This document shows, one piece after another, positions 1 through 64,000 of a stretch of DNA of 64,000 nucleotides. The position numbers and the translations under genes were made by a program. Within the stretch, counting starts at the first letter, position 1, and each line of letters begins with the position of its first letter. The DNA comes from Mesorhizobium sp. STM 4661 (GTDB lineage Bacteria; Pseudomonadota; Alphaproteobacteria; Rhizobiales; Rhizobiaceae), in NCBI RefSeq assembly GCF_000359125.1, contig NZ_CAAF010000054.1, forward strand, positions 1 to 64,000, in the 5' to 3' direction. The notes beneath the pieces are model-generated. The model was not told where the DNA came from. It made no database searches and worked only from the letters and a program-made list of their open reading frames with translations.

Positions 1-19
1 ACTTAAACCGATCTGTCGC

Positions 20-40
20 GGGCGCGGGATGCCCGCGCCG
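20..40 (+). other. GC-rich hairpin upstream of rpsJ
   Basis: A perfect 8-bp stem (GGCGCGGG, loop atg, CCCGCGCC) sits about 25 bases before the rpsJ start. No U-run follows, so it is unlikely to be an intrinsic terminator. It may be a leader structure or the remains of an upstream tuf-rpsJ spacer. Its function is unknown. Confidence 0.4.
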
Positions 41-62
41 CGCCAGAACAAGGAATTGACGC

Positions 63-371
63 ATGAACGGTCAGAATATCCGCATCCGCCTGAAGGCGTT
101 TGATCACCGGGTGCTTGACGCCTCGACGCGGGAAATCGTGTCGACGGCCAAGCGCACCGGCGCCAACGTCCGCGGCCCCATTCCGCTGCCGACGCGGATC
201 GAAAAATTCACGGTCAACCGGTCGCCGCACGTCGACAAGAAGAGCCGTGAGCAGTTCGAGATGCGCACGCACAAGCGGCTGCTCGACATCGTCGACCCGA
301 CCCCGCAGACGGTCGATGCTTTGATGAAACTCGATCTGGCCGCCGGCGTCGACGTCGAGATCAAGCTCTAA
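63..371 (+). CDS. rpsJ: 30S ribosomal protein S10
   Basis: Encodes 102 residues, the normal length for S10, a 30S head protein that in many bacteria also acts as NusE in transcription antitermination. The start [15 protein letters not shown] and the central [20 protein letters not shown] stretch are typical of the family. The ATG follows a good AAGGAA ribosome site. It is the first gene of the S10 operon in this window; upstream genes such as tuf or fusA would lie outside. Identification is secure. Confidence 0.98.
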
Positions 372-389
372 GGGATTGAGAGCGCGGTA

Positions 390-469
390 GGGGCGGTGCC
401 CCGGCCCGGAACTCTAAAGGAACAAGAGGCGTGGAGGGGCGACAGCCCCGACAGGGAACTCTAAAGGAA
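390..469 (+). repeat. Duplicated hairpin plus Shine-Dalgarno unit between rpsJ and rplC
   Basis: Two copies of the same unit lie in tandem about 47 bases apart. Each has a GGGGC-loop-GCCCC hairpin (390-402 and 436-449) followed by the 15-mer GGAACTCTAAAGGAA (408-422 and 455-469). The second copy supplies the rplC ribosome-binding site (AAAGGAA, 8 bases before the ATG). The first copy has no gene behind it. This looks like a local tandem duplication of a translation-initiation leader. Confidence 0.75.
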
Positions 470-477
470 TTGAACCG

Positions 478-1191
478 ATGCGTTCAGGTGTGATTGCAAA
501 GAAGGTGGGAATGACCCGCATCTACAACGATGCCGGGGAACATGTTCCCGTCACCGTTCTCCAGATGGAGAACTGCCAGGTCGTGGCGCAGCGCACGCAG
601 GAGAAGAATGGCTATACCGCCGTTCAGCTCGGCGTTGGCCTTGCCAAGGTGAAGAACACGTCGAAGGCGATGCGCGGCCATTTCGCGACCGCTTCCGTCG
701 AGCCGAAGGCCAAGGTTGCCGAGTTCCGCGTCTCCGCCGACAACATGATCGATGTCGGCGCCGAGATCACCGTCGAGCATTTCGTCGTCGGCCAGAAGGT
801 CGATGTGACGGGCACGACGATCGGCAAGGGTTTCCAGGGCGTCATCAAGCGGCACCACATGGGTGGCGGCCGCGCCACGCACGGCAACTCGGTCTCGCAC
901 CGCACGCACGGTTCAACCGGCCAGCGCCAGGACCCGGGCAAGGTGTTCAAGGGCAAGCATATGGCCGGCCACATGGGCGACACCCGCGTCACCACGCAGA
1001 ATGTCGAGATTGTGTCGACCGATGCCGATCGCGGCCTGATCCTGATCCGCGGCGCGGTTCCTGGATCGAAGGGCGCCTGGATCCTGGTCCGCGACGCGGC
1101 CAAGGTGGCGCTGCCGGCCAATGCGCCGAAGCCTGCCGCGATCCGCGCCGTAGCTAAGAACGAGGCTCCGGCCACAGAGGGAGCGGAATAA
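478..1191 (+). CDS. rplC: 50S ribosomal protein L3
   Basis: L3 binds 23S rRNA near the peptidyl-transferase centre and is an early assembly protein. The family signatures [20 protein letters not shown] and the [21 protein letters not shown] loop are present. At 237 residues it is longer than the roughly 209 of E. coli, mainly through an Ala/Pro-rich C-terminal tail often seen in alphaproteobacteria. Its TAA stop overlaps the rplD ATG by one base (TAATG), implying translational coupling. Confidence 0.98.
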
Positions 1192-1811
1192 TGGATCTCA
1201 AGATCACAACGCTGGGCGGCAAGGACGCCGGCAAGGTGGAACTCTCCGAGGAGATTTTCGGCCTTGATCCGCGCGAGGACATCCTGCAGCGCGTCGTGCG
1301 CTGGCAACTCGCCAAGAAGCAGCAGGGCACGCACAAGGCCAAGGGCCGCGCCGAGATCGCGCGCACCGGCGCCAAGATGTACAAGCAGAAGGGTACCGGC
1401 CGCGCCCGTCACCATTCGGCACGCGCTCCGCAGTTCCGCGGCGGTGGCAAGGCGCACGGCCCGGTCGTCCGGAGTCACGAGCACGAACTGCCGAAGAAGG
1501 TTCGCGCGCTCGGCCTCAAGCATGCTCTCTCGGCCAAGGCCAAGAGCGCGTCGATCATCATCATCGACGAGCTGAAGCTGACCGAGGCCAAGACCAAGGC
1601 GCTGATCGCGAATTTCGCGACGCTGGGCCTGACCAACGCCCTGGTGATCGGTGGCGCGGAGCTTGACAAGAATTTCAAGCTGGCGGCGACGAACATCCCG
1701 AACATCGACGTGCTGCCCATCCAGGGCATCAACGTCTACGACATTCTGCGCCGCGGCACGCTGGTCCTTTCGAAGGCCGCCGTCGAGGCTCTCGAGGAGC
1801 GCTTCAAATGA
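1191..1811 (+). CDS. rplD: 50S ribosomal protein L4
   Basis: 206-residue L4, which lines the nascent-chain exit tunnel. In enterobacteria L4 autoregulates the S10 operon; whether it does so here cannot be seen, because the operon leader lies outside the window. The extended tunnel loop with [20 protein letters not shown] is conserved. The start overlaps the rplC stop by one base, and the stop overlaps the rplW start (ATGA). Confidence 0.98.
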
Positions 1812-2101
1812 CCGACCTTCGTCACTACGACGTGATCGTCTCGCCGGCGATCACTGAAAAGTCGACCATGGCTTCCGAGCAGAACCAGGTCGTCTTCAAC
1901 GTCGCCAAGAAGGCGTCGAAGCCGGAAATCAAGGCCGCCGTCGAAGCGCTGTTCGGCGTCAAGGTGGTGGCCGTGAACACGCTTGTCCGCAAGGGCAAGA
2001 TCAAGCGCTTCCGCGGCACGATCGGCCGCCAGAGCGACGTCAAGAAGGCGGTTGTGACGCTGGCCGACGGCCAGTCGATCGACGTCGCGACGGGTCTCTG
2101 A
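1808..2101 (+). CDS. rplW: 50S ribosomal protein L23
   Basis: 97-residue L23, located at the tunnel exit, where it docks trigger factor and SRP. The sequence [18 protein letters not shown] and the [19 protein letters not shown] segment are typical. It starts inside the rplD stop (ATGA overlap), so translation of the two is probably coupled. The length fits the family. Confidence 0.97.
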
Positions 2102-2123
2102 GCAAGGCCGCGAGGACAGGACA

Positions 2124-2957
2124 ATGGCACTTAAAAAATTCAACCCGGTAACGCCGAGCACCCGCCAGCTGGTCATCGTCGACCGCTCGGGCCTCTACAA
2201 GGGCAAGCCCGTCAAGGGCCTGACCGAAGGCCTGACCAAGTCGGGCGGCCGCAACAATTACGGCCGCATCACGGCCCGCTTCATCGGTGGCGGTCACAAG
2301 CGTTCTTACCGCATCATCGACTTCAAGCGCCGCAAGTTCGACGTCGTCGGCACGGTCGAGCGCATTGAATACGATCCGAACCGCACCGCCTTCATCGCGC
2401 TGATCAAGTATGACGATGGCGAGCTGTCCTACATCATCGCCCCGCAGCGTCTGGCTCCCGGCGACAAGATCGTGGCCGGTGAAGCGGTCGACGTGAAGCC
2501 GGGCAATGCGATGCCGCTGGCCTCGATGCCGGTCGGCACCATCGTCCACAACATCGAGCTGAAGCCGGGCAAGGGCGCTCAGGTCGCCCGTTCGGCCGGT
2601 GGCTATGGCCAGCTGGTCGGTCGCGACCAGGGCATGGCGATCCTGCGCCTGAACTCGGGCGAGCAGCGTGTCGTGCACGGCTCCTGCATGGCTACCGTTG
2701 GTGCCGTGTCCAACCCGGACCACGGCAACATCAATGACGGCAAGGCAGGCCGCACGGTGTGGCGCGGCAAACGCCCGCACAATCGCGGCGTGACCATGAA
2801 CCCGGTCGACCATCCGCATGGCGGCGGCGAAGGCCGCACCTCGGGTGGCCGCCATCCGGTTTCGCCCTGGGGCAAGCCGACCAAGGGCAAGAAGACGCGG
2901 TCCAACAAGGCGACCGACAAGTTCATCCTGCGCTCGCGCCATCAGCGCAAGAGCTAA
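2124..2957 (+). CDS. rplB: 50S ribosomal protein L2
   Basis: 277-residue L2, a primary 23S rRNA-binding protein needed for subunit joining and peptidyl transfer. The conserved C-terminal [20 protein letters not shown] motif contains the histidine implicated in peptidyl transfer. An AGGACAGGAC ribosome site precedes the ATG. Full length, with no anomalies. Confidence 0.98.
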
Positions 2958-2973
2958 GAAGAGGTAACGCCAA

Positions 2974-3252
2974 GTGACTCGTTCTATTTGGAAAGGCCCC
3001 TTCATCGACGGCTACCTTCTCAAGAAGGTGGACAAGGTTCGTGAAGGCGGTCGCAATGAGGTGATCAAGATGTGGAGCCGTCGCTCCACCATCCTGCCGC
3101 AGTTCGTCGGCTTCACCTTCGGTGTCTACAACGGCCAGAAGCATGTTCCCGTTTCGGTGAACGAGGACATGGTCGGCCACAAGTTCGGTGAATTCGCTCC
3201 GACCCGGACCTACTACGGTCATGGCGCGGATAAGAAGGCGAAGAGGAAATAA
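2974..3252 (+). CDS. rpsS: 30S ribosomal protein S19
   Basis: 92-residue S19, which forms a complex with S13 in the 30S head near the A site. The sequence begins [19 protein letters not shown], so the GTG codon is the correct start; it follows AAGAGG. GTG starts are otherwise rare in this cluster. Only 2 bases separate it from rplV. Confidence 0.97.
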
Positions 3253-3254
3253 TC

Positions 3255-3644
3255 ATGGGCAAGGCCAAAGCTCCGCGCAGGCTTGCTGACAACGAAGCGC
3301 GCGCCGTGTTGCGCACGATCCGTATCAGCCCGCAGAAGCTGAATCTGGTTGCCGCGCTGATCCGCGGCAAGAAGGTCGCGACAGCGCTTTCCGACCTCGA
3401 ATTCTCGGCCAAGCGGATTTCCGGCACGGTCAAGAAGACGCTGGAATCGGCGATCGCCAACGCGGAAAACAACCACGACCTCGACGTCGATGCGCTGATC
3501 GTGGCGGAAGCCTATGTCGGCAAGTCGATCGTCATGAAGCGGTTCCATGCCCGTGGCCGTGGTCGCGCCAGCCGTATCGAGAAGCCGTTCTCGCACCTCA
3601 CGATCGTCGTTCGTGAAGTCGAAGAAAAAGGGGAGGCCGCATAA
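3255..3644 (+). CDS. rplV: 50S ribosomal protein L22
   Basis: 129-residue L22. Its beta-hairpin lines the exit tunnel and is a known site of macrolide-resistance mutations. The C-terminal [20 protein letters not shown] segment is characteristic. Its TAA stop overlaps the rpsC ATG (TAATG). Length and order are normal for Rhizobiales. Confidence 0.98.
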
Positions 3645-4366
3645 TGGGCCAGAAAGTCAATCCGATCGGTCTGCGTCTCGGCATCAACCGCACCTGGGAT
3701 TCGCGCTGGTTCGCCAACACCGGCGAGTATGGCAAGCTGCTGCACGAGGACATCAAGATCCGCAAATATCTTGAGAAGGAACTCAAGCAGGCTGCGATCT
3801 CGAAAGTCGTGATCGAGCGTCCGCACAAGAAGTGCCGCGTCACCATCCATGCGGCGCGTCCGGGCCTGATCATCGGCAAGAAGGGCGCCGACATCGAGAA
3901 GCTTCGCAAGAAGCTGATGGAGATGACGAAGTCCGAGACGCACCTCAACATCGTCGAAGTGCGCAAGCCCGAGATCGACGCGACCCTGGTCGCTCAGTCG
4001 ATCGCCCAGCAGCTCGAGCGCCGTATCGCGTTCCGTCGCGCCATGAAGCGCGCCGTGCAGTCGGCGATGCGCCTCGGTGCCGAAGGCATCCGCATCAACT
4101 GCGCCGGCCGTCTCGGCGGCGCCGAGATCGCGCGCATGGAATGGTACCGCGAAGGCCGGGTGCCGCTGCATACGCTGCGCGCCGACGTCGACTACGGCAC
4201 GGCCGAGGCGCATACGGCTTACGGCATCTGCGGCGTCAAGGTCTGGGTATTCAAGGGCGAGATCCTCGAGCACGATCCGATGGCTTCGGAGCGCCGCGCG
4301 AGCGAAGGCGATGCGCATGGCGGTGGTGGTGAGCGCGAACGCGGTCGCCGTCGCGAAAACGCGTAA
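3644..4366 (+). CDS. rpsC: 30S ribosomal protein S3
   Basis: 240-residue S3, a head protein at the mRNA entry tunnel with helicase-like activity. [20 protein letters not shown] at the N-terminus and the KH-domain [18 protein letters not shown] motif are clear. The C-terminal tail is rich in Gly, Arg and Glu ([15 protein letters not shown]), a common alphaproteobacterial extension. Coupled to rplV by a one-base overlap. Confidence 0.98.
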
Positions 4367-4393
4367 GACATTTGAGAATTTGGAGTTAGAACG

Positions 4394-4807
4394 ATGCTGC
4401 AGCCAAAGCGCACAAAGTTCCGCAAGCAGTTCAAGGGCCGCATCCATGGTACCGCCAAGGGCGGCACCAACCTGGATTTCGGCGGTTTCGGGCTGAAGGC
4501 GCTTGATCCGAACCGCGTCACCGCGCGTGAGATCGAGGCGGCCCGCCGCGCGATCACCCGCGAGATGAAGCGCGCCGGCCGTGTGTGGATCCGTATCTTC
4601 CCGGACGTGCCGGTGACGTCGAAGCCGACCGAAGTCCGCATGGGCAAGGGCAAGGGCGCGGTCGATTACTGGGCGGCGCGCGTCAAGCCCGGCCGCATCA
4701 TGTTCGAGATCGACGGCGTCAACGAGGAAACCGCCCGTGAGGCGCTGCGTCTCGGCGCGGCGAAGCTCTCGGTCAGGACGCGCTTCGTACAGCGCATCGC
4801 AGAATAA
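4394..4807 (+). CDS. rplP: 50S ribosomal protein L16
   Basis: 137-residue L16, which sits at the base of the central protuberance and helps position A-site tRNA. The start [19 protein letters not shown] and the [20 protein letters not shown] block are diagnostic. It is the expected neighbour of rpmC downstream. Confidence 0.98.
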
Positions 4808-4820
4808 GGACGGGCTGATC

Positions 4821-5021
4821 ATGAAAGCCGAAGATATCCGGACCAAGACCCAGGACCAGCTGACCGACGACCTGGCCAGCCTGAAGAAGGAGCAGTTCAA
4901 CCTGCGCTTCCAGAAGGCCACCGGTCAGCTCGAGAAGACCGCGCGCGTGAGGCAGGTCCGCAAGGACATTGCGCGCATCAAGACCATCGCCGCGGAAAAA
5001 TCCGCGGCCAAGAAGGCTTAA
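4821..5021 (+). CDS. rpmC: 50S ribosomal protein L29
   Basis: 66-residue L29, a small helical protein at the tunnel exit beside L23. The ATG at [18 protein letters not shown] is chosen because it gives the usual family length. The frame is open further upstream, but only inside rplP. The conserved [20 protein letters not shown] segment is present. Confidence 0.96.
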
Positions 5022-5032
5022 GGACGAAAACC

Positions 5033-5272
5033 ATGCCAAAGCGCATTCTGCAGGGCACCGTCGTCAGCGACAAGAACGAGAAGACGGTTGTCGTCAAGGT
5101 CGAACGGCGCTTCACGCATCCCGTGATGAAGAAGACCGTGCGCATGACCAAGAAGTACAAGGCGCACGACGAGAACAACGCCCACAAGGTCGGCGATCAG
5201 GTGTTCATCCAGGAATCGAAGCCGATTTCCAAGGACAAGCGCTGGATCGTCGTGGTCTCGGACCAGGCGTAA
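5033..5272 (+). CDS. rpsQ: 30S ribosomal protein S17
   Basis: 79-residue S17, an OB-fold primary 16S rRNA-binding protein. [20 protein letters not shown] at the start and the KKYKAHDE motif are typical. It closes the S10-operon part of the cluster. The following 72-base gap before rplN is slightly longer than its neighbours and may hold the spc junction, but no promoter or terminator is convincing there. Confidence 0.97.
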
Positions 5273-5344
5273 AACAACGAATTTTGGACAGACCGGGGAA
5301 GGGTGAAGAACCCGTCCCGTTAGAAAAGAAGAAGGCGGCCAGTC

Positions 5345-5713
5345 ATGATTCAGATGCAAACAAACCTCGACGTCGCGGATAATTCCGGCGCCCGTCGTGT
5401 CATGTGCATCAAGGTGCTGGGCGGCTCGAAGCGGAAATACGCTTCCGTGGGCGACATCATCGTGGTGTCGATCAAGGAAGCCATCCCGCGCGGCCGCGTG
5501 AAGAAGGGCGATGTGATGAAGGCGGTCGTGGTTCGCACGGCCAAGGACATCCGCCGCCCGGACGGCAGCGTGATCCGTTTCGACAAGAACGCGGCCGTTC
5601 TCGTCGACAACAAGAAAGAGCCGATCGGCACCCGTATCTTCGGACCGGTTCCGCGCGAGCTGCGCGCCAAGAACCACATGAAGATCATCTCGCTCGCGCC
5701 TGAAGTGCTGTAA
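5345..5713 (+). CDS. rplN: 50S ribosomal protein L14
   Basis: 122-residue L14, an interface protein contacting 16S helix 14. [20 protein letters not shown] at the N-terminus is nearly invariant. First gene of the spc section. Length is exactly that of most bacterial L14 proteins. Confidence 0.98.
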
Positions 5714-5725
5714 GGAGCCGGACCA

Positions 5726-6040
5726 ATGCAAAAGATTAGAAAAGGCGACAAGGTCGTCGTGCTGGCCGGCAAGGACAAGGGCCGTTCGGGCGAAGTCCTC
5801 TCGGTGCAGCCGAAGGACGACACCGCGCTGGTGCGCGGCGTCAATATGATTCGTCGTCACCAGAAGCAGTCCCAGTCCCAGGAGGGCGGGATCATCACCA
5901 AGGAAGCGCCGATCCAGCTGTCGAACATCGCGCTGGCCGACCCCAAGGATGGCAAGCCGACCCGCGTCGGCTTCATCTTCCAGAAGGACGGCAAGAAGGT
6001 GCGCGTCGCCAAGCGCTCGGGAGAAGTCATCAATGGCTAA
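5726..6040 (+). CDS. rplX: 50S ribosomal protein L24
   Basis: 104-residue L24, an assembly-initiating protein with a KOW motif ([20 protein letters not shown], residues about 4-23). The stop overlaps the rplE start by 8 bases, so the two are likely translated in a coupled manner. Confidence 0.97.
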
Positions 6041-6611
6041 GGCTCAAACCAAGCAGGCGACTGCCCAGAACACGCCGCGTCTGAAGAAGGTCTATAACGA
6101 GACCATCCGCAAGGCGCTGCAGGAGCAGTTCGGCTACGAGAACGAGATGCAGGTTCCGCGCATCGACAAGATCGTGCTGAACATGGGCGTCGGCGAAGCG
6201 ACCGGCGATTCGAAGAAGCCTTCGATCGCGGCCGAAGACCTGGCGATGATCGCCGGCCAGAAGGCCGTCGTCACCCGCGCCCGCAATTCGATCGCCGGCT
6301 TCAAGGTCCGCGAAAAGATGCCGATCGGCGCCAAGGTCACGCTGCGCAAGGAACGCATGTACGAGTTCCTCGACCGCCTCGTGAACATCGCGCTGCCGCG
6401 CGTCCGCGACTTCCGCGGGCTCAATCCGAAGAGCTTCGATGGCCGTGGCAACTACGCCATGGGCATCAAGGAACACATCGTGTTCCCGGAGATCAACTAC
6501 GACAAGGTTGATCAGATCTGGGGCATGGACGTCATCGTTTGTACGACTGCGAAGACGGACGACGAAGCCAGGGCATTGCTCAAGGCCTTCAACTTCCCCT
6601 TCCGCCAGTAA
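6033..6611 (+). CDS. rplE: 50S ribosomal protein L5
   Basis: 192-residue L5, which binds 5S rRNA and bridges to the 30S head. The start [20 protein letters not shown] is chosen because an upstream extension would run through rplX. The ATG overlaps rplX by 8 bases and has a GGGAGAAG ribosome site. Core motifs such as [11 protein letters not shown] and [18 protein letters not shown] are intact. Confidence 0.97.
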
Positions 6612-6638
6612 CGGCAGCGAGAAAAGGAAAAATCTGAA

Positions 6639-6944
6639 ATGGCAAAGACCAGCTCAGTCGAGAAGAACAACAGGCGCCGCAAGCTTGCGGACCAGTACGG
6701 TCCCAAGCGCAAGGCGCTCAAGGCGATCATCATGGATCAGTCCAAGCCGATGGAAGAGCGCTTCCGCGCCCAGCTCAAGCTTGCTGCCATGCCGCGCAAC
6801 TCGGCCAAGATCCGCATCCGCAACCGCTGCGAAGTCACCGGACGTCCGCGTGCCTATTATCGCAAGCTCAAAGTATCGCGCATCGCGCTTCGTGATCTCG
6901 GCAATAACGGCCAGATCCCGGGCCTGGTCAAGTCGAGCTGGTAA
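6639..6944 (+). CDS. rpsN: 30S ribosomal protein S14
   Basis: 101-residue S14 of the long, zinc-independent (C-minus) type: no CxxC pairs are present. The C-terminal [20 protein letters not shown] motif is typical. It lies between rplE and rpsH as in most proteobacteria. Confidence 0.97.
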
Positions 6945-6956
6945 GGAGGACATAAC

Positions 6957-7355
6957 ATGTCATTGAGCGATCCTCTCGGCGATATGCTGACCCGCATCCG
7001 CAACGCCTATGGCCGCAAGAAGTCGAGCGTTTCGACGCCGGCCTCGCGCCTGCGTACCCGCGTCCTCGACGTGCTGAAGGCTGAAGGTTATATCCGCGAC
7101 TACAGCCAGACTGACTTCGACAACGGCAAGTCCGAAATCGAGATCGAGCTGAAGTATTTCGACGGCGCGCCGGTTGTGCGCGAAATCGCCCGTGTCTCGA
7201 AGCCCGGCCGTCGCGTTTACGTTTCGGCCAAGTCGATCCCGCACGTCGCCAACGGCCTCGGCATCGCCATCCTTTCGACACCGAAGGGCGTGATGGCCGA
7301 CCACGAAGCGCGCGAACAGAACGTCGGCGGCGAAATTCTCTGCCAGATCTTCTGA
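6957..7355 (+). CDS. rpsH: 30S ribosomal protein S8
   Basis: 132-residue S8, a primary 16S binder and, in E. coli, the translational repressor of the spc operon. [20 protein letters not shown] and the C-terminal [19 protein letters not shown] motif are conserved. It has a strong AAGGAGG ribosome site. A REP-like palindrome follows before rplF. Confidence 0.97.
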
Positions 7356-7361
7356 TCTGGA

Positions 7362-7402
7362 GCGTGATCCCGAAAAATGGAATCCGGTTTTCGGGGTCAT
7401 GC
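7362..7402 (+). repeat. REP-like palindrome between rpsH and rplF
   Basis: An imperfect inverted repeat, TGATCCCGAAAA ... TTTTCGGGGTCA, separated by about 11 bases. Its GATCCCGAAAA core matches the palindrome seen again after rpoA and is a common intergenic element in rhizobial genomes. Inside this operon it would fold in mRNA between rpsH and rplF. Confidence 0.7.
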
Positions 7403-7446
7403 CCGAAAACAGAGACCTGAAACAAGAGAAGTGACGAGGACAACAA

Positions 7447-7980
7447 ATGTCTCGTATTGGAAAGAAACCCGTTTCGCTGCCGCTGGGCGTGACCGCGACC
7501 GTCAACGGCCAGACCGTGACGGCGAAGGGCCCCAAGGGCGAGCTGAAGTTCGTGGTGAACGACGAAGTGCTGGTCAAGATGGAAGGCAGCGAGATCGCTG
7601 TCCAGCCGCGCGACCAGACCAAGACCGCCCGCGCCAAATGGGGGATGTCGCGCACGCAGATCGTCAACATCCTGCTGGGCGTCAAGGACGGTTTCGAAAA
7701 GAAGCTCGAAATCACCGGCGTCGGCTATCGCGCCGCCATGCAGGGCAAGAACCTGCAGCTCGCGCTTGGCTTCAGCCATGACGTCGTCTACGAGACGCCG
7801 CAAGGCATCACGATCACCGTGCCGAAGCCGACGGAAATCACCGTGACCGGCATCGACAAGCAGATGGTCGGCCAGGTCGCCGCCGAGATCCGCGAGTATC
7901 GTGGTCCCGAGCCCTACAAGGGCAAGGGCGTCCGCTATGCGGGCGAGAAGATCGTCCGCAAGGAAGGCAAGAAGAAGTAG
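7447..7980 (+). CDS. rplF: 50S ribosomal protein L6
   Basis: 177-residue L6, made of two similar RNA-binding folds and placed near the factor-binding site. [20 protein letters not shown] and the C-terminal [20 protein letters not shown] block are diagnostic. The flanks are unusual: a REP-like palindrome before it and an inverted heptamer array after it. Confidence 0.97.
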
Positions 7981-7984
7981 TTTC

Positions 7985-8087
7985 GTCAATGGTGAATGGT
8001 GAATGGTAAAATGGCAGTAGGCTAGAGCAGGGGCCGGGTGGCACTTCGTTTCTACCATTCACCATTTTTCCATTCACCATTCACTGC
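7985..8087 (+). repeat. Inverted heptamer-repeat array between rplF and rplR
   Basis: The left arm (7985-8014) carries tandem GGTGAAT heptamers. The right arm (8051-8087) carries the reverse complement, ATTCACC. They are separated by about 36 bases of unrelated sequence. The arms can pair over roughly 20 bp with few mismatches, giving a large hairpin in the operon mRNA. A second array of the same design lies between rpsM and rpsK. Confidence 0.75.
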
Positions 8088-8173
8088 AAATCAACGCCGC
8101 GGGGAGCGGTCGCGGGAGGCTCGTCCTACCGCATATGGCGGCCCCCGTTTTTTGAAGGCAAGGAACTGACATC

Positions 8174-8533
8174 ATGGGCTCGAAAGAATCCACCCAGCGC
8201 CGCGCTCAGCGCGTCCGCCGCCAGATCAAGAAAGTCGCGGGCGAGCGTCCGCGTCTGTCCGTCCATCGCACGTCGAAGAACATCTATGTGCAAGTCATCG
8301 ACGACGCCAAGGGCCACACCATCGCTGCCGCCTCGACGCTGGAAAAGGACCTCAAGGGTTCGCTCAAGACCGGCGCCGATACCGCGGCCGCGGCCGCGAT
8401 CGGCAAGCTGATCGCCGAGCGGGCCTCGAAGGCCGGCGTCACGGAAGTCGTCTTCGATCGCGGGCCGTACATCTATCACGGCCGCGTCAAGGCGCTGGCC
8501 GAGGCCGCTCGCGAGGGCGGTCTGACTTTCTAA
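8174..8533 (+). CDS. rplR: 50S ribosomal protein L18
   Basis: 119-residue L18, a 5S rRNA-binding protein of the central protuberance. [20 protein letters not shown] and the C-terminal [20 protein letters not shown] are family hallmarks. A ribosome site (AAGGCAAGGA) precedes the ATG. The nearly 200-base gap upstream is longer than usual because of the inserted repeat array. Confidence 0.97.
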
Positions 8534-8611
8534 AATTTCGCCCCCGGTGACCCACAGAGGCGCCGGATATCATCATCAACCGTGCTTCCGGAAAAAAACA
8601 AGGAACAGGAT

Positions 8612-9175
8612 ATGGCACAGGAACGTAGGGATGGCGGCCGCGGCCGTGATCGCGAAGAGCGCGACGACGGCATGGTGGACAAGCTCGTCCACATCAACCG
8701 CGTTGCCAAGGTCGTCAAGGGCGGCCGTCGCTTCGGCTTTGCAGCACTCGTCGTCGTCGGCGACCAGAAGGGCCGCGTCGGCTTTGGTCACGGCAAGGCG
8801 CGCGAAGTGCCTGAGGCGATCCGCAAGGCAACCGAATCGGCCAAGCGCGACATGATCTTCGTGCCGCTGCGCTCGGGTCGCACGCTGCACCACGACGTCG
8901 AGGGACGCTGGGGTGCCGGACGCGTGCTGCTGCGCGCTGCAAAACAAGGTACCGGCATCATCGCCGGCGGCCCGATGCGCGCCGTTTTCGAGACGCTCGG
9001 CATGCATGACGTGGTCGCCAAGTCGATGGGCTCGTCGAACCCGTACAACATGGTTCGCGCCACCTTCGACGCGCTGAAGAGCCAGATGCATCCCAAGGAT
9101 GTGGCTGCCGCGCGCGGCATCAAGTATTCGACGCTTCAGGCCCGCCGCGGCACCGCCGTTGCGGCTGAAGAATAG
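8612..9175 (+). CDS. rpsE: 30S ribosomal protein S5
   Basis: 187-residue S5, which takes part in decoding fidelity and is the classical target of spectinomycin-resistance mutations. I start it at [20 protein letters not shown], after AAGGAACAGG. A TTG-type extension 30 bases upstream is open but less likely. The [19 protein letters not shown] motif is intact. Confidence 0.96.
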
Positions 9176-9200
9176 TCTGATCTGACCAGGGATTTTGACC

Positions 9201-9398
9201 ATGGCCAAGAAAGCAGTAAAGACCATCACCGTCGAGCAGATCGGTTCGCCGATCCGCCGGCCGAAGGAGCAGCGCGCGACGCTGGTCGGCCTCGGCCTCA
9301 ACAAGATGCACAAGCAGCGCACGCTGGAGGATACGCCCTCCGTGCGCGGCATGATCGCTGCCGTCCAGCACCTCGTCCGCGTCGTGGACGAGGGCTGA
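9201..9398 (+). CDS. rpmD: 50S ribosomal protein L30
   Basis: 65-residue L30. [20 protein letters not shown] and the [20 protein letters not shown] segment identify it. The ATG is preferred over an in-frame TTG six bases upstream. L30 is missing in some bacteria but is normally retained in Rhizobiales at this place. Confidence 0.95.
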
Positions 9399-9420
9399 GC
9401 AAAAGCGCAGGAGAACGAAG

Positions 9421-9894
9421 ATGAAACTCAACGATCTGCGTGACAAGGACGGCGCCACGCATTCCAAGAAGCGTCTCGGCCGCGGCATCGGTTCCGGCTC
9501 GGGCAAGACCGCCGGTCGCGGCGTCAAGGGCCAGAAGGCGCGCTCCGGCGTTGCCATCAACGGCTTCGAGGGCGGCCAGATGCCGCTCTACCGGCGCCTG
9601 CCGAAGCGCGGCTTCAACAATATCTTCGCCAAGAGCTTCACCGTCGTGTCGCTGGCCCGCATCCAGGCCGCGCTCGACGCCAAGAAGCTCGACGCCAAGG
9701 CCACCGTGACGGCCGAAGCGCTGGTCGCGGCCGGCGTCATCCGCCGCGTCAAGGACGGCGTGCGCATCCTCTCCGACGGTGACATCAAGGCCAAGCTCGC
9801 CTTCGACGTGGCCGGCGCCTCCAAGGCTGCGGTCGAGAAGATCGAAAAGGCCGGCGGTTCGGTGAAGCTGCCGGAAAAGGCAGCCGCCGAGTAA
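9421..9894 (+). CDS. rplO: 50S ribosomal protein L15
   Basis: 157-residue L15, a late assembly protein. The Gly-rich N-terminus [19 protein letters not shown] and the [17 protein letters not shown] motif are clear. It precedes secY, as is usual at the end of the spc operon. Confidence 0.97.
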
Positions 9895-9902
9895 CGGCGA
9901 TT

Positions 9903-9955
9903 TGAAGCGCGATCGGCAAAGATGGGTTCCGTTTTTGCTTTCGATTGCGCTTTGA
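9903..9955 (+). repeat. Palindromic repeat between rplO and secY
   Basis: An imperfect palindrome with outer arms AAGCGCGATCG and CGATTGCGCTT around an AT-richer centre (TTCCGTTTTTGC). It differs from the GATCCCGAAAA type but has the size and form of the other rhizobial intergenic palindromes. It lies in the secY leader. Confidence 0.6.
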
Positions 9956-10088
9956 TCTGACCAATATGGCGGCCGCGTCAACGCGGCCGCTTGCATGTTC
10001 ACAGTCCGGAGCTTATCTCGTGAGCTTCGGTGACACGCACACCGCCTGTCCTGCGGGCCATTGAGCGTGACCAAGCGGAGAATCAGGC

Positions 10089-11429
10089 ATGGCTTCGGCT
10101 GCTGAACAACTAGCCTCGAATCTGAATTTTTCGGCCTTCGCCAAGGCGGAGGATCTGAAGAAACGCATCTGGTTCACCATCGGCGCGTTGCTCGTCTACC
10201 GCCTCGGCACCTATATCCCGCTTCCCGGCATCAATCCCGAGGCTTTCGCCCAGGCCTTCCAGTCGCAGAGCAAGGGCGTGCTTGGCATGTTCAACATGTT
10301 CGCCGGCGGCGCCGTTCAGCGCATGGCGATCTTTGCCCTCGGCATCATGCCCTACATCTCCGCCTCCATCATCATGCAGCTGATGACCTCGGTCATCCCG
10401 TCGCTGGAAGCGCTGAAGAAGGAAGGCGAGCAGGGCCGCAAGATCATCAACCAATACACGCGCTACGGCACCGTGCTGCTGGCGCTGGTGCAGGCCTATG
10501 GCATTTCCGTCGGGCTGGAAGGCGGCAACGGCATCGTCAGCGATCCCGGCATGTTCTTCCGCATCTCGACCGTCGTCACACTGGTCGGTGGCACCATGTT
10601 CCTGATGTGGCTCGGCGAGCAGATCACCGCTCGCGGCATCGGCAACGGCATTTCGCTGATCATCTTCGCCGGCATTGTCGCCGGCCTTCCGCATGCCATC
10701 TCCGGCACGCTGGAGCTTGGCCGCACCGGTGCGCTGTCGACCGGCCTGATCCTGGCGATCATGGTTCTCGCCATCGTCGTCATCGCCCTGATCGTGTTTT
10801 TCGAGCGCGCCCAGCGCCGCCTGCTGATCCAGTATCCGAAGCGTCAGGTCGGCAATCGCATGTTCCAGGGCGACACCTCGCACCTGCCGCTCAAGCTCAA
10901 CACGGCCGGCGTCATTCCGCCGATCTTCGCCTCCTCGCTGCTGTTGCTGCCGGCGACGGTTGCGGGCTTCTCGCAGACGACCAACATGCCCGCCTGGGCC
11001 AACACCATCCTTGCGGCGCTCGGCAATGGCCAGCCGCTCTATATGGCCTTCTATGCCGCGATGATCGTGTTCTTCGCCTTCTTCTACACGGCGATCGTCT
11101 TCAACCCGAAGGACACCGCCGACCAGCTCAAGAAGCATTCGGGCTTCATTCCGGGCTACCGTCCGGGCGAGCGCACCGCCGACTACATCGACTACGTTCT
11201 CACCCGCATCACCGTCGTCGGCGCCGTCTATCTGGTGCTGGTGTGTCTGCTGCCCGAGTTCCTGATTTCAGCGACTGGCGTACCATTCAACCTTGGTGGC
11301 ACTTCGCTCCTGATCGTGGTCAGTGTAACGCTCGATACGGTGGCGCAAATTCAGGGTCACCTGATCGCGCACCAGTATGAGGGCCTGATCAAGAAGTCGA
11401 AGCTGCGCGGGGGGAAGAAGGCCAGATGA
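10089..11429 (+). CDS. secY: Preprotein translocase subunit SecY
   Basis: 446-residue SecY, the ten-helix channel of the Sec translocon. The N-terminal [20 protein letters not shown] helix, the plug region and the long cytoplasmic loop with [14 protein letters not shown] are recognisable. The C-terminal [17 protein letters not shown] tail is basic. The stop overlaps the adk start (ATGA). The 190-base leader carries a palindromic repeat. Confidence 0.98.
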
Positions 11430-12025
11430 GGTTGATATTGCTTGGGCCGCCAGGGGCGGGCAAGGGGACACAAGCACAAAGACTGGTGGAAAAGCACGGC
11501 ATACCCCAACTCTCGACGGGCGATATGCTGCGGGCTGCCGTCCAGGCCGGCACCGAAGTCGGCAAGCGCGCCAAGGCTGTGATGGATGCCGGCGAGCTGG
11601 TCTCCGACGCGATCGTCAACGCCATCGTGGCCGAGCGCATCGATCAGGCCGATTGCGCCAAGGGCTTCATCCTCGACGGCTACCCGCGCACCCTGGTGCA
11701 GGCGGACGCGGTTGAATCGATGCTTAGGGATCGCGGCCTCACTCTCGACGTCGTCATCGAACTTGTCGTCGACGACAAGGCGCTGGTTGGTCGTATCGTC
11801 AAGCGCGCCGAAGAGACCAAGGCCGCCGGTCTGCCGGTGCGCAAGGACGACAATCCAGCGGTATTCGAAGAACGCCTGCGGGAATACTACAAGAAAACGT
11901 CGCCGCTGATCGGCTACTATTACGCCAAGGGCAAGCTCAGAGGCGTCGACGGGATGGCCGGCATCGATGCCGTCACCGAACAGATAGAGACTGTGCTCAA
12001 ATCGGCCATCCAAGAGGCTGCATAG
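11426..12025 (+). CDS. adk: Adenylate kinase
   Basis: 199-residue adenylate kinase, interconverting ATP plus AMP with 2 ADP in the cytoplasm. The P-loop [11 protein letters not shown] (residues about 7-17), the AMP-binding [10 protein letters not shown] and the [10 protein letters not shown] motif are present. It is the short form, without a zinc LID domain, as in many alphaproteobacteria. It is coupled to secY by a 4-base overlap. Confidence 0.97.
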
Positions 12026-12226
12026 AGAAAGTGGACGATTGCGCTTGACTGGAGCGGTCCGCTGGGGTATGGCGGCCCGTCTTCCTATCAGGCATGAGCT
12101 TTGCTTGTCCGCAAGGGCAAGGCAGCCCGCTTTGAACTGGAAACTCCCGCAAGGGCCGGCCTCCACCGGACGCGGGGCAACTTTGATAGCGCCGGATTGC
12201 CCGGCCCATATGGAGAAGAGAAGAAC

Positions 12227-12595
<369 letters not shown>

Positions 12596-12596
12596 T

Positions 12597-12680
12597 TTGT
12601 GAATGGTCAATGGTGAATAGTGAATGGTGACGAGGCCAAGAGCCGACGTTGTTACCATTCACCATTTTACCATTCACCAG
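12597..12680 (+). repeat. Inverted heptamer-repeat array between rpsM and rpsK
   Basis: The left arm (12597-12630) has GTGAATGGT-type heptamers, and the right arm (12652-12680) their reverse complement ACCATTCAC. The spacer is about 21 bases. The arms can pair into a long stem. This is the same design as the array between rplF and rplR, pointing to a mobile or amplifying small element. Confidence 0.75.
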
Positions 12681-12730
12681 GTGGAGCCGCTGGCATTACG
12701 GCGGTGTAGAGATCAACTGAAAGGACCATC

Positions 12731-13120
12731 ATGGCCAAGGAAGCCGCTCGTGTTCGCCGTCGCGAACGCAAGAACATCTCGTCGGGCGTTGCCCACGTCA
12801 ATTCGACCTTCAACAACACGATGATCACCATCACCGACGCGCAGGGCAATTCGATTGCCTGGTCGTCGGCCGGTGCCCAGGGTTTCAAGGGTTCGCGCAA
12901 GTCGACCCCGTTCGCCGCCCAGATGGCCGCCGAGGACGTCGCCAAGAAGGCCCAGGAACACGGCATGCGCATGCTCGAGGTCGAGGTCTGCGGACCCGGC
13001 TCCGGTCGTGAATCGGCGCTGCGCGCCCTGCAGGCGGCCGGCTTCACTATCACCTCGATCCGTGATGTGACGCCGATCCCGCACAATGGCTGCCGCCCGC
13101 GCAAGAAGCGCCGCGTCTAA
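12731..13120 (+). CDS. rpsK: 30S ribosomal protein S11
   Basis: 129-residue S11, which lies on the 30S platform near the E site. The sequence [20 protein letters not shown] and the C-terminal [18 protein letters not shown] tail are conserved. Length is normal, and it precedes rpoA as expected. Confidence 0.98.
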
Positions 13121-13219
13121 AATTACCGAACGCCGCGTGAACGCCAAAAGCGTTCCTCCGCGGTATTCCAGGTCGCCCGCCACGATTGGATGGTGGCGGG
13201 GCAACGGAAGGAAAGCATC

Positions 13220-14230
13220 ATGATCCAGAAAAATTGGCAGGAACTGATCAAGCCGAACAAGATCGAGTTCTCGTCGAAGAAGAAGACGCTGACCACGCTG
13301 GTCGCCGAGCCGCTGGAGCGGGGCTTTGGCCTCACGCTCGGCAATGCGCTGCGTCGCGTGCTTCTGTCTTCGCTGCGCGGTGCGGCTGTGACCGCCGTGC
13401 AGATCGACGGTGTTCTGCATGAATTCTCGTCCATCGCCGGCGTGCGCGAGGACGTGACCGACATCGTCTTGAACATCAAGGAAATCGCCATCCGCATGGA
13501 AGGCGACGGCCCCAAGCGCATGGTCGTGCGCAAGCAGGGACCAGGTGCGGTTCTCGCTGGCGACATCCAGACGGTTGGCGATGTCGAGATCCTCAATCCC
13601 GACCACGTCATCTGCACGCTGGACGAAGGCGCTGAGATCCGCATGGAATTCACCGTCGACACCGGCAAGGGTTACGTGCCGGCCGAGCGCAACCGCGCCG
13701 AGGACGCGCCGATCGGCCTGATTCCGGTCGACAGCCTGTATTCGCCGGTCAAGAAGGTCTCCTACAAGGTCGAGAACACCCGCGAGGGCCAGGTTCTCGA
13801 CTATGACAAGCTGACCATGACGATCGACACCGACGGTTCGATCTCGGGCGAGGACGCGGTGGCTTTCGCTGCCCGCATCCTGCAGGACCAGCTCGGCCTG
13901 TTCGTCAATTTCGACGAGCCGCAGAAGGAAGTCGCCGCCGAACAGGTCACCGAGCTCGCCTTCAACCCGGCGCTGCTCAAGAAGGTCGACGAGCTCGAGC
14001 TTTCGGTGCGTTCGGCCAACTGCCTGAAGAACGACAACATCGTCTATATCGGCGACCTGATCCAGAAGACCGAAGCCGAGATGCTGCGCACCCCGAATTT
14101 CGGCCGCAAGTCGCTGAACGAGATCAAGGAAGTGCTGGCGGCGATGGGCCTGCACCTCGGCATGGAAGTGCCGGACTGGCCGCCGGAAAACATCGAAGAC
14201 CTCGCCAAGCGTTACGAAGATCAGTACTGA
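13220..14230 (+). CDS. rpoA: DNA-directed RNA polymerase subunit alpha
   Basis: 336-residue alpha subunit. The N-terminal assembly domain carries [20 protein letters not shown]. The C-terminal domain, which contacts UP elements and activators, spans about residues 250-336 and carries the [20 protein letters not shown] stretch. I start at [17 protein letters not shown], after GGAAGGAAAG; the frame is open 30 bases upstream but without a better site. A REP-like palindrome begins right after the stop. Confidence 0.98.
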
Positions 14231-14274
14231 GCATGATCCCGAAAAGTTGCAGACTTTTCGGACAAGATCATGCG
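14231..14274 (+). repeat. REP-like palindrome between rpoA and rplQ
   Basis: A nested palindrome: outer arms GCATGATC and GATCATGC, inner arms CGAAAAGT and ACTTTTCG. It starts at the base after the rpoA stop. The GATCCCGAAAA core is shared with the element after rpsH. Such elements are dispersed in intergenic DNA of rhizobia; here it may protect the rpoA mRNA end. Confidence 0.75.
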
Positions 14275-14326
14275 GCTTACAAACCGAGGCTGAGGCCTCT
14301 CGAACCCTTAATGAAGGAGAAGAGCC

Positions 14327-14758
14327 ATGCGCCACGGATTTAAAGGCCGCCGGTTCGCCCGCAGCATAAGCCACCGCAAGTCGATGTTTGCCAATCTTGC
14401 CGTGTCGCTCATCGAGCACGAGCAGATCGTCACCACTCTGCCGAAGGCGAAGGACCTGCGTCCGATCGTCGAGAAGCTGGTGACGCTCGGCAAGCGCGGC
14501 GACCTGCACGCGCGCCGCCAGGTGATCGCCCAGATCGGCAATGAAGGCGTCGTCAAGCGTCTGTTCGACACCATCGCGCCGCGCTACGCCACCCGCAACG
14601 GCGGCTATCTGCGCATCATGAAGGCGGGCTTCCGCCACGGCGACAACGCCGCGATGGCGGTCATCGAGTTCGTCGACCGCGACACCTCGGCCAAGGGCGC
14701 CGGCGACCGCGCCCGTATCGAGGCGGAAGGCACCGACGAGGAAGCCGCAGCCGCATAA
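14327..14758 (+). CDS. rplQ: 50S ribosomal protein L17
   Basis: 143-residue L17. [20 protein letters not shown] and the [20 protein letters not shown] segment are typical. The C-terminal Glu/Ala-rich tail is an alphaproteobacterial extension. It is the last gene of the supercluster; an intrinsic terminator lies 25 bases downstream. Confidence 0.97.
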
Positions 14759-14782
14759 GCCTCGGTTTTCCTGAGTGAGTTC

Positions 14783-14805
14783 AAGGGGCCTGCGGGCCCC
14801 TTTTT
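14783..14805 (+). terminator. Intrinsic terminator after rplQ
   Basis: Perfect 8-bp stem AAGGGGCC, loop tgcg, GGCCCCTT, running straight into a U-run. It is placed as expected for the end of the ribosomal supercluster transcript. Confidence 0.9.
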
Positions 14806-14955
14806 CTGTCGCGAAAGCTCCCGACGAGCAATTGCTTGCCTTCCGCGGTCGGTTTTGTCACCGATTGCCCAAAATAATCAGATTTCAGCGCCTTAGCCTT
14901 TCATTCTGCACAATCGTCGGGACAATGCGCCCGAACTCGCCTTGGAGGATTCGGA

Positions 14956-16443
14956 ATGCGCATCAAACGGCTGTCCCTTGTTCTGTTCTGCGCCATGCTG
15001 GCATTCGCAGCCGTGCCGGCGGTCAGGCAGGCGTTGGCCGAGGAGACCAAGACCGACCCCGGCCTGTCCGATGTGCTGACCGACCTGCTGCGCGGCGTCG
15101 AAGGTGAAAACGCCACCTCCGGTCCCGACAAGCGGGTGCCGTTCGGCCGCGAGGAGGTGCAACTGTCCTTCGCGCCCCTGGTCAAGCAGACGGCGCCGGC
15201 CGTGGTCAATGTCTATGCCTCGCAGACCGCCAAGGTGACCTCGCCCTTCGACGGCGATCCGTTCTTCGAGGAATTCTTCGGCCGTTCGCAGCCGCGCGCG
15301 CAGTCCTCGCTCGGCTCCGGCGTGCTGGTCGATCCGGCGGGCGTGGTGGTCACCAATTTCCACGTCGTCAAGGACGCCGACCAGGTCAAGGTCGCGACCG
15401 CGGACGGGCGTGAATTCGATTCAAAGGTGCTGCTCAAGGACGAGACGCTCGATCTCGCCGTGCTCAAGATTTCCTCCGACAAGCCGTTTCCGGTGATCGC
15501 CATCGGCGATTCCGACGCGCTTGAGGTCGGCGACCTGTTGCTGGCCATCGGCAATCCCTTCGGTGTTGGTCAGACCACCACCAGCGGCATCGTTTCCGCA
15601 CTCGCCCGCAGCCATATCGGCGTTTCCGATTCCGGCTTCTTCATCCAGACCGACGCCGCGATCAACCCCGGCAATTCCGGCGGCGCGCTGATCAACATGG
15701 GTGGTCAACTGGTCGGCATCAACACGGCGATCTACAGCCGCAGCGGCGGCTCGATCGGCATTGGCTTTGCCATCCCCTCCAACATGGTTCGCGCTTTCGC
15801 CGACGCCGCCAAGGCCGGGCTCAGCTTCTTCGAGCGGCCCTATGTCGGCGCCGAATTCGAGCGTGTGACGCCGCAGATCGCCGAATCGCTCGGCATGGAA
15901 AAGCCGACCGGCGCGCTTGTTTCGACGGTTGAAGAGGCCGGGCCTGCCGCCAAGGCCGGGCTCAAGCCAGGCGACGTTGTGCTGTCGCTGAATGGCAAGC
16001 CGGTCGAGAGCATTGAGGCTTTGGACTATCGGATGGCGACGCTGTCGATTGGCACCAATGCCAGTTTCGCCGTCCTGAGCAAGGGGCAGCAGTCGACGAT
16101 GGACATCGCGCTGGCGCGCGCGCCGGAAGGTGCAAAATCCTCGGAAATGACACTGCGCGGCCGCAGCCCGTTTTCCGGCGCCAAGGTTGCGGAACTGTCC
16201 CCTCGGCTTGCCCAGCGGCTCGGCGTTCGCACGGACGTCAAGGGCGTCACCGTGGTCGACATCAACCGCGATTCACCCGCGGCCGATTTCGGCTTCCAGC
16301 CGGGCGATATCGTTCGCGAGGTCAATGGCACGACCATCGATACCGCCGCGACGCTGGCGCAAGTAGCCCAGCAGGATACGCGTTGGTGGCGCTTTACCGT
16401 GGAGCGCGGCGGGCAGATAATGCGCCAGGTGTTGCGTTACTGA
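14956..16443 (+). CDS. DegP/HtrA-family periplasmic serine protease
   Basis: 495-residue trypsin-like protease and chaperone for misfolded envelope proteins. An N-terminal signal peptide (residues about 1-27, hydrophobic LVLFCAMLAFAAVPAV) directs export. The catalytic triad is visible as His in VVTNFHVVKDAD, Asp in TLDLAVLKI and Ser in NPGNSGGALIN. Two PDZ domains follow (about residues 280-370 and 390-490). A GGAGG ribosome site precedes the ATG. It could be DegP, DegQ or another Deg paralogue; the sequence alone does not decide. Confidence 0.95.
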   Translation: MRIKRLSLVLFCAMLAFAAVPAVRQALAEETKTDPGLSDVLTDLLRGVEGENATSGPDKRVPFGREEVQLSFAPLVKQTAPAVVNVYASQTAKVTSPFDGDPFFEEFFGRSQPRAQSSLGSGVLVDPAGVVVTNFHVVKDADQVKVATADGREFDSKVLLKDETLDLAVLKISSDKPFPVIAIGDSDALEVGDLLLAIGNPFGVGQTTTSGIVSALARSHIGVSDSGFFIQTDAAINPGNSGGALINMGGQLVGINTAIYSRSGGSIGIGFAIPSNMVRAFADAAKAGLSFFERPYVGAEFERVTPQIAESLGMEKPTGALVSTVEEAGPAAKAGLKPGDVVLSLNGKPVESIEALDYRMATLSIGTNASFAVLSKGQQSTMDIALARAPEGAKSSEMTLRGRSPFSGAKVAELSPRLAQRLGVRTDVKGVTVVDINRDSPAADFGFQPGDIVREVNGTTIDTAATLAQVAQQDTRWWRFTVERGGQIMRQVLRY

Positions 16444-16554
16444 GCTCGATCCTCGGCGCATGATCAGAAGTGCTGCAGCGTCCTTTGCTTGTCCCAAAGG
16501 GACGCGTGGCGCTGTAAAAGAGGATCGCGCTCCAACCAAAACCAAAAGAAGTGC

Positions 16555-17865
16555 ATGGCCGATCTGTTCCGCGTCGATGAACCCGAGAAGGCGCCGCCCG
16601 GCCGGCCGCTGGCCGACCGCTTGCGTCCGAAGAACCTCGGAGAGGTTGTCGGCCAGGAGCATCTGACCGGCCCTGACGGTGCGCTGACGCGGCTGATCGG
16701 TTCCGGTTCGCTTGGCTCGATGATCTTCTGGGGGCCGCCCGGCACGGGCAAGACGACGGTCGCGCGGCTGCTTGCCGGCGAGACCAGCCTTGCCTTCGAG
16801 CAGATATCGGCGGTGTTTTCCGGCGTCGCCGACCTGAAGAAAGTGTTCGAGGCGGCGAAGCTGCGCCGCTCCAATGGCCGTCAGACATTGCTCTTCGTCG
16901 ACGAGATCCATCGTTTCAACCGCGCCCAGCAGGACAGTTTCCTGCCCGTCATGGAAGACGGCACCGTCGTGCTGGTCGGGGCCACCACCGAGAACCCGTC
17001 CTTCGAGTTGAATGCCGCGCTGTTGTCGCGCGCCCGCGTGCTGGTCTTTCATTCGCTCGGTGAGGACAGCATCGCGAAACTCTTGACGCGGGCGGAGGAG
17101 ACCGAGGGCAGGGTGCTGCCGCTCGACGACGAGGCGCGGGCGATGCTCATCCGCATGAGCGATGGCGACGGCCGTGCATCGCTGACGCTGGCGGAGGAAG
17201 TCTGGCGGGCGGCCAAGTCAGGGGAGGTGTTCGGCGCCGATGGCCTGCAGCGCATCGTCCAGCGCCGCGCGCCGATCTACGACAAGGGCCAGGACGGCCA
17301 CTACAATCTGATCTCGGCGCTGCACAAATCGGTGCGCGGTTCCGACCCGGACGCCGCGCTCTATTATCTCGCCCGCATGTTCGATGCCGGCGAGGATCCG
17401 CTCTATCTCGGCCGCCGGCTGGTGCGCATGGCGATGGAGGATATCGGGCTTGCCGACCCGCAGGCCCTGGTCATCGCCAACGCCGCCAAGGATGCCTATG
17501 ACTATCTGGGCTCGCCGGAGGGCGAGCTTGCCTTCGCCGAAGCCACCGTCTACCTTGCCACCGCTCCCAAATCCAACGCCGTCTACACGGCCTTCAAGGC
17601 CGCCACCGGCGCCGCCAAGGAATTCGGCTCGCTGCTGCCACCCAAGCACATCCTCAACGCGCCGACCAAGCTGATGAAGGAGGAGGACTACGGCGCGGGG
17701 TATCGCTATGACCATGACGAGCCCGATGCTTTTTCCGGCCAGGATTATTTCCCGGAAAAGATGGGCCGGCACACCTTCTACGATCCGCCCGAGCGCGGCT
17801 TCGAGCGCGATATCCGGAAGCGCCTCGACTATTGGGCGAAGCTGAGAAGCGAGCGGGAAAAGTAG
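16555..17865 (+). CDS. rarA: Replication-associated recombination protein A (RarA/MgsA ATPase)
   Basis: 436-residue AAA+ ATPase related to clamp loaders, acting at stalled replication forks. Walker A is GPPGTGKTT (residues about 61-69) and Walker B is [17 protein letters not shown]. The C-terminal MgsA domain has the [20 protein letters not shown] motif. The ATG at [19 protein letters not shown] gives the normal family length; the frame is open 66 bases upstream without homology. It is followed closely by the DUF930 gene. Confidence 0.95.
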
Positions 17866-17867
17866 GC

Positions 17868-18461
17868 TTGGCGCGCGCGGCCGTCCTTGCGCCCGTCCTT
17901 GCGCCCTGGGGCGAAGACTTGCCTTGGGGCATTTCGGCTTCCGTCGTCCTGCACATGATGCTCGCTGCCATGCTGGCGCTGATGCCGGTCCCGAAGCGCC
18001 CGAAACGGCTGCGGGAGGAACCGGTTTCGGTCGAAATACTGACGCCGGAACAACTCCAGGCGCCAGGAGGTGCGAAGCCCGCGCCGGCAGCTCCTGTCGC
18101 GCCGGTTCCTTCTCCTGTGGCCGCGGCGCCTGCGCACGAGGCGCCATCATCAGCGGTAGCGCCTCCTGCCATGATCCGTCCGACGGAAATGCTGTCGGCA
18201 AGGACGCTCGCCGATCCACGCAGCAGGCAGGCGCGCGCCGAACTTGCGACATTCGCCTCCGACGAGCGCATGGTGCAGCTCTGCAATCTCGAAGCGATGG
18301 ACCAGATCCGCAAATGGCGGGCCGATTTCCAGCCGGAACGGGTGGTGCCTTACGGGACGTCCGAGGAGAAGATCTCCGGAACCTCCATCACCGCCAACGG
18401 AGTGGCCTTCCGCAGCCGCAGGAACTGGTATGCGCTGAAATTCACCTGCGAGCTGGCGTAG
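17868..18461 (+). CDS. DUF930-type membrane-anchored protein, C-terminus cut by an in-frame amber codon
   Basis: About 197 residues: one N-terminal hydrophobic segment (SASVVLHMMLAAMLALMP), a Pro/Ala-rich linker, then a DUF930-like domain with CNLEAMDQIRKWRADFQPER. TTG at 17868, just past the rarA stop, is the likeliest start; a TTG at 17832 would overlap rarA by 34 bases. A TAG at 18459-18461 ends the frame, but the same frame continues open to a TGA at 18554. It encodes YGESVTGFAFLVGDPVPKE and so on, which resembles the usual end of this domain. The gene is therefore either a nonsense mutant or carries a sequencing error. Function unknown. Confidence 0.7.
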   Translation: MARAAVLAPVLAPWGEDLPWGISASVVLHMMLAAMLALMPVPKRPKRLREEPVSVEILTPEQLQAPGGAKPAPAAPVAPVPSPVAAAPAHEAPSSAVAPPAMIRPTEMLSARTLADPRSRQARAELATFASDERMVQLCNLEAMDQIRKWRADFQPERVVPYGTSEEKISGTSITANGVAFRSRRNWYALKFTCELA

Positions 18462-18584
18462 TATGGCGAAAGCGTCACCGGCTTCGCCTTCCTGGTCGGC
18501 GATCCCGTGCCCAAGGAGAAATGGGACGAGCTCGGCCCGCCGGCGTCGCGCTGAATTGCCTTGAAGCGAGATTGCGCACCGGCC

Positions 18585-18995
18585 TTATTCAGCCGGGTCG
18601 GCGAACGGCGTGTCGGGGTCGCTGACATAGAACAGGACCATGCGAGCCGGCTGCTTCGCATCGAGGTTGCGACCGGTCATCTTGACCAGCGGCGGCTCCA
18701 CAAAGACCTCGCCGGCCTTCACCGTCACCGGTTCGCGGCCGTCCAATTCAAGCGTGAATGTCCCTTCGAGCATATAGACCGTCACCGGAAAGCGGTGCGA
18801 ATGATAGGGCGTTCGGTCGCCTGGATCGAGCGTCGCATGCAGCACCCGTATTTCCTGCTGGCGCGCCGTGGGCAGTGCTTGTGTTGGCTCCCGGTGCAGC
18901 ACTTTCAGCTTGGCAGCGCCGGTTTCCCGCACTGAAGTCGTAAGGCCGACCGTGAGGCCGGAGATCGCCGAACCAACATCCATGGTCTTGTGCAT
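18585..18995 (-). CDS. Cupin-domain protein
   Basis: 136 residues with a single cupin fold in the second half. The motif HATLDPGDRTPYHSHRFPVT supplies the metal-ligand histidines of cupin motif 1, and the second motif region is KAGEVFVEPPLVKMTG. Small cupins bind a metal and serve as dioxygenases, isomerases or sensors; nothing shows the substrate. The LysR gene divergent from it, with a 100-base shared spacer, is its likely regulator. Confidence 0.85.
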   Translation of the reverse strand: MHKTMDVGSAISGLTVGLTTSVRETGAAKLKVLHREPTQALPTARQQEIRVLHATLDPGDRTPYHSHRFPVTVYMLEGTFTLELDGREPVTVKAGEVFVEPPLVKMTGRNLDAKQPARMVLFYVSDPDTPFADPAE

Positions 18996-19094
18996 TGCCG
19001 TTCTCCTTTCTGCCGGGCGAATCTAGGCGAGGAACCCAACGCGCGGCAGCAGCAAGGTTGCGGAACGCTCATGCACGGATGCATAACTGGTGTC

Positions 19095-19988
19095 ATGTTC
19101 GACTGGAGCGACCTTCGCTATTTTCTGGCCGTCGCGCGCCACGGCAGCACGCTTGCCGCTTCGAGGGTGCTTGGCGTCAATCAGTCGACGGTGCACCGGC
19201 GCATTGCCGAGCTCGAGCGGCGCGTCGGCGGCCCGCTGATGCTGCGGCATCCGTCCGGCTACCGCCTGACCGAGTTCGGCGAGGCGCTGCTGCCGGCGGC
19301 GGAGGCCGTCGAGACGACTGTTACGGCGCTTGAACGCACCATCCTCTCCTATCGCAGCGACCTGGCGGGAACCATCCGGCTGACGGTCCCGGAGCCGCTC
19401 GTCTCGCGCCTTATCGCTTCGCCGCTGCTCGACATGTTCCATCAGCGCTATCCGGAATTGCGGATCGAATTCGTGATGAGCGACCGCTATCTCGATCTCG
19501 CCAAGGGCGAAGCCGACGTCGCGCTGAGATCCGGCGAGCCTGACGACGAAAACCTGGTCGGCCGCAAGATCGCCGACTCCATCTGGGCCGTCTATTGCAC
19601 CCGCGCCTATGTCCAGCGACACGGGGCGCCGCAACGCGTCGAGGATATCGGCCGTCACGCGGTCGTCGGCTTCGATGGCATGCTGACCAACCATCGGGCG
19701 GCAAAGTGGCTGGCAGCCGTGGCGCCGGGCGCCAATATCGTCGCGCGCAACAACAGCGTGCTCGGTGTGCTGCACGCCGTCAAATCGGGCATAGGTATTG
19801 CCCCGCTGCCTACGACGATCGCCGACATGGAAGAGGACCTTGTGCGAATCCTGCCGCCCGTGCCGGAACTGGCCAGGGGCTGGTATCTGCTGACGCATCC
19901 GGAGCTTCGGCAAACGCCGCGCATCCGCGCCTTCTTCGACTTCATCATCGAAAAGCTGGACGTGGTGCGCCCGATCCTGATGGGATGA
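19095..19988 (+). CDS. LysR-family transcriptional regulator
   Basis: 297 residues. The N-terminal winged helix includes ATLAASRVLGVNQSTVHRRI (about residues 19-38), and a periplasmic-binding-like effector domain follows. I start at MFDWSDLRYFLAVARHGSTL, the usual beginning of this subfamily; the frame is open 105 bases further up but would run into the cupin promoter. It is divergent from the cupin gene, so probably regulates it. The inducer is unknown. Confidence 0.9.
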   Translation: MFDWSDLRYFLAVARHGSTLAASRVLGVNQSTVHRRIAELERRVGGPLMLRHPSGYRLTEFGEALLPAAEAVETTVTALERTILSYRSDLAGTIRLTVPEPLVSRLIASPLLDMFHQRYPELRIEFVMSDRYLDLAKGEADVALRSGEPDDENLVGRKIADSIWAVYCTRAYVQRHGAPQRVEDIGRHAVVGFDGMLTNHRAAKWLAAVAPGANIVARNNSVLGVLHAVKSGIGIAPLPTTIADMEEDLVRILPPVPELARGWYLLTHPELRQTPRIRAFFDFIIEKLDVVRPILMG

Positions 19989-20142
19989 CGATGATCCCGA
20001 CAAAGCCGGGCCACTCAAACTGGCGTGAAGGGCGTTGTCGGGAAGCATAAAAGACCTTATCAAGGCGCACCACCGCGGGTGAAAAGCGACAGAGATTACC
20101 AACCAGATTTCAGATCGGAATCGCGCTCGGCGCGTGAAAAAG

Positions 20143-20973
20143 ATGAGCAAGAAACTTCGCAAGATCCTTCGCCAGGCTGCCATAGCAATTCCGCTTCTTG
20201 CGCTCGGCTTTTATTTCATCCCGATCCTGACGACGATTTTCATCGTCCTTGGCCTGATCGATGTCCTTCGCAACGACAACAAGGAATGGCCGCTGTTCCG
20301 CGGCTATTTCCTCGGCAATGGCATCTTCACCTGGTTGCTTTCGCCCTTCAATCTGTTGGTCGATCTGCTGTGCTACAGAAACCCGGGCGTCTGGAAGCTG
20401 GAACAGTTTCCGCCGGACTATCAGCGCGAGGTCAACGAGGTTCTCGACATCTTCAAGGCGCGCAAGGATGAGATCATCGCCGACATCGACGCCAATTTTG
20501 GCACCGGCCGGCGCGGTATGTATGTCTACCAGTGGTACGGCAAGCACAGGATCGATAATGTTGCCGAATTCAACAAGGATTTCAAATACATCAAGACCAT
20601 CGCCGTGTCGGTTTTCAGCGGCCGTGAATCGACTTCCTGGCATTTCGGGCCGCTCCGGCTCAGCCTGCGGATCCTCTACAATTTGGTCCCGGTGAAGGCG
20701 GAAGTTTTTGTCCAGTGTGGTAACGTCAAGAACTACTGGCACGACAATCCGCTGTTCATCTTCGACGACACGCTGCTGCATCGCTCGGTCAACGAGTATG
20801 ACGGGCGCCGCTACTGCGTGTTCATGGACATCATCCGGCCGTCGCCGTTTCCCGGCCTGATCTCGGCGCTTCTCGTCGTCGTCTCGGTCAGTGTGGAACG
20901 CATCAACTCGATGTTCTACAAGAACTGGAAGATGATCGGCTCGACCAAACCGAAAAAGGTCGAAACCACCTGA
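20143..20973 (+). CDS. Aspartyl/asparaginyl beta-hydroxylase family protein, LpxO-like
   Basis: 276 residues. Hydrophobic segments at the N-terminus (LLALGFYFIPILTTIFIVLG) and near the C-terminus frame a 2-oxoglutarate/Fe(II) oxygenase domain. The metal ligands are the His of WHFGPLRLSLRI and of FIFDDTLLHRSVNEYD, and the 2-oxoglutarate Arg follows in DGRRYCVF. Membrane-anchored members such as LpxO hydroxylate lipid A acyl chains, so an envelope-lipid substrate is likely. The usual RxH after the first motif is RxL here. A GTG nine bases upstream is an alternative start. Confidence 0.8.
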   Translation: MSKKLRKILRQAAIAIPLLALGFYFIPILTTIFIVLGLIDVLRNDNKEWPLFRGYFLGNGIFTWLLSPFNLLVDLLCYRNPGVWKLEQFPPDYQREVNEVLDIFKARKDEIIADIDANFGTGRRGMYVYQWYGKHRIDNVAEFNKDFKYIKTIAVSVFSGRESTSWHFGPLRLSLRILYNLVPVKAEVFVQCGNVKNYWHDNPLFIFDDTLLHRSVNEYDGRRYCVFMDIIRPSPFPGLISALLVVVSVSVERINSMFYKNWKMIGSTKPKKVETT

Positions 20974-21051
20974 GAAGGGTGATCGGCGGAACGCTTCCCG
21001 CCGCCAGCAGCGGGGATTGACCCGGCGAGCGGGCAGGGGCAGTAAACGGCG

Positions 21052-21426
21052 ATGTTCAATTTGCTTCTCGTTGTCGTCGGCGGCGGCATTGGTGCCGGCA
21101 TCCGCCACCTCACCAACATCGGCGCGCTGCGCCTCGTCGGTCCCAATTTTCCCTGGGGCACGATGGCGATCAACATCGTCGGCTCCTTCGCCATGGGCCT
21201 GTTCATTGCGATATTGATGCGGCGTGGTGGTTCGAATGAGCTCAGGCTGTTCGTGGCCACCGGCATTCTGGGCGGCTTCACCACTTTCTCCGCCTTTTCA
21301 CTGGATTTCGCGACGCTGTGGGAGCGCGGCGCAACGCTGCCAGCGTTCGGCTACGCCCTTGCCAGCGTCATTGGCGCGATCATCGCCCTGTTTCTGGGTC
21401 TTTGGCTCGCAAGAGGCCTGCCTTAA
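21052..21426 (+). CDS. crcB: Fluoride ion channel CrcB/Fluc
   Basis: 124 residues with four predicted membrane helices. Fluc channels are dual-topology dimers that export fluoride passively. The signatures GGGIGAGIRHLTN, the WGTMAINIVGSFAMG segment and GGFTTFSAFSLDFATLWE (with the phenylalanine-lined pore and the central Na-site region) are all present. I found no fluoride riboswitch upstream. It lies 39 bases ahead of the RluC-type gene, probably in one transcript. Confidence 0.95.
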   Translation: MFNLLLVVVGGGIGAGIRHLTNIGALRLVGPNFPWGTMAINIVGSFAMGLFIAILMRRGGSNELRLFVATGILGGFTTFSAFSLDFATLWERGATLPAFGYALASVIGAIIALFLGLWLARGLP

Positions 21427-21465
21427 TGCTATTGCCCCCGCTTCCGAAGAGGTAAAGCGAGAAAA

Positions 21466-22446
21466 ATGGCAGGCGTTGAACAGATCACAGTGGAGGCCGG
21501 CGAGGCGGGCATGCGGCTCGATCGCTGGTTCAAGACCCATTTCCCGGGTCTCGGCTTCGGCCATCTGCAAAAGCTCTTGCGCTCCGGCCAGATCCGTGTC
21601 GACGGCGGCCGGGTGAAGGCCGACACCCGTGTCGAACCGGGCCAGATGGTCCGCGTGCCGCCGCTCGAAGTCGACAAGAAGGGCGAGAGCCCGCTCACCG
21701 GCCACTCGATCCGCAACCAGGGCGATGCCGACGTGCTCGCCAAGATGCTGATCCATGAGGACCCGAAGGTCTTCGTCTTCAACAAGCCGGCGGGCCTGGC
21801 CGTGCAGGGCGGCTCCGGCGTCACCCGCAATGTCGACGACATGCTGGAAGCCTGGCGCAACCAGAAGGGCGAAAAGCCGCGCCTGGTGCACCGGCTCGAC
21901 CGCGACACCTCGGGCGTGCTGGTCGTCGCCCGCACAAGGCTTGCGGCGATGAAGCTTTCCGAGGCGTTTCGGGCGCGTGAGACCAAGAAGACCTACTGGG
22001 CGCTGGTCAAGGGTGTGCCGCCGAAGCGCGAGGACAAGATCTCGACCTGGCTGATCAAGGAGCCGACATCGGACGGCGACCGGGTTCGCGTGGCCGCGCA
22101 TGGTGAGAAGGGCGCCGACCACGCGGTCTCTTATTATCGCGTCATCGAGCAGGCGGCACAGACGATGACCTGGCTGGAGATGGAGCCCTATACCGGCCGC
22201 ACCCACCAGCTTCGTGTTCATGCCGCCCATATCGGCTGCCCGATTATCGGCGACCCCAAATATTTCGAGGCCGATACCAACTGGGATTTTCCAGGCGGCA
22301 TTCAAAACCGCTTGCACCTGCACGCGCGCCGCATCGTCATTCCGCACCCGGACAAGGGCGTCATCGATGTGACCGCGCCGATGCCGCCGCATATGCGCCA
22401 GAGCTGGAATTTGATTGGCTTCGACGACGCCAGCGCGGAGGATTGA
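21466..22446 (+). CDS. RluC/RluD-family 23S rRNA pseudouridine synthase
   Basis: 326 residues. An S4 RNA-binding domain (about 1-70, MRLDRWFKTHFPGLGFGHLQ) precedes a pseudouridine synthase domain with the catalytic aspartate in LVHRLDRDTSGVLVVART. The C-terminal EPYTGRTHQLRVHAAHIGCP block is typical of RluC. Such enzymes isomerise specific uridines of 23S rRNA. Its stop overlaps a TTG that may start the next gene. RluC is the best guess among RluA-type paralogues. Confidence 0.92.
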   Translation: MAGVEQITVEAGEAGMRLDRWFKTHFPGLGFGHLQKLLRSGQIRVDGGRVKADTRVEPGQMVRVPPLEVDKKGESPLTGHSIRNQGDADVLAKMLIHEDPKVFVFNKPAGLAVQGGSGVTRNVDDMLEAWRNQKGEKPRLVHRLDRDTSGVLVVARTRLAAMKLSEAFRARETKKTYWALVKGVPPKREDKISTWLIKEPTSDGDRVRVAAHGEKGADHAVSYYRVIEQAAQTMTWLEMEPYTGRTHQLRVHAAHIGCPIIGDPKYFEADTNWDFPGGIQNRLHLHARRIVIPHPDKGVIDVTAPMPPHMRQSWNLIGFDDASAED

Positions 22447-23369
22447 TCTTGAGCGGCGCAGCCCACACGCTCGACCGGCGTGACGCAGTCGACATGGCGG
22501 CGGCCGGCATCATGGTCGGGCTGACGCTGTCCTGGGGGCTGAACTACGTCGCCGCCAAGATCTCCTATGCCGGCTACGATCCCGTTTTCCTGTCGGTCGC
22601 GCGGTCGGTGATCGGCGGCCTGTGCGTCCTCGGCTGGTGCCGCTGGCGCGGCATTAAGCTGCTCACGCCCGACAAGACCCTTGTCGCCGGCATCGTGGTG
22701 GGCGTGCTCTTCGGCATCGAGTTTCTGTTTCTCTATGTCGGGCTAGAGCACACGACGGTCGCCCGCAACACGCTTCTGGTCAACACCATGCCGTTCTGGG
22801 TGCTGGTCGGGGGTCATTTCTTGCTGGACGAGCGCATAACCGCGCGCAAGCTCCTCGGCCTTCTCTTGGCTTTCGCCGGCCTGGTCGCCGTGTTCTCCGA
22901 CAAGGTGAGCGCCGGCAACGGTGCGACGTTGACCGGCGACCTGCTCAGTCTTGGCGCCGGCATCCTCTGGGCTCTGACCAGCATTGTCATCAAGCGGTCG
23001 AAACTGGCCGAGACCAGCGCCGAGAAGTTGCTGCTTTACCAGTTGGCCGGCGTCATCCTGGTCGGCGTCCTGGTCCTGCCTTTCGCCGGCCCGCCGGTCC
23101 GCGACTTTGCTGCCTTGCCGACATTGGCCCTGCTTTTCCAGGCCGTCTATGTCGTCGCCTTTACCTATGTGCTGTGGTTCTGGCTGCTCAGGCGCTATCC
23201 GGCATCGGGCCTGTCGAGCTTCACCTTCCTGTCGCCGGTGTTCGGTGTGCTGTGCGGCGCCGTCATCTTGAACGAGCCGCTGACTGTCCGCATTTTCCTG
23301 GCGCTCAGCCTCATCGCCGCCGGTCTGATCATTGTCAACCGGCCCGCGCGCAAGCTGACGCCGGTTTAA
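22443..23369 (+). CDS. EamA/DMT-family transporter
   Basis: About 308 residues with ten predicted membrane helices in two EamA repeats, as in drug/metabolite exporters such as RhaT or YdcZ relatives. The first repeat starts at IMVGLTLSWGLNYVAAKISY and the second near GDLLSLGAGILWALTSIVIK. The start is uncertain: TTG at 22443 overlaps the upstream stop, while the ATG at 22494 would remove 17 residues. The substrate cannot be predicted. Confidence 0.85.
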   Translation: MILSGAAHTLDRRDAVDMAAAGIMVGLTLSWGLNYVAAKISYAGYDPVFLSVARSVIGGLCVLGWCRWRGIKLLTPDKTLVAGIVVGVLFGIEFLFLYVGLEHTTVARNTLLVNTMPFWVLVGGHFLLDERITARKLLGLLLAFAGLVAVFSDKVSAGNGATLTGDLLSLGAGILWALTSIVIKRSKLAETSAEKLLLYQLAGVILVGVLVLPFAGPPVRDFAALPTLALLFQAVYVVAFTYVLWFWLLRRYPASGLSSFTFLSPVFGVLCGAVILNEPLTVRIFLALSLIAAGLIIVNRPARKLTPV

Positions 23370-23380
23370 GAGAGACCTTT

Positions 23381-24172
23381 ATGCGCGATATCCTCAACGA
23401 CCTCGAAGCGGGAAAGCAGCTTTCCGACCCGGATCCGGTGCGCCGCGCCCAGATCCAGATGAAGACGCATCTGCCGAAACGCTTCTACAAAGCCGTCTCG
23501 GTGGCCGTGGTCGAGGATGGTTTTGCCGTTCATCTCGATGGCAAGCCGGTCCGCACGCCGGGCAAGGCGCTGCTGGCGCTGCCGACCGAAAAAGCTGCCG
23601 CCCTGGTCGCCGACGAGTTTGCCGCGCAAGGCGAAACCATCAATCCGGTGACGATGCCTGTGCTGCGCCTGGTCAACACGGCCATCGACGGCGTCGCCAG
23701 CGACCCGCAGGCGGTGCTGGAGGACATTCTGCGCTTCGCCTCATCCGATCTCACCTGCTACCGTGCCGACGCGCCACAAGGGCTGGTCGACCGGCAGAAC
23801 CAGCATTGGGATCCCGTCATCGACTGGGCGCGCGGCACGCTTGGCGCGCGCTTCAACCTTGCCGAGGGCATCATCCATGTCGAGCAGCCGCGCGAGAGCA
23901 TCGCCGTGCTCGGTGTCCATCTTGCCCAGCGCACTGATCCGCTGCGGCTGGCAGCCATCCATGTCATGACCTCGCTGACGGGATCGGCACTGCTGGCCCT
24001 GGCCGTCGATTTCGGCGAACTCGATGGCGACGCGGCCTGGGTCGCTGGCCATGTCGACGAGGACTGGCAGGCCGAGCAATGGGGCCAGGATGCGGAGGCT
24101 GTCGCCCGTCACTCAGCCCGCAAGCGCGACATGATGGCCGCGGTCGGTCTTCTCGACGCGCTCAAAGGCTGA
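23381..24172 (+). CDS. ATP12-family F1-ATPase assembly chaperone
   Basis: 263 residues. ATP12 proteins bind the F1 alpha subunit during ATP synthase assembly in mitochondria; bacterial homologues are largely restricted to alphaproteobacteria. Recognised from KRFYKAVSVAVVEDGFAVHL, the LDGKPVRTPGKALLALPT segment and DLTCYRADAPQGLVDRQNQH. ATG at MRDILNDLEAGKQLSDPD, 11 bases after the EamA stop. The family is well conserved; the role here is inferred. Confidence 0.93.
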   Translation: MRDILNDLEAGKQLSDPDPVRRAQIQMKTHLPKRFYKAVSVAVVEDGFAVHLDGKPVRTPGKALLALPTEKAAALVADEFAAQGETINPVTMPVLRLVNTAIDGVASDPQAVLEDILRFASSDLTCYRADAPQGLVDRQNQHWDPVIDWARGTLGARFNLAEGIIHVEQPRESIAVLGVHLAQRTDPLRLAAIHVMTSLTGSALLALAVDFGELDGDAAWVAGHVDEDWQAEQWGQDAEAVARHSARKRDMMAAVGLLDALKG

Positions 24173-24206
24173 CAGTCGTCTCCGGCTTCTTTTTGCCCTG
24201 CACATT

Positions 24207-24236
24207 AGACCAAAGTCATAATCCCAAGGTTGGTCT
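24207..24236. promoter_or_regulatory. Inverted repeat upstream of the MFS transporter gene
   Basis: Perfect 7-bp arms AGACCAA and TTGGTCT, 16 bases apart, about 125 bases before the transporter start. The position suits an operator or activator site. No regulator gene lies next to it, so the factor is unknown. Confidence 0.4.
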
Positions 24237-24359
24237 GCCTCTGGGCGATGCTTTCTGTCATTTTTTGCACCGGTGGCTGCACTGAGTCCGTGTTTGGAGG
24301 AGAACGCGGACAAGGACGTGCAGCATCAGCACAACGGAATCTCAAGGGAGGACACATCC

Positions 24360-26246
24360 ATGGCAATGGCATCGACCGCCGGCAGCGCAAGCCGCGGCAT
24401 GACGCGGGAAGAGAAGAAAGTCATCTTCGCTTCCTCGCTCGGCACCGTTTTCGAATGGTACGATTTCTATCTCTACGGCGCATTGGCGGCCGCGATCGGC
24501 GCCACATTCTTCGCCTCCTATCCAGAGTCGACGCGCAACATTTTCACGCTGCTGGTTTTCGCCGCCGGCTTCCTGGTGCGCCCGTTCGGCGCGCTGGTGT
24601 TCGGCCGCATCGGCGATCTCGTCGGCCGCAAATACACATTTCTCGTCACCATCACGATCATGGGCCTGTCGACCTTCCTGGTCGGCCTGCTTCCCGGTTC
24701 GGCGAGCTGGGGCATCGCGGCGCCCATTATCCTGGTTGGGCTGCGCATGCTGCAGGGCCTGGCGCTCGGTGGTGAGTATGGCGGTGCGGCGACCTATGTC
24801 GCCGAGCACGCTCCCGACGACCGCCGTGGCTTCTACACGTCGTGGATCCAGACGACGGCGACGCTCGGCCTGTTCCTGTCGCTGGTCGTCATCCTGATCG
24901 TGCAGAATTCGTTGAGCAAGGAAGATTTCGCGGCCTGGGGCTGGCGTATTCCATTCCTGCTCTCAGCCATCCTGCTCGGCATATCGGTCTGGATTCGACT
25001 GTCGCTTGCCGAATCGCCGGCCTTCAAGCGCATGAAAGAGGAAGGCAAGGGCTCCAAGGCGCCGCTGACGGAAGCCTTCGGCCAATGGAAGAATGCCAAG
25101 ATCGCCCTTCTGGCGCTTTTCGGCCTGACCGCCGGCCAAGCCGTGGTCTGGTACAACGGCCAGTTCTACGCGCTGTTCTTCCTCACGAATGTGCTCAAGG
25201 TGGACGCGCAGTCGGTCAACATCATGGTTGCCATCGCGCTGGCGCTCGGCGCGATCTTCTTCGTCGTGTTCGGTTGGCTTTCCGACAAGATCGGCCGCAA
25301 ACCGGTCATCATGGCCGGCCTTGCTTTGGCGATCGTCACCACCTTCCCGCTGTTCAAGGCGCTGACCTGGGCCGCCAATCCGGCGCTCGCCACCGCGCAG
25401 CAGAACACGCGCGCCACGGTGACTGCCGCGCCGGGGGACTGCAATTTCCAGTTCAACCCGACCGGAACACGCAAGCCTCTCACCTCGTGCGATATTGCAA
25501 CCGACTTCCTTGCCAAGAGCTCCGTGCCTTATGACACTGTCACGACGGCGGCACCGGGGACGGCGGCCACTGTCAAGATCGGCACCGAAACAGTGACGTC
25601 CTACGATGCCGTGGCGGCCGCGGACAAGGCGGCTTCGAGCGACGCTGCTTTCAAGAAGGCGGTCAACCTCTCGCTTCAGGACGGTGGCTATCCGCTCAAG
25701 CGTGCCGCAGCCAAGGTCTCCGACCAGAAGCTCGACGCCTTTGTCGCGGCCAATCCCGAACTGAAGCTGGATGCGGCAGCCATCCGCGCCGGCGAAAAGG
25801 CCACTGTTCCGCTCGCCCAAGCGGTCAAGGACAAGCTGCTGACGGCCGATGAAGCCGCCGGCGCCACGGACGTGACCGTCTACAGTGTTCCGGCGGCCGG
25901 TGCGTTCGCGATGTTTGCCGACCCGGCAGGGGTCAACTGGGCAAAGGTCATCGGCATCCTGTTCATCCTGGTCCTCTACGTGACCATGGTCTACGGGCCG
26001 ATCGCGGCGATCCTGGTCGAGATGTTCCCGACCCGCATCCGCTATACCGGCATGTCGCTGCCCTATCACATCGGCAATGGCTGGTTCGGCGGCCTGCTCC
26101 CGGCGATCGTGTTCGCGCTCAGCGCCTCCAGGGGCGATATCTATTACGGCCTCTGGTATCCGGTGGTGATCGCCGCGATGTCGCTGATCATCGGCATGAT
26201 CTTCGTCAGGGATACGCTGGGAACAAACCTGCACGACAAGCAGTAG
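24360..26246 (+). CDS. MFS transporter of the metabolite:H+ symporter type with a large insert
   Basis: 628 residues, against about 430-550 usual for this KgtP/ProP-like group. Helix 1 carries GTVFEWYDFYLYGALAAAIG, and the loop 2-3 signature is GRIGDLVGRKYTFL. Helices 1-9 span residues about 22-335. A roughly 180-residue non-hydrophobic insert (about 342-523, two Cys) follows, then helices 10-12. By the normal MFS topology the 9-10 loop is periplasmic. The start ATG has a strong AAGGGAGGA site. The substrate is probably an organic acid or amino-acid derivative, by family only. Confidence 0.88.
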   Translation: MAMASTAGSASRGMTREEKKVIFASSLGTVFEWYDFYLYGALAAAIGATFFASYPESTRNIFTLLVFAAGFLVRPFGALVFGRIGDLVGRKYTFLVTITIMGLSTFLVGLLPGSASWGIAAPIILVGLRMLQGLALGGEYGGAATYVAEHAPDDRRGFYTSWIQTTATLGLFLSLVVILIVQNSLSKEDFAAWGWRIPFLLSAILLGISVWIRLSLAESPAFKRMKEEGKGSKAPLTEAFGQWKNAKIALLALFGLTAGQAVVWYNGQFYALFFLTNVLKVDAQSVNIMVAIALALGAIFFVVFGWLSDKIGRKPVIMAGLALAIVTTFPLFKALTWAANPALATAQQNTRATVTAAPGDCNFQFNPTGTRKPLTSCDIATDFLAKSSVPYDTVTTAAPGTAATVKIGTETVTSYDAVAAADKAASSDAAFKKAVNLSLQDGGYPLKRAAAKVSDQKLDAFVAANPELKLDAAAIRAGEKATVPLAQAVKDKLLTADEAAGATDVTVYSVPAAGAFAMFADPAGVNWAKVIGILFILVLYVTMVYGPIAAILVEMFPTRIRYTGMSLPYHIGNGWFGGLLPAIVFALSASRGDIYYGLWYPVVIAAMSLIIGMIFVRDTLGTNLHDKQ

Positions 26247-26268
26247 CCCACGGCTCCTGCATACAAAG

Positions 26269-26303
26269 AAAAAGCCCGGCGCGATCATTCGCGCCGGGCT
26301 TTT
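26269..26303. terminator. Bidirectional intrinsic terminator between the MFS gene and gstI
   Basis: Perfect 14-bp stem (AAAGCCCGGCGCGA, loop tcat, complement) flanked by A and T tracts, so it can end transcription from both sides. It separates the convergent MFS transporter and gstI genes. Confidence 0.92.
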
Positions 26304-26329
26304 CAATTCATCAGAAGCAAAAGAATGGC

Positions 26330-26527
26330 TCAGCTTTTTCGAGCCTGGCCCGCCTCTTCCTCGATGGCTGCCTCGTGGTACCAGCCGCTGCCGAAATCCG
26401 TGCGATTACGCAAAGAGGCAAGCTCTGCCGCGAACTTAGCCTTTCCGCTTAAATTTGAGGCAGCAACTCGCGCTGCCATCGGGAACATCAGGATCTTGGC
26501 CGAGGGACGGGTCGGAGTGATTTCCAT
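26330..26527 (-). CDS. gstI: GstI-like small regulator of GSII (DUF2735)
   Basis: 65 residues, MEITPTRPSAKILMFPMAAR to the C-terminal SGWYHEAAIEEEAGQARKS. The start is fixed by an AAAGGAGG site 6 bases upstream; a longer frame has no such site. In Rhizobium leguminosarum the divergent neighbour of glnII, gstI, encodes a protein of about 63 residues that inhibits glnII translation under nitrogen sufficiency. Size, position and orientation agree here. The family assignment (DUF2735) and function are from memory of that system, not from a search. Confidence 0.72.
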   Translation of the reverse strand: MEITPTRPSAKILMFPMAARVAASNLSGKAKFAAELASLRNRTDFGSGWYHEAAIEEEAGQARKS

Positions 26528-26848
26528 TGCCGGCCTCCTTTCTTCTGCCGAACGATATCGATTCAAGCTTTCCTCAACATAGGTATTGCAATCCATTTAA
26601 GCAATATGCCTACGAAAAGATCAGTATTTGCCCAAGATTTATGCAGATTTTGCTTTTGATTGATCTTGCCGCATTGCTTAGACGGCTTGGCGGGTTTGCC
26701 CGGGGTGTTGGGTCATTTTTGCCGCGCCTCTCAAGCCGAGAATGGCACACGATTTGCATTTTGATGAAACGGCAGGTCGGCTGCTGGGGGGGTCGGCGCG
26801 CGCCGGCGTCATCCAGAAGTTCGGTTTATCAAGCAACGAGAGGTCAGA
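26528..26848. other. gstI-glnII divergent regulatory region
   Basis: 321 bases without a gene. It holds the gstI ribosome site at one end and the glnII sigma-54 promoter at the other. Between them lies AT-rich sequence with loose dyads (for example ATTGC and GCAAT at 26586-26606) that might be NtrC sites, but none matches the TGCACC-N5-GGTGCA consensus well. The glnII transcript would have a leader of about 80 bases, the expected target for GstI. Confidence 0.6.
26743..26758 (+). promoter_or_regulatory. Sigma-54 promoter of glnII
   Basis: TGGCACACGATTTGCA matches the RpoN consensus TGGCACGN4TTGCW at all but one of its fixed positions, with the invariant GG and GC ten bases apart. It predicts a start site near 26769 and a leader of about 80 bases. 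This fits the NtrC/RpoN control of glnII known in rhizobia. Confidence 0.88.
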
Positions 26849-27886
26849 ATGACGAAGTACAAGCTCGAGTATATTTGGCTCGATGGATACACCCCGGTTC
26901 CCAACCTTCGGGGCAAGACCCAGATCAAGGAATTCGCCGAGTTCCCGACGCTGGAGCGGCTGCCGTTGTGGGGCTTCGACGGCTCTTCGACCATGCAGGC
27001 CGAGGGCCACAGCTCCGACTGCGTGCTGAAGCCGGTCGCCGTCTATCCGGATCCGGCGCGCACCAACGGCGTGCTCGTCATGTGCGAGGTGATGATGCCG
27101 GATGGTGTTACGCCGCATGCAACTAACAAGCGCGCCACCATCCTCGATGACGAGGGGGCCTGGTTCGGCTTCGAGCAGGAATACTTCTTCTACAAGGACG
27201 GCCGCCCGCTGGGCTTCCCCGAGAGCGGCTATCCCGCGCCGCAAGGCCCGTACTACACCGGCGTCGGCTACTCCAACGTCGGCTCCGTCGCCCGTCAGAT
27301 CGTCGAGGAGCATCTCGACCAGTGCCTCGCGGCCGGCATCAACCACGAGGGCATCAACGCCGAAGTGGCCAAGGGCCAGTGGGAATTCCAGATTTTCGGC
27401 AAGGGCTCCAAGAAGGCCGCCGACCAGATGTGGATGGCCCGCTACCTGATGCAGCGCCTCACCGAGAAATACGGCATCGACATCGAATACCACTGCAAGC
27501 CGCTCGGCGACACCGACTGGAATGGCTCCGGCATGCACGCCAATTTCTCGACCGCCTATATGCGCGAAGTCGGCGGCAAGGACTATTTCGAGGCGCTGAT
27601 GGCGGCCTTCGATAAGAACCTGATGGACCATATCGCCGTCTACGGCCCGGACAACGACAAGCGCTTGACCGGCAAGCATGAGACCGCGCCGTGGAACAGG
27701 TTCAGCTACGGCATCGCCGACCGCGGCGCCTCGATCCGCGTGCCGCATTCCTTCATCAACAATGGCTACAAGGGCTATCTCGAGGATCGTCGTCCGAACT
27801 CGCAAGGCGACCCCTACCAGATCGCTTCCCAGATCCTGAAGACGATCGCCAGCGTGGACACGGCGGAGAAGAAGGCCGCGGCCTGA
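26849..27886 (+). CDS. glnII: Glutamine synthetase type II (GSII)
   Basis: 345-residue eukaryote-type GS, which makes glutamine from glutamate, ammonia and ATP; octameric or decameric and not adenylylated. Diagnostic segments are YIWLDGYTPVPNLRGKTQIK, LWGFDGSSTMQAEGHSSDC, NGSGMHANFS and DRGASIRVPHSF. GSII is typical of rhizobia, frankiae and streptomycetes. It has its own sigma-54 promoter and the divergent gstI upstream, and a bidirectional terminator after it. Confidence 0.97.
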   Translation: MTKYKLEYIWLDGYTPVPNLRGKTQIKEFAEFPTLERLPLWGFDGSSTMQAEGHSSDCVLKPVAVYPDPARTNGVLVMCEVMMPDGVTPHATNKRATILDDEGAWFGFEQEYFFYKDGRPLGFPESGYPAPQGPYYTGVGYSNVGSVARQIVEEHLDQCLAAGINHEGINAEVAKGQWEFQIFGKGSKKAADQMWMARYLMQRLTEKYGIDIEYHCKPLGDTDWNGSGMHANFSTAYMREVGGKDYFEALMAAFDKNLMDHIAVYGPDNDKRLTGKHETAPWNRFSYGIADRGASIRVPHSFINNGYKGYLEDRRPNSQGDPYQIASQILKTIASVDTAEKKAAA

Positions 27887-27979
27887 GCATTCCTCACGGC
27901 GCGGACGGCCGCGTCCGCGCCGTGATGTGGTTCTGTCATGTCGGCGGTGCCGGTGGCCTGGCTCCTACGAAGTGACATG

Positions 27980-28011
27980 AAAAAACCCCGGCGTCTCCGC
28001 CGGGGTTTTTT
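27980..28011. terminator. Bidirectional intrinsic terminator between glnII and glnA
   Basis: Perfect 14-bp stem AAAAAACCCCGGCG, loop tctc, with the complement ending in six T. It serves the convergent glnII and glnA transcripts. Confidence 0.93.
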
Positions 28012-28030
28012 GTTGCTGAACCGATCCCGG

Positions 28031-29440
28031 TCAGATCGAATAATACATGTCGTATTCGACCGGATGCGGGGTCATTTCGAAGCGCATCACCTCGGCCATC
28101 TTGAGCTCGATATAGCTGTCGATCTGGTCGTCGTCGAAGACGCCGCCGGCCTTCAGGAAGCCGCGATCCTTGTCGAGGCTCTGCAGAGCTTCACGCAGCG
28201 AGCCGCAGACGGTCGGGATCTTCTTCAATTCCTTCGGCGGCAGATCGTAGAGATCCTTGTCCATCGGCTGTCCCGGATGGATCTTGTTCTTGATGCCGTC
28301 GAGGCCGGCCATCAGCATGGCGGCGAAGGCGAGGTAGGGGTTCGCGCCCGGATCGGGGAAGCGGACCTCGACACGCTTGGCCTTCGGCGACGAGCCGAAC
28401 GGAATGCGGCAGGAGGCCGAGCGGTTGCGCGCCGAATAGGCGAGCAGCACCGGCGCTTCATAGCCTGGCACCAGACGCTTGTACGAGTTGGTCAGCGGAT
28501 TGGTGAAGGCGTTGATCGCCTTGGCATGCTTGATGATGCCGCCGATATAGAACAGGCAGCTCTCGGACAGGCCGGCATACTCGTTGCCAGCGAAGGTCGG
28601 CTTGCCGCCCTTCCAGATCGACTGATGGACATGCATGCCCGAACCATTGTCGCCGAAGATCGGCTTCGGCATGAAGGTGGCCGTCTTGCCATAGGCGTTG
28701 GCGACCTGATGGACGACATATTTGTAGATCAGCATCTTGTCGGCGTTGCGGACCAGCGTGTCGAACTTGATGCCGAGCTCGTGCTGGGCGGCCGCGACTT
28801 CATGGTGATGCTTTTCGACGCGCACGCCCATTTCGGCGAGCACGGTCAGCATTTCCGAGCGCATGTCCTGCGCGGAATCGATCGGCGGCACCGGGAAATA
28901 GCCGCCCTTGATGCGCGGGCGGTGGCCGAGATTGCCGGTCTCGTAGTCGGTGTCGTCATTGGACGGCAGTTCGGTGGAGTCGAGCTTGAAGCCCGTATTG
29001 TAGGGGTCGGCCTTGTACTTGACGTCGTCGAACACGAAGAACTCGGCTTCCGGGCCGACGAAGATCTGATCGCCGATGCCTTCCGCCTTCATATAGGCCT
29101 CGGCCTTCTTGGCGGTGCCGCGCGGGTCGCGATTGTAGGACTCGCCCGAGACCGGGTCGAGGATGTCGCACAGGATGACCATCGTCGACTGCGCGAAGAA
29201 CGGGTCCATATGCACCGTATCGGCATCGGGCATCAGCACCATGTCGGACTCGTTGATCGCCTTCCAGCCGGCGATGGAGGAGCCGTCGAACATGACGCCA
29301 TCGGCAAACATGTCTTCCTCGACCTCGACGACATCCATCGTCACGTGCTGCAGCTTGCCCTTCGGATCGGTGAAGCGCAGATCGACGAATTTCACGTCGT
29401 TGTCCTTGATCTGCTTCATGATGTCTTTGGCTGTCGTCAT
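28031..29440 (-). CDS. glnA: Glutamine synthetase type I
   Basis: 469-residue GSI, the dodecameric enzyme regulated by adenylylation. The ATP-binding [16 protein letters not shown] motif, the N-terminal [18 protein letters not shown] latch region and the adenylylation-site tyrosine in [15 protein letters not shown] (near residue 397) are all present. It lies 58 bases downstream of glnB, the usual glnBA operon. Together with GSII this gives the dual GS set of rhizobia. Confidence 0.98.
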
Positions 29441-29498
29441 GTCGTTTCTTCCCTGTCTGATGACGTTTCGAGGAGACGATAATCTGAAATCAGAAACC

Positions 29499-30192
<694 letters not shown>

Positions 30193-31725
30193 ATGAGCAA
30201 TGAACTTTTGTCTCCGGCCGAGATGGCCGAGGCCGACCGGCTGACGATTGCGGCCGGACCGTTCGACGGCATCGGCCTGATGCGGCGCGCCGGCGAGGCG
30301 GTCGCAGCCGTGGTGCTGTCGCGCTATCCCCAGGCAAGGCGCGTCCATGTGCTGTGCGGCCCCGGCAACAATGGCGGTGATGGCTACGTCGTCGCCGGCA
30401 TTCTGAGGGACAGCGCTGTCGACGTGCTGGTTTGGGCATCCGGCCCGCCCAGGGCCGGCAGCGATGCGGCGCTCGCGGTTTCGCAGTGCCCGGTCAAGTC
30501 CCGGCCGTTGGCTGGGTTTGTTGCCGAGACGGGCTCGATCGTGGTCGACGCGCTCTATGGGGCAGGGCTGTCCAAGCAGCTCGCCGGCGATGCCGCGAGC
30601 GCAGTCGACAGGGCGACGGAGCTGAACCTGCCCGTCGTCGCGGTCGATCTGCCATCGGGCGTTTGCGGCGCAAGTGGCGAAATCCTCGGCCGGGCATTCC
30701 GCGCCGAGGTCACGGTGACGTTCGCGCGAAAAAAACCGGGGCATTTGCTCCTGCCGGGGCGCGAGATGTGCGGCGAAATCGTGCTTGCCGACATCGGCAT
30801 CGGTGACGAAACCATCGCGCAGCTCGAACCGCGGACCTTCGAGAACCTGCCTGCGCTTTGGCTCGGGCACGTCCCGGTTCCCGCCCTCGACGCGCACAAA
30901 TACAAACGCGGCCATGTCGGCGTTTTTTCGGGCGCGCCTTCGGCAACGGGTGCCGCGAGACTGTCGGCGCTGGCCGCGGCCAGAAGCGGGGCAGGGGCGG
31001 TGACCGTGCTTTCGCCCGCGAATGCCATGCAGGTGAATGCCGCGCATCTGACTTCGATCATGCTGCGTAAGGCCGACACCGTCGCCGATATCCACGGCTT
31101 CGTGGGCGAGCGCCGGCCGTCTGCTTTCGTCCTCGGCCCCGGCTTTGGCGTTGGTGAAAAGGTCCGGGAATTTGCCCTTGCCGTGCTGGGCGCCGGACGG
31201 CAAGGTGCCGCCGGCGGGATCGACGGACTGGTGCTTGATGCCGACGGCATAACCGCGTTTCGCGACGCCCCGAACCTGCTGTTCGAAGCCGCTCGTCGGC
31301 CGAACGCCCCCGCCCTGGTGCTGACACCGCATGAGGGCGAATTCGCCAGGCTGTTTCCGGACATCGCCGGGGACAAGACGCTGTCCAAGCTGGCCAGGGC
31401 GCGCGCCGCTGCCGAGCGCGCCAACGCCGTCATTGTCTACAAGGGCGCCGACACGGTGATGGCTGCACCCGACGGCAGGGCGGCGATCAACGGCAACGGC
31501 GCGCCGTGGCTCGCCACTGCCGGCTCCGGCGACGTGCTGGCAGGAATCATCGCAGGACTGCTGGCGCAGGGCATGCCGGCTTTCGAAGCCGCCTGCGCGG
31601 CGGTCTGGATCCACGCCGAGGCCGGCAGCCGTTTCGGACCTGGGCTGATCGCCGAGGACCTGCCGCTGGCCCTTGTTCCTGTGCTGCGCGAGCTTGTCGG
31701 CCGCCGCAACGGGGTCGCGCGATGA
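30193..31725 (+). CDS. Bifunctional NAD(P)H-hydrate epimerase and ADP-dependent dehydratase
   Basis: 510 residues. The N-terminal YjeF_N domain (about 1-215; VHVLCGPGNNGGDGYVVAGI) epimerises damaged NAD(P)HX. The C-terminal ribokinase-like domain (about 225-505; GNGAPWLATAGSGDVLAGII) dehydrates it back to NAD(P)H. ATG at MSNELLSPAEMAEADRLT is chosen from homology; the longer open frame overlaps the glnB promoter region. The fused form is standard in bacteria (Nnr). Its stop overlaps the start of the next, broken gene. Confidence 0.95.
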   Translation: MSNELLSPAEMAEADRLTIAAGPFDGIGLMRRAGEAVAAVVLSRYPQARRVHVLCGPGNNGGDGYVVAGILRDSAVDVLVWASGPPRAGSDAALAVSQCPVKSRPLAGFVAETGSIVVDALYGAGLSKQLAGDAASAVDRATELNLPVVAVDLPSGVCGASGEILGRAFRAEVTVTFARKKPGHLLLPGREMCGEIVLADIGIGDETIAQLEPRTFENLPALWLGHVPVPALDAHKYKRGHVGVFSGAPSATGAARLSALAAARSGAGAVTVLSPANAMQVNAAHLTSIMLRKADTVADIHGFVGERRPSAFVLGPGFGVGEKVREFALAVLGAGRQGAAGGIDGLVLDADGITAFRDAPNLLFEAARRPNAPALVLTPHEGEFARLFPDIAGDKTLSKLARARAAAERANAVIVYKGADTVMAAPDGRAAINGNGAPWLATAGSGDVLAGIIAGLLAQGMPAFEAACAAVWIHAEAGSRFGPGLIAEDLPLALVPVLRELVGRRNGVAR

Positions 31726-33717
31726 GCCTCCGGTTTGCTCTGTTCGCGGCAATTTTTTCCCTCTTCGTAACGCACGCCGCTCATGCCGAAGGGCCGATAT
31801 TGCTTGTCGACGATCCGGCAATTCTCGCCGCGCTCGACGCCAAGGGTTTCGGCTTCGCCGGTATTTTCGGCGTTGACGGCAAGGGCGACCTGAAGACGCT
31901 CCATGACAAGGCGCCGGCCTATCGCCAGATCGTCGAAACCGTTGCAAGCGACGTTGCCACGCTGCGGGCCGAAATGAAGGCAGGCGGGCGGCCGCTCTAC
32001 GAGGTCACCGACGGCAATGTCGGCCGCATCATGGACATGCGCTGGCTGAAGACCGACGCCGCGCGCTTCCGGCTGGTCGGGGTCGCCAACCGGCTCGACC
32101 GTCGCGATTTTGTCGAGATGAAGGGTGACAGGAGTTGCGGCGAGGTGCGCTTCATCTATCGCCTTGCCTATAGCTTCAGGAAGAACGGCAAGGCTCTGGC
32201 CTCGCGCCTGCCGTTCAATTTCAATGCCGTCTACAGTGCAGCGACCGATGCCGATGGCGGCTGCGTCGGCGTTGCCGGATGCTGGACGCCGCAGCTCGAC
32301 GAGAGCGTCGATGCCGGCTGGCTAATCGGCGGGCCGCTCGAAAGAGCCGGACTCACCTTCAAGCAGCTCGAGCTCAACGCCCAGGTGGTGCGCTTTCCCT
32401 CCGGCCAGGAAACCGAATTCGGCGGGCAGGCAGCCTATCTCATGCGGATTTTCGCCATTGACGGCGCTGCGGTCAACGAGAAGCCGCTGGAAAATACGCC
32501 CGATACGGCGCGGCTCGCGGAAGACGTCGCCCTGAAGACAAGACTTGCCGATTATATCGGCGCCAACGTCGCCGCGGTCGATCTCGGCGTCTACGAAATC
32601 CCCGATGAGTTCCTGGCGAAAAAGGTCGTCTCATGGTCGACCTTCGGCAGCAAGGCAGGCCAATCATCCATTCACGCCGCTGTTCCAGCCCGCGGATTTT
32701 GCCGGGCTCGATTATTCGGCCTTGAAGCTGGTGCGCACGCCTGAAGCGCTGGTCGAGCGGCTGGACAATGGCGCCTGCCAGGGTTGCCATCAGGCGGGTT
32801 CGACCGCCGGGTTCCATTTCATCGGCCTCGACGACAAGACGACCTCGCCGCTGAACCGCATCGAGGTCGGCATCTCGCCGCATCTCCACGCCGAGCTGCC
32901 GCGGCGCGATGCCTGGCTACGCGCGACGGTTGAAGGCAAGGAGCCGAATCGGTTCCGCCCGCTGTCCTTCGCGCCGCCCGCCATATGGAAGGATGCCGGC
33001 GAGGTCGATTATGCGCCGGCAGAAATGGCGATGCCGTGCCTCATGCCGGAGGACGCGAAGCGCTTCGGCCCGACCTGGCAATGCGGCGGCGGCACCGTTT
33101 GCACGCCGCTCGCCACGGCGTCGGGTGTGCGCACGACGCTGGCGCAATGCCTGTTGCCCAAGGACAGCGAAAGGATGTTCTCAGGCCATACATGCCTGAC
33201 CGGCTCGATCGCCAGCAATCCGGCGCAGCCCTTCAACGACCGCTACCGCATATCTGGCCAGTTCGCCGCCTTCGCGCCCGGCATTTCGCGCACCGCCTAC
33301 ACCTGCCGGCCGCCGAAGATCGGCGTGCCTGCCGGCATCGCCTATCGCGGCTGCGACGACAAGGACCGCGTTTTCGCCGCCTTCAAGACCGGCAAGCCGA
33401 TGCCGAACGAGATCTGCGGGCTGGTCGGCGGAAAAAGTTCGACACCTGCGTGGCCACCAACAATTTCGACAAGTGCCTTGGCGGCGCGGTCAATCGCGGC
33501 AACCGGCCGGCCTGCTCGGCCGATCATTTCTGCCGCGAGGACTATATGTGCCAGTCGCTGCCGCCGGACACGCCGGGCGCCGCCAAGGTCAGAGGTATCG
33601 GCTTCTGCTCGCCGACCTATCATCTTCCAGATGCGCATCGACAATCATGCGACGCCTTGGGCGAGCGCCACCCGTGCGACCATGGACGCCGGGTTTGGCG
33701 CGGCCGAAGACGAGTGA
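31722..33717 (+). pseudogene. Secreted CxxCH-containing protein broken by three frameshifts
   Basis: The frame opens with a signal peptide (MSLRFALFAAIFSLFVTHAA) overlapping the previous stop. Coding potential then moves from frame to frame three times: a +1 shift near 32664-32671, a -1 shift in the A5 run at 33432-33436, and a +1 shift near 33618-33624. Joining the pieces gives one protein of about 664 residues. It contains a heme-type GACQGCH motif and a Cys-rich tail (CLGGAVNRGNRPAC, HFCREDYMC). I do not recognise the family. It could be a decaying gene or a stretch of indel errors. Confidence 0.75.
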
Positions 33718-33727
33718 GCCTTCTGGT

Positions 33728-34792
33728 TCAGCCGTCTTGCGAGTGACGGGTTTCCGTCGAAAGATGCTCCAGGGCTTTCAGCACCTGGTCCTTGCTGACA
33801 CCGATTGTGCCTTCGATCTGGCTCGGTGTTGAAATCGGTGGCTCGACAAACCGGACGCCAGCGTTGACCGGGCCACCGTCATAAGCGCGATTGGCCCTGA
33901 AGATCAGGACACACGGAACATTCAGTGCGGCGGCGGCGTGGGACGGGCCGCCGTCGACACCGAGAAACAGCGTCGAAGCCACGATCTGGCACATGGCGTC
34001 GGTGATCAATGGGGTCGAGGTGAAATCGACAACTTCCGGGACGGCGGCGCGGATTGCGGCGGCGGCGGATCGCTCGCGCGCGGCGCCGATGACCCGTACG
34101 GCCCAGCCGCGCCTGGAATAGTCCCTGGCGATCGATATGAAGCGTTCGATTGGCCATCTTCGCTGGTCGTCGAGACCGGACGTGTAAAGTGCAAGAGCCG
34201 GCTTGGTTGAATCGATACCGGCTCGTCGGCGCCAGTCATCGACTTGTTCGGGCGGAATGAGAAGCTGAGGTGCGGGCCATCCCTCGGCCGGAACTGGTTC
34301 CGCCGCAAGCGTGGCGATGTCACAAACCTCTTCATAGAAGCGCCGGTGCCGTGTGCCCAGGCTCAGCAACTGGCGCAGCCAGTCGGCCGGAAAGCGGTTG
34401 ACCAGGCCGAACTGCAATTCTCTGGGATAGCCGATGCGTTCCGGTATGCCGGCCAGCCATGGCGCCAGCGCCGCCTTGGTGGCGCCGCTCAGAAGATAGG
34501 CCGTCCGGTAGTTCTGTCCGCGCAGCTCGCGGGCCAGGCGGTAGCGCTCCGCAAGGCCAAAGCTTCGTGACTTCTTGTCGAGCGCCCAGCCTCTCCTGAC
34601 ATGCGGCATGAGGCTTGCCAGAGGCAAGGCCGCGGACGATGTGATGACGTCGATCGGACGGTCGGGAAATCTCCGGGCGATGATCCGGATGGCCGAATGG
34701 CAGCGTACGAAATCTCCGATCGCCGGGAAGGTGACTACGAGGATGGGGTCCAATACGCGACGCCTTTTCAATCTGGAACAGCCGCTACCCAT
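33728..34792 (-). CDS. Glycosyltransferase family 9 (heptosyltransferase-like)
   Basis: About 354 residues resembling ADP-heptose:LPS heptosyltransferases. The N-terminal ILVVTFPAIGDFVRCHSAIR segment and the C-terminal FLGVDGGPSHAAAALNVPCV donor-binding motif are clear. It probably adds a sugar to the LPS core or a surface glycan at the inner membrane. It lies directly downstream of another glycosyltransferase, likely in the same transcript. The start is uncertain: GTG 34801, ATG 34792 or a TTG near VLDPILVV. Confidence 0.85.
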   Translation of the reverse strand: MGSGCSRLKRRRVLDPILVVTFPAIGDFVRCHSAIRIIARRFPDRPIDVITSSAALPLASLMPHVRRGWALDKKSRSFGLAERYRLARELRGQNYRTAYLLSGATKAALAPWLAGIPERIGYPRELQFGLVNRFPADWLRQLLSLGTRHRRFYEEVCDIATLAAEPVPAEGWPAPQLLIPPEQVDDWRRRAGIDSTKPALALYTSGLDDQRRWPIERFISIARDYSRRGWAVRVIGAARERSAAAAIRAAVPEVVDFTSTPLITDAMCQIVASTLFLGVDGGPSHAAAALNVPCVLIFRANRAYDGGPVNAGVRFVEPPISTPSQIEGTIGVSKDQVLKALEHLSTETRHSQDG

Positions 34793-34813
34793 AGCTGGCA
34801 CGCCCGTGATTTG

Positions 34814-35755
34814 TCACGGAAGCGCTTCGCCATCAAGGATGCGGGCGTAGAGTTCCAGATAGGCTTTGGCGGCTTTCTGGATCGGAAATCGGTCGGCGGC
34901 AGAATCACGGCATCGTTGTGCGGACAGGTCCCCGATCTCGCCAAGGCCGCGCGCGAACTCCTCATCTTTTTCGAAGAAACGGCCGGTGTCGGCGTCCACG
35001 GTTTCGGGCAGCGCGCCGCGCTGCGTAGTCAACACGGGCGTCCCGCACAACATGGACTCGACCGGCGCGTTGCCGAATGGCTCTTCCCAGGCGATCGGAT
35101 TGAGGAAAGCTCTCGATTCGCCCAACAGCCGCACCTTTTCTTCGCCATCGACCATGCCGTGGTAGCGGTAACGGGGAGACAAGCTCTTGAAAAAGACGCC
35201 TTCGCGGCGGGTCTTGCTGCGGCCGAGCAACTTCCAGCGGGAACCGCCGGCAATGTCGAGCTTGAAATCGAACTTCTTCGCGAGATCCACCGCCCGGTTC
35301 AGGCCCTTCCCGGCACGCGCGATGGCCGCCATGAAAAAGAGATGGTCGTTCTTCGACGGCGACAGCCGATAGGCGTCCACCGGAAAGCCGTTATAGACGA
35401 AGGTCTTGCGGCCGTGCAGCTCGGCATGGCGGGCGCTGATGAAGCTCCAATTCGGCTGCGGCCGCGGATAGTCCGGCAGATGGCCGCGCTCCGTGTTGAG
35501 CGTCGGGAGGGGGACTTCGACCTTCCACGCATGCAAATGGACGATGTCGGTGTCCTGAGGGACTGCCGCACGGCATTCGTCGTTGGTCACCGCATGCCGG
35601 ACCTCGCACATAGGATGCGAAGACCCTGGGGCAGCGATTAAGGTCACACGATGTCCCAGTTTGACCAGTTCAGTCGTCAGCCATTCGACCTGACGCTGGA
35701 TTCCGCCGTAGCCCTTGCATGGAATGAGGCCCTGGGCTGCAAGCGTTATCCGCAT
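34814..35755 (-). CDS. Glycosyltransferase family 4
   Basis: 313-residue GT-B glycosyltransferase. The N-terminal LIPCKGYGGIQRQVEWLTTE is the acceptor-side glycine loop, and the C-terminal EPFGNAPVESMLCGTPVLTT is the donor-binding motif with the second Glu of the EX7E pair. The donor and acceptor sugars are unknown; cell-surface polysaccharide is likely. GGAGAAGAG precedes the ATG. It is placed between pccB and the GT9 gene, all on the minus strand. Confidence 0.9.
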   Translation of the reverse strand: MRITLAAQGLIPCKGYGGIQRQVEWLTTELVKLGHRVTLIAAPGSSHPMCEVRHAVTNDECRAAVPQDTDIVHLHAWKVEVPLPTLNTERGHLPDYPRPQPNWSFISARHAELHGRKTFVYNGFPVDAYRLSPSKNDHLFFMAAIARAGKGLNRAVDLAKKFDFKLDIAGGSRWKLLGRSKTRREGVFFKSLSPRYRYHGMVDGEEKVRLLGESRAFLNPIAWEEPFGNAPVESMLCGTPVLTTQRGALPETVDADTGRFFEKDEEFARGLGEIGDLSAQRCRDSAADRFPIQKAAKAYLELYARILDGEALP

Positions 35756-35815
35756 CTCTTCTCCATTCTTCGATTAGCCCGCATGGCTTGCTCATCGGCC
35801 GATGGGCGTAGTTTC

Positions 35816-37348
35816 TCAAAGCGGAATGTTGTCGTGCTTCTTCCAGGGGTTCTGCATGTCCTTGTTGCGCAGCATCCTGAGCGCGCGCGCAATGCGGCGG
35901 CGGGTCGAATGCGGCATGATCACCTCGTCGACATAGCCGCGCTCTGCGGCGACGAAGGGTGACAGAAAGCGATCCTCGTAAGCCTTTGTGTGTGCTGCGA
36001 TCTTTTCCGCGTCGCCGATATCCTTGCGGTAGATGATCTCTACCGCCCCCCTGGCGCCCATTACCGCGATCTGCGCCGTCGGCCAGGCATAGTTCATGTC
36101 GCCGCGCAGATGCTTCGACGCCATCACATCATAGGCGCCGCCATAGGCCTTTCTGGTGATGACGGTGATCTTCGGCACGGTCGCCTCGGCATAGGCGAAC
36201 AAGAGCTTGGCGCCGTGCTTGATCAGCCCGCCATATTCCTGCGCGGTGCCGGGCAGGAATCCCGGAACGTCGACGAAGGTGACGATCGGTATGGAAAAGC
36301 AGTCGCAGAAGCGCACGAATCGCGCCGCCTTGCGGCTGGCATCCGAATCGAGCACGCCGGCCAGCACCATCGGCTGGTTGGCGACGAAACCGACCGTGCG
36401 GCCCTCGACGCGGCCGAAACCGGTGACGATGTTCTTGGCGAAACTCTGCTGGATCTCGAAGAAGTCGCCCTCGTCGGCAATCTTGAGGATCAATTCCTTG
36501 ATATCGTAGGGCTTGTTGGCGTTGTCGGGGATCAGCCGGTCGAGCGACAGATCGTGATCGGTGACCGACTGGTAGCATTCGATCTCGGGAATCTCGGCCG
36601 TGTTGGAGGCGGGCAGCAGGTCGACCAGCCGGCGCATCTGCAACAGCGCCTCGACGTCGTTGTCATAGGCGCCATCGGCGATCGAGGACTTCGTCGTGTG
36701 GACGGAGGCGCCGCCGAGGCTCTCGGCGGTCACCGTTTCGTTGGTGACGGTCTTCACCACATCCGGCCCGGTGACGAACATGTAGGAGGTGTCGCGCACC
36801 ATGAAGATGAAGTCGGTCATGGCAGGCGAATAGACGTCACCGCCGGCGCAGGGGCCCATGATCACCGAGATCTGCGGGATGACGCCCGAGGCCAGCACAT
36901 TGCGCTGAAAAATCTCGGCATAGCCGCCGAGCGCCGCCACGCCTTCCTGGATGCGGGCGCCACCGGCGTCGTAAAGGCCGATGATCGGCGCGCGGTTGCG
37001 CAACGCCATCTCCTGCACCTTGACCACCTTTTCGGCGTGCGCTTCCGACAGCGAGCCGCCGAATACGGTAAAATCCTTGGCGAAGAGATAGACCGGGCGG
37101 CCGTTGACGGTGCCCCAGCCGGTGACGACGCCGTCGCCGGCGATCTTGGTTTTTTCCATGCCGAAGTCGGTCGAGCGGTGCTCGACATACATGTCGAACT
37201 CCTCGAACGAGCCCTCGTCGAGAAAGACGTCGATGCGCTCACGGGCGGTCAGCTTGCCCTTCTTGTGCTGGGCGTCGATACGGGCCTGGCCACCGCCCAT
37301 GCGCGCCATGTCGCGGCGGCGCTCGAGTTCCTTCAGCACGTCCTTCAT
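35816..37348 (-). CDS. pccB: Propionyl-CoA carboxylase beta subunit
   Basis: 510-residue carboxyltransferase subunit that carboxylates propionyl-CoA to methylmalonyl-CoA with the biotin-bearing PccA. Crotonase-fold motifs are [57 protein letters not shown] and the C-terminal KKHDNIPL end typical of PccB. The pccA gene is not in this window. Methylcrotonyl-CoA carboxylase beta is the main alternative, but the fit to PccB is better. Confidence 0.93.
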
Positions 37349-37553
37349 CGGTCGATCCTCAAAACGGAGAGCTGCGTTTCGTGGTAATCATGCCGGCAGG
37401 GGAGCGCAAGCGCCGCTTTCGTCACGGCTTTTGTTGCGCAATATTGGCCGCGCTTTTGCCTCCGGTCTCGATACGCCGGCGGGTATCCCATAGCCGGCTC
37501 TCCCGCGGCGAAACTTCTTGGCAGGCATTCGCCTGATATGGCAGACTGAACTT

Positions 37554-37790
37554 ATGAAGAACAACATTGAAATATCAGAGGATTTGAGCCGCCGGATCGA
37601 CATCTTGGCCTCGCGCTCAACCCTGACTCGCGATCAGATCATTGAGGACGCCCTGTCCCATGGCCGTTCCCTGGCGTGGCAGGAAAGGTGGATCGCCGGT
37701 GTTCAGGCGGGAATCGAGGCCGCCGACCGTGAGGACTTCGCAAACGAAGAAGAGATTGCGGCGGTTCTCAACAAATTCAGTCAGGCATAA
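37554..37790 (+). CDS. Ribbon-helix-helix (CopG-like) antitoxin
   Basis: 78 residues. MKNNIEISEDLSRRIDILAS and the following RSTLTRDQIIEDALSHGRSL form a ribbon-helix-helix DNA-binding domain, and the acidic C-terminus ends EEIAAVLNKF, the toxin-binding part of ParD/CopG antitoxins. The ATG is chosen over an upstream TTG. It lies 6 bases before a ParE-like toxin frame, so it likely represses the pair's promoter. It is intact although the toxin is not. Confidence 0.82.
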   Translation: MKNNIEISEDLSRRIDILASRSTLTRDQIIEDALSHGRSLAWQERWIAGVQAGIEAADREDFANEEEIAAVLNKFSQA

Positions 37791-37796
37791 AGGTCT

Positions 37797-38085
37797 GTGC
37801 GAATTGTCTGGACCCGCCACTACCTGATCGAGCTTGCATCAATCGGCGACTATATCGGCCAGCATAACCCGGGGGGCCGCCGCCCGAATCGTCAAGGACA
37901 TTCATTCAAAGACTGCCCGGCTGTTGTCCGCCAATCCGTTCATCGGACGCATCGGTGAAATCGAAGGCACTCGTGAACTGGTGATTTCCGGCACACCCTT
38001 CATCGTCGCGTATCGGGTGAAGGACACTCAAATTGAAGTTCTGTTCGTCCAGCATGGGGCGAGAGAGTGGCCGGACGACGTTTGA
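37797..38085 (+). pseudogene. RelE/ParE-family toxin, frameshifted
   Basis: From the GTG start the frame reads VRIVWTRHYLIELASIGDYI, then is lost at a G6 run (37871-37876). The rest, AAARIVKDIHSKTARLLSAN to VLFVQHGAREWPDDV, continues in the next frame. Removing one G restores a full toxin of about 95 residues with the usual ParE layout. A sequencing error in the homopolymer would also explain it. ParE toxins poison gyrase and RelE toxins cut mRNA; the sequence does not say which. Confidence 0.8.
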
Positions 38086-38420
38086 GCAAGGCAGCTCGTC
38101 CTGATTGTTTTTGTTGCGCTGCAACATGACGCCCCTTGCATTCCGGGGCGAACTCAGCCATATGCAGCCACATAGGCGCTTGGGCCGGGATAGTCCGGCC
38201 TTCTCGATGAATGAGACTGGTTGCGTCTGTTTTCCCTCTTTCCGGCAATCGGCAAGGTGGCGAAAAAGCCCCGTGGCATGATGCCTGCGGGCACGACAGC
38301 GCAGCCGAGTGGACGATACCGTCCGCCCGCCTTGTCGTTTCATATCATTTTTTTCGACGGCAGGTTGCGCCCTGCCGCCATCGATGTTTGCGGCCGGGAG
38401 CCGCGTGAAAGAAGACTATT
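38086..38420. other. Intergenic region ahead of the DEAD-box helicase gene
   Basis: 335 bases with no supported gene. A 7-bp hairpin (CGGCAGG, loop, CCTGCCG, 38358-38377) lies about 45 bases before the helicase start, and a T-rich patch TTTTTTTCG sits just upstream of it. Such long leaders are common for cold-induced RNA helicases, but no riboswitch or known RNA motif is recognised. Confidence 0.4.
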
Positions 38421-39836
38421 TTGACCAACGAAAACACTTTAACCGGTACCAACACTGGGGAACTCACCGGTTTCGCAGCACTTGGAATTACCGGCGCGCT
38501 GCTCAAGGCGACTCATGGCGCCGGCTTCACCGATCCGAAGCCGATCCAGACCCAGGCGATCCCCCCGCAGCTGGAAGGCCGTGACATTTTCGGCATCGCT
38601 CAGACCGGCTCCGGCAAGACCGCGGCCTTCGCGCTGCCGATCCTGTCGAAGATCATCGCGCTCGGCACCAAGCGCCGGCCGAAGACGGCCCGCGCACTGA
38701 TTCTGGCGCCGACGCGCGAACTCGCCGTGCAGATCGAAGACATGATCAAGCTGCTCGCCAAGGGCGCGCATGTCTCGACCGCGCTCGTGCTTGGTGGCGT
38801 CTCGCGCTTCAGCCAGGTGAAAAAGGTTGCGCCCGGCGTCGACATTTTGATCGCCACGCCCGGCCGCTTGACCGATCTGGTGCGTGAGGGCGACCTCGTG
38901 CTTGCCGACACCAAATGGCTGGTGCTCGATGAAGGCGACCGTATGCTCGACATGGGTTTCATCAACGACGTCAAGCGTATCGCCAGGGCTACCGCGCCGG
39001 ACCGCCAAACGGTGCTGTTCTCGGCAACCATGCCGGCTGAAATCGCCGAGCTGGCTAAAGGCCTGTTGAAGAACCCTATCCGCGTCGAAGTCGCACCCCA
39101 CAGCACCGCGGCGGCCGAGATCGTGCAAGGCGTCGTCCTTGCCCGCACCAAGCAGAAGCGCCAGGTGCTGGCCAAGATGCTCGCCGACGAGGCAATGAAG
39201 TCCGTCATCATTTTTTCGCGCACCAAGCATGGCGCCGACAGGGTGACCAAGGACCTCGAGCGCGACGGTTTCAAGGCTGCCGTCATCCACGGCAACAAGT
39301 CGCAGAACGCCCGCCAGAAGGCGCTGAACGATTTCCGCGAGGGCTCGGTGCGCATCCTTGTCGCGACCGACATCGCGGCGCGCGGCATCGACGTGCCGGG
39401 CATCAGCCATGTGGTGAATTTCGACCTGCCGGACGAGGCGGAGAGCTATGTCCACCGCATCGGCCGCACCGGCCGTAACGGTATGGATGGCATTGCGATT
39501 ACGCTTTGCGATCCTTCCGAAAACAGCAAGCTGCGCCAGGTCGAGCGCATCATCCGCACCAAGCTGCCGATCGTCGCCGACCATCTCGGCAGCCCGGATC
39601 CGCAGCGCAATCCGGCCGAAAAGAACGAGCGTTTCGAGCCGGCCAATGACCGCAACGACCACAATGGCCGTCGCGACGGCAGGCGGCCTGGAGGCCAGAA
39701 CAACGGCTTCGGCAAGAAGCGCTTCGGCGACAAGCCGGCTTTTGCCGGTGAGCGCAAGCCGGAAGGCGCCAAGCCCTTCAAGGGCAACAACAAGCGCCGC
39801 TTCGGTGGCAAGCGGCCCGCGGCGCGGGCTGCGTAA
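38421..39836 (+). CDS. DEAD-box ATP-dependent RNA helicase (RhlE-like)
   Basis: 471 residues. It has the Q motif (GFTDPKPIQTQAIP), motif I AQTGSGKTAAF, motif Ia PTRELAVQ, motif II as DEGD (LVLDEGDRMLDMGF) instead of DEAD, motif III SAT and motif VI HRIGRTGRNG. A basic Arg/Gly/Asn-rich tail (about 400-471) should bind RNA. The start is TTG after GAAAGAAG. Likely roles are ribosome assembly or mRNA turnover. The Ala-to-Gly change in motif II is conservative and need not abolish activity. Confidence 0.92.
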   Translation: MTNENTLTGTNTGELTGFAALGITGALLKATHGAGFTDPKPIQTQAIPPQLEGRDIFGIAQTGSGKTAAFALPILSKIIALGTKRRPKTARALILAPTRELAVQIEDMIKLLAKGAHVSTALVLGGVSRFSQVKKVAPGVDILIATPGRLTDLVREGDLVLADTKWLVLDEGDRMLDMGFINDVKRIARATAPDRQTVLFSATMPAEIAELAKGLLKNPIRVEVAPHSTAAAEIVQGVVLARTKQKRQVLAKMLADEAMKSVIIFSRTKHGADRVTKDLERDGFKAAVIHGNKSQNARQKALNDFREGSVRILVATDIAARGIDVPGISHVVNFDLPDEAESYVHRIGRTGRNGMDGIAITLCDPSENSKLRQVERIIRTKLPIVADHLGSPDPQRNPAEKNERFEPANDRNDHNGRRDGRRPGGQNNGFGKKRFGDKPAFAGERKPEGAKPFKGNNKRRFGGKRPAARAA

Positions 39837-39893
39837 GTAGACTGAGTTGCAGTTGGCCGAGCCGCAGGGCTTGGCTGACTCGCCAAACTGAAG

Positions 39894-39929
39894 AAGGGCG
39901 GCCGGAGCGAATACTTCGGTCGCCCTTTT
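39894..39929 (+). terminator. Intrinsic terminator after the helicase gene
   Basis: An 11-bp stem AAGGGCGGCCG / CGGTCGCCCTT with one G-U pair, closed by a 12-base loop and followed by TT. It lies between the convergent helicase and hydrolase genes, and the A/T flanks may let it work in both directions. Confidence 0.8.
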
Positions 39930-39954
39930 GTTTGGCGGAACACGCGAGCGCGTA

Positions 39955-40929
39955 CTACTCGGTGATCGCCTTGACCCAAACGACGATCCGCTGCGCGAGG
40001 AAAGCCGTGGTCGACGGCGACAGCGCATCGCCGGCAATGACATGGTTGTCGGGATCGCCGTTGTCGTCGACCGGCACCAGTTCGTGCGAGCCGCCCCAGC
40101 GCCCGGCGATTTCGCGGGTGCGGTCGGGCCGCACCACCCGGTCCGAATCCGAAAATATGAACAGGGCAGGGATGGTCGCCTTCTCCACCGGCGCGACGTA
40201 GGCAAGCTCGGTCAGCGCCGCCATCGGCAGCGTCGCCGCCGTCGGATACCGGCAGGTCCAGAATTTCTCGTGCAAGGCGTTGCGTGGCAAGAAGCTGCGT
40301 TGCTTGCCGATGACCAGTTCGGCGATCTGTTTGCCCCATGGCATGGTGAGCAGCTCGGCGCCGGAAGCCTTCACCCCGAAATTCGGCGAGATGAACGCGA
40401 TCGCCGCGACGCCGTCCGACGCGCCGGGTTGCGTCGCCGCCCAGGCGGCCAGCGAGCCGCCGGTCGAGGTGCCGATGACGATCACCTTGTCGCCGATCGC
40501 CCGGCCGATGGCGAGCGCTTCCTCATAGTCGTTGATCCAGGCGTTGACGCTGCCTTCAGCCATCGCGGCGCCGTCCTGCCCGTGGCCGGTGAGGCGGGTG
40601 TAGAAGAGATTGGCATCGAGCTGGTCGGCCACTTCGTCGGGCAGCGGCCGGATCTCGCCTTTCGATGCCGAAAAGCCGTGGATGTAGACGATCGAAAGCT
40701 TCGTCCTGGCGTGAACCATCGGGTTTGCCCAGATGATTTCCTTCTCCAGTCCGTCGCGGATGCCGGGCACCGCGGCTTCCTCGCGCGCCAGATAGGCCTG
40801 CGGATCGTCGCCGATCACGGAAGGATCGAAACGGATCGTGGTGTCGACGGGCACGCGCGGGCCAAGCACGAGGGCCAGGATAAGGATGACGACAAGACCC
40901 AGTACCGCGAGCACGATCCGTCGCCCCAT
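39955..40929 (-). CDS. Alpha/beta-hydrolase, membrane-anchored
   Basis: About 324 residues. A single N-terminal hydrophobic segment (RIVLAVLGLVVILILALVLG) should anchor or export it. The hydrolase fold shows the oxyanion strand IVYIHGFSASKGE, the nucleophile elbow GTSTGGSLAA (Ser) and late Asp/His candidates in FSDSDRVV and GDPDNHVI. The ATG at MGRRIVLAV has a GGAG site; a GTG 12 bases upstream is possible. The substrate is unknown; esterase or lipase activity is plausible. Confidence 0.87.
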   Translation of the reverse strand: MGRRIVLAVLGLVVILILALVLGPRVPVDTTIRFDPSVIGDDPQAYLAREEAAVPGIRDGLEKEIIWANPMVHARTKLSIVYIHGFSASKGEIRPLPDEVADQLDANLFYTRLTGHGQDGAAMAEGSVNAWINDYEEALAIGRAIGDKVIVIGTSTGGSLAAWAATQPGASDGVAAIAFISPNFGVKASGAELLTMPWGKQIAELVIGKQRSFLPRNALHEKFWTCRYPTAATLPMAALTELAYVAPVEKATIPALFIFSDSDRVVRPDRTREIAGRWGGSHELVPVDDNGDPDNHVIAGDALSPSTTAFLAQRIVVWVKAITE

Positions 40930-41001
40930 CGCAGACTCCACGCAACAATTCTCAACCTATGGCCGCGATTGCAGCCAGGCAACTCGTGCCCTGTGGACAG
41001 T

Positions 41002-41823
41002 TTATTCGTTTGGCGGCTTGCGGTCGAAATTCAGCGGCCGTGACTTCCAGCGCGTCGCGGTGCTGATGACCCACCGGCAGACCGGTCTCGGCAGGACGCT
41101 GAGTAGCTTCAGCCCCCAGCTCAGGCGGCGCGGGAAGGTGACTTCGAAGCCGCCGGACTTGATGCCGCGCGCCATGCGCCGCGAGGCGCGGTTGACGGGC
41201 ATAAGCCCGGGCATCGGCAGCAGGTTCTTCTCGGTCAGCGGCGTATCGACAAAGCCCGGATTTATCACCTGGACGCGGACGTTCATCTTGTCGAAGTCAT
41301 ATTTGAGCGACTCCCCCAGTATGTTGATCGCCGCCTTGGTGCCGCCATAGGCGGCCGTGGTCGGCCAGCCGAAATAGGCGGTGACCGAACCGACCAGCAC
41401 GATGTGGCCGCGCCCACGCACGCGCATGCGTTCGACAACCGGCACCAGGCCGTTGATGATGCCGAAATAGTTGACTTCGAAGGACTGGCGAAACCCACGC
41501 ACGGTCAGATCCTCGCCCGGCGTCGCGATGTAGTTTCCGGCATTGAAGATAGCGAGCACGATCGGGCCGAGATCCTTCTCGATCGCCGCGACCGTCCTTG
41601 CCATGCGCTTCTCGTCGGTGACGTCGCAGGGATAGGCCGTGACGCGGCCCGGCATCTGCGCCGTCTCGACAACAAGCGTGTCGATCGGGTCGTCGTCGAG
41701 CGCCGACACCGCGACGGCATAGCCCTGGGCTGCAAGATCCTTGGCCAGTGAGCGGCCGATGCCGCTGCTGCCGCCCGTGATCCAGGCGACGCCGTGCTTC
41801 GGGTTGGCCCGGTAGAGTGTCAT
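41002..41823 (-). CDS. Short-chain dehydrogenase/reductase (SDR)
   Basis: 273 residues of the classical SDR type. The cofactor motif TGGSSGIG lies near residues 16-23, the catalytic Tyr and Lys are in AAYGGTKAAI (YxxxK), and a Ser is in VLVGSVTAYFG. The enzyme would oxidise or reduce an alcohol/ketone with NAD(P). The basic, hydrophobic C-terminus (LLSVLPRPVCRWVIS) suggests membrane association. GCAGGA precedes the ATG. Substrate unknown. Confidence 0.9.
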   Translation of the reverse strand: MTLYRANPKHGVAWITGGSSGIGRSLAKDLAAQGYAVAVSALDDDPIDTLVVETAQMPGRVTAYPCDVTDEKRMARTVAAIEKDLGPIVLAIFNAGNYIATPGEDLTVRGFRQSFEVNYFGIINGLVPVVERMRVRGRGHIVLVGSVTAYFGWPTTAAYGGTKAAINILGESLKYDFDKMNVRVQVINPGFVDTPLTEKNLLPMPGLMPVNRASRRMARGIKSGGFEVTFPRRLSWGLKLLSVLPRPVCRWVISTATRWKSRPLNFDRKPPNE

Positions 41824-42039
41824 TCTGTGTCCTGCGACTTTTTCTTAGCCTGTGCTCTAGCGATGAAGAAATCGAATGGAAAGAGCGCTTTTCCAGACAC
41901 GGTTTAAATGGACGGCGCGCGCGGCATACGGCTTGAGGGAAATTGCAGTGCCCGAAATGCGGCTGGACCAGACGAATTCTTGCCTTGAAACCGAAGCTGC
42001 GGGTTTCTAGGGTCTCGCCGCACGCATAAAGGAACCTGT

Positions 42040-43074
42040 ATGCCCCGTTCTGTGATCGAAGCGATCGGCAACACGCCCCTGATCCGCCTTAACAAGGCCT
42101 CGGAAGCAACCGGCTGCGAGATTCTGGGCAAGGCCGAATTCATGAATCCGGGCCAGTCGGTCAAGGACCGCGCCGGCCTGTTCATCATCCGCGACGCCGA
42201 GCAGCGTGGGCTTTTGCGGCCGGGCGGCGTCATCGTCGAGGGGACGGCCGGCAACACCGGCATCGGTTTGACGCTGGTCGCCAAGGCGCTCGGCTACCGC
42301 ACCGTGATCGTCATTCCCGATACGCAGAGCCAGGAGAAGAAGGACACGATCAAATTGCTCGGCGCCGAGCTGATCGAGGTGCCCGCGGTTCCCTACAAGA
42401 ACCCCAACAATTATGTGAAACTGTCGGGGCGCCTGGCCGAGCAGATGGCGCGGTCCGAGCCGAACGGTGCGATCTGGGCCAACCAGTTCGACAATGTCGC
42501 CAACCGCGACGGCCATATCCGTACCACCGCGCAGGAAATCTGGGCCCAGACCGGCGGCAAGGTCGATGGTTTCGTGTCCGCCGTCGGGTCTGGCGGAACG
42601 CTGGCCGGCGTCGCCTTCGGGCTGAAGGCCAAAAGCAAGGACGTCAAGGTCGCGCTCGCCGATCCGCTGGGAGCGGCACTCTACAGCTTCTACACCAGCG
42701 GCAAATTGAAATCCGAGGGCAGCTCGATCACCGAAGGCATTGGGCAGGGGCGGATCACCGCCAACCTCGAAGGCTTCACGCCGGATTTTTCCTTCCAGAT
42801 TCCGGACGAGGAAGCGCTGCCCATCGTATTCGACCTGATCCAGGAGGAAGGCCTGTGCGTCGGCGGCTCGACCGGCATCAACATTGCCGGCGCGATCCGG
42901 CTGGCGCGTGAACTGGGTCCCGGCCACACCATCGTGACCATCCTCTGCGACTACGGCACGCGCTATCAGTCGAAGCTGTTCAATCCGGAGTTCCTGCGGG
43001 AAAAGAAACTGCCGGTACCGGGCTGGATGGATGAGAAAGCCGACATTTCGGTGCCGTTCGAAAAGGTCGCGTGA
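42040..43074 (+). CDS. cysK: Cysteine synthase A (O-acetylserine sulfhydrylase)
   Basis: 344 residues. A PLP enzyme making cysteine from O-acetylserine and sulfide. The PLP lysine is in NPGQSVKDRAG, the substrate loop is EGTAGNTGIGLTLVAKALGY, and the phosphate-binding loop is SAVGSGGTLAGV. It is longer than the roughly 320 of E. coli CysK. Its stop overlaps the next ATG (TGATG), and the next three genes also deal with amino-acyl or sulfur chemistry. Confidence 0.94.
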   Translation: MPRSVIEAIGNTPLIRLNKASEATGCEILGKAEFMNPGQSVKDRAGLFIIRDAEQRGLLRPGGVIVEGTAGNTGIGLTLVAKALGYRTVIVIPDTQSQEKKDTIKLLGAELIEVPAVPYKNPNNYVKLSGRLAEQMARSEPNGAIWANQFDNVANRDGHIRTTAQEIWAQTGGKVDGFVSAVGSGGTLAGVAFGLKAKSKDVKVALADPLGAALYSFYTSGKLKSEGSSITEGIGQGRITANLEGFTPDFSFQIPDEEALPIVFDLIQEEGLCVGGSTGINIAGAIRLARELGPGHTIVTILCDYGTRYQSKLFNPEFLREKKLPVPGWMDEKADISVPFEKVA

Positions 43075-43817
43075 TGGGCTATAAGACGCAAGCGCTGTTT
43101 CGCGACGACGCCTATCTCCGCACGGCCGACGCCGCCATAGTCGCCATCAACGATCGCGGCGGCATCATTCTCGACCGCACCATCTTCTATGCCACGTCGG
43201 GCGGGCAGCCGGGGGACACGGGCGCGATCGAGCGCGCCGACGGCAGTGTGATCGCGATTGCCGCCACCATCACCGGCGAGACCAAGGACGAGATCATCCA
43301 TGTGCTGGCGCCCGAACAGCCGGCTCCGGCCGTCGGCGAACGGGTCAAGCTCGCCATCGACTGGCAGCGGCGGCATCTTCTGATGCGCATGCACGCAGCC
43401 TGCCACCTGCTCACCGTCGTCTGCCCGTTCCCGATCACGGGTGCCGCCGTTTCCGAGGACGACAGCCGCGTCGACTTCGACATCCCGGATGCCGGCTTCA
43501 TCAGGGAAGACGTGACGGCAAAGGTGATGGACCTTGTGCGGGCCGATCACCCGATCTTTGTCAGGCTGATATCGGACGAGGAATTGGCGGCCAATCCTGG
43601 GTTGGTCAAATCCAAGAATGTGCGGCCGCCCGTTGGCACCGGCAATATCCGCCTGGTCTGCATCGGCGAGAACGCCTCGATCGATAGCCAGCCTTGCGGC
43701 GGCACCCATGTGAAGAGCACTGGTGAAGTCGGCGAAATCCATATCGGCAAGATCGAGAAGAAGGGCCGCGAGAACCGGCGCTTCCGCATACGCTTTGGGC
43801 CGATGCCGGCAGCTTGA
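43074..43817 (+). CDS. AlaX-type alanyl-tRNA editing protein
   Basis: 247 residues, a stand-alone homologue of the AlaRS editing domain that hydrolyses mischarged Ser- or Gly-tRNA(Ala). Zinc ligands are the HxxxH of RMHAACHLLT and the CxxxH of QPCGGTHVKS. The N-terminal ILDRTIFYATSGGQPGDTGA segment is the AlaX-II type beta-barrel. It begins in the cysK stop (TGATG), so the two are translationally coupled. Cysteine and serine are both plausible errors to be cleared. Confidence 0.92.
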   Translation: MGYKTQALFRDDAYLRTADAAIVAINDRGGIILDRTIFYATSGGQPGDTGAIERADGSVIAIAATITGETKDEIIHVLAPEQPAPAVGERVKLAIDWQRRHLLMRMHAACHLLTVVCPFPITGAAVSEDDSRVDFDIPDAGFIREDVTAKVMDLVRADHPIFVRLISDEELAANPGLVKSKNVRPPVGTGNIRLVCIGENASIDSQPCGGTHVKSTGEVGEIHIGKIEKKGRENRRFRIRFGPMPAA

Positions 43818-43858
43818 CAATACAGAGGCTCCGCCCGAGGCGAAGCAGGAGAACGAGA

Positions 43859-44740
43859 ATGGCCCAAGACAGCCCTTTCACCGTCGATGCGGACTGGTTG
43901 CAGGCGCGCCTCGGCGAACCGGGCCTGACCATCGTCGATGCGTCCTGGTATCTGCCGGCGCAGGGCAGGGATGCGCGCGCCGAATATGAGGCCGCGCATA
44001 TTCCGGGCGCCCGCTTTCTCGATCAGGATGCGGTATCGGACCCCGATTCAGCCTTGCCGCATACGCTGCCGTCGCCGCAGCATTTTGCCCAATATGTCGG
44101 CTCGATGGGCATTTCGGCGGACGACACCATTGTCGTTTATGACGGTCCGGGTTTCTTCTCGGCGCCGCGTGCCTGGTGGATGTTCCGCATCATGGGCGTA
44201 TTCCAGGTCTACATCCTGGATGGCGGCTTCGACGGCTGGAAAGCGGCGGGACGGCCGGCGACGGCGGAGCCGACGAAGATCGCGCCCTGCGTGTTTCATG
44301 TCGACTTCGACGCCACGCGTGTCGCCAGCCTTGCCGATATGCGCCGCGTCGTCGAGACGAACGAGAGCCAGATCGCCGATGCCCGTGGAGCAGGCCGCTT
44401 TACCGGCATGGAACCTGAACCCCGCGCCGGCATCCGCTCCGGCCATATGCCCGGTGCGCGCAACGTGCCTTACTCGGCGCTGTCGGAAGACGGCGAACTG
44501 TTGTCGAAGGACCGCTTGCGCAAGGTCATCGAGGATGCCGGCATCGATCTGTCGAAGCCGGTCGTCACCTCTTGCGGTTCAGGCATCACCGCGGCTGCGA
44601 TCACACTGGCTTTGGAGACGCTTGGCCACACCGACAACAGGCTTTACGACGGCTCATGGACGGAGTGGGGCGGGCTTTCCGACACTCCTGTCGTGACAGG
44701 CCCCGCCTTGATGGGCCCCGCGTTGATGGGCAAGGAATGA
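43859..44740 (+). CDS. sseA: 3-mercaptopyruvate sulfurtransferase
   Basis: 293 residues with two rhodanese domains. The first is inactive in form (VYDGPGFFSAPRAWWMFRIM). The second holds the active-site cysteine in VTSCGSGITAAAI; CG[S/T]G[VI]T marks mercaptopyruvate rather than thiosulfate specificity. It transfers sulfur from 3-mercaptopyruvate, a cysteine catabolite. The C-terminus ends in a small tandem duplication, GPALMGPALMG. The last codons overlap the GNAT gene (ATGA). Confidence 0.93.
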   Translation: MAQDSPFTVDADWLQARLGEPGLTIVDASWYLPAQGRDARAEYEAAHIPGARFLDQDAVSDPDSALPHTLPSPQHFAQYVGSMGISADDTIVVYDGPGFFSAPRAWWMFRIMGVFQVYILDGGFDGWKAAGRPATAEPTKIAPCVFHVDFDATRVASLADMRRVVETNESQIADARGAGRFTGMEPEPRAGIRSGHMPGARNVPYSALSEDGELLSKDRLRKVIEDAGIDLSKPVVTSCGSGITAAAITLALETLGHTDNRLYDGSWTEWGGLSDTPVVTGPALMGPALMGKE

Positions 44741-45309
44741 TGGCCATGGAAAACGGAGTGCTGGAAGACATCGACGTCACGGTGACATTTCTCGAAATGC
44801 ATGTACCGCCGGCCTATTCGCCGCCGGTGCCGTACAACCGCCAGATCGCGTTGCTGAAGACCAAGGACATTCCGCTGCACTTCTACCGCTATCTAATGGA
44901 TCGGGTGGGGCGCAAATGGCACTGGGTCAATGTTCTCAGGCTGAACGACGAGGAGCTTTCGGCGGGCATCCACCGCGAGGACCGTGACATCAGGGTGCTC
45001 TATCTCGACGGCGCGCCGGCCGGCTTCTTCGACCTCAAGCCGCATCTGCCGGAAGAAGTGGAGCTTGCCTATTTCGGCATGATGGAACACGCGACCGGGC
45101 AAGGCATCGGCCGCTGGTTCCTGGGTGCGGCGATCGCCGCCGCCTGGTCGCATGGGCCTAAGCGGGTGACGGTGCAGACCTGCACGCTCGACCATCCGGC
45201 GGCATTGCCGCTCTACCAGAAGCTCGGTTTCGCACCAGTGGCGCAAAAGAAGGAGATCGTGCATCCGATGGCTTTCGCCGAGCGCTCGGCCAGCGTCATG
45301 CGGCCTTGA
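44737..45309 (+). CDS. GNAT-family N-acetyltransferase
   Basis: About 190 residues with a GNAT fold: acetyl-CoA loop ATGQGIGRWFLGAAIAAAWS and the strand-5 region VTVQTCTLDHPAALPLYQKL. It starts in the sseA stop (ATGA), with two further in-frame ATG codons close by, so the exact start is open. It is the last gene of the coupled cysK-alaX-sseA set. An amino-acid or aminoacyl substrate is a reasonable guess but is not shown. Confidence 0.88.
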   Translation: MMAMENGVLEDIDVTVTFLEMHVPPAYSPPVPYNRQIALLKTKDIPLHFYRYLMDRVGRKWHWVNVLRLNDEELSAGIHREDRDIRVLYLDGAPAGFFDLKPHLPEEVELAYFGMMEHATGQGIGRWFLGAAIAAAWSHGPKRVTVQTCTLDHPAALPLYQKLGFAPVAQKKEIVHPMAFAERSASVMRP

Positions 45310-45411
45310 TTCCTGCAACTGAACCTTTCGTTCATCCAGGCTTCAGACTGTCTCTGCCATCTTGTCGGCACCATCAATGCGGCCATCAGAGCAGGGTCGA
45401 AGGAGAAAGAC

Positions 45412-45969
45412 ATGCTGACCAGACGCACCTTTGCAGCCGTGCTGATCGCGGCGCTTGCCATGCCGACCCTTGCCGCCGCCCAGGCGACAACGCCTTCGGC
45501 CGCGACGATCGAGCGGCAGCTCGAAGCGCCACCCAAGGTGAAGCTGCGCCCGAACCAGCGCGTCACCATCCGCGAATTCAAGCGGCGGCCGGATCTCAGG
45601 CGCATGGCCCGCTCGATCGACATCCAGTCGATCAATTTCGCCTTCGGTTCGGCGGCCATTTCCGAGTCGCAGTACGGCAAGATCGAAAATATCGCCGACG
45701 CGCTTCAGCGCATCCTGCGGCGTGATCCCGGCGCCCGCATTTTGATCGAGGGCCATACGGACGCGGTCGGTTCGTTCCAGTCGAACCAGATCCTGTCCGA
45801 GCAGCGCGCCGCCTCGCTGAAACGCACGCTGGTGCGCGAATTCGGCGTGCCGGGCTATGCGCTCGAAACCGTCGGCTACGGCGAGGAGTTCCTGCTCGTG
45901 CAGACGCAGAACGAGAACTGGCGCAATCGCCGGGTGACGCTACGCCGCTTCGACGATTTCATAAGGTAA
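45412..45969 (+). CDS. OmpA-domain envelope protein
   Basis: 185 residues. A signal peptide (LTRRTFAAVLIAALAMPTLA) leads to a C-terminal OmpA-like peptidoglycan-binding domain. The binding motif is ILIEGHTDAVGSFQSNQILS, then SEQRAASLKRTL and NRRVTLRRF. It lacks a beta-barrel, so it is probably periplasmic or a lipoprotein-like anchor. A terminator lies about 60 bases downstream. Confidence 0.9.
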   Translation: MLTRRTFAAVLIAALAMPTLAAAQATTPSAATIERQLEAPPKVKLRPNQRVTIREFKRRPDLRRMARSIDIQSINFAFGSAAISESQYGKIENIADALQRILRRDPGARILIEGHTDAVGSFQSNQILSEQRAASLKRTLVREFGVPGYALETVGYGEEFLLVQTQNENWRNRRVTLRRFDDFIR

Positions 45970-46027
45970 GCTGTTCGGAGCTTTGACGATTTCGGCGCCT
46001 AACCTGCGATCTGGATCAACACTCAAA

Positions 46028-46059
46028 AGAGAGCCCGGCTTGAATGAGCCGGGCTCTTT
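46028..46059 (+). terminator. Intrinsic terminator after the OmpA-domain gene
   Basis: Perfect 11-bp stem AGAGCCCGGCT, loop tgaatg, AGCCGGGCTCT, followed by TT. It ends the OmpA-domain transcript ahead of the dapB-like gene. Confidence 0.9.
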
Positions 46060-46102
46060 CCATATCGCTGGTCGTTTCAAGGCACGATTGGAGGACCAGG
46101 CG

Positions 46103-46909
46103 ATGACGATACGAGTGGTGATGGCCGGGGCGACCGGCTGGGTCGGCAAGGCGCTGGTGCCGGCGATCGAGGCGCAAGGCGACATGAATTTGGCCGGCGC
46201 GGTTTCGCGCAGCGGTGCAGGGCAGGATTGCGGCCTGCTGGTTGGTCTGCCGGCCAATGGCGTCACCGTTTCCGCTTCGCTCGCGGAGGCTCTGGAGGTG
46301 CCGTCCGACGTGCTGGTCGACTACACCAAGCCGCATGTGGTGAAGGATCATGCGCTGCTGGCGATCTCCAAGGGGCGGCATGTGGTGATCGGCACATCGG
46401 GACTTGGGGCCGCCGACTATGCCGAGATCGATGCCGCGGCGCGCGCCAACCGGGTCGGCGTGATTGCCGCCGGCAATTTTTCGATCACCGCCACGCTGAT
46501 GAAGCGTTTTGCCCTGATGGCGGCGAAATACGTGCCGGATGTCGAGGTCATCGACTATGCCAGCGCCAAGAAGCCCGATGCCCCATCCGGCACCGCGCGC
46601 GAGCTTGCCGAGGCGCTGGCGGATGTGCGCAAGGCTTCGACGGCAAGGCCGGTCTCGGAAGTGACGGGCGTGCCTGGAACACGCGGCGCCGCGGTCGGTG
46701 CGGGCGAAGGGGTGCAGGTGCACGCGCTTCGCCTGCCGTCCTACATCCTGTCCTGTGAGGCGCTGTTCGGCCTGCCCGACGAGCGGCTGACCATTCGCCA
46801 TGATGCCGGCTCGTCCGCGGCACCCTACGTGGCCGGAACGCTGCTTGCCATTCGGCGCGTGCGGGAAGTCACGGGGCTGGTGCGCGGTCTCGATGCGCTG
46901 ATGGATTAG
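46103..46909 (+). CDS. DapB-like dihydrodipicolinate reductase family protein
   Basis: 268 residues related to 4-hydroxy-tetrahydrodipicolinate reductase. The N-terminal Rossmann motif is VVMAGATGWVGKALVPA, and the substrate loop KKPDAPSGTARELAEAL keeps the conserved Lys and DAPSGTA. The two catalytic histidines that normally precede it (as in VETHHRHKxDAPSGTA) are replaced: VIDYASAKKPDAPSGTA. It may be a paralogue acting on another substrate rather than the lysine-pathway enzyme. GGAGGA precedes the ATG. An IS relic touches its 3' end. Confidence 0.82.
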   Translation: MTIRVVMAGATGWVGKALVPAIEAQGDMNLAGAVSRSGAGQDCGLLVGLPANGVTVSASLAEALEVPSDVLVDYTKPHVVKDHALLAISKGRHVVIGTSGLGAADYAEIDAAARANRVGVIAAGNFSITATLMKRFALMAAKYVPDVEVIDYASAKKPDAPSGTARELAEALADVRKASTARPVSEVTGVPGTRGAAVGAGEGVQVHALRLPSYILSCEALFGLPDERLTIRHDAGSSAAPYVAGTLLAIRRVREVTGLVRGLDALMD

Positions 46910-47006
46910 GTGTGGACTCATAAACCTGGAGCCAAATTCGGATTGACGCCAGTTTGATGAAGGCGAGGTAGTTTGCGGCGAGTTTATCGTAGCGCGTGGC
47001 GATGCG
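46910..47006 (-). mobile_element. Relic of an IS5-family transposase, C-terminal fragment
   Basis: The minus strand encodes RIATRYDKLAANYLAFIKLA and SIRIWLQVYES in one frame, about 32 codons. This resembles the C-terminal end of IS5-group transposases common in rhizobia. Nothing of the rest of the element is visible, and the frame runs into the dapB-like gene, so it is a dead remnant. The next 157 bases hold only an 8-bp inverted repeat (ATGTCCGG and CCGGACAT, 47036-47064). Confidence 0.65.
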
Positions 47007-47163
47007 TCCGGGCCTACTCCATCAAAGCAACGGCCATGTCCGGAATGGTCCATTGACCGGACATTGCGCGTCCTTGCCAGAACCGACGCGAATGACCCAG
47101 AGCAGATATCCCGCAGTGATCGGAACGCTTGCTCAGAGCCACTCGGCAAGCGTCTTGAGCAGC

Positions 47164-47382
47164 TCACCAAGTGGGATCCCGGCCTTCGAGATCATCGTCC
47201 GGGACGATCCGCGGTTGGCGACGAAGAGTGGTGTAGGGGTCCATATAGGCTAGTTTGAGCGCATCGTTCCACAACCTGAATATTCCCCTTAGCGATGCGC
47301 CAAATTCGAGCCTAGGAAAGCTTGGCGGTGGCAGGCTGAAGCCGCGGATGGTGGTCGGGGCTTTAGTGGAGATGTCGGCCAT
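47164..47382 (-). CDS. Small protein of unknown function, divergent from the TPR regulator
   Basis: 72 residues: a start MADISTKAPTTIRGFSLPPP, then RLEFGASLRGIFRLWNDALK and an acidic end DDDLEGRDPTW. The start is fixed by AGGAGGA five bases upstream. There is no signal peptide or membrane helix; an amphipathic helix around residues 28-48 may mediate binding. I do not recognise a family. It faces the winged-helix/TPR regulator across a 142-base region with phased repeats, so it is a candidate target of that regulator. Confidence 0.65.
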   Translation of the reverse strand: MADISTKAPTTIRGFSLPPPSFPRLEFGASLRGIFRLWNDALKLAYMDPYTTLRRQPRIVPDDDLEGRDPTW

Positions 47383-47422
47383 GGTGTCCTCCTGTGACGG
47401 TGAGAGTGACACCGCTTCCCAC

Positions 47423-47479
47423 TCAGGTCCTTGGCCCGGACCTGAAGAGTCCTGAACAGCCCTGAAGTTCGCCTTCAGG
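47423..47479. promoter_or_regulatory. Phased CCTGAA repeats between divergent genes
   Basis: Three direct CCTGAA copies begin at 47441, 47451 and 47461, exactly 10 bp apart. They are flanked by inverted copies, TCAGG at 47423 and TTCAGG at 47474; TCAGGTCC/GGACCTGA also forms an 8-bp palindrome. Ten-base phasing puts all copies on one face of the helix, the way OmpR/PhoB-type winged-helix domains bind. The adjacent regulator has such a domain, so autoregulation is likely. Confidence 0.7.
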
Positions 47480-47524
47480 ACCGTCTTGGGTTATCCTAGC
47501 CCCCGAGGGACGGGTTCTTGGCAA

Positions 47525-49018
47525 ATGGACTTGGAGTTTGGGAACTATCGCCTGAAACGTGCCGAACGGCGGCTGCTGGGGCCTAAGGGGCCGATGGAGC
47601 TTTCGGCGCGATCCTTCGACATCCTCGCCATGTTGCTGGAGAGGCCGGACGAGGTGATCGGCAAGACCGAACTCTTCGATGCGGTCTGGCCCGGCCTGGT
47701 GGTGGAGGAGAACACGCTGCAGGTCCACATTTCGGCGCTGCGAAAGCTGCTGCCCGCCGAGATGATCGTGACCGTGCATGGTCGCGGCTATAAATATGCT
47801 GGTCCCAAGCCCTTCGCGGCTACGGCCGAGGCTACGGCGCCGTCCAGACCGTCCATCGCCGTTCTACCCTTCGACAACATGAGCGGCGACCCGGAGCAAG
47901 ACTATTTTAGCGACGGGATTACCGAAGACATCATCGCTGAGCTTGGCAAGTTCAAGGAGTTTCTGGTCATTGCGCGAAACTCCTCCTTCCAGTTCCGCGG
48001 CAGGGCGAATGACCTAGCCGAGGTGGCAAAGAGACTTGGCGTCCAGTACGTCGTCGAAGGCAGCGTGCGGAAGATCGGCAACCGGGTGCGGATCGCGGTG
48101 CAGCTAACCGATGCGTCCTCAATGGCTCATATCTGGGGCGAACACTACGACCGGGAACTCGACGACATTTTCGCGATCCAGGACGAAATCACCCAGATGA
48201 TTGCGGCCCGCCTGGCCCGGCAGGCCAGAACCGCGATTGCGTCGCGTGCCAGGGCCAGGCCGACCGACAACATGTCGGCCTATGACTTTTACCTGCGGGC
48301 GCTGCAACTGGCAGCCACCTATGACTATGACACGGTGCGCGAAGCTGAACCCTTTCTGCGCCAGGCGGTAAAGCTCGATCCGCGGTTTGCTGCTGCCCAC
48401 GCCATGCTCGGCGTTGTCGAGACCCTCAAGTTCTTCTGGGTCTACTACAATTCAGATTATCTGCATTCCGCACTGGAGATGGCAAAAACCGCGTTACAGC
48501 TCGACCCCGACGAGGCGTACGGCCATCTCGCGACCGGCTTTGCTCTCTTGTACTTGCGCGAATTCAGGCAGGCTGAAATCAGTCTTGACCGTGCGGTTGC
48601 CCTCAATCCGAACGATCCGTTCATTCTTAGTATCCGTGCGCTTTTCCTCAATTACACGGACAGGCCGGATGAGGCGCTTGTTGAAATAACCGAAGCCCAG
48701 CGCCGCGACCCATACGCTGTGGGATGGTATGAAGACTTTCGCGGCATCATACTGACCACGGCTGGACGATATCGCGAGGCAACGGCCTGCTACGCGAAAA
48801 TGGCGACCGTACCGCGGTGGTCGCTCGTTCGTCTTATCGTCTGCCATTCCGAACTCGGCGAAATCAAGCAAGCGCAAGACGTCCTGGCAAAAGTCAAGGC
48901 ACATTATCCCGGACTACGCCTTGACGAGATCGTTGATGCGGAAGTGGATTACTATGAGGATCCGGCCGTGTGCAGCCGTTACCGCGCGATCCTGCAGCGT
49001 GTTGACAAGGAAGAATAA
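47525..49018 (+). CDS. Winged-helix transcriptional regulator with TPR domain
   Basis: About 497 residues. An OmpR-type winged helix (about 1-95; MELSARSFDILAMLLERPDE, ENTLQVHISALRKLLP) leads to a TolB-like segment (SIAVLPFDNMSGDPEQDYFS, DGITEDIIAELGKFKEFLVI) and then TPR-like helices to the end. There is no membrane helix, unlike CadC. Proteins of this layout are numerous in rhizobia and often lie beside adenylate cyclase genes; ligands are mostly unknown. The ATG at MDLEFGNYRLKRAERRLL is chosen over a TTG 39 bases upstream. Confidence 0.87.
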   Translation: MDLEFGNYRLKRAERRLLGPKGPMELSARSFDILAMLLERPDEVIGKTELFDAVWPGLVVEENTLQVHISALRKLLPAEMIVTVHGRGYKYAGPKPFAATAEATAPSRPSIAVLPFDNMSGDPEQDYFSDGITEDIIAELGKFKEFLVIARNSSFQFRGRANDLAEVAKRLGVQYVVEGSVRKIGNRVRIAVQLTDASSMAHIWGEHYDRELDDIFAIQDEITQMIAARLARQARTAIASRARARPTDNMSAYDFYLRALQLAATYDYDTVREAEPFLRQAVKLDPRFAAAHAMLGVVETLKFFWVYYNSDYLHSALEMAKTALQLDPDEAYGHLATGFALLYLREFRQAEISLDRAVALNPNDPFILSIRALFLNYTDRPDEALVEITEAQRRDPYAVGWYEDFRGIILTTAGRYREATACYAKMATVPRWSLVRLIVCHSELGEIKQAQDVLAKVKAHYPGLRLDEIVDAEVDYYEDPAVCSRYRAILQRVDKEE

Positions 49019-49049
49019 GCTTCACCACGGCCGCGAGCAATAGCCTCCG

Positions 49050-49805
49050 CTATCCGCCAACCATCAGCTTGACGACTTCGTCATGGTTGGTCTCGGAGAT
49101 TTTGCGCTCACCGGCCTGGACGCCGCGCCGCAGCACGACGATGCGGTCGGATACGGCGAAGATATCCTGCAGATTGTGCGAGATGAAGATCACGCCTCGT
49201 CCTTGCGCCTTGAGCTGGTGGATGAGCGAAATGACCTTGCGCTGCTCGGGTACGCCGAGGGCGGCGGTCGGCTCGTCCATGATCAGGATTTGCGCGTCCC
49301 AATAGACGGCGCGGCCGATGGCGACAGCTTGGCGCTGCCCGCCGGAGAAATTGCTGACCGGGGCCTCGAGCCGGCTGACATGGAAGTCCAGTCTTCCCAT
49401 GGTCTGCTTGGCGGCGACGGCCATGGCCTTGCGATCGAGCACCGGCAGGAAGCCGAAAGCCTTGCGCATCGGTTCGCGGCCCAGGAAGATGTTGGCGCCG
49501 ATCGACAGATTGTCGGCGAGCGCCAGGTCCTGGTAGATCGTCTCGATGCCTTTTTCGCGCGCCTCCTGCGGCGTTGCGAAGGTCACCGGCTGCCCCCTGA
49601 GCAGGATCTCGCCGGCCGTCGGCTGAAAGACCCCCGATATCGCCTTGATCAGAGTGGTCTTGCCGGCGCCGTTGTCGCCGGCCAGCGCCACCACTTCACC
49701 CGGCCGTACAGCCATGGAAAAATCGTTGAGCGCCTGGACGGCGCCAAAATGCTTGGAAAGGTGTCGGACTTCGAGAAGCGGTGTGGTTTGTTCGGAACTA
49801 TTCAT
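49050..49805 (-). CDS. Sugar ABC transporter ATP-binding protein (FrcA-like)
   Basis: 251 residues with a single ATPase domain: Walker A GDNGAGKTTLIK, signature NFSGGQRQAVAIGRAVYWDA, Walker B ILIMDEPTAALG. One-domain CUT2 ATPases such as FrcA differ from the two-domain RbsA/XylG type. The ATG at MNSSEQTTPLLEVRHLSK overlaps the permease stop by 8 bases. Last gene of the importer operon; substrate as for the binding protein, unknown. Confidence 0.92.
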   Translation of the reverse strand: MNSSEQTTPLLEVRHLSKHFGAVQALNDFSMAVRPGEVVALAGDNGAGKTTLIKAISGVFQPTAGEILLRGQPVTFATPQEAREKGIETIYQDLALADNLSIGANIFLGREPMRKAFGFLPVLDRKAMAVAAKQTMGRLDFHVSRLEAPVSNFSGGQRQAVAIGRAVYWDAQILIMDEPTAALGVPEQRKVISLIHQLKAQGRGVIFISHNLQDIFAVSDRIVVLRRGVQAGERKISETNHDEVVKLMVGG

Positions 49806-50859
49806 CCTGGCGAGCTCCACTGAACCGGCGCTGCGCCTGGTCGATAAGGACGGAGATGATGATGACGAGGCCGACGGCGATGAACTGCCAGAACGGCTCG
49901 ACATTGACGAAGACCAGCCCGTACTGGATCACGGCGATCACCAATGCGCCGGCGACCGTGCCGAAGATCGTGCCGGATCCGCCGAACAGGCTGGCGCCGC
50001 CGATCACCACGGCCGCGACGCTGTCGAGCAGCAAGGGTTCGCCGGCCTGGGCGGCGCCCGCGGTGAAGCGCGCCGCGTAGAGCGCGCCGCCGAGGCCGGC
50101 GCACATCGCCGAAAGCATATAGAGGCGCAAGATGTGCCCCCTGATGTCGATGCCGGCGCGGCGCGCGGCCTGCACATTGGCGCCGATGGCGTAGTTGTGC
50201 TGGCCGAACCGGGTCTGGCTCAGGATGTAATGCATCACGACGACGAAGATTGCGGTGATCATGACAAGATAGGGCACGCCGTGGAACTTGCCGTTGCCGA
50301 GCAGCGCGAACCATGAATTCTGCACCGGCACCGTCGTGCCGCCGGCAAGGAGATAGGCAGCGCCGCGCGCCACGCCGAACATGCCGAGCGTGCCGATGAA
50401 GGGCGGAATTCTCAGCCGCGAGATCAGCAGGCCGTTGATGATGCCCGGCACGCCGGCAACAAGCACGGCGGCCAGAATACCTGCCAGCATTGCCAGTGGC
50501 AGCGGGATTGCGGCTCCCGCCATGTTCGTGGCGTGGGCGGCAACGACGGCCGCAAGACCCATGATGAAGCCGAGCGACAGGTCGATGCCTCCCGAAATGA
50601 TGACGAAGGTCTGTCCGGTCGCAAGCAGCAACGGTGCCACCGCAAATATCGCTATGGACTGCACGTTGAACGGATTGAGCACGAATGTCGCGCCGAAGGA
50701 TAGCCTCGACCAAACCTCGAAACAGATGATCAGACCGGCGAGGAACAGCCAGGCGCGCCCTTCGGCGATGCGCCCGATCCAGGTCCTGGCCGGATCACCG
50801 TGATCTGCCTGAGGAGCGACATGCGCTTCGCCTTGCTCGGTTGGTGATGTTGAAGTCAT
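49798..50859 (-). CDS. Sugar ABC transporter permease (FrcC/RbsC-like)
   Basis: 353 residues with about ten membrane helices of the BPD_transp_2 family. Typical segments are FVIISGGIDLSLGFIMGLAA, GVPGIINGLLISRLRIPPFI (with the LxIPxFIxTLG signature) and DSVAAVVIGGASLFGGSGTI. A hydrophilic N-terminus (about 30 residues) precedes the first helix. It forms the inner-membrane channel of a CUT2 importer with the adjacent ATPase and binding protein. Confidence 0.93.
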   Translation of the reverse strand: MTSTSPTEQGEAHVAPQADHGDPARTWIGRIAEGRAWLFLAGLIICFEVWSRLSFGATFVLNPFNVQSIAIFAVAPLLLATGQTFVIISGGIDLSLGFIMGLAAVVAAHATNMAGAAIPLPLAMLAGILAAVLVAGVPGIINGLLISRLRIPPFIGTLGMFGVARGAAYLLAGGTTVPVQNSWFALLGNGKFHGVPYLVMITAIFVVVMHYILSQTRFGQHNYAIGANVQAARRAGIDIRGHILRLYMLSAMCAGLGGALYAARFTAGAAQAGEPLLLDSVAAVVIGGASLFGGSGTIFGTVAGALVIAVIQYGLVFVNVEPFWQFIAVGLVIIISVLIDQAQRRFSGARQDE

Positions 50860-50960
50860 TGATACATCCGATCCGCGGCGCGGCCTCCGTCAAACAGGGG
50901 TCCCAGAGACACCCGGCACAGGTCTCCTCCCGGCAAGCCGGAAGGAGAGCTCGCCTGGGC

Positions 50961-51941
50961 TCATTCGGAATAAAGGTACTTCGAGATGTTCGGATCCGCG
51001 ATGTTGGACTTGTCCATGATCGTGAAGCCGGTGCCGATCGCAACCGGGATCGAATTTCCGGTCAGATGGGCATAGGCCGACACGACGCCGAAATAGCCGA
51101 TTTCGGCGGGATGTTGGGCAATCGCAACGTCGACCAGGCCGGTGTTGATGTTGTCGACGATGCTGGTCGGCGCGTCGAACGCCACGACCTTGATGGTGCC
51201 GGTCTGCCCAGCTTGCTGGACGCCATTGGCAGCACCAAGCGCGGAGAACAGATTTGCGCCGAACACACCAACGAGATCGGGATTGCGCGCGAAGACAGCC
51301 TGCAGCTGCGAGGCGGCCTTGTTGGCGTCGTTGTCGTTGAACTGAGTTTCGAGAACGGTGATGCCGGGATGGTTGGCCGCCATCTCCTTCTTGAAGCCCT
51401 CTTCACGCTGATCGGTGGTCGAAATGCCGGGCTTGACGTTCGAAACGTAGACCTTGCCCTTGTCGCCTATGGCAGTGGCCAGTGCCCGCGCGGCGATCTC
51501 GCCGCCCAGAATGTTGTCCGACGCAATATAGGACAGCGGGAAATCCGCGTCGCCGGCGCCGGTCTGATAGACGCCGCTGCCGATGAACGTGTCGACGGTG
51601 ATGACAGGGATGCCGGCATCATTGGCCTTGCGCAGCGGCTCGACCAACTGAACCTTGTCGGTCGGCGCGATCAGGATCGCGTCCGGCTTCTTGGCGATGA
51701 CCGCGTCAAGCACCGGCACTTGGGTGACCGGGTTGAAGTCCGGGGCGCCTTGGAAAACCAGGTCCACGCCAAGCGCGTCGGCTGCCGCCTGGGCGCCTTT
51801 GCGCATGGTGATGTAGAAACCATCGGTCGTGAGACCGGGGATGAGCGCAATGGTGAACTTCTTGTCCTGCGCCAGAGCGGGTGTGACCAGCGCCGTTGCG
51901 CTGATGGCGAGAGCCGCGAGCGCGGCAACAATCTTCTTCAT
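50961..51941 (-). CDS. Sugar ABC transporter periplasmic substrate-binding protein
   Basis: 326 residues. The signal peptide (MKKIVAALAALAISATALVT, cleavage near PALAQ) leads to a type I periplasmic-binding fold: KFTIALIPGLTTDGFYITMR, then ILIAPTDKVQLVEPLRKAND and VVAFDAPTSIVDNINTGLVD. GAGGAGGA before the ATG fixes the start. It is of the ribose/fructose/inositol group; the ligand cannot be told from sequence. First gene of the importer operon, behind a motif shared with the aldolase operon. Confidence 0.93.
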   Translation of the reverse strand: MKKIVAALAALAISATALVTPALAQDKKFTIALIPGLTTDGFYITMRKGAQAAADALGVDLVFQGAPDFNPVTQVPVLDAVIAKKPDAILIAPTDKVQLVEPLRKANDAGIPVITVDTFIGSGVYQTGAGDADFPLSYIASDNILGGEIAARALATAIGDKGKVYVSNVKPGISTTDQREEGFKKEMAANHPGITVLETQFNDNDANKAASQLQAVFARNPDLVGVFGANLFSALGAANGVQQAGQTGTIKVVAFDAPTSIVDNINTGLVDVAIAQHPAEIGYFGVVSAYAHLTGNSIPVAIGTGFTIMDKSNIADPNISKYLYSE

Positions 51942-52378
51942 GACATCCTCCTCATTGTTGGCAGATTTGCCGTTTGCAAGTGACATTGGAATGGCCGTCA
52001 ATCGTTCAGGCATAAGGTGCCCGACGGCCGTGAAACGCCTGTTTGCTGTCGCGGGCGGCTTTCCTCCCAAGCGCCCTCCGGTCGATATGTCAGCCGGTCG
52101 AACCAAACCGGCACAAGAGCCGCAGCCCCCTTTGCTCGCCTCCGCGAGCCTCTGGGAAGTGCGTCGCCCGGCGTTCTTGCATGCCGGATCGTTCAGGTTG
52201 TAACACTTTGCAGAAATAAATTGCAACCCGGTTTTTCCGAGGTTGCGGCGTCGGACTTTTCAAACCGGACAGCATATGATGCGCTCCGCAGGGCCTCCAA
52301 GGCGAACTATTGCCCCGACCTCTCGGCGACACAACCGATTTTCTGGCAGTGGCTCGGGCCGGCCAACGGCATCTGCCT
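51942..52378. other. Importer operon promoter region
   Basis: 437 bases between the SorC regulator gene and the importer operon, both on the minus strand. No supported gene: an open minus-strand extension of the binding-protein frame has no signal or homology. It contains the proposed operator at 52197-52226, about 255 bases before the binding-protein start, so the transcript probably has a long leader, or the promoter lies nearer and was not recognised. Confidence 0.5.
52197..52226 (-). promoter_or_regulatory. Proposed SorC operator, importer copy
   Basis: On the minus strand it reads TTGCAATTTATTTCT then GCAAAGTGTTACAAC. It matches a second copy upstream of the aldolase operon at 24 of 30 positions, with TTGCAATT, TTTC, GCAA and GTGTTACA all identical. 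It has the same orientation relative to its downstream genes. GTTGyAA ends make it partly palindromic. The neighbouring SorC-type regulator is the likely binder. Confidence 0.68.
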
Positions 52379-53284
52379 CTATCGAGGCGCGAGAGCCTCG
52401 AGGATGGCCTGCGCCGTCATTGTATCCGTTATCAGGGCATTGATGAGCCTGGCGCGAGCGGCGCCGATGATTGCCGTCGCTTTCTCCGGCGACGCGGCAA
52501 CCCCGATCACCAGCGGCACCGCGCGAAGTTGTGCCGGCGACATCGCGATCATCCGGCTCTCACCTTCCCAGGGGATCAGCGCTCCTCCGGCATCGAAGTA
52601 ATGCCGGATGACGTCTCCCGCCGCATGGACCAAGGCCTGCTCGCTCAATGTGGCCGCGCTCGCCTCGGGCGGATTGATGGCGTGCGGCAGGCCGATGCCG
52701 ACGATCGCGACGTCGGTCCGGTCCCACAGCGCAACGGCATCGCGGATGGCCGCGTCGCCAAGGAAGACCTCGCGCAACTCGGTGGATGGCAGATAGGGCG
52801 CATGGATGAAATGCGGCGTTCCGCCCAATTCCTCGGCGGCAAGCCGCACGAACTCGTTGATCTGAAAATGCGGTGCATGCTGCTGCATACCGCCGGTGGC
52901 AGCCACGGTGTGGACGCCGGGAATACGCGGCAGGCCTGTCCGGATCACCTCGCGGACGGCGCGTCCCCAGCCGATGGCGACCACGGAGCCGGCCACCAGC
53001 TGTGCTTGCTTGAGCAATGCGCCAAGCGGCGCGGCAAGCGCCGTCAGTGCGCCCGCCGCCGGCGTTTCGATCACCGCCGCATCGGCAAGCCCCAGCCCAT
53101 CGATCAGCTGCCTGGTGATGTCCTCGGGCGTCGCCAGATCGAGAACCTCGATCCGCACGATCCCCTCGGCCCGTGCCCGCTGCAGCAGACGCGAAATCGT
53201 CGCCGTGGAGACGCCGAGCTGCCGTGCGATGTCGACCTGCGACATCTCAGCCTCATAGTGCAGCTTGGCGACCGTATGCAGCAT
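52379..53284 (-). CDS. SorC/DeoR-family sugar-binding transcriptional regulator
   Basis: 301 residues. The helix-turn-helix MSQVDIARQLGVSTATISRL lies near residues 14-33. A sugar-phosphate-binding domain follows (GWGRAVREVIRTGLPRIPGV, GIGLPHAINPPEAS). The family includes SorC, DeoR-like, EryD and CggR regulators that respond to phosphorylated sugars. The ATG at MLHTVAKLHYEAEM is the only standard start. It sits between the importer and the aldolase-kinase operon; the shared 30-bp motif suggests it controls both. Confidence 0.9.
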   Translation of the reverse strand: MLHTVAKLHYEAEMSQVDIARQLGVSTATISRLLQRARAEGIVRIEVLDLATPEDITRQLIDGLGLADAAVIETPAAGALTALAAPLGALLKQAQLVAGSVVAIGWGRAVREVIRTGLPRIPGVHTVAATGGMQQHAPHFQINEFVRLAAEELGGTPHFIHAPYLPSTELREVFLGDAAIRDAVALWDRTDVAIVGIGLPHAINPPEASAATLSEQALVHAAGDVIRHYFDAGGALIPWEGESRMIAMSPAQLRAVPLVIGVAASPEKATAIIGAARARLINALITDTMTAQAILEALAPR

Positions 53285-53327
53285 CGTGCGCGATGCGGTC
53301 GCGTCCTGGATCGGAGGGACAGACAGC

Positions 53328-53357
53328 TTGCAATTCCTTTCAGCAACGTGTTACACG
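53328..53357 (+). promoter_or_regulatory. Proposed SorC operator, aldolase copy
   Basis: Reads TTGCAATTCCTTTCA then GCAACGTGTTACACG, matching the importer copy at 24 of 30 positions. It lies 44 bases upstream of the divergent regulator start and 213 bases before the aldolase start, so it may also serve autoregulation. Confidence 0.68.
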
Positions 53358-53570
53358 AGCATAGACCGACGGGAGTTATCGCGCAAATTCGGCAAACTCG
53401 CAACTTGAGGTCATTGCGGACCACGGGTGTCGGCGAGGCCGCTTTTCTTGCGATCGATAGCGCATCAAAGCGGCAAAGATCTTCCCGCCGGCAGGCGGGC
53501 AAAACTGAACATTCTTGTTTCCACGGGATCCGCGCCTCGAAAAGCGGGCGCCAACATCGGACAGAAGACC

Positions 53571-54476
53571 ATGGCAAAGATGACCACCGCGGAGTTGCGC
53601 GGCTACCAGCAGATATGCGGCAAGGACGGGGCCATGGTGGCCATCGCCTGCGACCAGCGCGGCGGCATGCGGACCTTGCTGGCGTCGGATCCGGCCGAAC
53701 AGGCCAGGATCACCAATGACATGCTCGGCGACACCAAGTCGGACATCACGCGCTACCTCGCCAGTGCCGCGTCCTGTGTCTTGCTCGACCCGCTCTGCGC
53801 GGTGCCGCGGGTGGTCGACGAGGGCGTGCTGAATCGTGATACGGCGCTGCTCATCGGCCTCGACGCCTCCGGCTTCGACGTCTCGCCCGATGGCTACCGC
53901 CTGTCGCGCCTGGTTCCCGGCATCGACGCGCGCCGCGTCCGTGAATTGGGCGGCACGGGCGGCAAGATCATGGTCTATCTCAGGGCCGACAAGCCTGAAG
54001 CCAACGAGCACAACATCGCCATCCTGCGCCAGTGCATCGCCGACTTCGGGCAAGAGGACCTGCTGCTCGTCGTCGAGTTCCTGACCTACCAGATCGAAGG
54101 GGAAAGCCCCGAAGACTATGCGGCCAAAACGCCCTGGCTTGTCGAAGAGGGCACCCGGATTTCGTTGGAGTGCGGAGCAAAGGTGCTGAAGCTTCCTTAC
54201 CCTGGAACGCCCGAAGCTTGCGCCAATATCACCAGAATGGCCGGCGACGTGCCATGGGCGGTGCTTTCCGCCGGCGTCAACCACGCGACCTTCCTCGGCC
54301 AGGTCGAGATCGCCATGCAGAACGGTGCGTCGGGCGTCATCGCCGGCCGTTCCCTGTGGAAGGACTGCATCTCGCTCGACCGTGACATTCAGCGCGAAAG
54401 GCTTAAGACCATCGCAGTGCCGCGATTGCGCGAAATCCAGGCTGTGATCGGGCACTACCGGCAGAAGGCCGCCTGA
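53571..54476 (+). CDS. LacD/YihT-like class I aldolase
   Basis: 301 residues of the DeoC/LacD aldolase group, which cleave ketose phosphates such as tagatose 1,6-bisphosphate or 6-deoxy-6-sulfofructose 1-phosphate by a Schiff-base lysine. The lysine candidate is in ECGAKVLKLPYPGTPEACAN. Also typical are MVAIACDQRGGMRTLLASDP and NGASGVIAGRSLWKDCISLD. ATG at MAKMTTAELRGYQQI, with a possible second start three codons on. It precedes the ROK-fusion kinase in one operon. The true substrate is not known. Confidence 0.88.
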   Translation: MAKMTTAELRGYQQICGKDGAMVAIACDQRGGMRTLLASDPAEQARITNDMLGDTKSDITRYLASAASCVLLDPLCAVPRVVDEGVLNRDTALLIGLDASGFDVSPDGYRLSRLVPGIDARRVRELGGTGGKIMVYLRADKPEANEHNIAILRQCIADFGQEDLLLVVEFLTYQIEGESPEDYAAKTPWLVEEGTRISLECGAKVLKLPYPGTPEACANITRMAGDVPWAVLSAGVNHATFLGQVEIAMQNGASGVIAGRSLWKDCISLDRDIQRERLKTIAVPRLREIQAVIGHYRQKAA

Positions 54477-54511
54477 TATCCGCGTTTGATCACTGGCACG
54501 TGCAGGACGTC

Positions 54512-55963
54512 ATGCCTCTCAGCATAGGAATCGACATCGGCGGCACCAATTTGCGTGCCGCCCGCATTTCCGGCACGGGCGAAATCCTCGACCGCATTTC
54601 CGAGAAGAGCGCGCCGGACCCGGAGCTGGTTCTCTCCCGGATCGCCGATATGGTGCGCCGGCTCGATACCCCCGGGGTTGCAGCCATCGGCATCGGCGTT
54701 CCCGGCCGCGTCGATGCGCGGCGCCGCACGGTCCTGTCCGGCGGCTATGTCAACCTCGCCTCGGTCGCATTGGCGCAGCGGCTGGAAGACACGGCCGGCA
54801 AGCCCGTCGTCGTCGACAATGACTGCAACATGGCGCTGGTCGCCGAAATGGCTCTCGGCGCCGGCCGAGGCCATGACAGCATCGTCATGTTCACGATCGG
54901 GACCGGCATTGGCGGCGCCGTCGCCCAGAACCGGCAGATCATGCGTGGCCGGGCAACGGCAGGCCAGCTCGGCCATATCACCGTCGACGTTAACGGCGAA
55001 ACCTGCGCCTGCGGCCGGCGCGGTTGCGTTGAAACCACCAGCTCGGGCACGGCGCTTGGCCGTCACATCGCGCGGGCAGGCTTAGGTCCTGACGTTTCGG
55101 TCGACCGGCTTTTTGCCCGCGACTTGGCCGGCGACATCCAGGCGCGCGGCATACTGGAAGCCTGGGCCAGGCCGCTGCGTGCCGCAATCGATACGACCGT
55201 TGCCGTGCTCGACCCCGATCTGGTTCTGCTTGGCGGCGGCCTTGGCCGGGCGGCGCACAAGGCGCTTGCCTGCGCGCCGGCGCTGGCGCCCTGGTATCAA
55301 TGCAAGGTGGAACCGGCACAGCTCGGCGACGACGCCGGCGTGATCGGCGCCGGCCTGCAGGCATTGGCGGCGGAGGCGGGCACGACACAGGCGCCGGCAT
55401 CGCCGTCTGCCCAACCCGGCCGTGCCAGGCGGGCCGTGCTCGTCAATGGTATTCCGGCCAGCGGCAAGAGCACCGTTTCGCGCGGCATCGCCGACCGCAT
55501 GGGATGGCCATTGCTTGCGCTCGATACGGTCAAGAATCCATTCCTCGAAGTGCTCGGCGGCGGCGACCGCGAGTTCAACCGCACGCTCGGCCGCGCCAGC
55601 TACCAGGCGATCTGGTCGGTCGTCGGCGAGGCGCCCGCTGGCACAACCGTGGTCGTCGACGCCTGGTTCGGCTTCCAGCCGCGCCAGCTTCTCGAGGACC
55701 ATTTGCGAAAGGCAGGTGTTGAACAGACCGCCGAAATCTGGTGCCACGCGCCCGGCGAGGTTCTTGCCGAGCGCTATCGCGCCCGGCTCGACCAGCGTCC
55801 AGCCGGTCATCCGGGTGCGGCCTATATCCCCGAGCTGATCGAATTGGCCAGGCGTGCCGAGCCGCTGCGGCGTGGACCGCTTTTCGACGTCGATACGACG
55901 AAGCCGATCGACTTTGATGCGATCACGGAATGGCTGAAGGTCGCGATTGAGGGCAGCAATTGA
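54512..55963 (+). CDS. ROK-family sugar kinase fused to a P-loop kinase domain
   Basis: 483 residues. The first 290 or so form a ROK kinase: SIGIDIGGTNLRAARISGTG for ATP, GTGIGGAVAQNRQIMRG, and the zinc-motif CACGRRGCVETTSSG. After a Pro/Ala linker a second kinase-like domain begins with Walker A NGIPASGKSTVSRGIADRMG (about 311-330). It continues to the C-terminus, with RYRARLDQRPAGHPGA as a possible LID. The second domain resembles gluconate or zeta-toxin-type kinases. It may phosphorylate a second position before aldol cleavage. ATG 54512 is preferred over GTG 54500. Confidence 0.87.
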   Translation: MPLSIGIDIGGTNLRAARISGTGEILDRISEKSAPDPELVLSRIADMVRRLDTPGVAAIGIGVPGRVDARRRTVLSGGYVNLASVALAQRLEDTAGKPVVVDNDCNMALVAEMALGAGRGHDSIVMFTIGTGIGGAVAQNRQIMRGRATAGQLGHITVDVNGETCACGRRGCVETTSSGTALGRHIARAGLGPDVSVDRLFARDLAGDIQARGILEAWARPLRAAIDTTVAVLDPDLVLLGGGLGRAAHKALACAPALAPWYQCKVEPAQLGDDAGVIGAGLQALAAEAGTTQAPASPSAQPGRARRAVLVNGIPASGKSTVSRGIADRMGWPLLALDTVKNPFLEVLGGGDREFNRTLGRASYQAIWSVVGEAPAGTTVVVDAWFGFQPRQLLEDHLRKAGVEQTAEIWCHAPGEVLAERYRARLDQRPAGHPGAAYIPELIELARRAEPLRRGPLFDVDTTKPIDFDAITEWLKVAIEGSN

Positions 55964-56069
55964 CCAGCGCAACTGCATTTCGAATGGTCCTCAAGCATTT
56001 GGCATGAATCGGGTGGGAAGTGCCGGCGTGAAAGCATAATTTTCGGTCAACGACACCGGAGATTTCATC

Positions 56070-56537
56070 ATGACCATCCAGTTCAAAGCCTTGCCTACTG
56101 AAGATGTAAGGGCCTTGCAGCGCGGCGGACCGGATGCCTATGGCAGGACGCCTGAGCGCAAGATTTCCGATGGCGACGGCGTGCCTTGCCGCCACTGCCT
56201 GAAGAACGTGGCGGCCGGCGATCCCTATCTCATCCTCGCCTTCCGGCCGTTTCCGGAGCTCCAGCCCTATGCCGAGACCGGACCGATCTTCCTGCACGCC
56301 GAGGAATGCGAGCGCGCCGCCGCGGCCGATGCGCTTCCCGAAATGCTCGAAAGCACCGACTACATCGTGCGCGGTTACGGCACGGATGACCGCATCGTCT
56401 ATGGCAGCGGCGGCGTTATCCCGACCGGCGCCATCGCGGCCCGGGCGGAGGCCCTGTTCGAGCGCGACGACATCGCCTATGTCCATGTCCGCTCGGCCCG
56501 CAACAATTGCTATCAATGCCGCATCGAGCGGGCGTGA
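56070..56537 (+). CDS. DUF1203 family protein
   Basis: 155 residues. CxxC pairs occur in VPCRHCLKNVAAGDPYLILA and near the C-terminus in NNCYQCRIERA, with a further Cys in FLHAEECERA; this suggests metal binding. The core FRPFPELQPYAETGPIFLH matches my memory of DUF1203. Cytosolic, no signal. Function is unknown in the family. It stands alone between the sugar-kinase operon and the outer-membrane protein gene. Confidence 0.82.
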   Translation: MTIQFKALPTEDVRALQRGGPDAYGRTPERKISDGDGVPCRHCLKNVAAGDPYLILAFRPFPELQPYAETGPIFLHAEECERAAAADALPEMLESTDYIVRGYGTDDRIVYGSGGVIPTGAIAARAEALFERDDIAYVHVRSARNNCYQCRIERA

Positions 56538-56861
56538 CGGCTTGCAAAAAGATGCCCGCCGATGGTCTGGCGGGCAGTTGGGAAAAAATAGTCGCGACAG
56601 AAGCTGCGGTCGAAGCCGCCGGCAAAGCCCGGTATTCGCCGGCGTTTGGAAAGCGGCTTGAGCCATCAGGGAACGACACCTGTATAGGCACAGTTTTCGG
56701 ACGCCGAATGTGAAATGCTTCACACAGCGCATGCTTGGTCATGGCGGCGCGCGAAAAGGCCGGTGACGGCTGTCGCACAGCCGTCGCACAAGTGCGCTAG
56801 GAGGTGGCTGTCGATAGATTGCCGACCGCGGATGGACCGGCGGCACGTCTCGACATCGAGG

Positions 56862-56887
56862 AAGCGGGGCTTTGGCTCCGCTTTTTT
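56862..56887 (+). terminator. Orphan plus-strand intrinsic terminator
   Basis: 9-bp stem AAGCGGGGC, loop tttg, GCTCCGCTT with one G-U pair, followed by TTTT. The nearest plus-strand gene ends at 56537, so it may terminate a small RNA transcribed from the gap. Confidence 0.7.
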
Positions 56888-56908
56888 GTTGCCCCACTTC
56901 CGCCCAAA

Positions 56909-56939
56909 GAAAAGCCCGCCGGAACGACCGACGGGCTTT
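56909..56939 (-). terminator. Intrinsic terminator of the outer-membrane protein gene
   Basis: 12-bp stem on the minus strand, AAAGCCCGTCGG / CCGGCGGGCTTT, with one G-U pair, followed by TCTTT. It lies 20 bases past the stop codon. Confidence 0.82.
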
Positions 56940-56958
56940 GACCGCTGCCTGGGCGGTT

Positions 56959-58260
56959 TTAATTGAACTTGTACTTCGCACCGATGCGAACGGTGTGGAA
57001 GGAAGGCTTGGTGGTGAGGGTGTCGTCCGGCAGCCCGATATCGGATGAGAAATCCTTCTCGGAGAACTGCGAATAGCGATATTCGAGCCCGACGGTCATG
57101 TTGCTGGACAACGCTGTTTCCACACCGCCGCCCACCGAGAAGCCGCTGGAACCCCAGTCGAGTATGTCGCCGATCGGCGAAGACGCATTCAGATCGAAAT
57201 GCTGCCAGGAATAACCGCCGAGCACATAGGCGAGCGTCGATTCGTTGACTTTCATACCGACACGGCCCAGCACGTCGAACCCGTAGTCGGTATCGAGGTT
57301 GATCGATCCGCCCGGGATATTCAGCTCTGAAGTCATGCCGGAATAGCGGGCATCGACCATGACGCCTGCCACCCAGCTGCCGAAATCGTGGTCGTAGCCG
57401 GCGTTCAATTCGCCGAAGACGCCTTCGCCGCCGAGCCCGTTGAACTCCAGGTCGCCGAGCGGTGGAACGTTGATCTGATGCACCGATGCGCCCGCGCCGG
57501 CCGCGCCACCGATGTAGAAGCCGGTCCAGTTGTAGGCAGGGGCCTCAAAAGACGCGACGCCACCGTTCTGGGCGCCAAAGCGATAATTGGCCGCAACCTG
57601 GAACGTATGCCGCGACGTGTCGAGATTGAGAGCACCGTCCGGCGCACCGAGATCGGCAAGAAGATCATCCTTGGTGCCGAAGCGCGTATAGCGATATTCG
57701 GTTTTGATCGTCCAATTGCTGTTGATGGCGGTCTCGACGCCGGCTCCAACGAAATATCCGCTCTGATCCCAATCGAAATCAAAACCGGCGTTCGTGTCGA
57801 GCTTGTATTTCTGCCAGGAATAACCGCCGAGCACATAGCCCAAAGTGTTTGGCGTGAAGAGATAGCCTGCGCGCAAACCAGCGTCGAAGCCGTAGGTCTC
57901 CTTGACCGAAGCATCGAACCCAGCGACGTCGAGCGAGGTTTCAATGTTGCCGACATGGGCGTCGACAAGTCCACCGAGCAGGAAGCGCGGCGATACCATG
58001 TAGTCATAGCCAGCGGTGAGTTCGCCGTACACGCCTTCGCCGCCGATGCCGTTCAACGACAGGCCGGGAATGAAGTCGCTGCTGAGCTCGTGGACGTTGG
58101 CGCCGGCGCCAACGCCAAAGCCGACATAGATGCCGCTCCAGTTGAAGCCGGACGCCTCTACCGGCGCGACCACGTCGGCGGCATGAGCGGCCGAACCGAG
58201 CGCCAGAATGGACGCTGCGCCAAGAAGCAAAAATTTCGCGGATTTTAAGCTGATCATCAT
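56959..58260 (-). CDS. Outer-membrane protein with two tandem beta-barrel domains (Omp25/31-like)
   Basis: 433 residues. The signal peptide (KFLLLGAASILALGSAAHAA) is followed by two similar halves. The first runs from FNWSGIYVGFGVGAGANVHE to YRF (about 38-228), the second from YNWTGFYIGGAAGAGASVHQ to YKFN (about 243-433). Shared internal stretches are LNGIGGEGVYGELTAGYDY / FNGLGGEGVFGELNAGYDH and LGYVLGGYSWQ / LAYVLGGYSWQ. Each half has the size of one eight-stranded barrel. Rhizobial and Brucella Omp25/31 proteins normally have one. Two adjacent ATG codons could be the start. Confidence 0.9.
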   Translation of the reverse strand: MMISLKSAKFLLLGAASILALGSAAHAADVVAPVEASGFNWSGIYVGFGVGAGANVHELSSDFIPGLSLNGIGGEGVYGELTAGYDYMVSPRFLLGGLVDAHVGNIETSLDVAGFDASVKETYGFDAGLRAGYLFTPNTLGYVLGGYSWQKYKLDTNAGFDFDWDQSGYFVGAGVETAINSNWTIKTEYRYTRFGTKDDLLADLGAPDGALNLDTSRHTFQVAANYRFGAQNGGVASFEAPAYNWTGFYIGGAAGAGASVHQINVPPLGDLEFNGLGGEGVFGELNAGYDHDFGSWVAGVMVDARYSGMTSELNIPGGSINLDTDYGFDVLGRVGMKVNESTLAYVLGGYSWQHFDLNASSPIGDILDWGSSGFSVGGGVETALSSNMTVGLEYRYSQFSEKDFSSDIGLPDDTLTTKPSFHTVRIGAKYKFN

Positions 58261-58399
58261 TACCCCCTAGAAGAACCCGAAATCTCCCTAGCACCCGTCC
58301 GCTACGGTAGCTGTAACAAAAATGCCACAGAAAAGCCGAATTGCACGCAAAACGGGTAAGCCGGCTCAATCGACCGTAAACCGTGAAATTTGCTTGTGG

Positions 58400-58431
58400 A
58401 AAAATGAGCCGCCGAGGGGTGTCGGCGGCTC
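58400..58431 (-). terminator. Intrinsic terminator of ald
   Basis: Perfect 10-bp stem GAGCCGCCGA / TCGGCGGCTC with a six-base loop. On the minus strand it is followed by ATTTTTCC. It lies 26 bases beyond the ald stop. Confidence 0.85.
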
Positions 58432-58456
58432 TATCGGGGAGGAATCCGGGGCGGGT

Positions 58457-59572
<1,116 letters not shown>

Positions 59573-59663
59573 TTTCTTTCTCCTGATCCGGCCCTTCTTG
59601 GGCATGTTCCCTGTATCGATGTAGTGAACCACGAATCGTTCCGTGAGTGTTTGCGAATGCGCT

Positions 59664-59679
59664 TGCACCGGAGGGTGCA
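59664..59679. promoter_or_regulatory. Perfect dyad between ald and the Lrp-family gene
   Basis: TGCACC, spacer ggag, GGTGCA, about 92 bases from the ald start and 52 from the regulator start. Its position suits an operator of the adjacent Lrp/AsnC regulator. It resembles the NtrC consensus TGCACC-N5-GGTGCA, but with a spacer of four, so either factor is possible. Confidence 0.5.
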
Positions 59680-59731
59680 CTTCGATAATCCTTGCGCGAA
59701 ATCTAAGGATTTTCGCAGGAATCCCGAAGAA

Positions 59732-60205
59732 ATGCCGCTGGACAGGATCGATATCGCCATTCTCGAGACATTGCAGAAGGATGGCCGGATACCCAATGCG
59801 GCACTTGCCGAGAAGGTCGGGCTGTCGCAGTCGGCCTGCTCGCGGCGGCTGGACAATCTGGAGAAATCCGGAACCATTCGCGGCTACCACGCCCGGCTCT
59901 CCAATGCCGCCCTTGGCCATCAGATGACCGCGATCGTGCATATATCGCTGTCGGGACAGTTCGAGAAGACGCTGTCGGATTTCGAGGCGGCGATAAAGCG
60001 CTGCCCGAACGTGCTGTCCTGCCACCTTATGTCGGGCGAATACGACTACATCCTGCGCATCGCCGCCAAGGACCTTGTCGACTACGAGCGCATCCACAAG
60101 GAATGGCTGTCGGCCATGCCGCATGTGACGAAGATCAATTCGTCCTTCGCCTTGCGCGAGATCGTCGACCGGACGGCCATGGGGCTGAAGCCGGAGATGG
60201 CCTAG
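59732..60205 (+). CDS. Lrp/AsnC-family transcriptional regulator
   Basis: 157 residues. The N-terminal helix-turn-helix LDRIDIAILETLQKDGRIPN and EKVGLSQSACSRRLDNLEKS precedes the RAM ligand-binding domain (TLSDFEAAIKRCPNVLSCHL, SGEYDYILRI). It is divergent from ald, the usual setting of AldR/AlaR-type activators that respond to alanine. ATG at MPLDRIDIAIL is preceded by CCCGAAGA. Its stop shares a CTAG with the convergent next gene. Confidence 0.92.
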   Translation: MPLDRIDIAILETLQKDGRIPNAALAEKVGLSQSACSRRLDNLEKSGTIRGYHARLSNAALGHQMTAIVHISLSGQFEKTLSDFEAAIKRCPNVLSCHLMSGEYDYILRIAAKDLVDYERIHKEWLSAMPHVTKINSSFALREIVDRTAMGLKPEMA

Positions 60206-60864
60206 GTTGTGAAGAATGCCTCTGTCACCACCCGGTCCATCGGAATGTCGTGCGGCTGCGGGTAGATGGTGGCGATGCGTTGCATCTCGTAGCCGACGCC
60301 GATGACCAATGGCTTGAACGGCATCGCCGCCAGTGTGCGGTCGAAGAAGCCGCCGCCATAGCCGAGGCGATAGCAACTGGGATCGATGCCGACGATCGGC
60401 GAGATGACGATATCGGGCAGCACCGGATCGCCTTCTGCCGGAATTGGGATGTTCCAGACGCCTTTTTCCAGCCGGTCGCCCGCAGCGTAGGCGCGAAAAA
60501 TAAGCGGCTGGCCTTTCTCGATGACGACGGGCAGCGCCGTGCGGCCGCCACGCGCGTTGATGGACGCCATCCACGGGCGCAGGTCCGGCTCGCCGCGGAA
60601 CGGCCAGTAAAGGCTGACCATACGGCCGGCAATGTCGCCGATCACGGCGTCGATGCCTTCGGCGATGCGCTTTGACATTGCCGTTCGCGCGTCAGCCGGG
60701 ACAGCAAGGCGGACCGCGATGAGGCGCTCGCGCTCGGCCTTGCGCCAGCGTCTTACGTCGGTCCAGTCGGACAGGGGCGCGCGGAATTCCGGATCGAGCT
60801 CATGCATGAAGCAAGGCGGGGAGGCGTATTGCGCCGGACCTTCATCGTCGCGATCATTGACCAT
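60202..60864 (-). CDS. 5-formyltetrahydrofolate cyclo-ligase family protein
   Basis: 220 residues. The enzyme converts 5-formyl-THF to 5,10-methenyl-THF with ATP. The signature GYGGGFFDRTLA lies near residues 168-179; the N-terminal RRWRKAERERLIAVRLAVPA and the LYWPFRGEPDLRPWM segment also fit. Its stop overlaps the convergent Lrp stop by four bases. The first 35 residues are poorly conserved in type, so a later start such as MHELDPEF is possible. Confidence 0.92.
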   Translation of the reverse strand: MVNDRDDEGPAQYASPPCFMHELDPEFRAPLSDWTDVRRWRKAERERLIAVRLAVPADARTAMSKRIAEGIDAVIGDIAGRMVSLYWPFRGEPDLRPWMASINARGGRTALPVVIEKGQPLIFRAYAAGDRLEKGVWNIPIPAEGDPVLPDIVISPIVGIDPSCYRLGYGGGFFDRTLAAMPFKPLVIGVGYEMQRIATIYPQPHDIPMDRVVTEAFFTT

Positions 60865-61039
60865 GCTTCACCCTCTGCGTGCTGTTTCGATTAGGCTATC
60901 TCAGGAGTGCGAGTTGCGGCATGCGCATCGACGACATCAAGCGGCGAGTCCTGGGCAATCATCCGTGGTCTGGCGTTGTTGCACTGCACAAAAATGCCTA
61001 TATCACGCAGGGTGAAGTGCTCATCATGGGTGAAACGGG

Positions 61040-62305
61040 ATGAACCAGGCCAACCATCATGTCGTCGTTGTCGGCGCGGGTTTCGGCGGCCTCGAATTCA
61101 CCCGCGCGCTTGCCGGCGCGCCGGTGCGCGTCACCATGATCGACAAGCGCAACCACCATCTCTTCCAGCCGCTGCTCTACCAGGTGGCGACCACGGCACT
61201 GGCGACCTCGGAGGTCGCCTGGCCGATCCGCCATCTCCTGCGCAAGCGCAAGGACGTGACGACGCTGCTCGCCAATGTCAGCGGCGTCGACCGCGCCGGC
61301 AAACGCGTGCTGCTCGATGATGGCGGCACGGTCGACTACGACACGCTGGTGCTGGCCACCGGCGCCAGGCACGCCTATTTCGGCCATGACGAATGGGAGC
61401 CGTTCGCACCCGGGCTGAAGACGCTGGAGGACGCCACGACAATTCGACGGCGCATGCTTCTGGCCTTCGAGCAGGCCGAGCGTGAAACCGATCCGGTCAA
61501 GCGCCAGGCGCTGCTGACGCTGGCGATTGTCGGCGGCGGACCGACCGGCGTGGAACTGGCCGGCACGATTGTCGAACTGGCGCACGACACGCTGCGCGGC
61601 GAATTCCGCAACATCGATACACGGCAGACACGTGTGGTGCTGATCGAGGCCGGCGAGCGCATCCTTCCCAATTTCGCGCCAGAACTTTCCGACTACGCCA
61701 GGAAGGCGCTCGAGCGGCTCGGCGTCACGGTCGAACTCGGCCGGCCCGTCACGCGCTGCGATGCCGAGGGCGTTGTCTTCGGTGAAACGCAACTGCCGGC
61801 CAGGACAATCCTGTGGGCGGCAGGCGTCGCCGCTTCGCCGGCCGCCGAATGGCTGGGCGCGGCGGCGGACCGCGCGGGCAGGGTACTGGTCGAACCCGAC
61901 CTCACCGTGCCGGGAAGTCCTGAGATTTTCGTCATCGGCGACGCCGCGCACGTCCTGCGGCCGGATGGCCGCATGGTGCCCGGTGTGGCACCCGCCGCCA
62001 AGCAGCAGGGCAAGCATGTCGCGGCGACAGTCAAGGCCCGGCTTGCCGGCGACACCGCTCCACGTCCTTTCTGCTACAGGCATGACGGCGACCTGGCGAC
62101 GATCGGCAAGCGCGCCGCCGCCATCGATTTCGGCTGGATGAAGCTCACCGGCCGGCTTGCCTGGTGGCTGTGGGGCTTCGCGCACATCTATTTCCTGATC
62201 GGCTTCCGTAACCGGCTAGCGGTTTCGCTTAGCTGGCTATGGATATATGCGACGGGTCAACGCAGCGCGCGGCTGATCACCCAGGGCGATGACGACAAAG
62301 GCTGA
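61040..62305 (+). CDS. Type II NADH dehydrogenase (NDH-2)
   Basis: 421 residues. The FAD motif VVVVGAGFGGLEFTRALAG lies at residues 8-26 and the NADH motif LAIVGGGPTGVELAGTIVEL in the middle. The quinone-proximal LFQPLLYQVATTALATSEVA and the FVIGDAAHV motif are also conserved. A C-terminal hydrophobic segment (WWLWGFAHIYFLIGF) holds it on the inner membrane. It passes electrons from NADH to quinone without pumping protons. GAAACGGG precedes the ATG. A truncated cpdB remnant follows immediately. Confidence 0.93.
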   Translation: MNQANHHVVVVGAGFGGLEFTRALAGAPVRVTMIDKRNHHLFQPLLYQVATTALATSEVAWPIRHLLRKRKDVTTLLANVSGVDRAGKRVLLDDGGTVDYDTLVLATGARHAYFGHDEWEPFAPGLKTLEDATTIRRRMLLAFEQAERETDPVKRQALLTLAIVGGGPTGVELAGTIVELAHDTLRGEFRNIDTRQTRVVLIEAGERILPNFAPELSDYARKALERLGVTVELGRPVTRCDAEGVVFGETQLPARTILWAAGVAASPAAEWLGAAADRAGRVLVEPDLTVPGSPEIFVIGDAAHVLRPDGRMVPGVAPAAKQQGKHVAATVKARLAGDTAPRPFCYRHDGDLATIGKRAAAIDFGWMKLTGRLAWWLWGFAHIYFLIGFRNRLAVSLSWLWIYATGQRSARLITQGDDDKG

Positions 62306-62320
62306 CCTCGCCGTTGCTGA

Positions 62321-63262
62321 CAGCGGGTCGACAACAAGAACAAGCCGACGGTCGAAGATGACAAGCGCGTCATCGCCGCGCTCGAGCAGGATCATCAGGC
62401 GACGCTGGCCTATGTGCGCCGCCCCGTCGGCAAGACCTCTGCGCCGCTCTATTCCTATTTTGCGCTGGTCGCCGACGATCCGTCGGTACAGGTCGTCAGC
62501 CAGGCGCAGACCTGGTATCTGAAGGACATCCTCAAGAACACGCAGTGGAAGGACGTGCCGCTGCTGTCGGCGGCCGCACCCTTCAAGGCCGGCGGTCGCA
62601 ACGGCGCCGACTACTATACCGACGTGCCGGTGGGCGATATCGCCATCAAGAACGTCGCCGACCTCTATCTCTACCCGAACACCGTCCGCGCCGTCGAAAT
62701 CACCGGGGCGCAAGTCAAGGAATGGCTGGAAATGTCGGCCGGCATCTTCAACAGGATCGAGCCGGGCAAAACCGACCAGGCGCTGATCAACACCGATTTT
62801 CCGTCCTACAATTTCGACGTCATCGATGGCGTTACCTACAGGATCGACCTGTCGCAGCCGCCGAAATACGACGCCAAGGGTGGGTTGGCCAATGCCGGCT
62901 CGAACCGCATCGTCGACCTGATGTTTGACGGAAAACCGATTGATCCAGCAGGGAAATTCGTCGTCGCCACCAACAATTACCGCGCCGGCGGCGGCGGCAA
63001 TTTCCCCGATATCAATGCCTCTAGGATCATCTATGAGGCGCCGGACACCAACCGCGACGTGATCGTGCGCTACATCGTCAGCGAGGGAACGATCAATCCG
63101 TCGGCGGACGGCAACTGGTCGTTTGCGCCGCTGCCTGGAACCAGCGTCGTGTTCGAGACCGGCGCCAGGGCGAAGGATTTTATCGGCGAGGTGAAGTCGC
63201 TGAAGATCGAACCCGCGGGCGAGGGCGAAGCGGGGTTTGCGAAATACCGCATCCTCCTCTAG
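62321..63262 (+). pseudogene. 5'-truncated CpdB-like 2',3'-cyclic-nucleotide phosphodiesterase/3'-nucleotidase
   Basis: The frame is open from just after a TGA at 62318 and encodes about 313 residues, all of the C-terminal 5_nucleotid_C domain type. Markers are VRRPVGKTSAPLYSYFALVA, the NVADLYLYPNTVRAVEITGA segment and VVATNNYRAGGGGNFPDINA. Intact CpdB proteins are roughly 650-700 residues, with a signal peptide and a metallophosphatase domain. Those are absent and no start with a good ribosome site exists; a GTG at 62414 is the first candidate. A deletion next to the NDH-2 gene is the simplest cause. Confidence 0.78.
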
Positions 63263-63292
63263 GCGGACCGAGCGGGCAAACGTCCGCTCGCA

Positions 63293-64000
63293 CTATGCCT
63301 TGTAGACCACCTGGCGGACATCGATGTAGCTGGCGCGGAAGCCGGCTTCGCAATAGTGCAGGTAAAATTCCCAGAGCTTCTTGAAGCGATCGTCGAAACC
63401 GAGCGGAACGATCTTTTCCCATGACGCCCGGAAGCGGTGGCGCCATTCGGCGAGCGTGCGGGCATAGTCGTCCGGGAAGACGCGCTCGCGCAGATGAGCA
63501 AGGCCATGGTCCTTGCCGAGCGCTTTCAGGATCGACGGCGTCGGCAGCATGCCGCCCGGGAAGACGTAGCGCTGGATGAAATCCGGACGGGCGCGATAGG
63601 TGTCGTAAGCAGCCTCGTTGATGGTGATGATCTGCAGACCGGCCGTTCCGCCGGGCTTCAGGCAAGTCTTCATCTTGCCGAAAAACACCGGCCAATATTT
63701 TTCGCCGACCGCCTCGAACATCTCGATCGAGGCGATACGATCATAGGTGCCGGTCTCGTCGCGATAATCCTGCAGCTTGATGTCGACCTTGTCGGCCAGT
63801 CCCGCCTTCTGGATGCGCGCTTTGGCGAAATCGTGCTGCTCGCGGCTGATCGTCAAGCCGGTGACGCGGCAGCCGATCTCGCGCGCGGCGAATTCGGCAA
63901 AACCGCCCCAGCCGCAGCCGATCTCCAGCACATGGTCCTTCTTGCCAATTCCGGTATCCTTGGCCAGCGCACGGTATTTGGCGGCCTGCGCGCTTTCCAG
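63293..64000 (-). CDS. Cyclopropane-fatty-acyl-phospholipid synthase family methyltransferase, partial
   Basis: At least 235 residues, with the N-terminal part beyond the window edge. The SAM-binding motif LEIGCGWGGFAEFAAREIGC and the family segments GLTISREQHDFAKARIQ, EMFEAVGEKYWPVFF and QIITINEAAYDTYRARPDFI are clear. These enzymes methylate double bonds of membrane lipids, giving cyclopropane rings. It is convergent with the cpdB remnant. Rhizobia often carry two or more paralogues, so the exact role is open. Confidence 0.93.
   Translation of the reverse strand: MESAQAAKYRALAKDTGIGKKDHVLEIGCGWGGFAEFAAREIGCRVTGLTISREQHDFAKARIQKAGLADKVDIKLQDYRDETGTYDRIASIEMFEAVGEKYWPVFFGKMKTCLKPGGTAGLQIITINEAAYDTYRARPDFIQRYVFPGGMLPTPSILKALGKDHGLAHLRERVFPDDYARTLAEWRHRFRASWEKIVPLGFDDRFKKLWEFYLHYCEAGFRASYIDVRQVVYKA

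Follow-up and report, generated by a model that had tools for sequence, protein, structure and literature searches.

Genes and features of the locus

The window, i.e., the whole 64,000-nucleotide stretch of Mesorhizobium sp. STM 4661 DNA that was analysed, contains a gene cluster in which a SorC/DeoR-type regulator gene, sorC, is divergent from an aldolase-kinase operon on the plus strand and is followed downstream, on its own minus strand, by the genes of an importer (Table 1). The SorC protein has an N-terminal HTH, recognised by several models over residues 2-50, and then a SorC sugar-binding effector domain (Pfam Sugar-bind PF04198, residues 55-296, E 2.3e-42), which is the architecture of the SorC/DeoR family. 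Its best PDB matches, both over residues 4-296, are 2w48 and the DeoR structure 8r7y. The best of these by sequence is 2w48 (E 2.8e-34), named a sorbitol operon regulator in PDB, which we take to be the Klebsiella sorbose regulator. The latter SorC governs ketohexose use, with target genes other than those found here.

The structural model of the importer sugar-binding protein has a pLDDT of 77. The aldolase is a member of the wider DeoC/LacD family, to which LacD and the sulfofructose-1-phosphate aldolase YihT also belong, and its PDB matches include LacD-type and YihT structures. Its matches to models of tagatose 1,6-diphosphate aldolase fall under the model cut-offs, with 64.7 bits vs 432.2 for the LacD tagatose-1,6-bisphosphate aldolase equivalog TIGR01232 and 152.9 vs 184 for PRK12858. 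The fused kinase matches PF00480 (2.5e-53) and PF13671 (1.7e-08). The model of its P-loop domain (pLDDT 89) has 2rhm as best fold match (Z 22.1), and a fold search with this model returned P-loop small-molecule kinases alone, with no substrate indicated.

Table 1. Positions of genes and putative control elements, numbered from the first base of the window
Feature	Position	Strand	Remarks
Importer ATPase	49050..49904	-	domain/profile match
Importer permease	49798..50859	-	BPD_transp_2
Importer sugar-binding protein	50961..51941	-	79-81% identical to PDB 5dkv; ATG 51941 after GAGGAGG
Operator copy 1 (putative), TTGCAATTTATTTCTGCAAAGTGTTACA	52199..52226	-	upstream of importer operon
sorC, SorC/DeoR-type regulator	52379..53326	-	proposed CTG start 53324-53326, 315 residues, replacing ATG 53284
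Operator copy 2 (putative), TTGCAATTCCTTTCAGCAACGTGTTACA	53328..53355	+	between sorC (-) and aldolase operon (+)
Candidate sorC promoter	53375..53403	-	TTGCGA (53398-53403), 17-base spacer, GATAAC (53375-53380)
Class I aldolase, DeoC/LacD family	53571..54476	+	PF01791 1.3e-16
Fused sugar kinase	54500..55963	+	ROK domain residues 9-285; P-loop kinase domain about 310-487

A rare element in two copies

A 28-base core, TTGCAATTNNTTTCNGCAANGTGTTACA, occurs twice in the window, once between sorC and the importer (copy 1) and once between sorC and the aldolase (copy 2). An earlier note on this DNA had described the pair as a shared 30-base motif, each copy pointing to its own operon, and a recount bears this out: the minus strand at 52197-52226 and the plus strand at 53328-53357 are identical at 8+4+4+8 = 24 of 30 bases, and both copies, each beginning with TTGCAA, have the same orientation relative to their operon, the importer in one case and the aldolase in the other. 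The ATG of the binding-protein gene (51941, minus strand) is separated from copy 1 by 257 bases, and the aldolase ATG (53571, plus strand) lies 243 bases beyond the beginning of copy 2.

The same note considered a chance origin very unlikely, in agreement with which the 28-base pattern, searched with up to three mismatches, matches the window only at these two places, exactly in both, and matches none of 100 dinucleotide shuffles of it. The scan for further copies that the note had called for, run with up to three mismatches over the whole genome (6,547,395 bases, 89 contigs), returned the same two matches and no third copy, with no match for the reversed control. A looser pattern (C replaced by M at two places, plus two more N) still found just these two, its own reversed control matching once in the genome. 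A dispersed repeat, which the note had named as what many unrelated copies would mean, is thereby ruled out. Both genome copies lie inside the cluster, next to the local operons and the regulator gene, as is characteristic of an autoregulated local sugar regulon. Among the titles and abstract beginnings listed in searches of open-licence PMC literature, none was about this operator or gene cluster.

The start and promoter of sorC

According to the earlier note, copy 2 lies 44 bases upstream of the SorC gene; the arithmetic holds for the ATG at 53284, but this ATG is probably not where the gene starts. Read in the sorC frame, a TAA stop lies within the operator, after which come 8 codons, a CTG, 13 codons and then ATG 53284, and the minus strand of copy 2 carries a Shine-Dalgarno sequence, GAAAGGA. 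In 112 distinct SorC 5' regions drawn from 145 loci, the first start-like codon 4-10 bases past the Shine-Dalgarno sequence is CTG in 99, ATG in 5, GTG in 3 and TTG in 2, with none in 3. Among the 97 regions with GAAAGG[AT], it is CTG in 92, GTG in 2, TTG and ATG in 1 each, and other in 1 (L074, with an ATG slightly downstream). The variants found at the aligned place are themselves start codons (ATG, GTG or TTG), and seven of the 112 regions have no in-frame ATG, GTG or TTG through the position of ATG 53284. Additionally, in 47 of the 49 regions whose SorC is at least 84% identical (TTG replaces CTG in one), the 13 codons after CTG show 0.161, 0.062 and 0.356 differences per site at codon positions 1, 2 and 3; in the 39 bases upstream of the operator the values are 0.42-0.48 at all three positions. 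This codon-position pattern is that of translated sequence and, together with the Shine-Dalgarno spacing, indicates that sorC probably starts at CTG 53324-53326, one base from copy 2, and not at ATG 53284. With this start, copy 2 would abut sorC and contain its Shine-Dalgarno sequence. The CC of copy 2, which belongs to the Shine-Dalgarno sequence, is invariant in the genus; the corresponding bases of copy 1 are mostly TA or TC.

The conserved CUG start is the most surprising feature of the locus and an unusual one. Among the titles and abstract beginnings listed in a search of open-licence PMC literature, none dealt with a regulator that has a conserved CTG start. Gene-finding software that accepts ATG, GTG and TTG alone would place the start of sorC wrongly.

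A candidate sorC promoter of the form TTGC[AG][AG]-N17-[GT]ATAA[CT] is present in 48 of the 49 regions with SorC at least 84% identical and in 10 of the 63 others. It lies 16-19 bases before the operator, and relative to it copy 2 falls at about +13 to +41 and covers the Shine-Dalgarno sequence. A stricter scan of 51850-53650 with the E. coli consensus returned no promoter, including none for the aldolase or the importer.

Conservation, symmetry and spread of the site

Within the genus (54 distinct sequences, mean majority identity, 60-base flanks), copy 1 is conserved at 0.97 vs 0.59 and 0.55 in its flanks, and copy 2 at 0.98 vs 0.89 on the coding, sorC side and 0.73 on the other. Outside the 28 bases of copy 1, conservation drops sharply save for a GAAA-N-ACC stretch 4-11 bases before its TTGCAA, conserved at 0.81-1.00 at seven of eight positions in the genus. 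A 28-base site does not account for this stretch, which may represent a longer operator, part of a promoter or a terminator after sorC.

The site is also an imperfect dyad centred on base 15, a feature overlooked in the earlier note. Pairs about this base are complementary at 0.66 in 17 of the 26 distinct sorC-side versions, and at 0.61 in 17 importer-side sites, which were chosen with a matrix built from sorC-side sites and are thus biased to the left arm, not to the AATTTC arm. Column shuffles give 0.28 on the sorC side and 0.29 on the importer side, none of 2000 reaching the observed pairing, and other centres tried give at most 0.39. The window's own two copies pair at 0.58, a value that 20 of 2000 shuffles equal or exceed. 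The importer site of L136 and L137, GAAATT-N2-TTTC-A-GGAA-N2-AATTTC, displays the dyad directly.

Scored over 23 positions, the site is present at 18 or more of them in 99 of the 112 SorC 5' regions, in the 26 versions mentioned above. Ten of the 13 regions without it carry it elsewhere, either in the locus (L077, L078, L080, L082-L085, L079 and L158) or, as in L066, whose SorC (70% identity) has no adjoining site, elsewhere in the genome; at L087-L089, with SorC at 50% identity or less, no site was found. On the importer side, 41 rows with approximate gene starts were each scanned against 30 first-order Markov resamplings, and in 35 a diverged site beats all 30. Among these, L187 is a locus-end artefact, its reported site being that of sorC, and two rows (L062 and L063) come from Mesorhizobium; at L086, L088 and L089 the importer and sorC share one intergenic region, so that these are not separate importer sites. 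The remaining importer-side sites, at a distance of 31-139 bases from the approximate gene start, recur in other genera. No importer-side site rose above the resamplings in Kaistia (L138, L141, L142 and L154) or at L087 and L188.

Two further observations concern individual stretches. In many relatives, the GAAA-N-ACC stretch (window 52227-52245) is part of a short inverted repeat, CTCGG-AAAAA-CCGAG. The aldolase had seemed to be missing at loci L077-L085, an impression that was rejected once the genomes containing them proved to encode it; in two cases (L225 and L227) it lies further along on the same strand.

Co-occurrence of the site with SorC

In a sample of 146 genomes of the genus (site with up to three mismatches, SorC ortholog at E 1e-40), 63 have the site and 62 a SorC ortholog, with both in 62, the site only in 1, SorC only in 0 and neither in 83. 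The site is present in two copies in 60 genomes and in one copy in three (G037, G060 and G078). G078 is the sole genus genome with the site and without SorC; its site has three mismatches, and none of the six proteins compared has a match above 60 bits in the 13 kb stretch around it. In G037 (L189) the importer, SorC and aldolase are kept, and no importer-side operator reaches 18 of the 23 positions.

Across the order (397 genomes, SorC at E 1e-55, loosened site pattern), SorC and the site each occur in 29 genomes, both in 26, SorC only in 3, the site only in 3 and neither in 365. The three SorC-only genomes (G224, G258 and G325) have orthologs of 46, 46 and 50% identity, and the three site-only genomes (G270, G317 and G374) all have three-mismatch sites with no cluster gene in the 1.7-3 kb examined around them. 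The aldolase is found in 33 of the 397 genomes, including all 29 with SorC, and because of this the co-occurrence of site and SorC is confounded with that of the whole cluster: just four genomes of the order sample separate SorC from the aldolase. Among the aldolase-bearing genomes, the site accompanies 26 of 29 with SorC vs 0 of 4 without (one-sided Fisher 9e-4, calculated by hand with relatedness ignored and thus merely a guide, as the genomes are related). In these four (G155, G212, G447 and G521), the 9.5-14 kb around the aldolase contain nothing that matches SorC at more than 45 bits. Two of them (L221:8355-9062 and L224:5042-5749, both on the minus strand) carry, beside the aldolase, a second ROK kinase gene and a gene that by eye appears to encode a ribulose- or psicose-phosphate epimerase.

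Separation of the site from sorC

One genome of the collection, G231, separates the site from the regulator gene. Its SorC (70% identical) is encoded on contig 15, where the surrounding 14 kb contain no site, and on contig 24 a site with no mismatch to the loosened pattern lies 40 bases upstream of the aldolase gene, which is followed by the kinase. On contig 8 of the same genome, a one-mismatch site lies about 400 bases upstream of the gene for a different sugar-binding protein, and in G292 a corresponding extra site precedes a gene similar to the latter. The G292 binding protein matches PDB 4rya (named sorbitol-binding, 1e-167), and an adjoining dehydrogenase matches 5jo9 (named ribitol 2-dehydrogenase, 4e-96). 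The displaced and extra sites of these two genomes suggest that the site can act in trans and that the regulon can expand by a polyol branch. At locus L184 (5254-8032), extra copies of the operator that score 23 and 19 of 23 positions lie between a ribitol/sorbitol-type dehydrogenase gene and a polyol-type importer gene.

Comparison with DeoR-type operators

Regulators of the SorC/DeoR family characteristically bind, as tetramers, operators made of two half-sites. SorC and DeoR share the HTH SorC/DeoR architecture, and the site, like DeoR-type operators, has TTGAA-type half-sites in inverted orientation. For Bacillus subtilis DeoR, the crystallised half-operator is ATTGAACAAAATTTCAAT, and R39 contacts operator bases (PMC11229326). 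The site, TTGMAA-N4-TTTCWG, resembles the DeoR half-site TTGAAC-N4-TTTCAA (PMC11229326). In an alignment in which DeoR R34 and R39 were fitted to chain residues 39 and 44 (an inferred numbering), R39 falls on R32 of the present SorC, a residue that does not vary among 10 aligned SorC proteins, and the second contact, R34, falls on T27. The half-site likeness and the kept arginine suggest that the site would work like a DeoR-type operator. The dra-nupC-pdp operator of DeoR, made up of a left and a right half, covers 39 bp between -60 and -21 of its target, and that of CggR, at 45 bp, is also longer than the present site (PMC11229326). In the present locus 28 bp are conserved as a unit, with symmetry about base 15, and the two copies would serve two operons and sorC.

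Proposed mechanism and alternatives

We consider it likely, with a probability of roughly 0.87, that the 28-base element serves as operator for the SorC-type protein whose gene lies between the two copies, and that it defines a local regulon. This reading draws on computed evidence of several kinds: position, rarity, dyad, phylogenetic footprint, co-occurrence with SorC, an aldolase-side site where SorC lies elsewhere, and likeness to DeoR. The idea of a SorC operator with a two-operon regulon, already put forward in the earlier note, thus gains support from co-occurrence across genus and order, from the site at the aldolase in a genome with SorC on a separate contig, and from its absence in the four sampled genomes with an aldolase and without this SorC; what had to be amended is the overlooked dyad and the probably misplaced sorC start.

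Beyond the operator itself, we infer binding by SorC, repression rather than activation, and a sugar phosphate as inducer. A SorC dimer or tetramer would bind at the importer operon (copy 1) and in the region where sorC and the aldolase operon diverge (copy 2), and in the absence of the sugar it would keep import, the aldolase and kinase, and its own synthesis low. Once a ketohexose has been taken up and the kinase has phosphorylated it, a sugar phosphate would occupy the effector domain of SorC, leading to release of the DNA. Given where copy 2 lies relative to the candidate sorC promoter and Shine-Dalgarno sequence, autorepression would act by blocking initiation or early elongation.

A different regulator, global or encoded elsewhere, might bind the site and merely share its genomes with SorC, as could happen if site, SorC and cluster travel together, which the presence of the aldolase in every SorC genome of the order would allow. 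We regard this as quite improbable, since a global regulator would be expected to have further copies in the genome, since the four genomes with an aldolase and without such a SorC also lack the site, and since the half-site and the DNA-contact arginine fit the SorC/DeoR subfamily. Somewhat more weight, though still a minor share, belongs to the possibility that the element is part of a promoter (TTGCAA as -35, a TTACA region as -10) or an activator site, with SorC as activator. The common orientation to the operons, the -35-like TTGCAA with which both copies begin and the failure to find importer and aldolase promoters elsewhere fit this possibility; the dyad, the placement of the element downstream of the candidate sorC promoter and a standard promoter scan that finds nothing within the element speak against it.

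It is also conceivable that copy 2 is conserved solely as the ribosome-binding and start region of sorC, whose Shine-Dalgarno sequence it holds and whose start it abuts, copy 1 being a dispersed or duplicated piece. This seems very improbable, as copy 1 lies outside genes, is equally conserved and has variable flanks, and as G231 has a site at the aldolase without sorC. Constraint from coding or ribosome binding alone was rejected on the strength of copy 1 and of G231. Operator and start region may nonetheless be one thing at copy 2: we tentatively entertain, at rather less than even odds, that operator, Shine-Dalgarno sequence and conserved CUG start form a single composite control element of this SorC subfamily, preserved from Mesorhizobium to Erwinia and Brenneria. 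If so, the same 30-odd bases would set transcription of both sorC and the catabolic genes, and the weak start codon would also set the dose of the repressor. With the operator reading, an uncharacterised SorC subfamily of alpha- and gammaproteobacteria would gain a concrete candidate operator and regulon.

Sugar and metabolism

The ligand of 5dkv is presumably alpha-D-tagatopyranose (D-tagatose). The sugar of the regulon is probably a ketohexose, for which D-tagatose is the best guess, with even chances of being correct. No LacC-type kinase was seen in the cluster; in its place stand the ROK and P-loop kinase domains, elsewhere replaced by separate genes or a PTS. In Acidisoma (L158) the ROK and P-loop kinases are separate genes, and in Brenneria (L149) the divergent genes encode the aldolase, the P-loop kinase alone, a PTS EIIA and an ascorbate-type EIIC; in the 12.9 kb locus neither the ROK domain nor this ABC importer has a match. 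A PTS couples import to phosphorylation. By analogy with Brenneria, where a system that imports and phosphorylates together goes without ROK, the ROK domain would probably add the first phosphate and the P-loop domain the next one, so that the aldolase receives a ketose bisphosphate. This would link one ketohexose import system to a LacD-type aldolase and to a double kinase made of ROK and P-loop domains. In other work, a tagatose-bisphosphate aldolase appears in a list of metal-regulated genes (PMC3668242); we draw no connection from it to the present locus. In a Sodalis locus, a PfkA-type 6-phosphofructokinase gene (L139:2480-3472, minus strand) lies in the same gene run.
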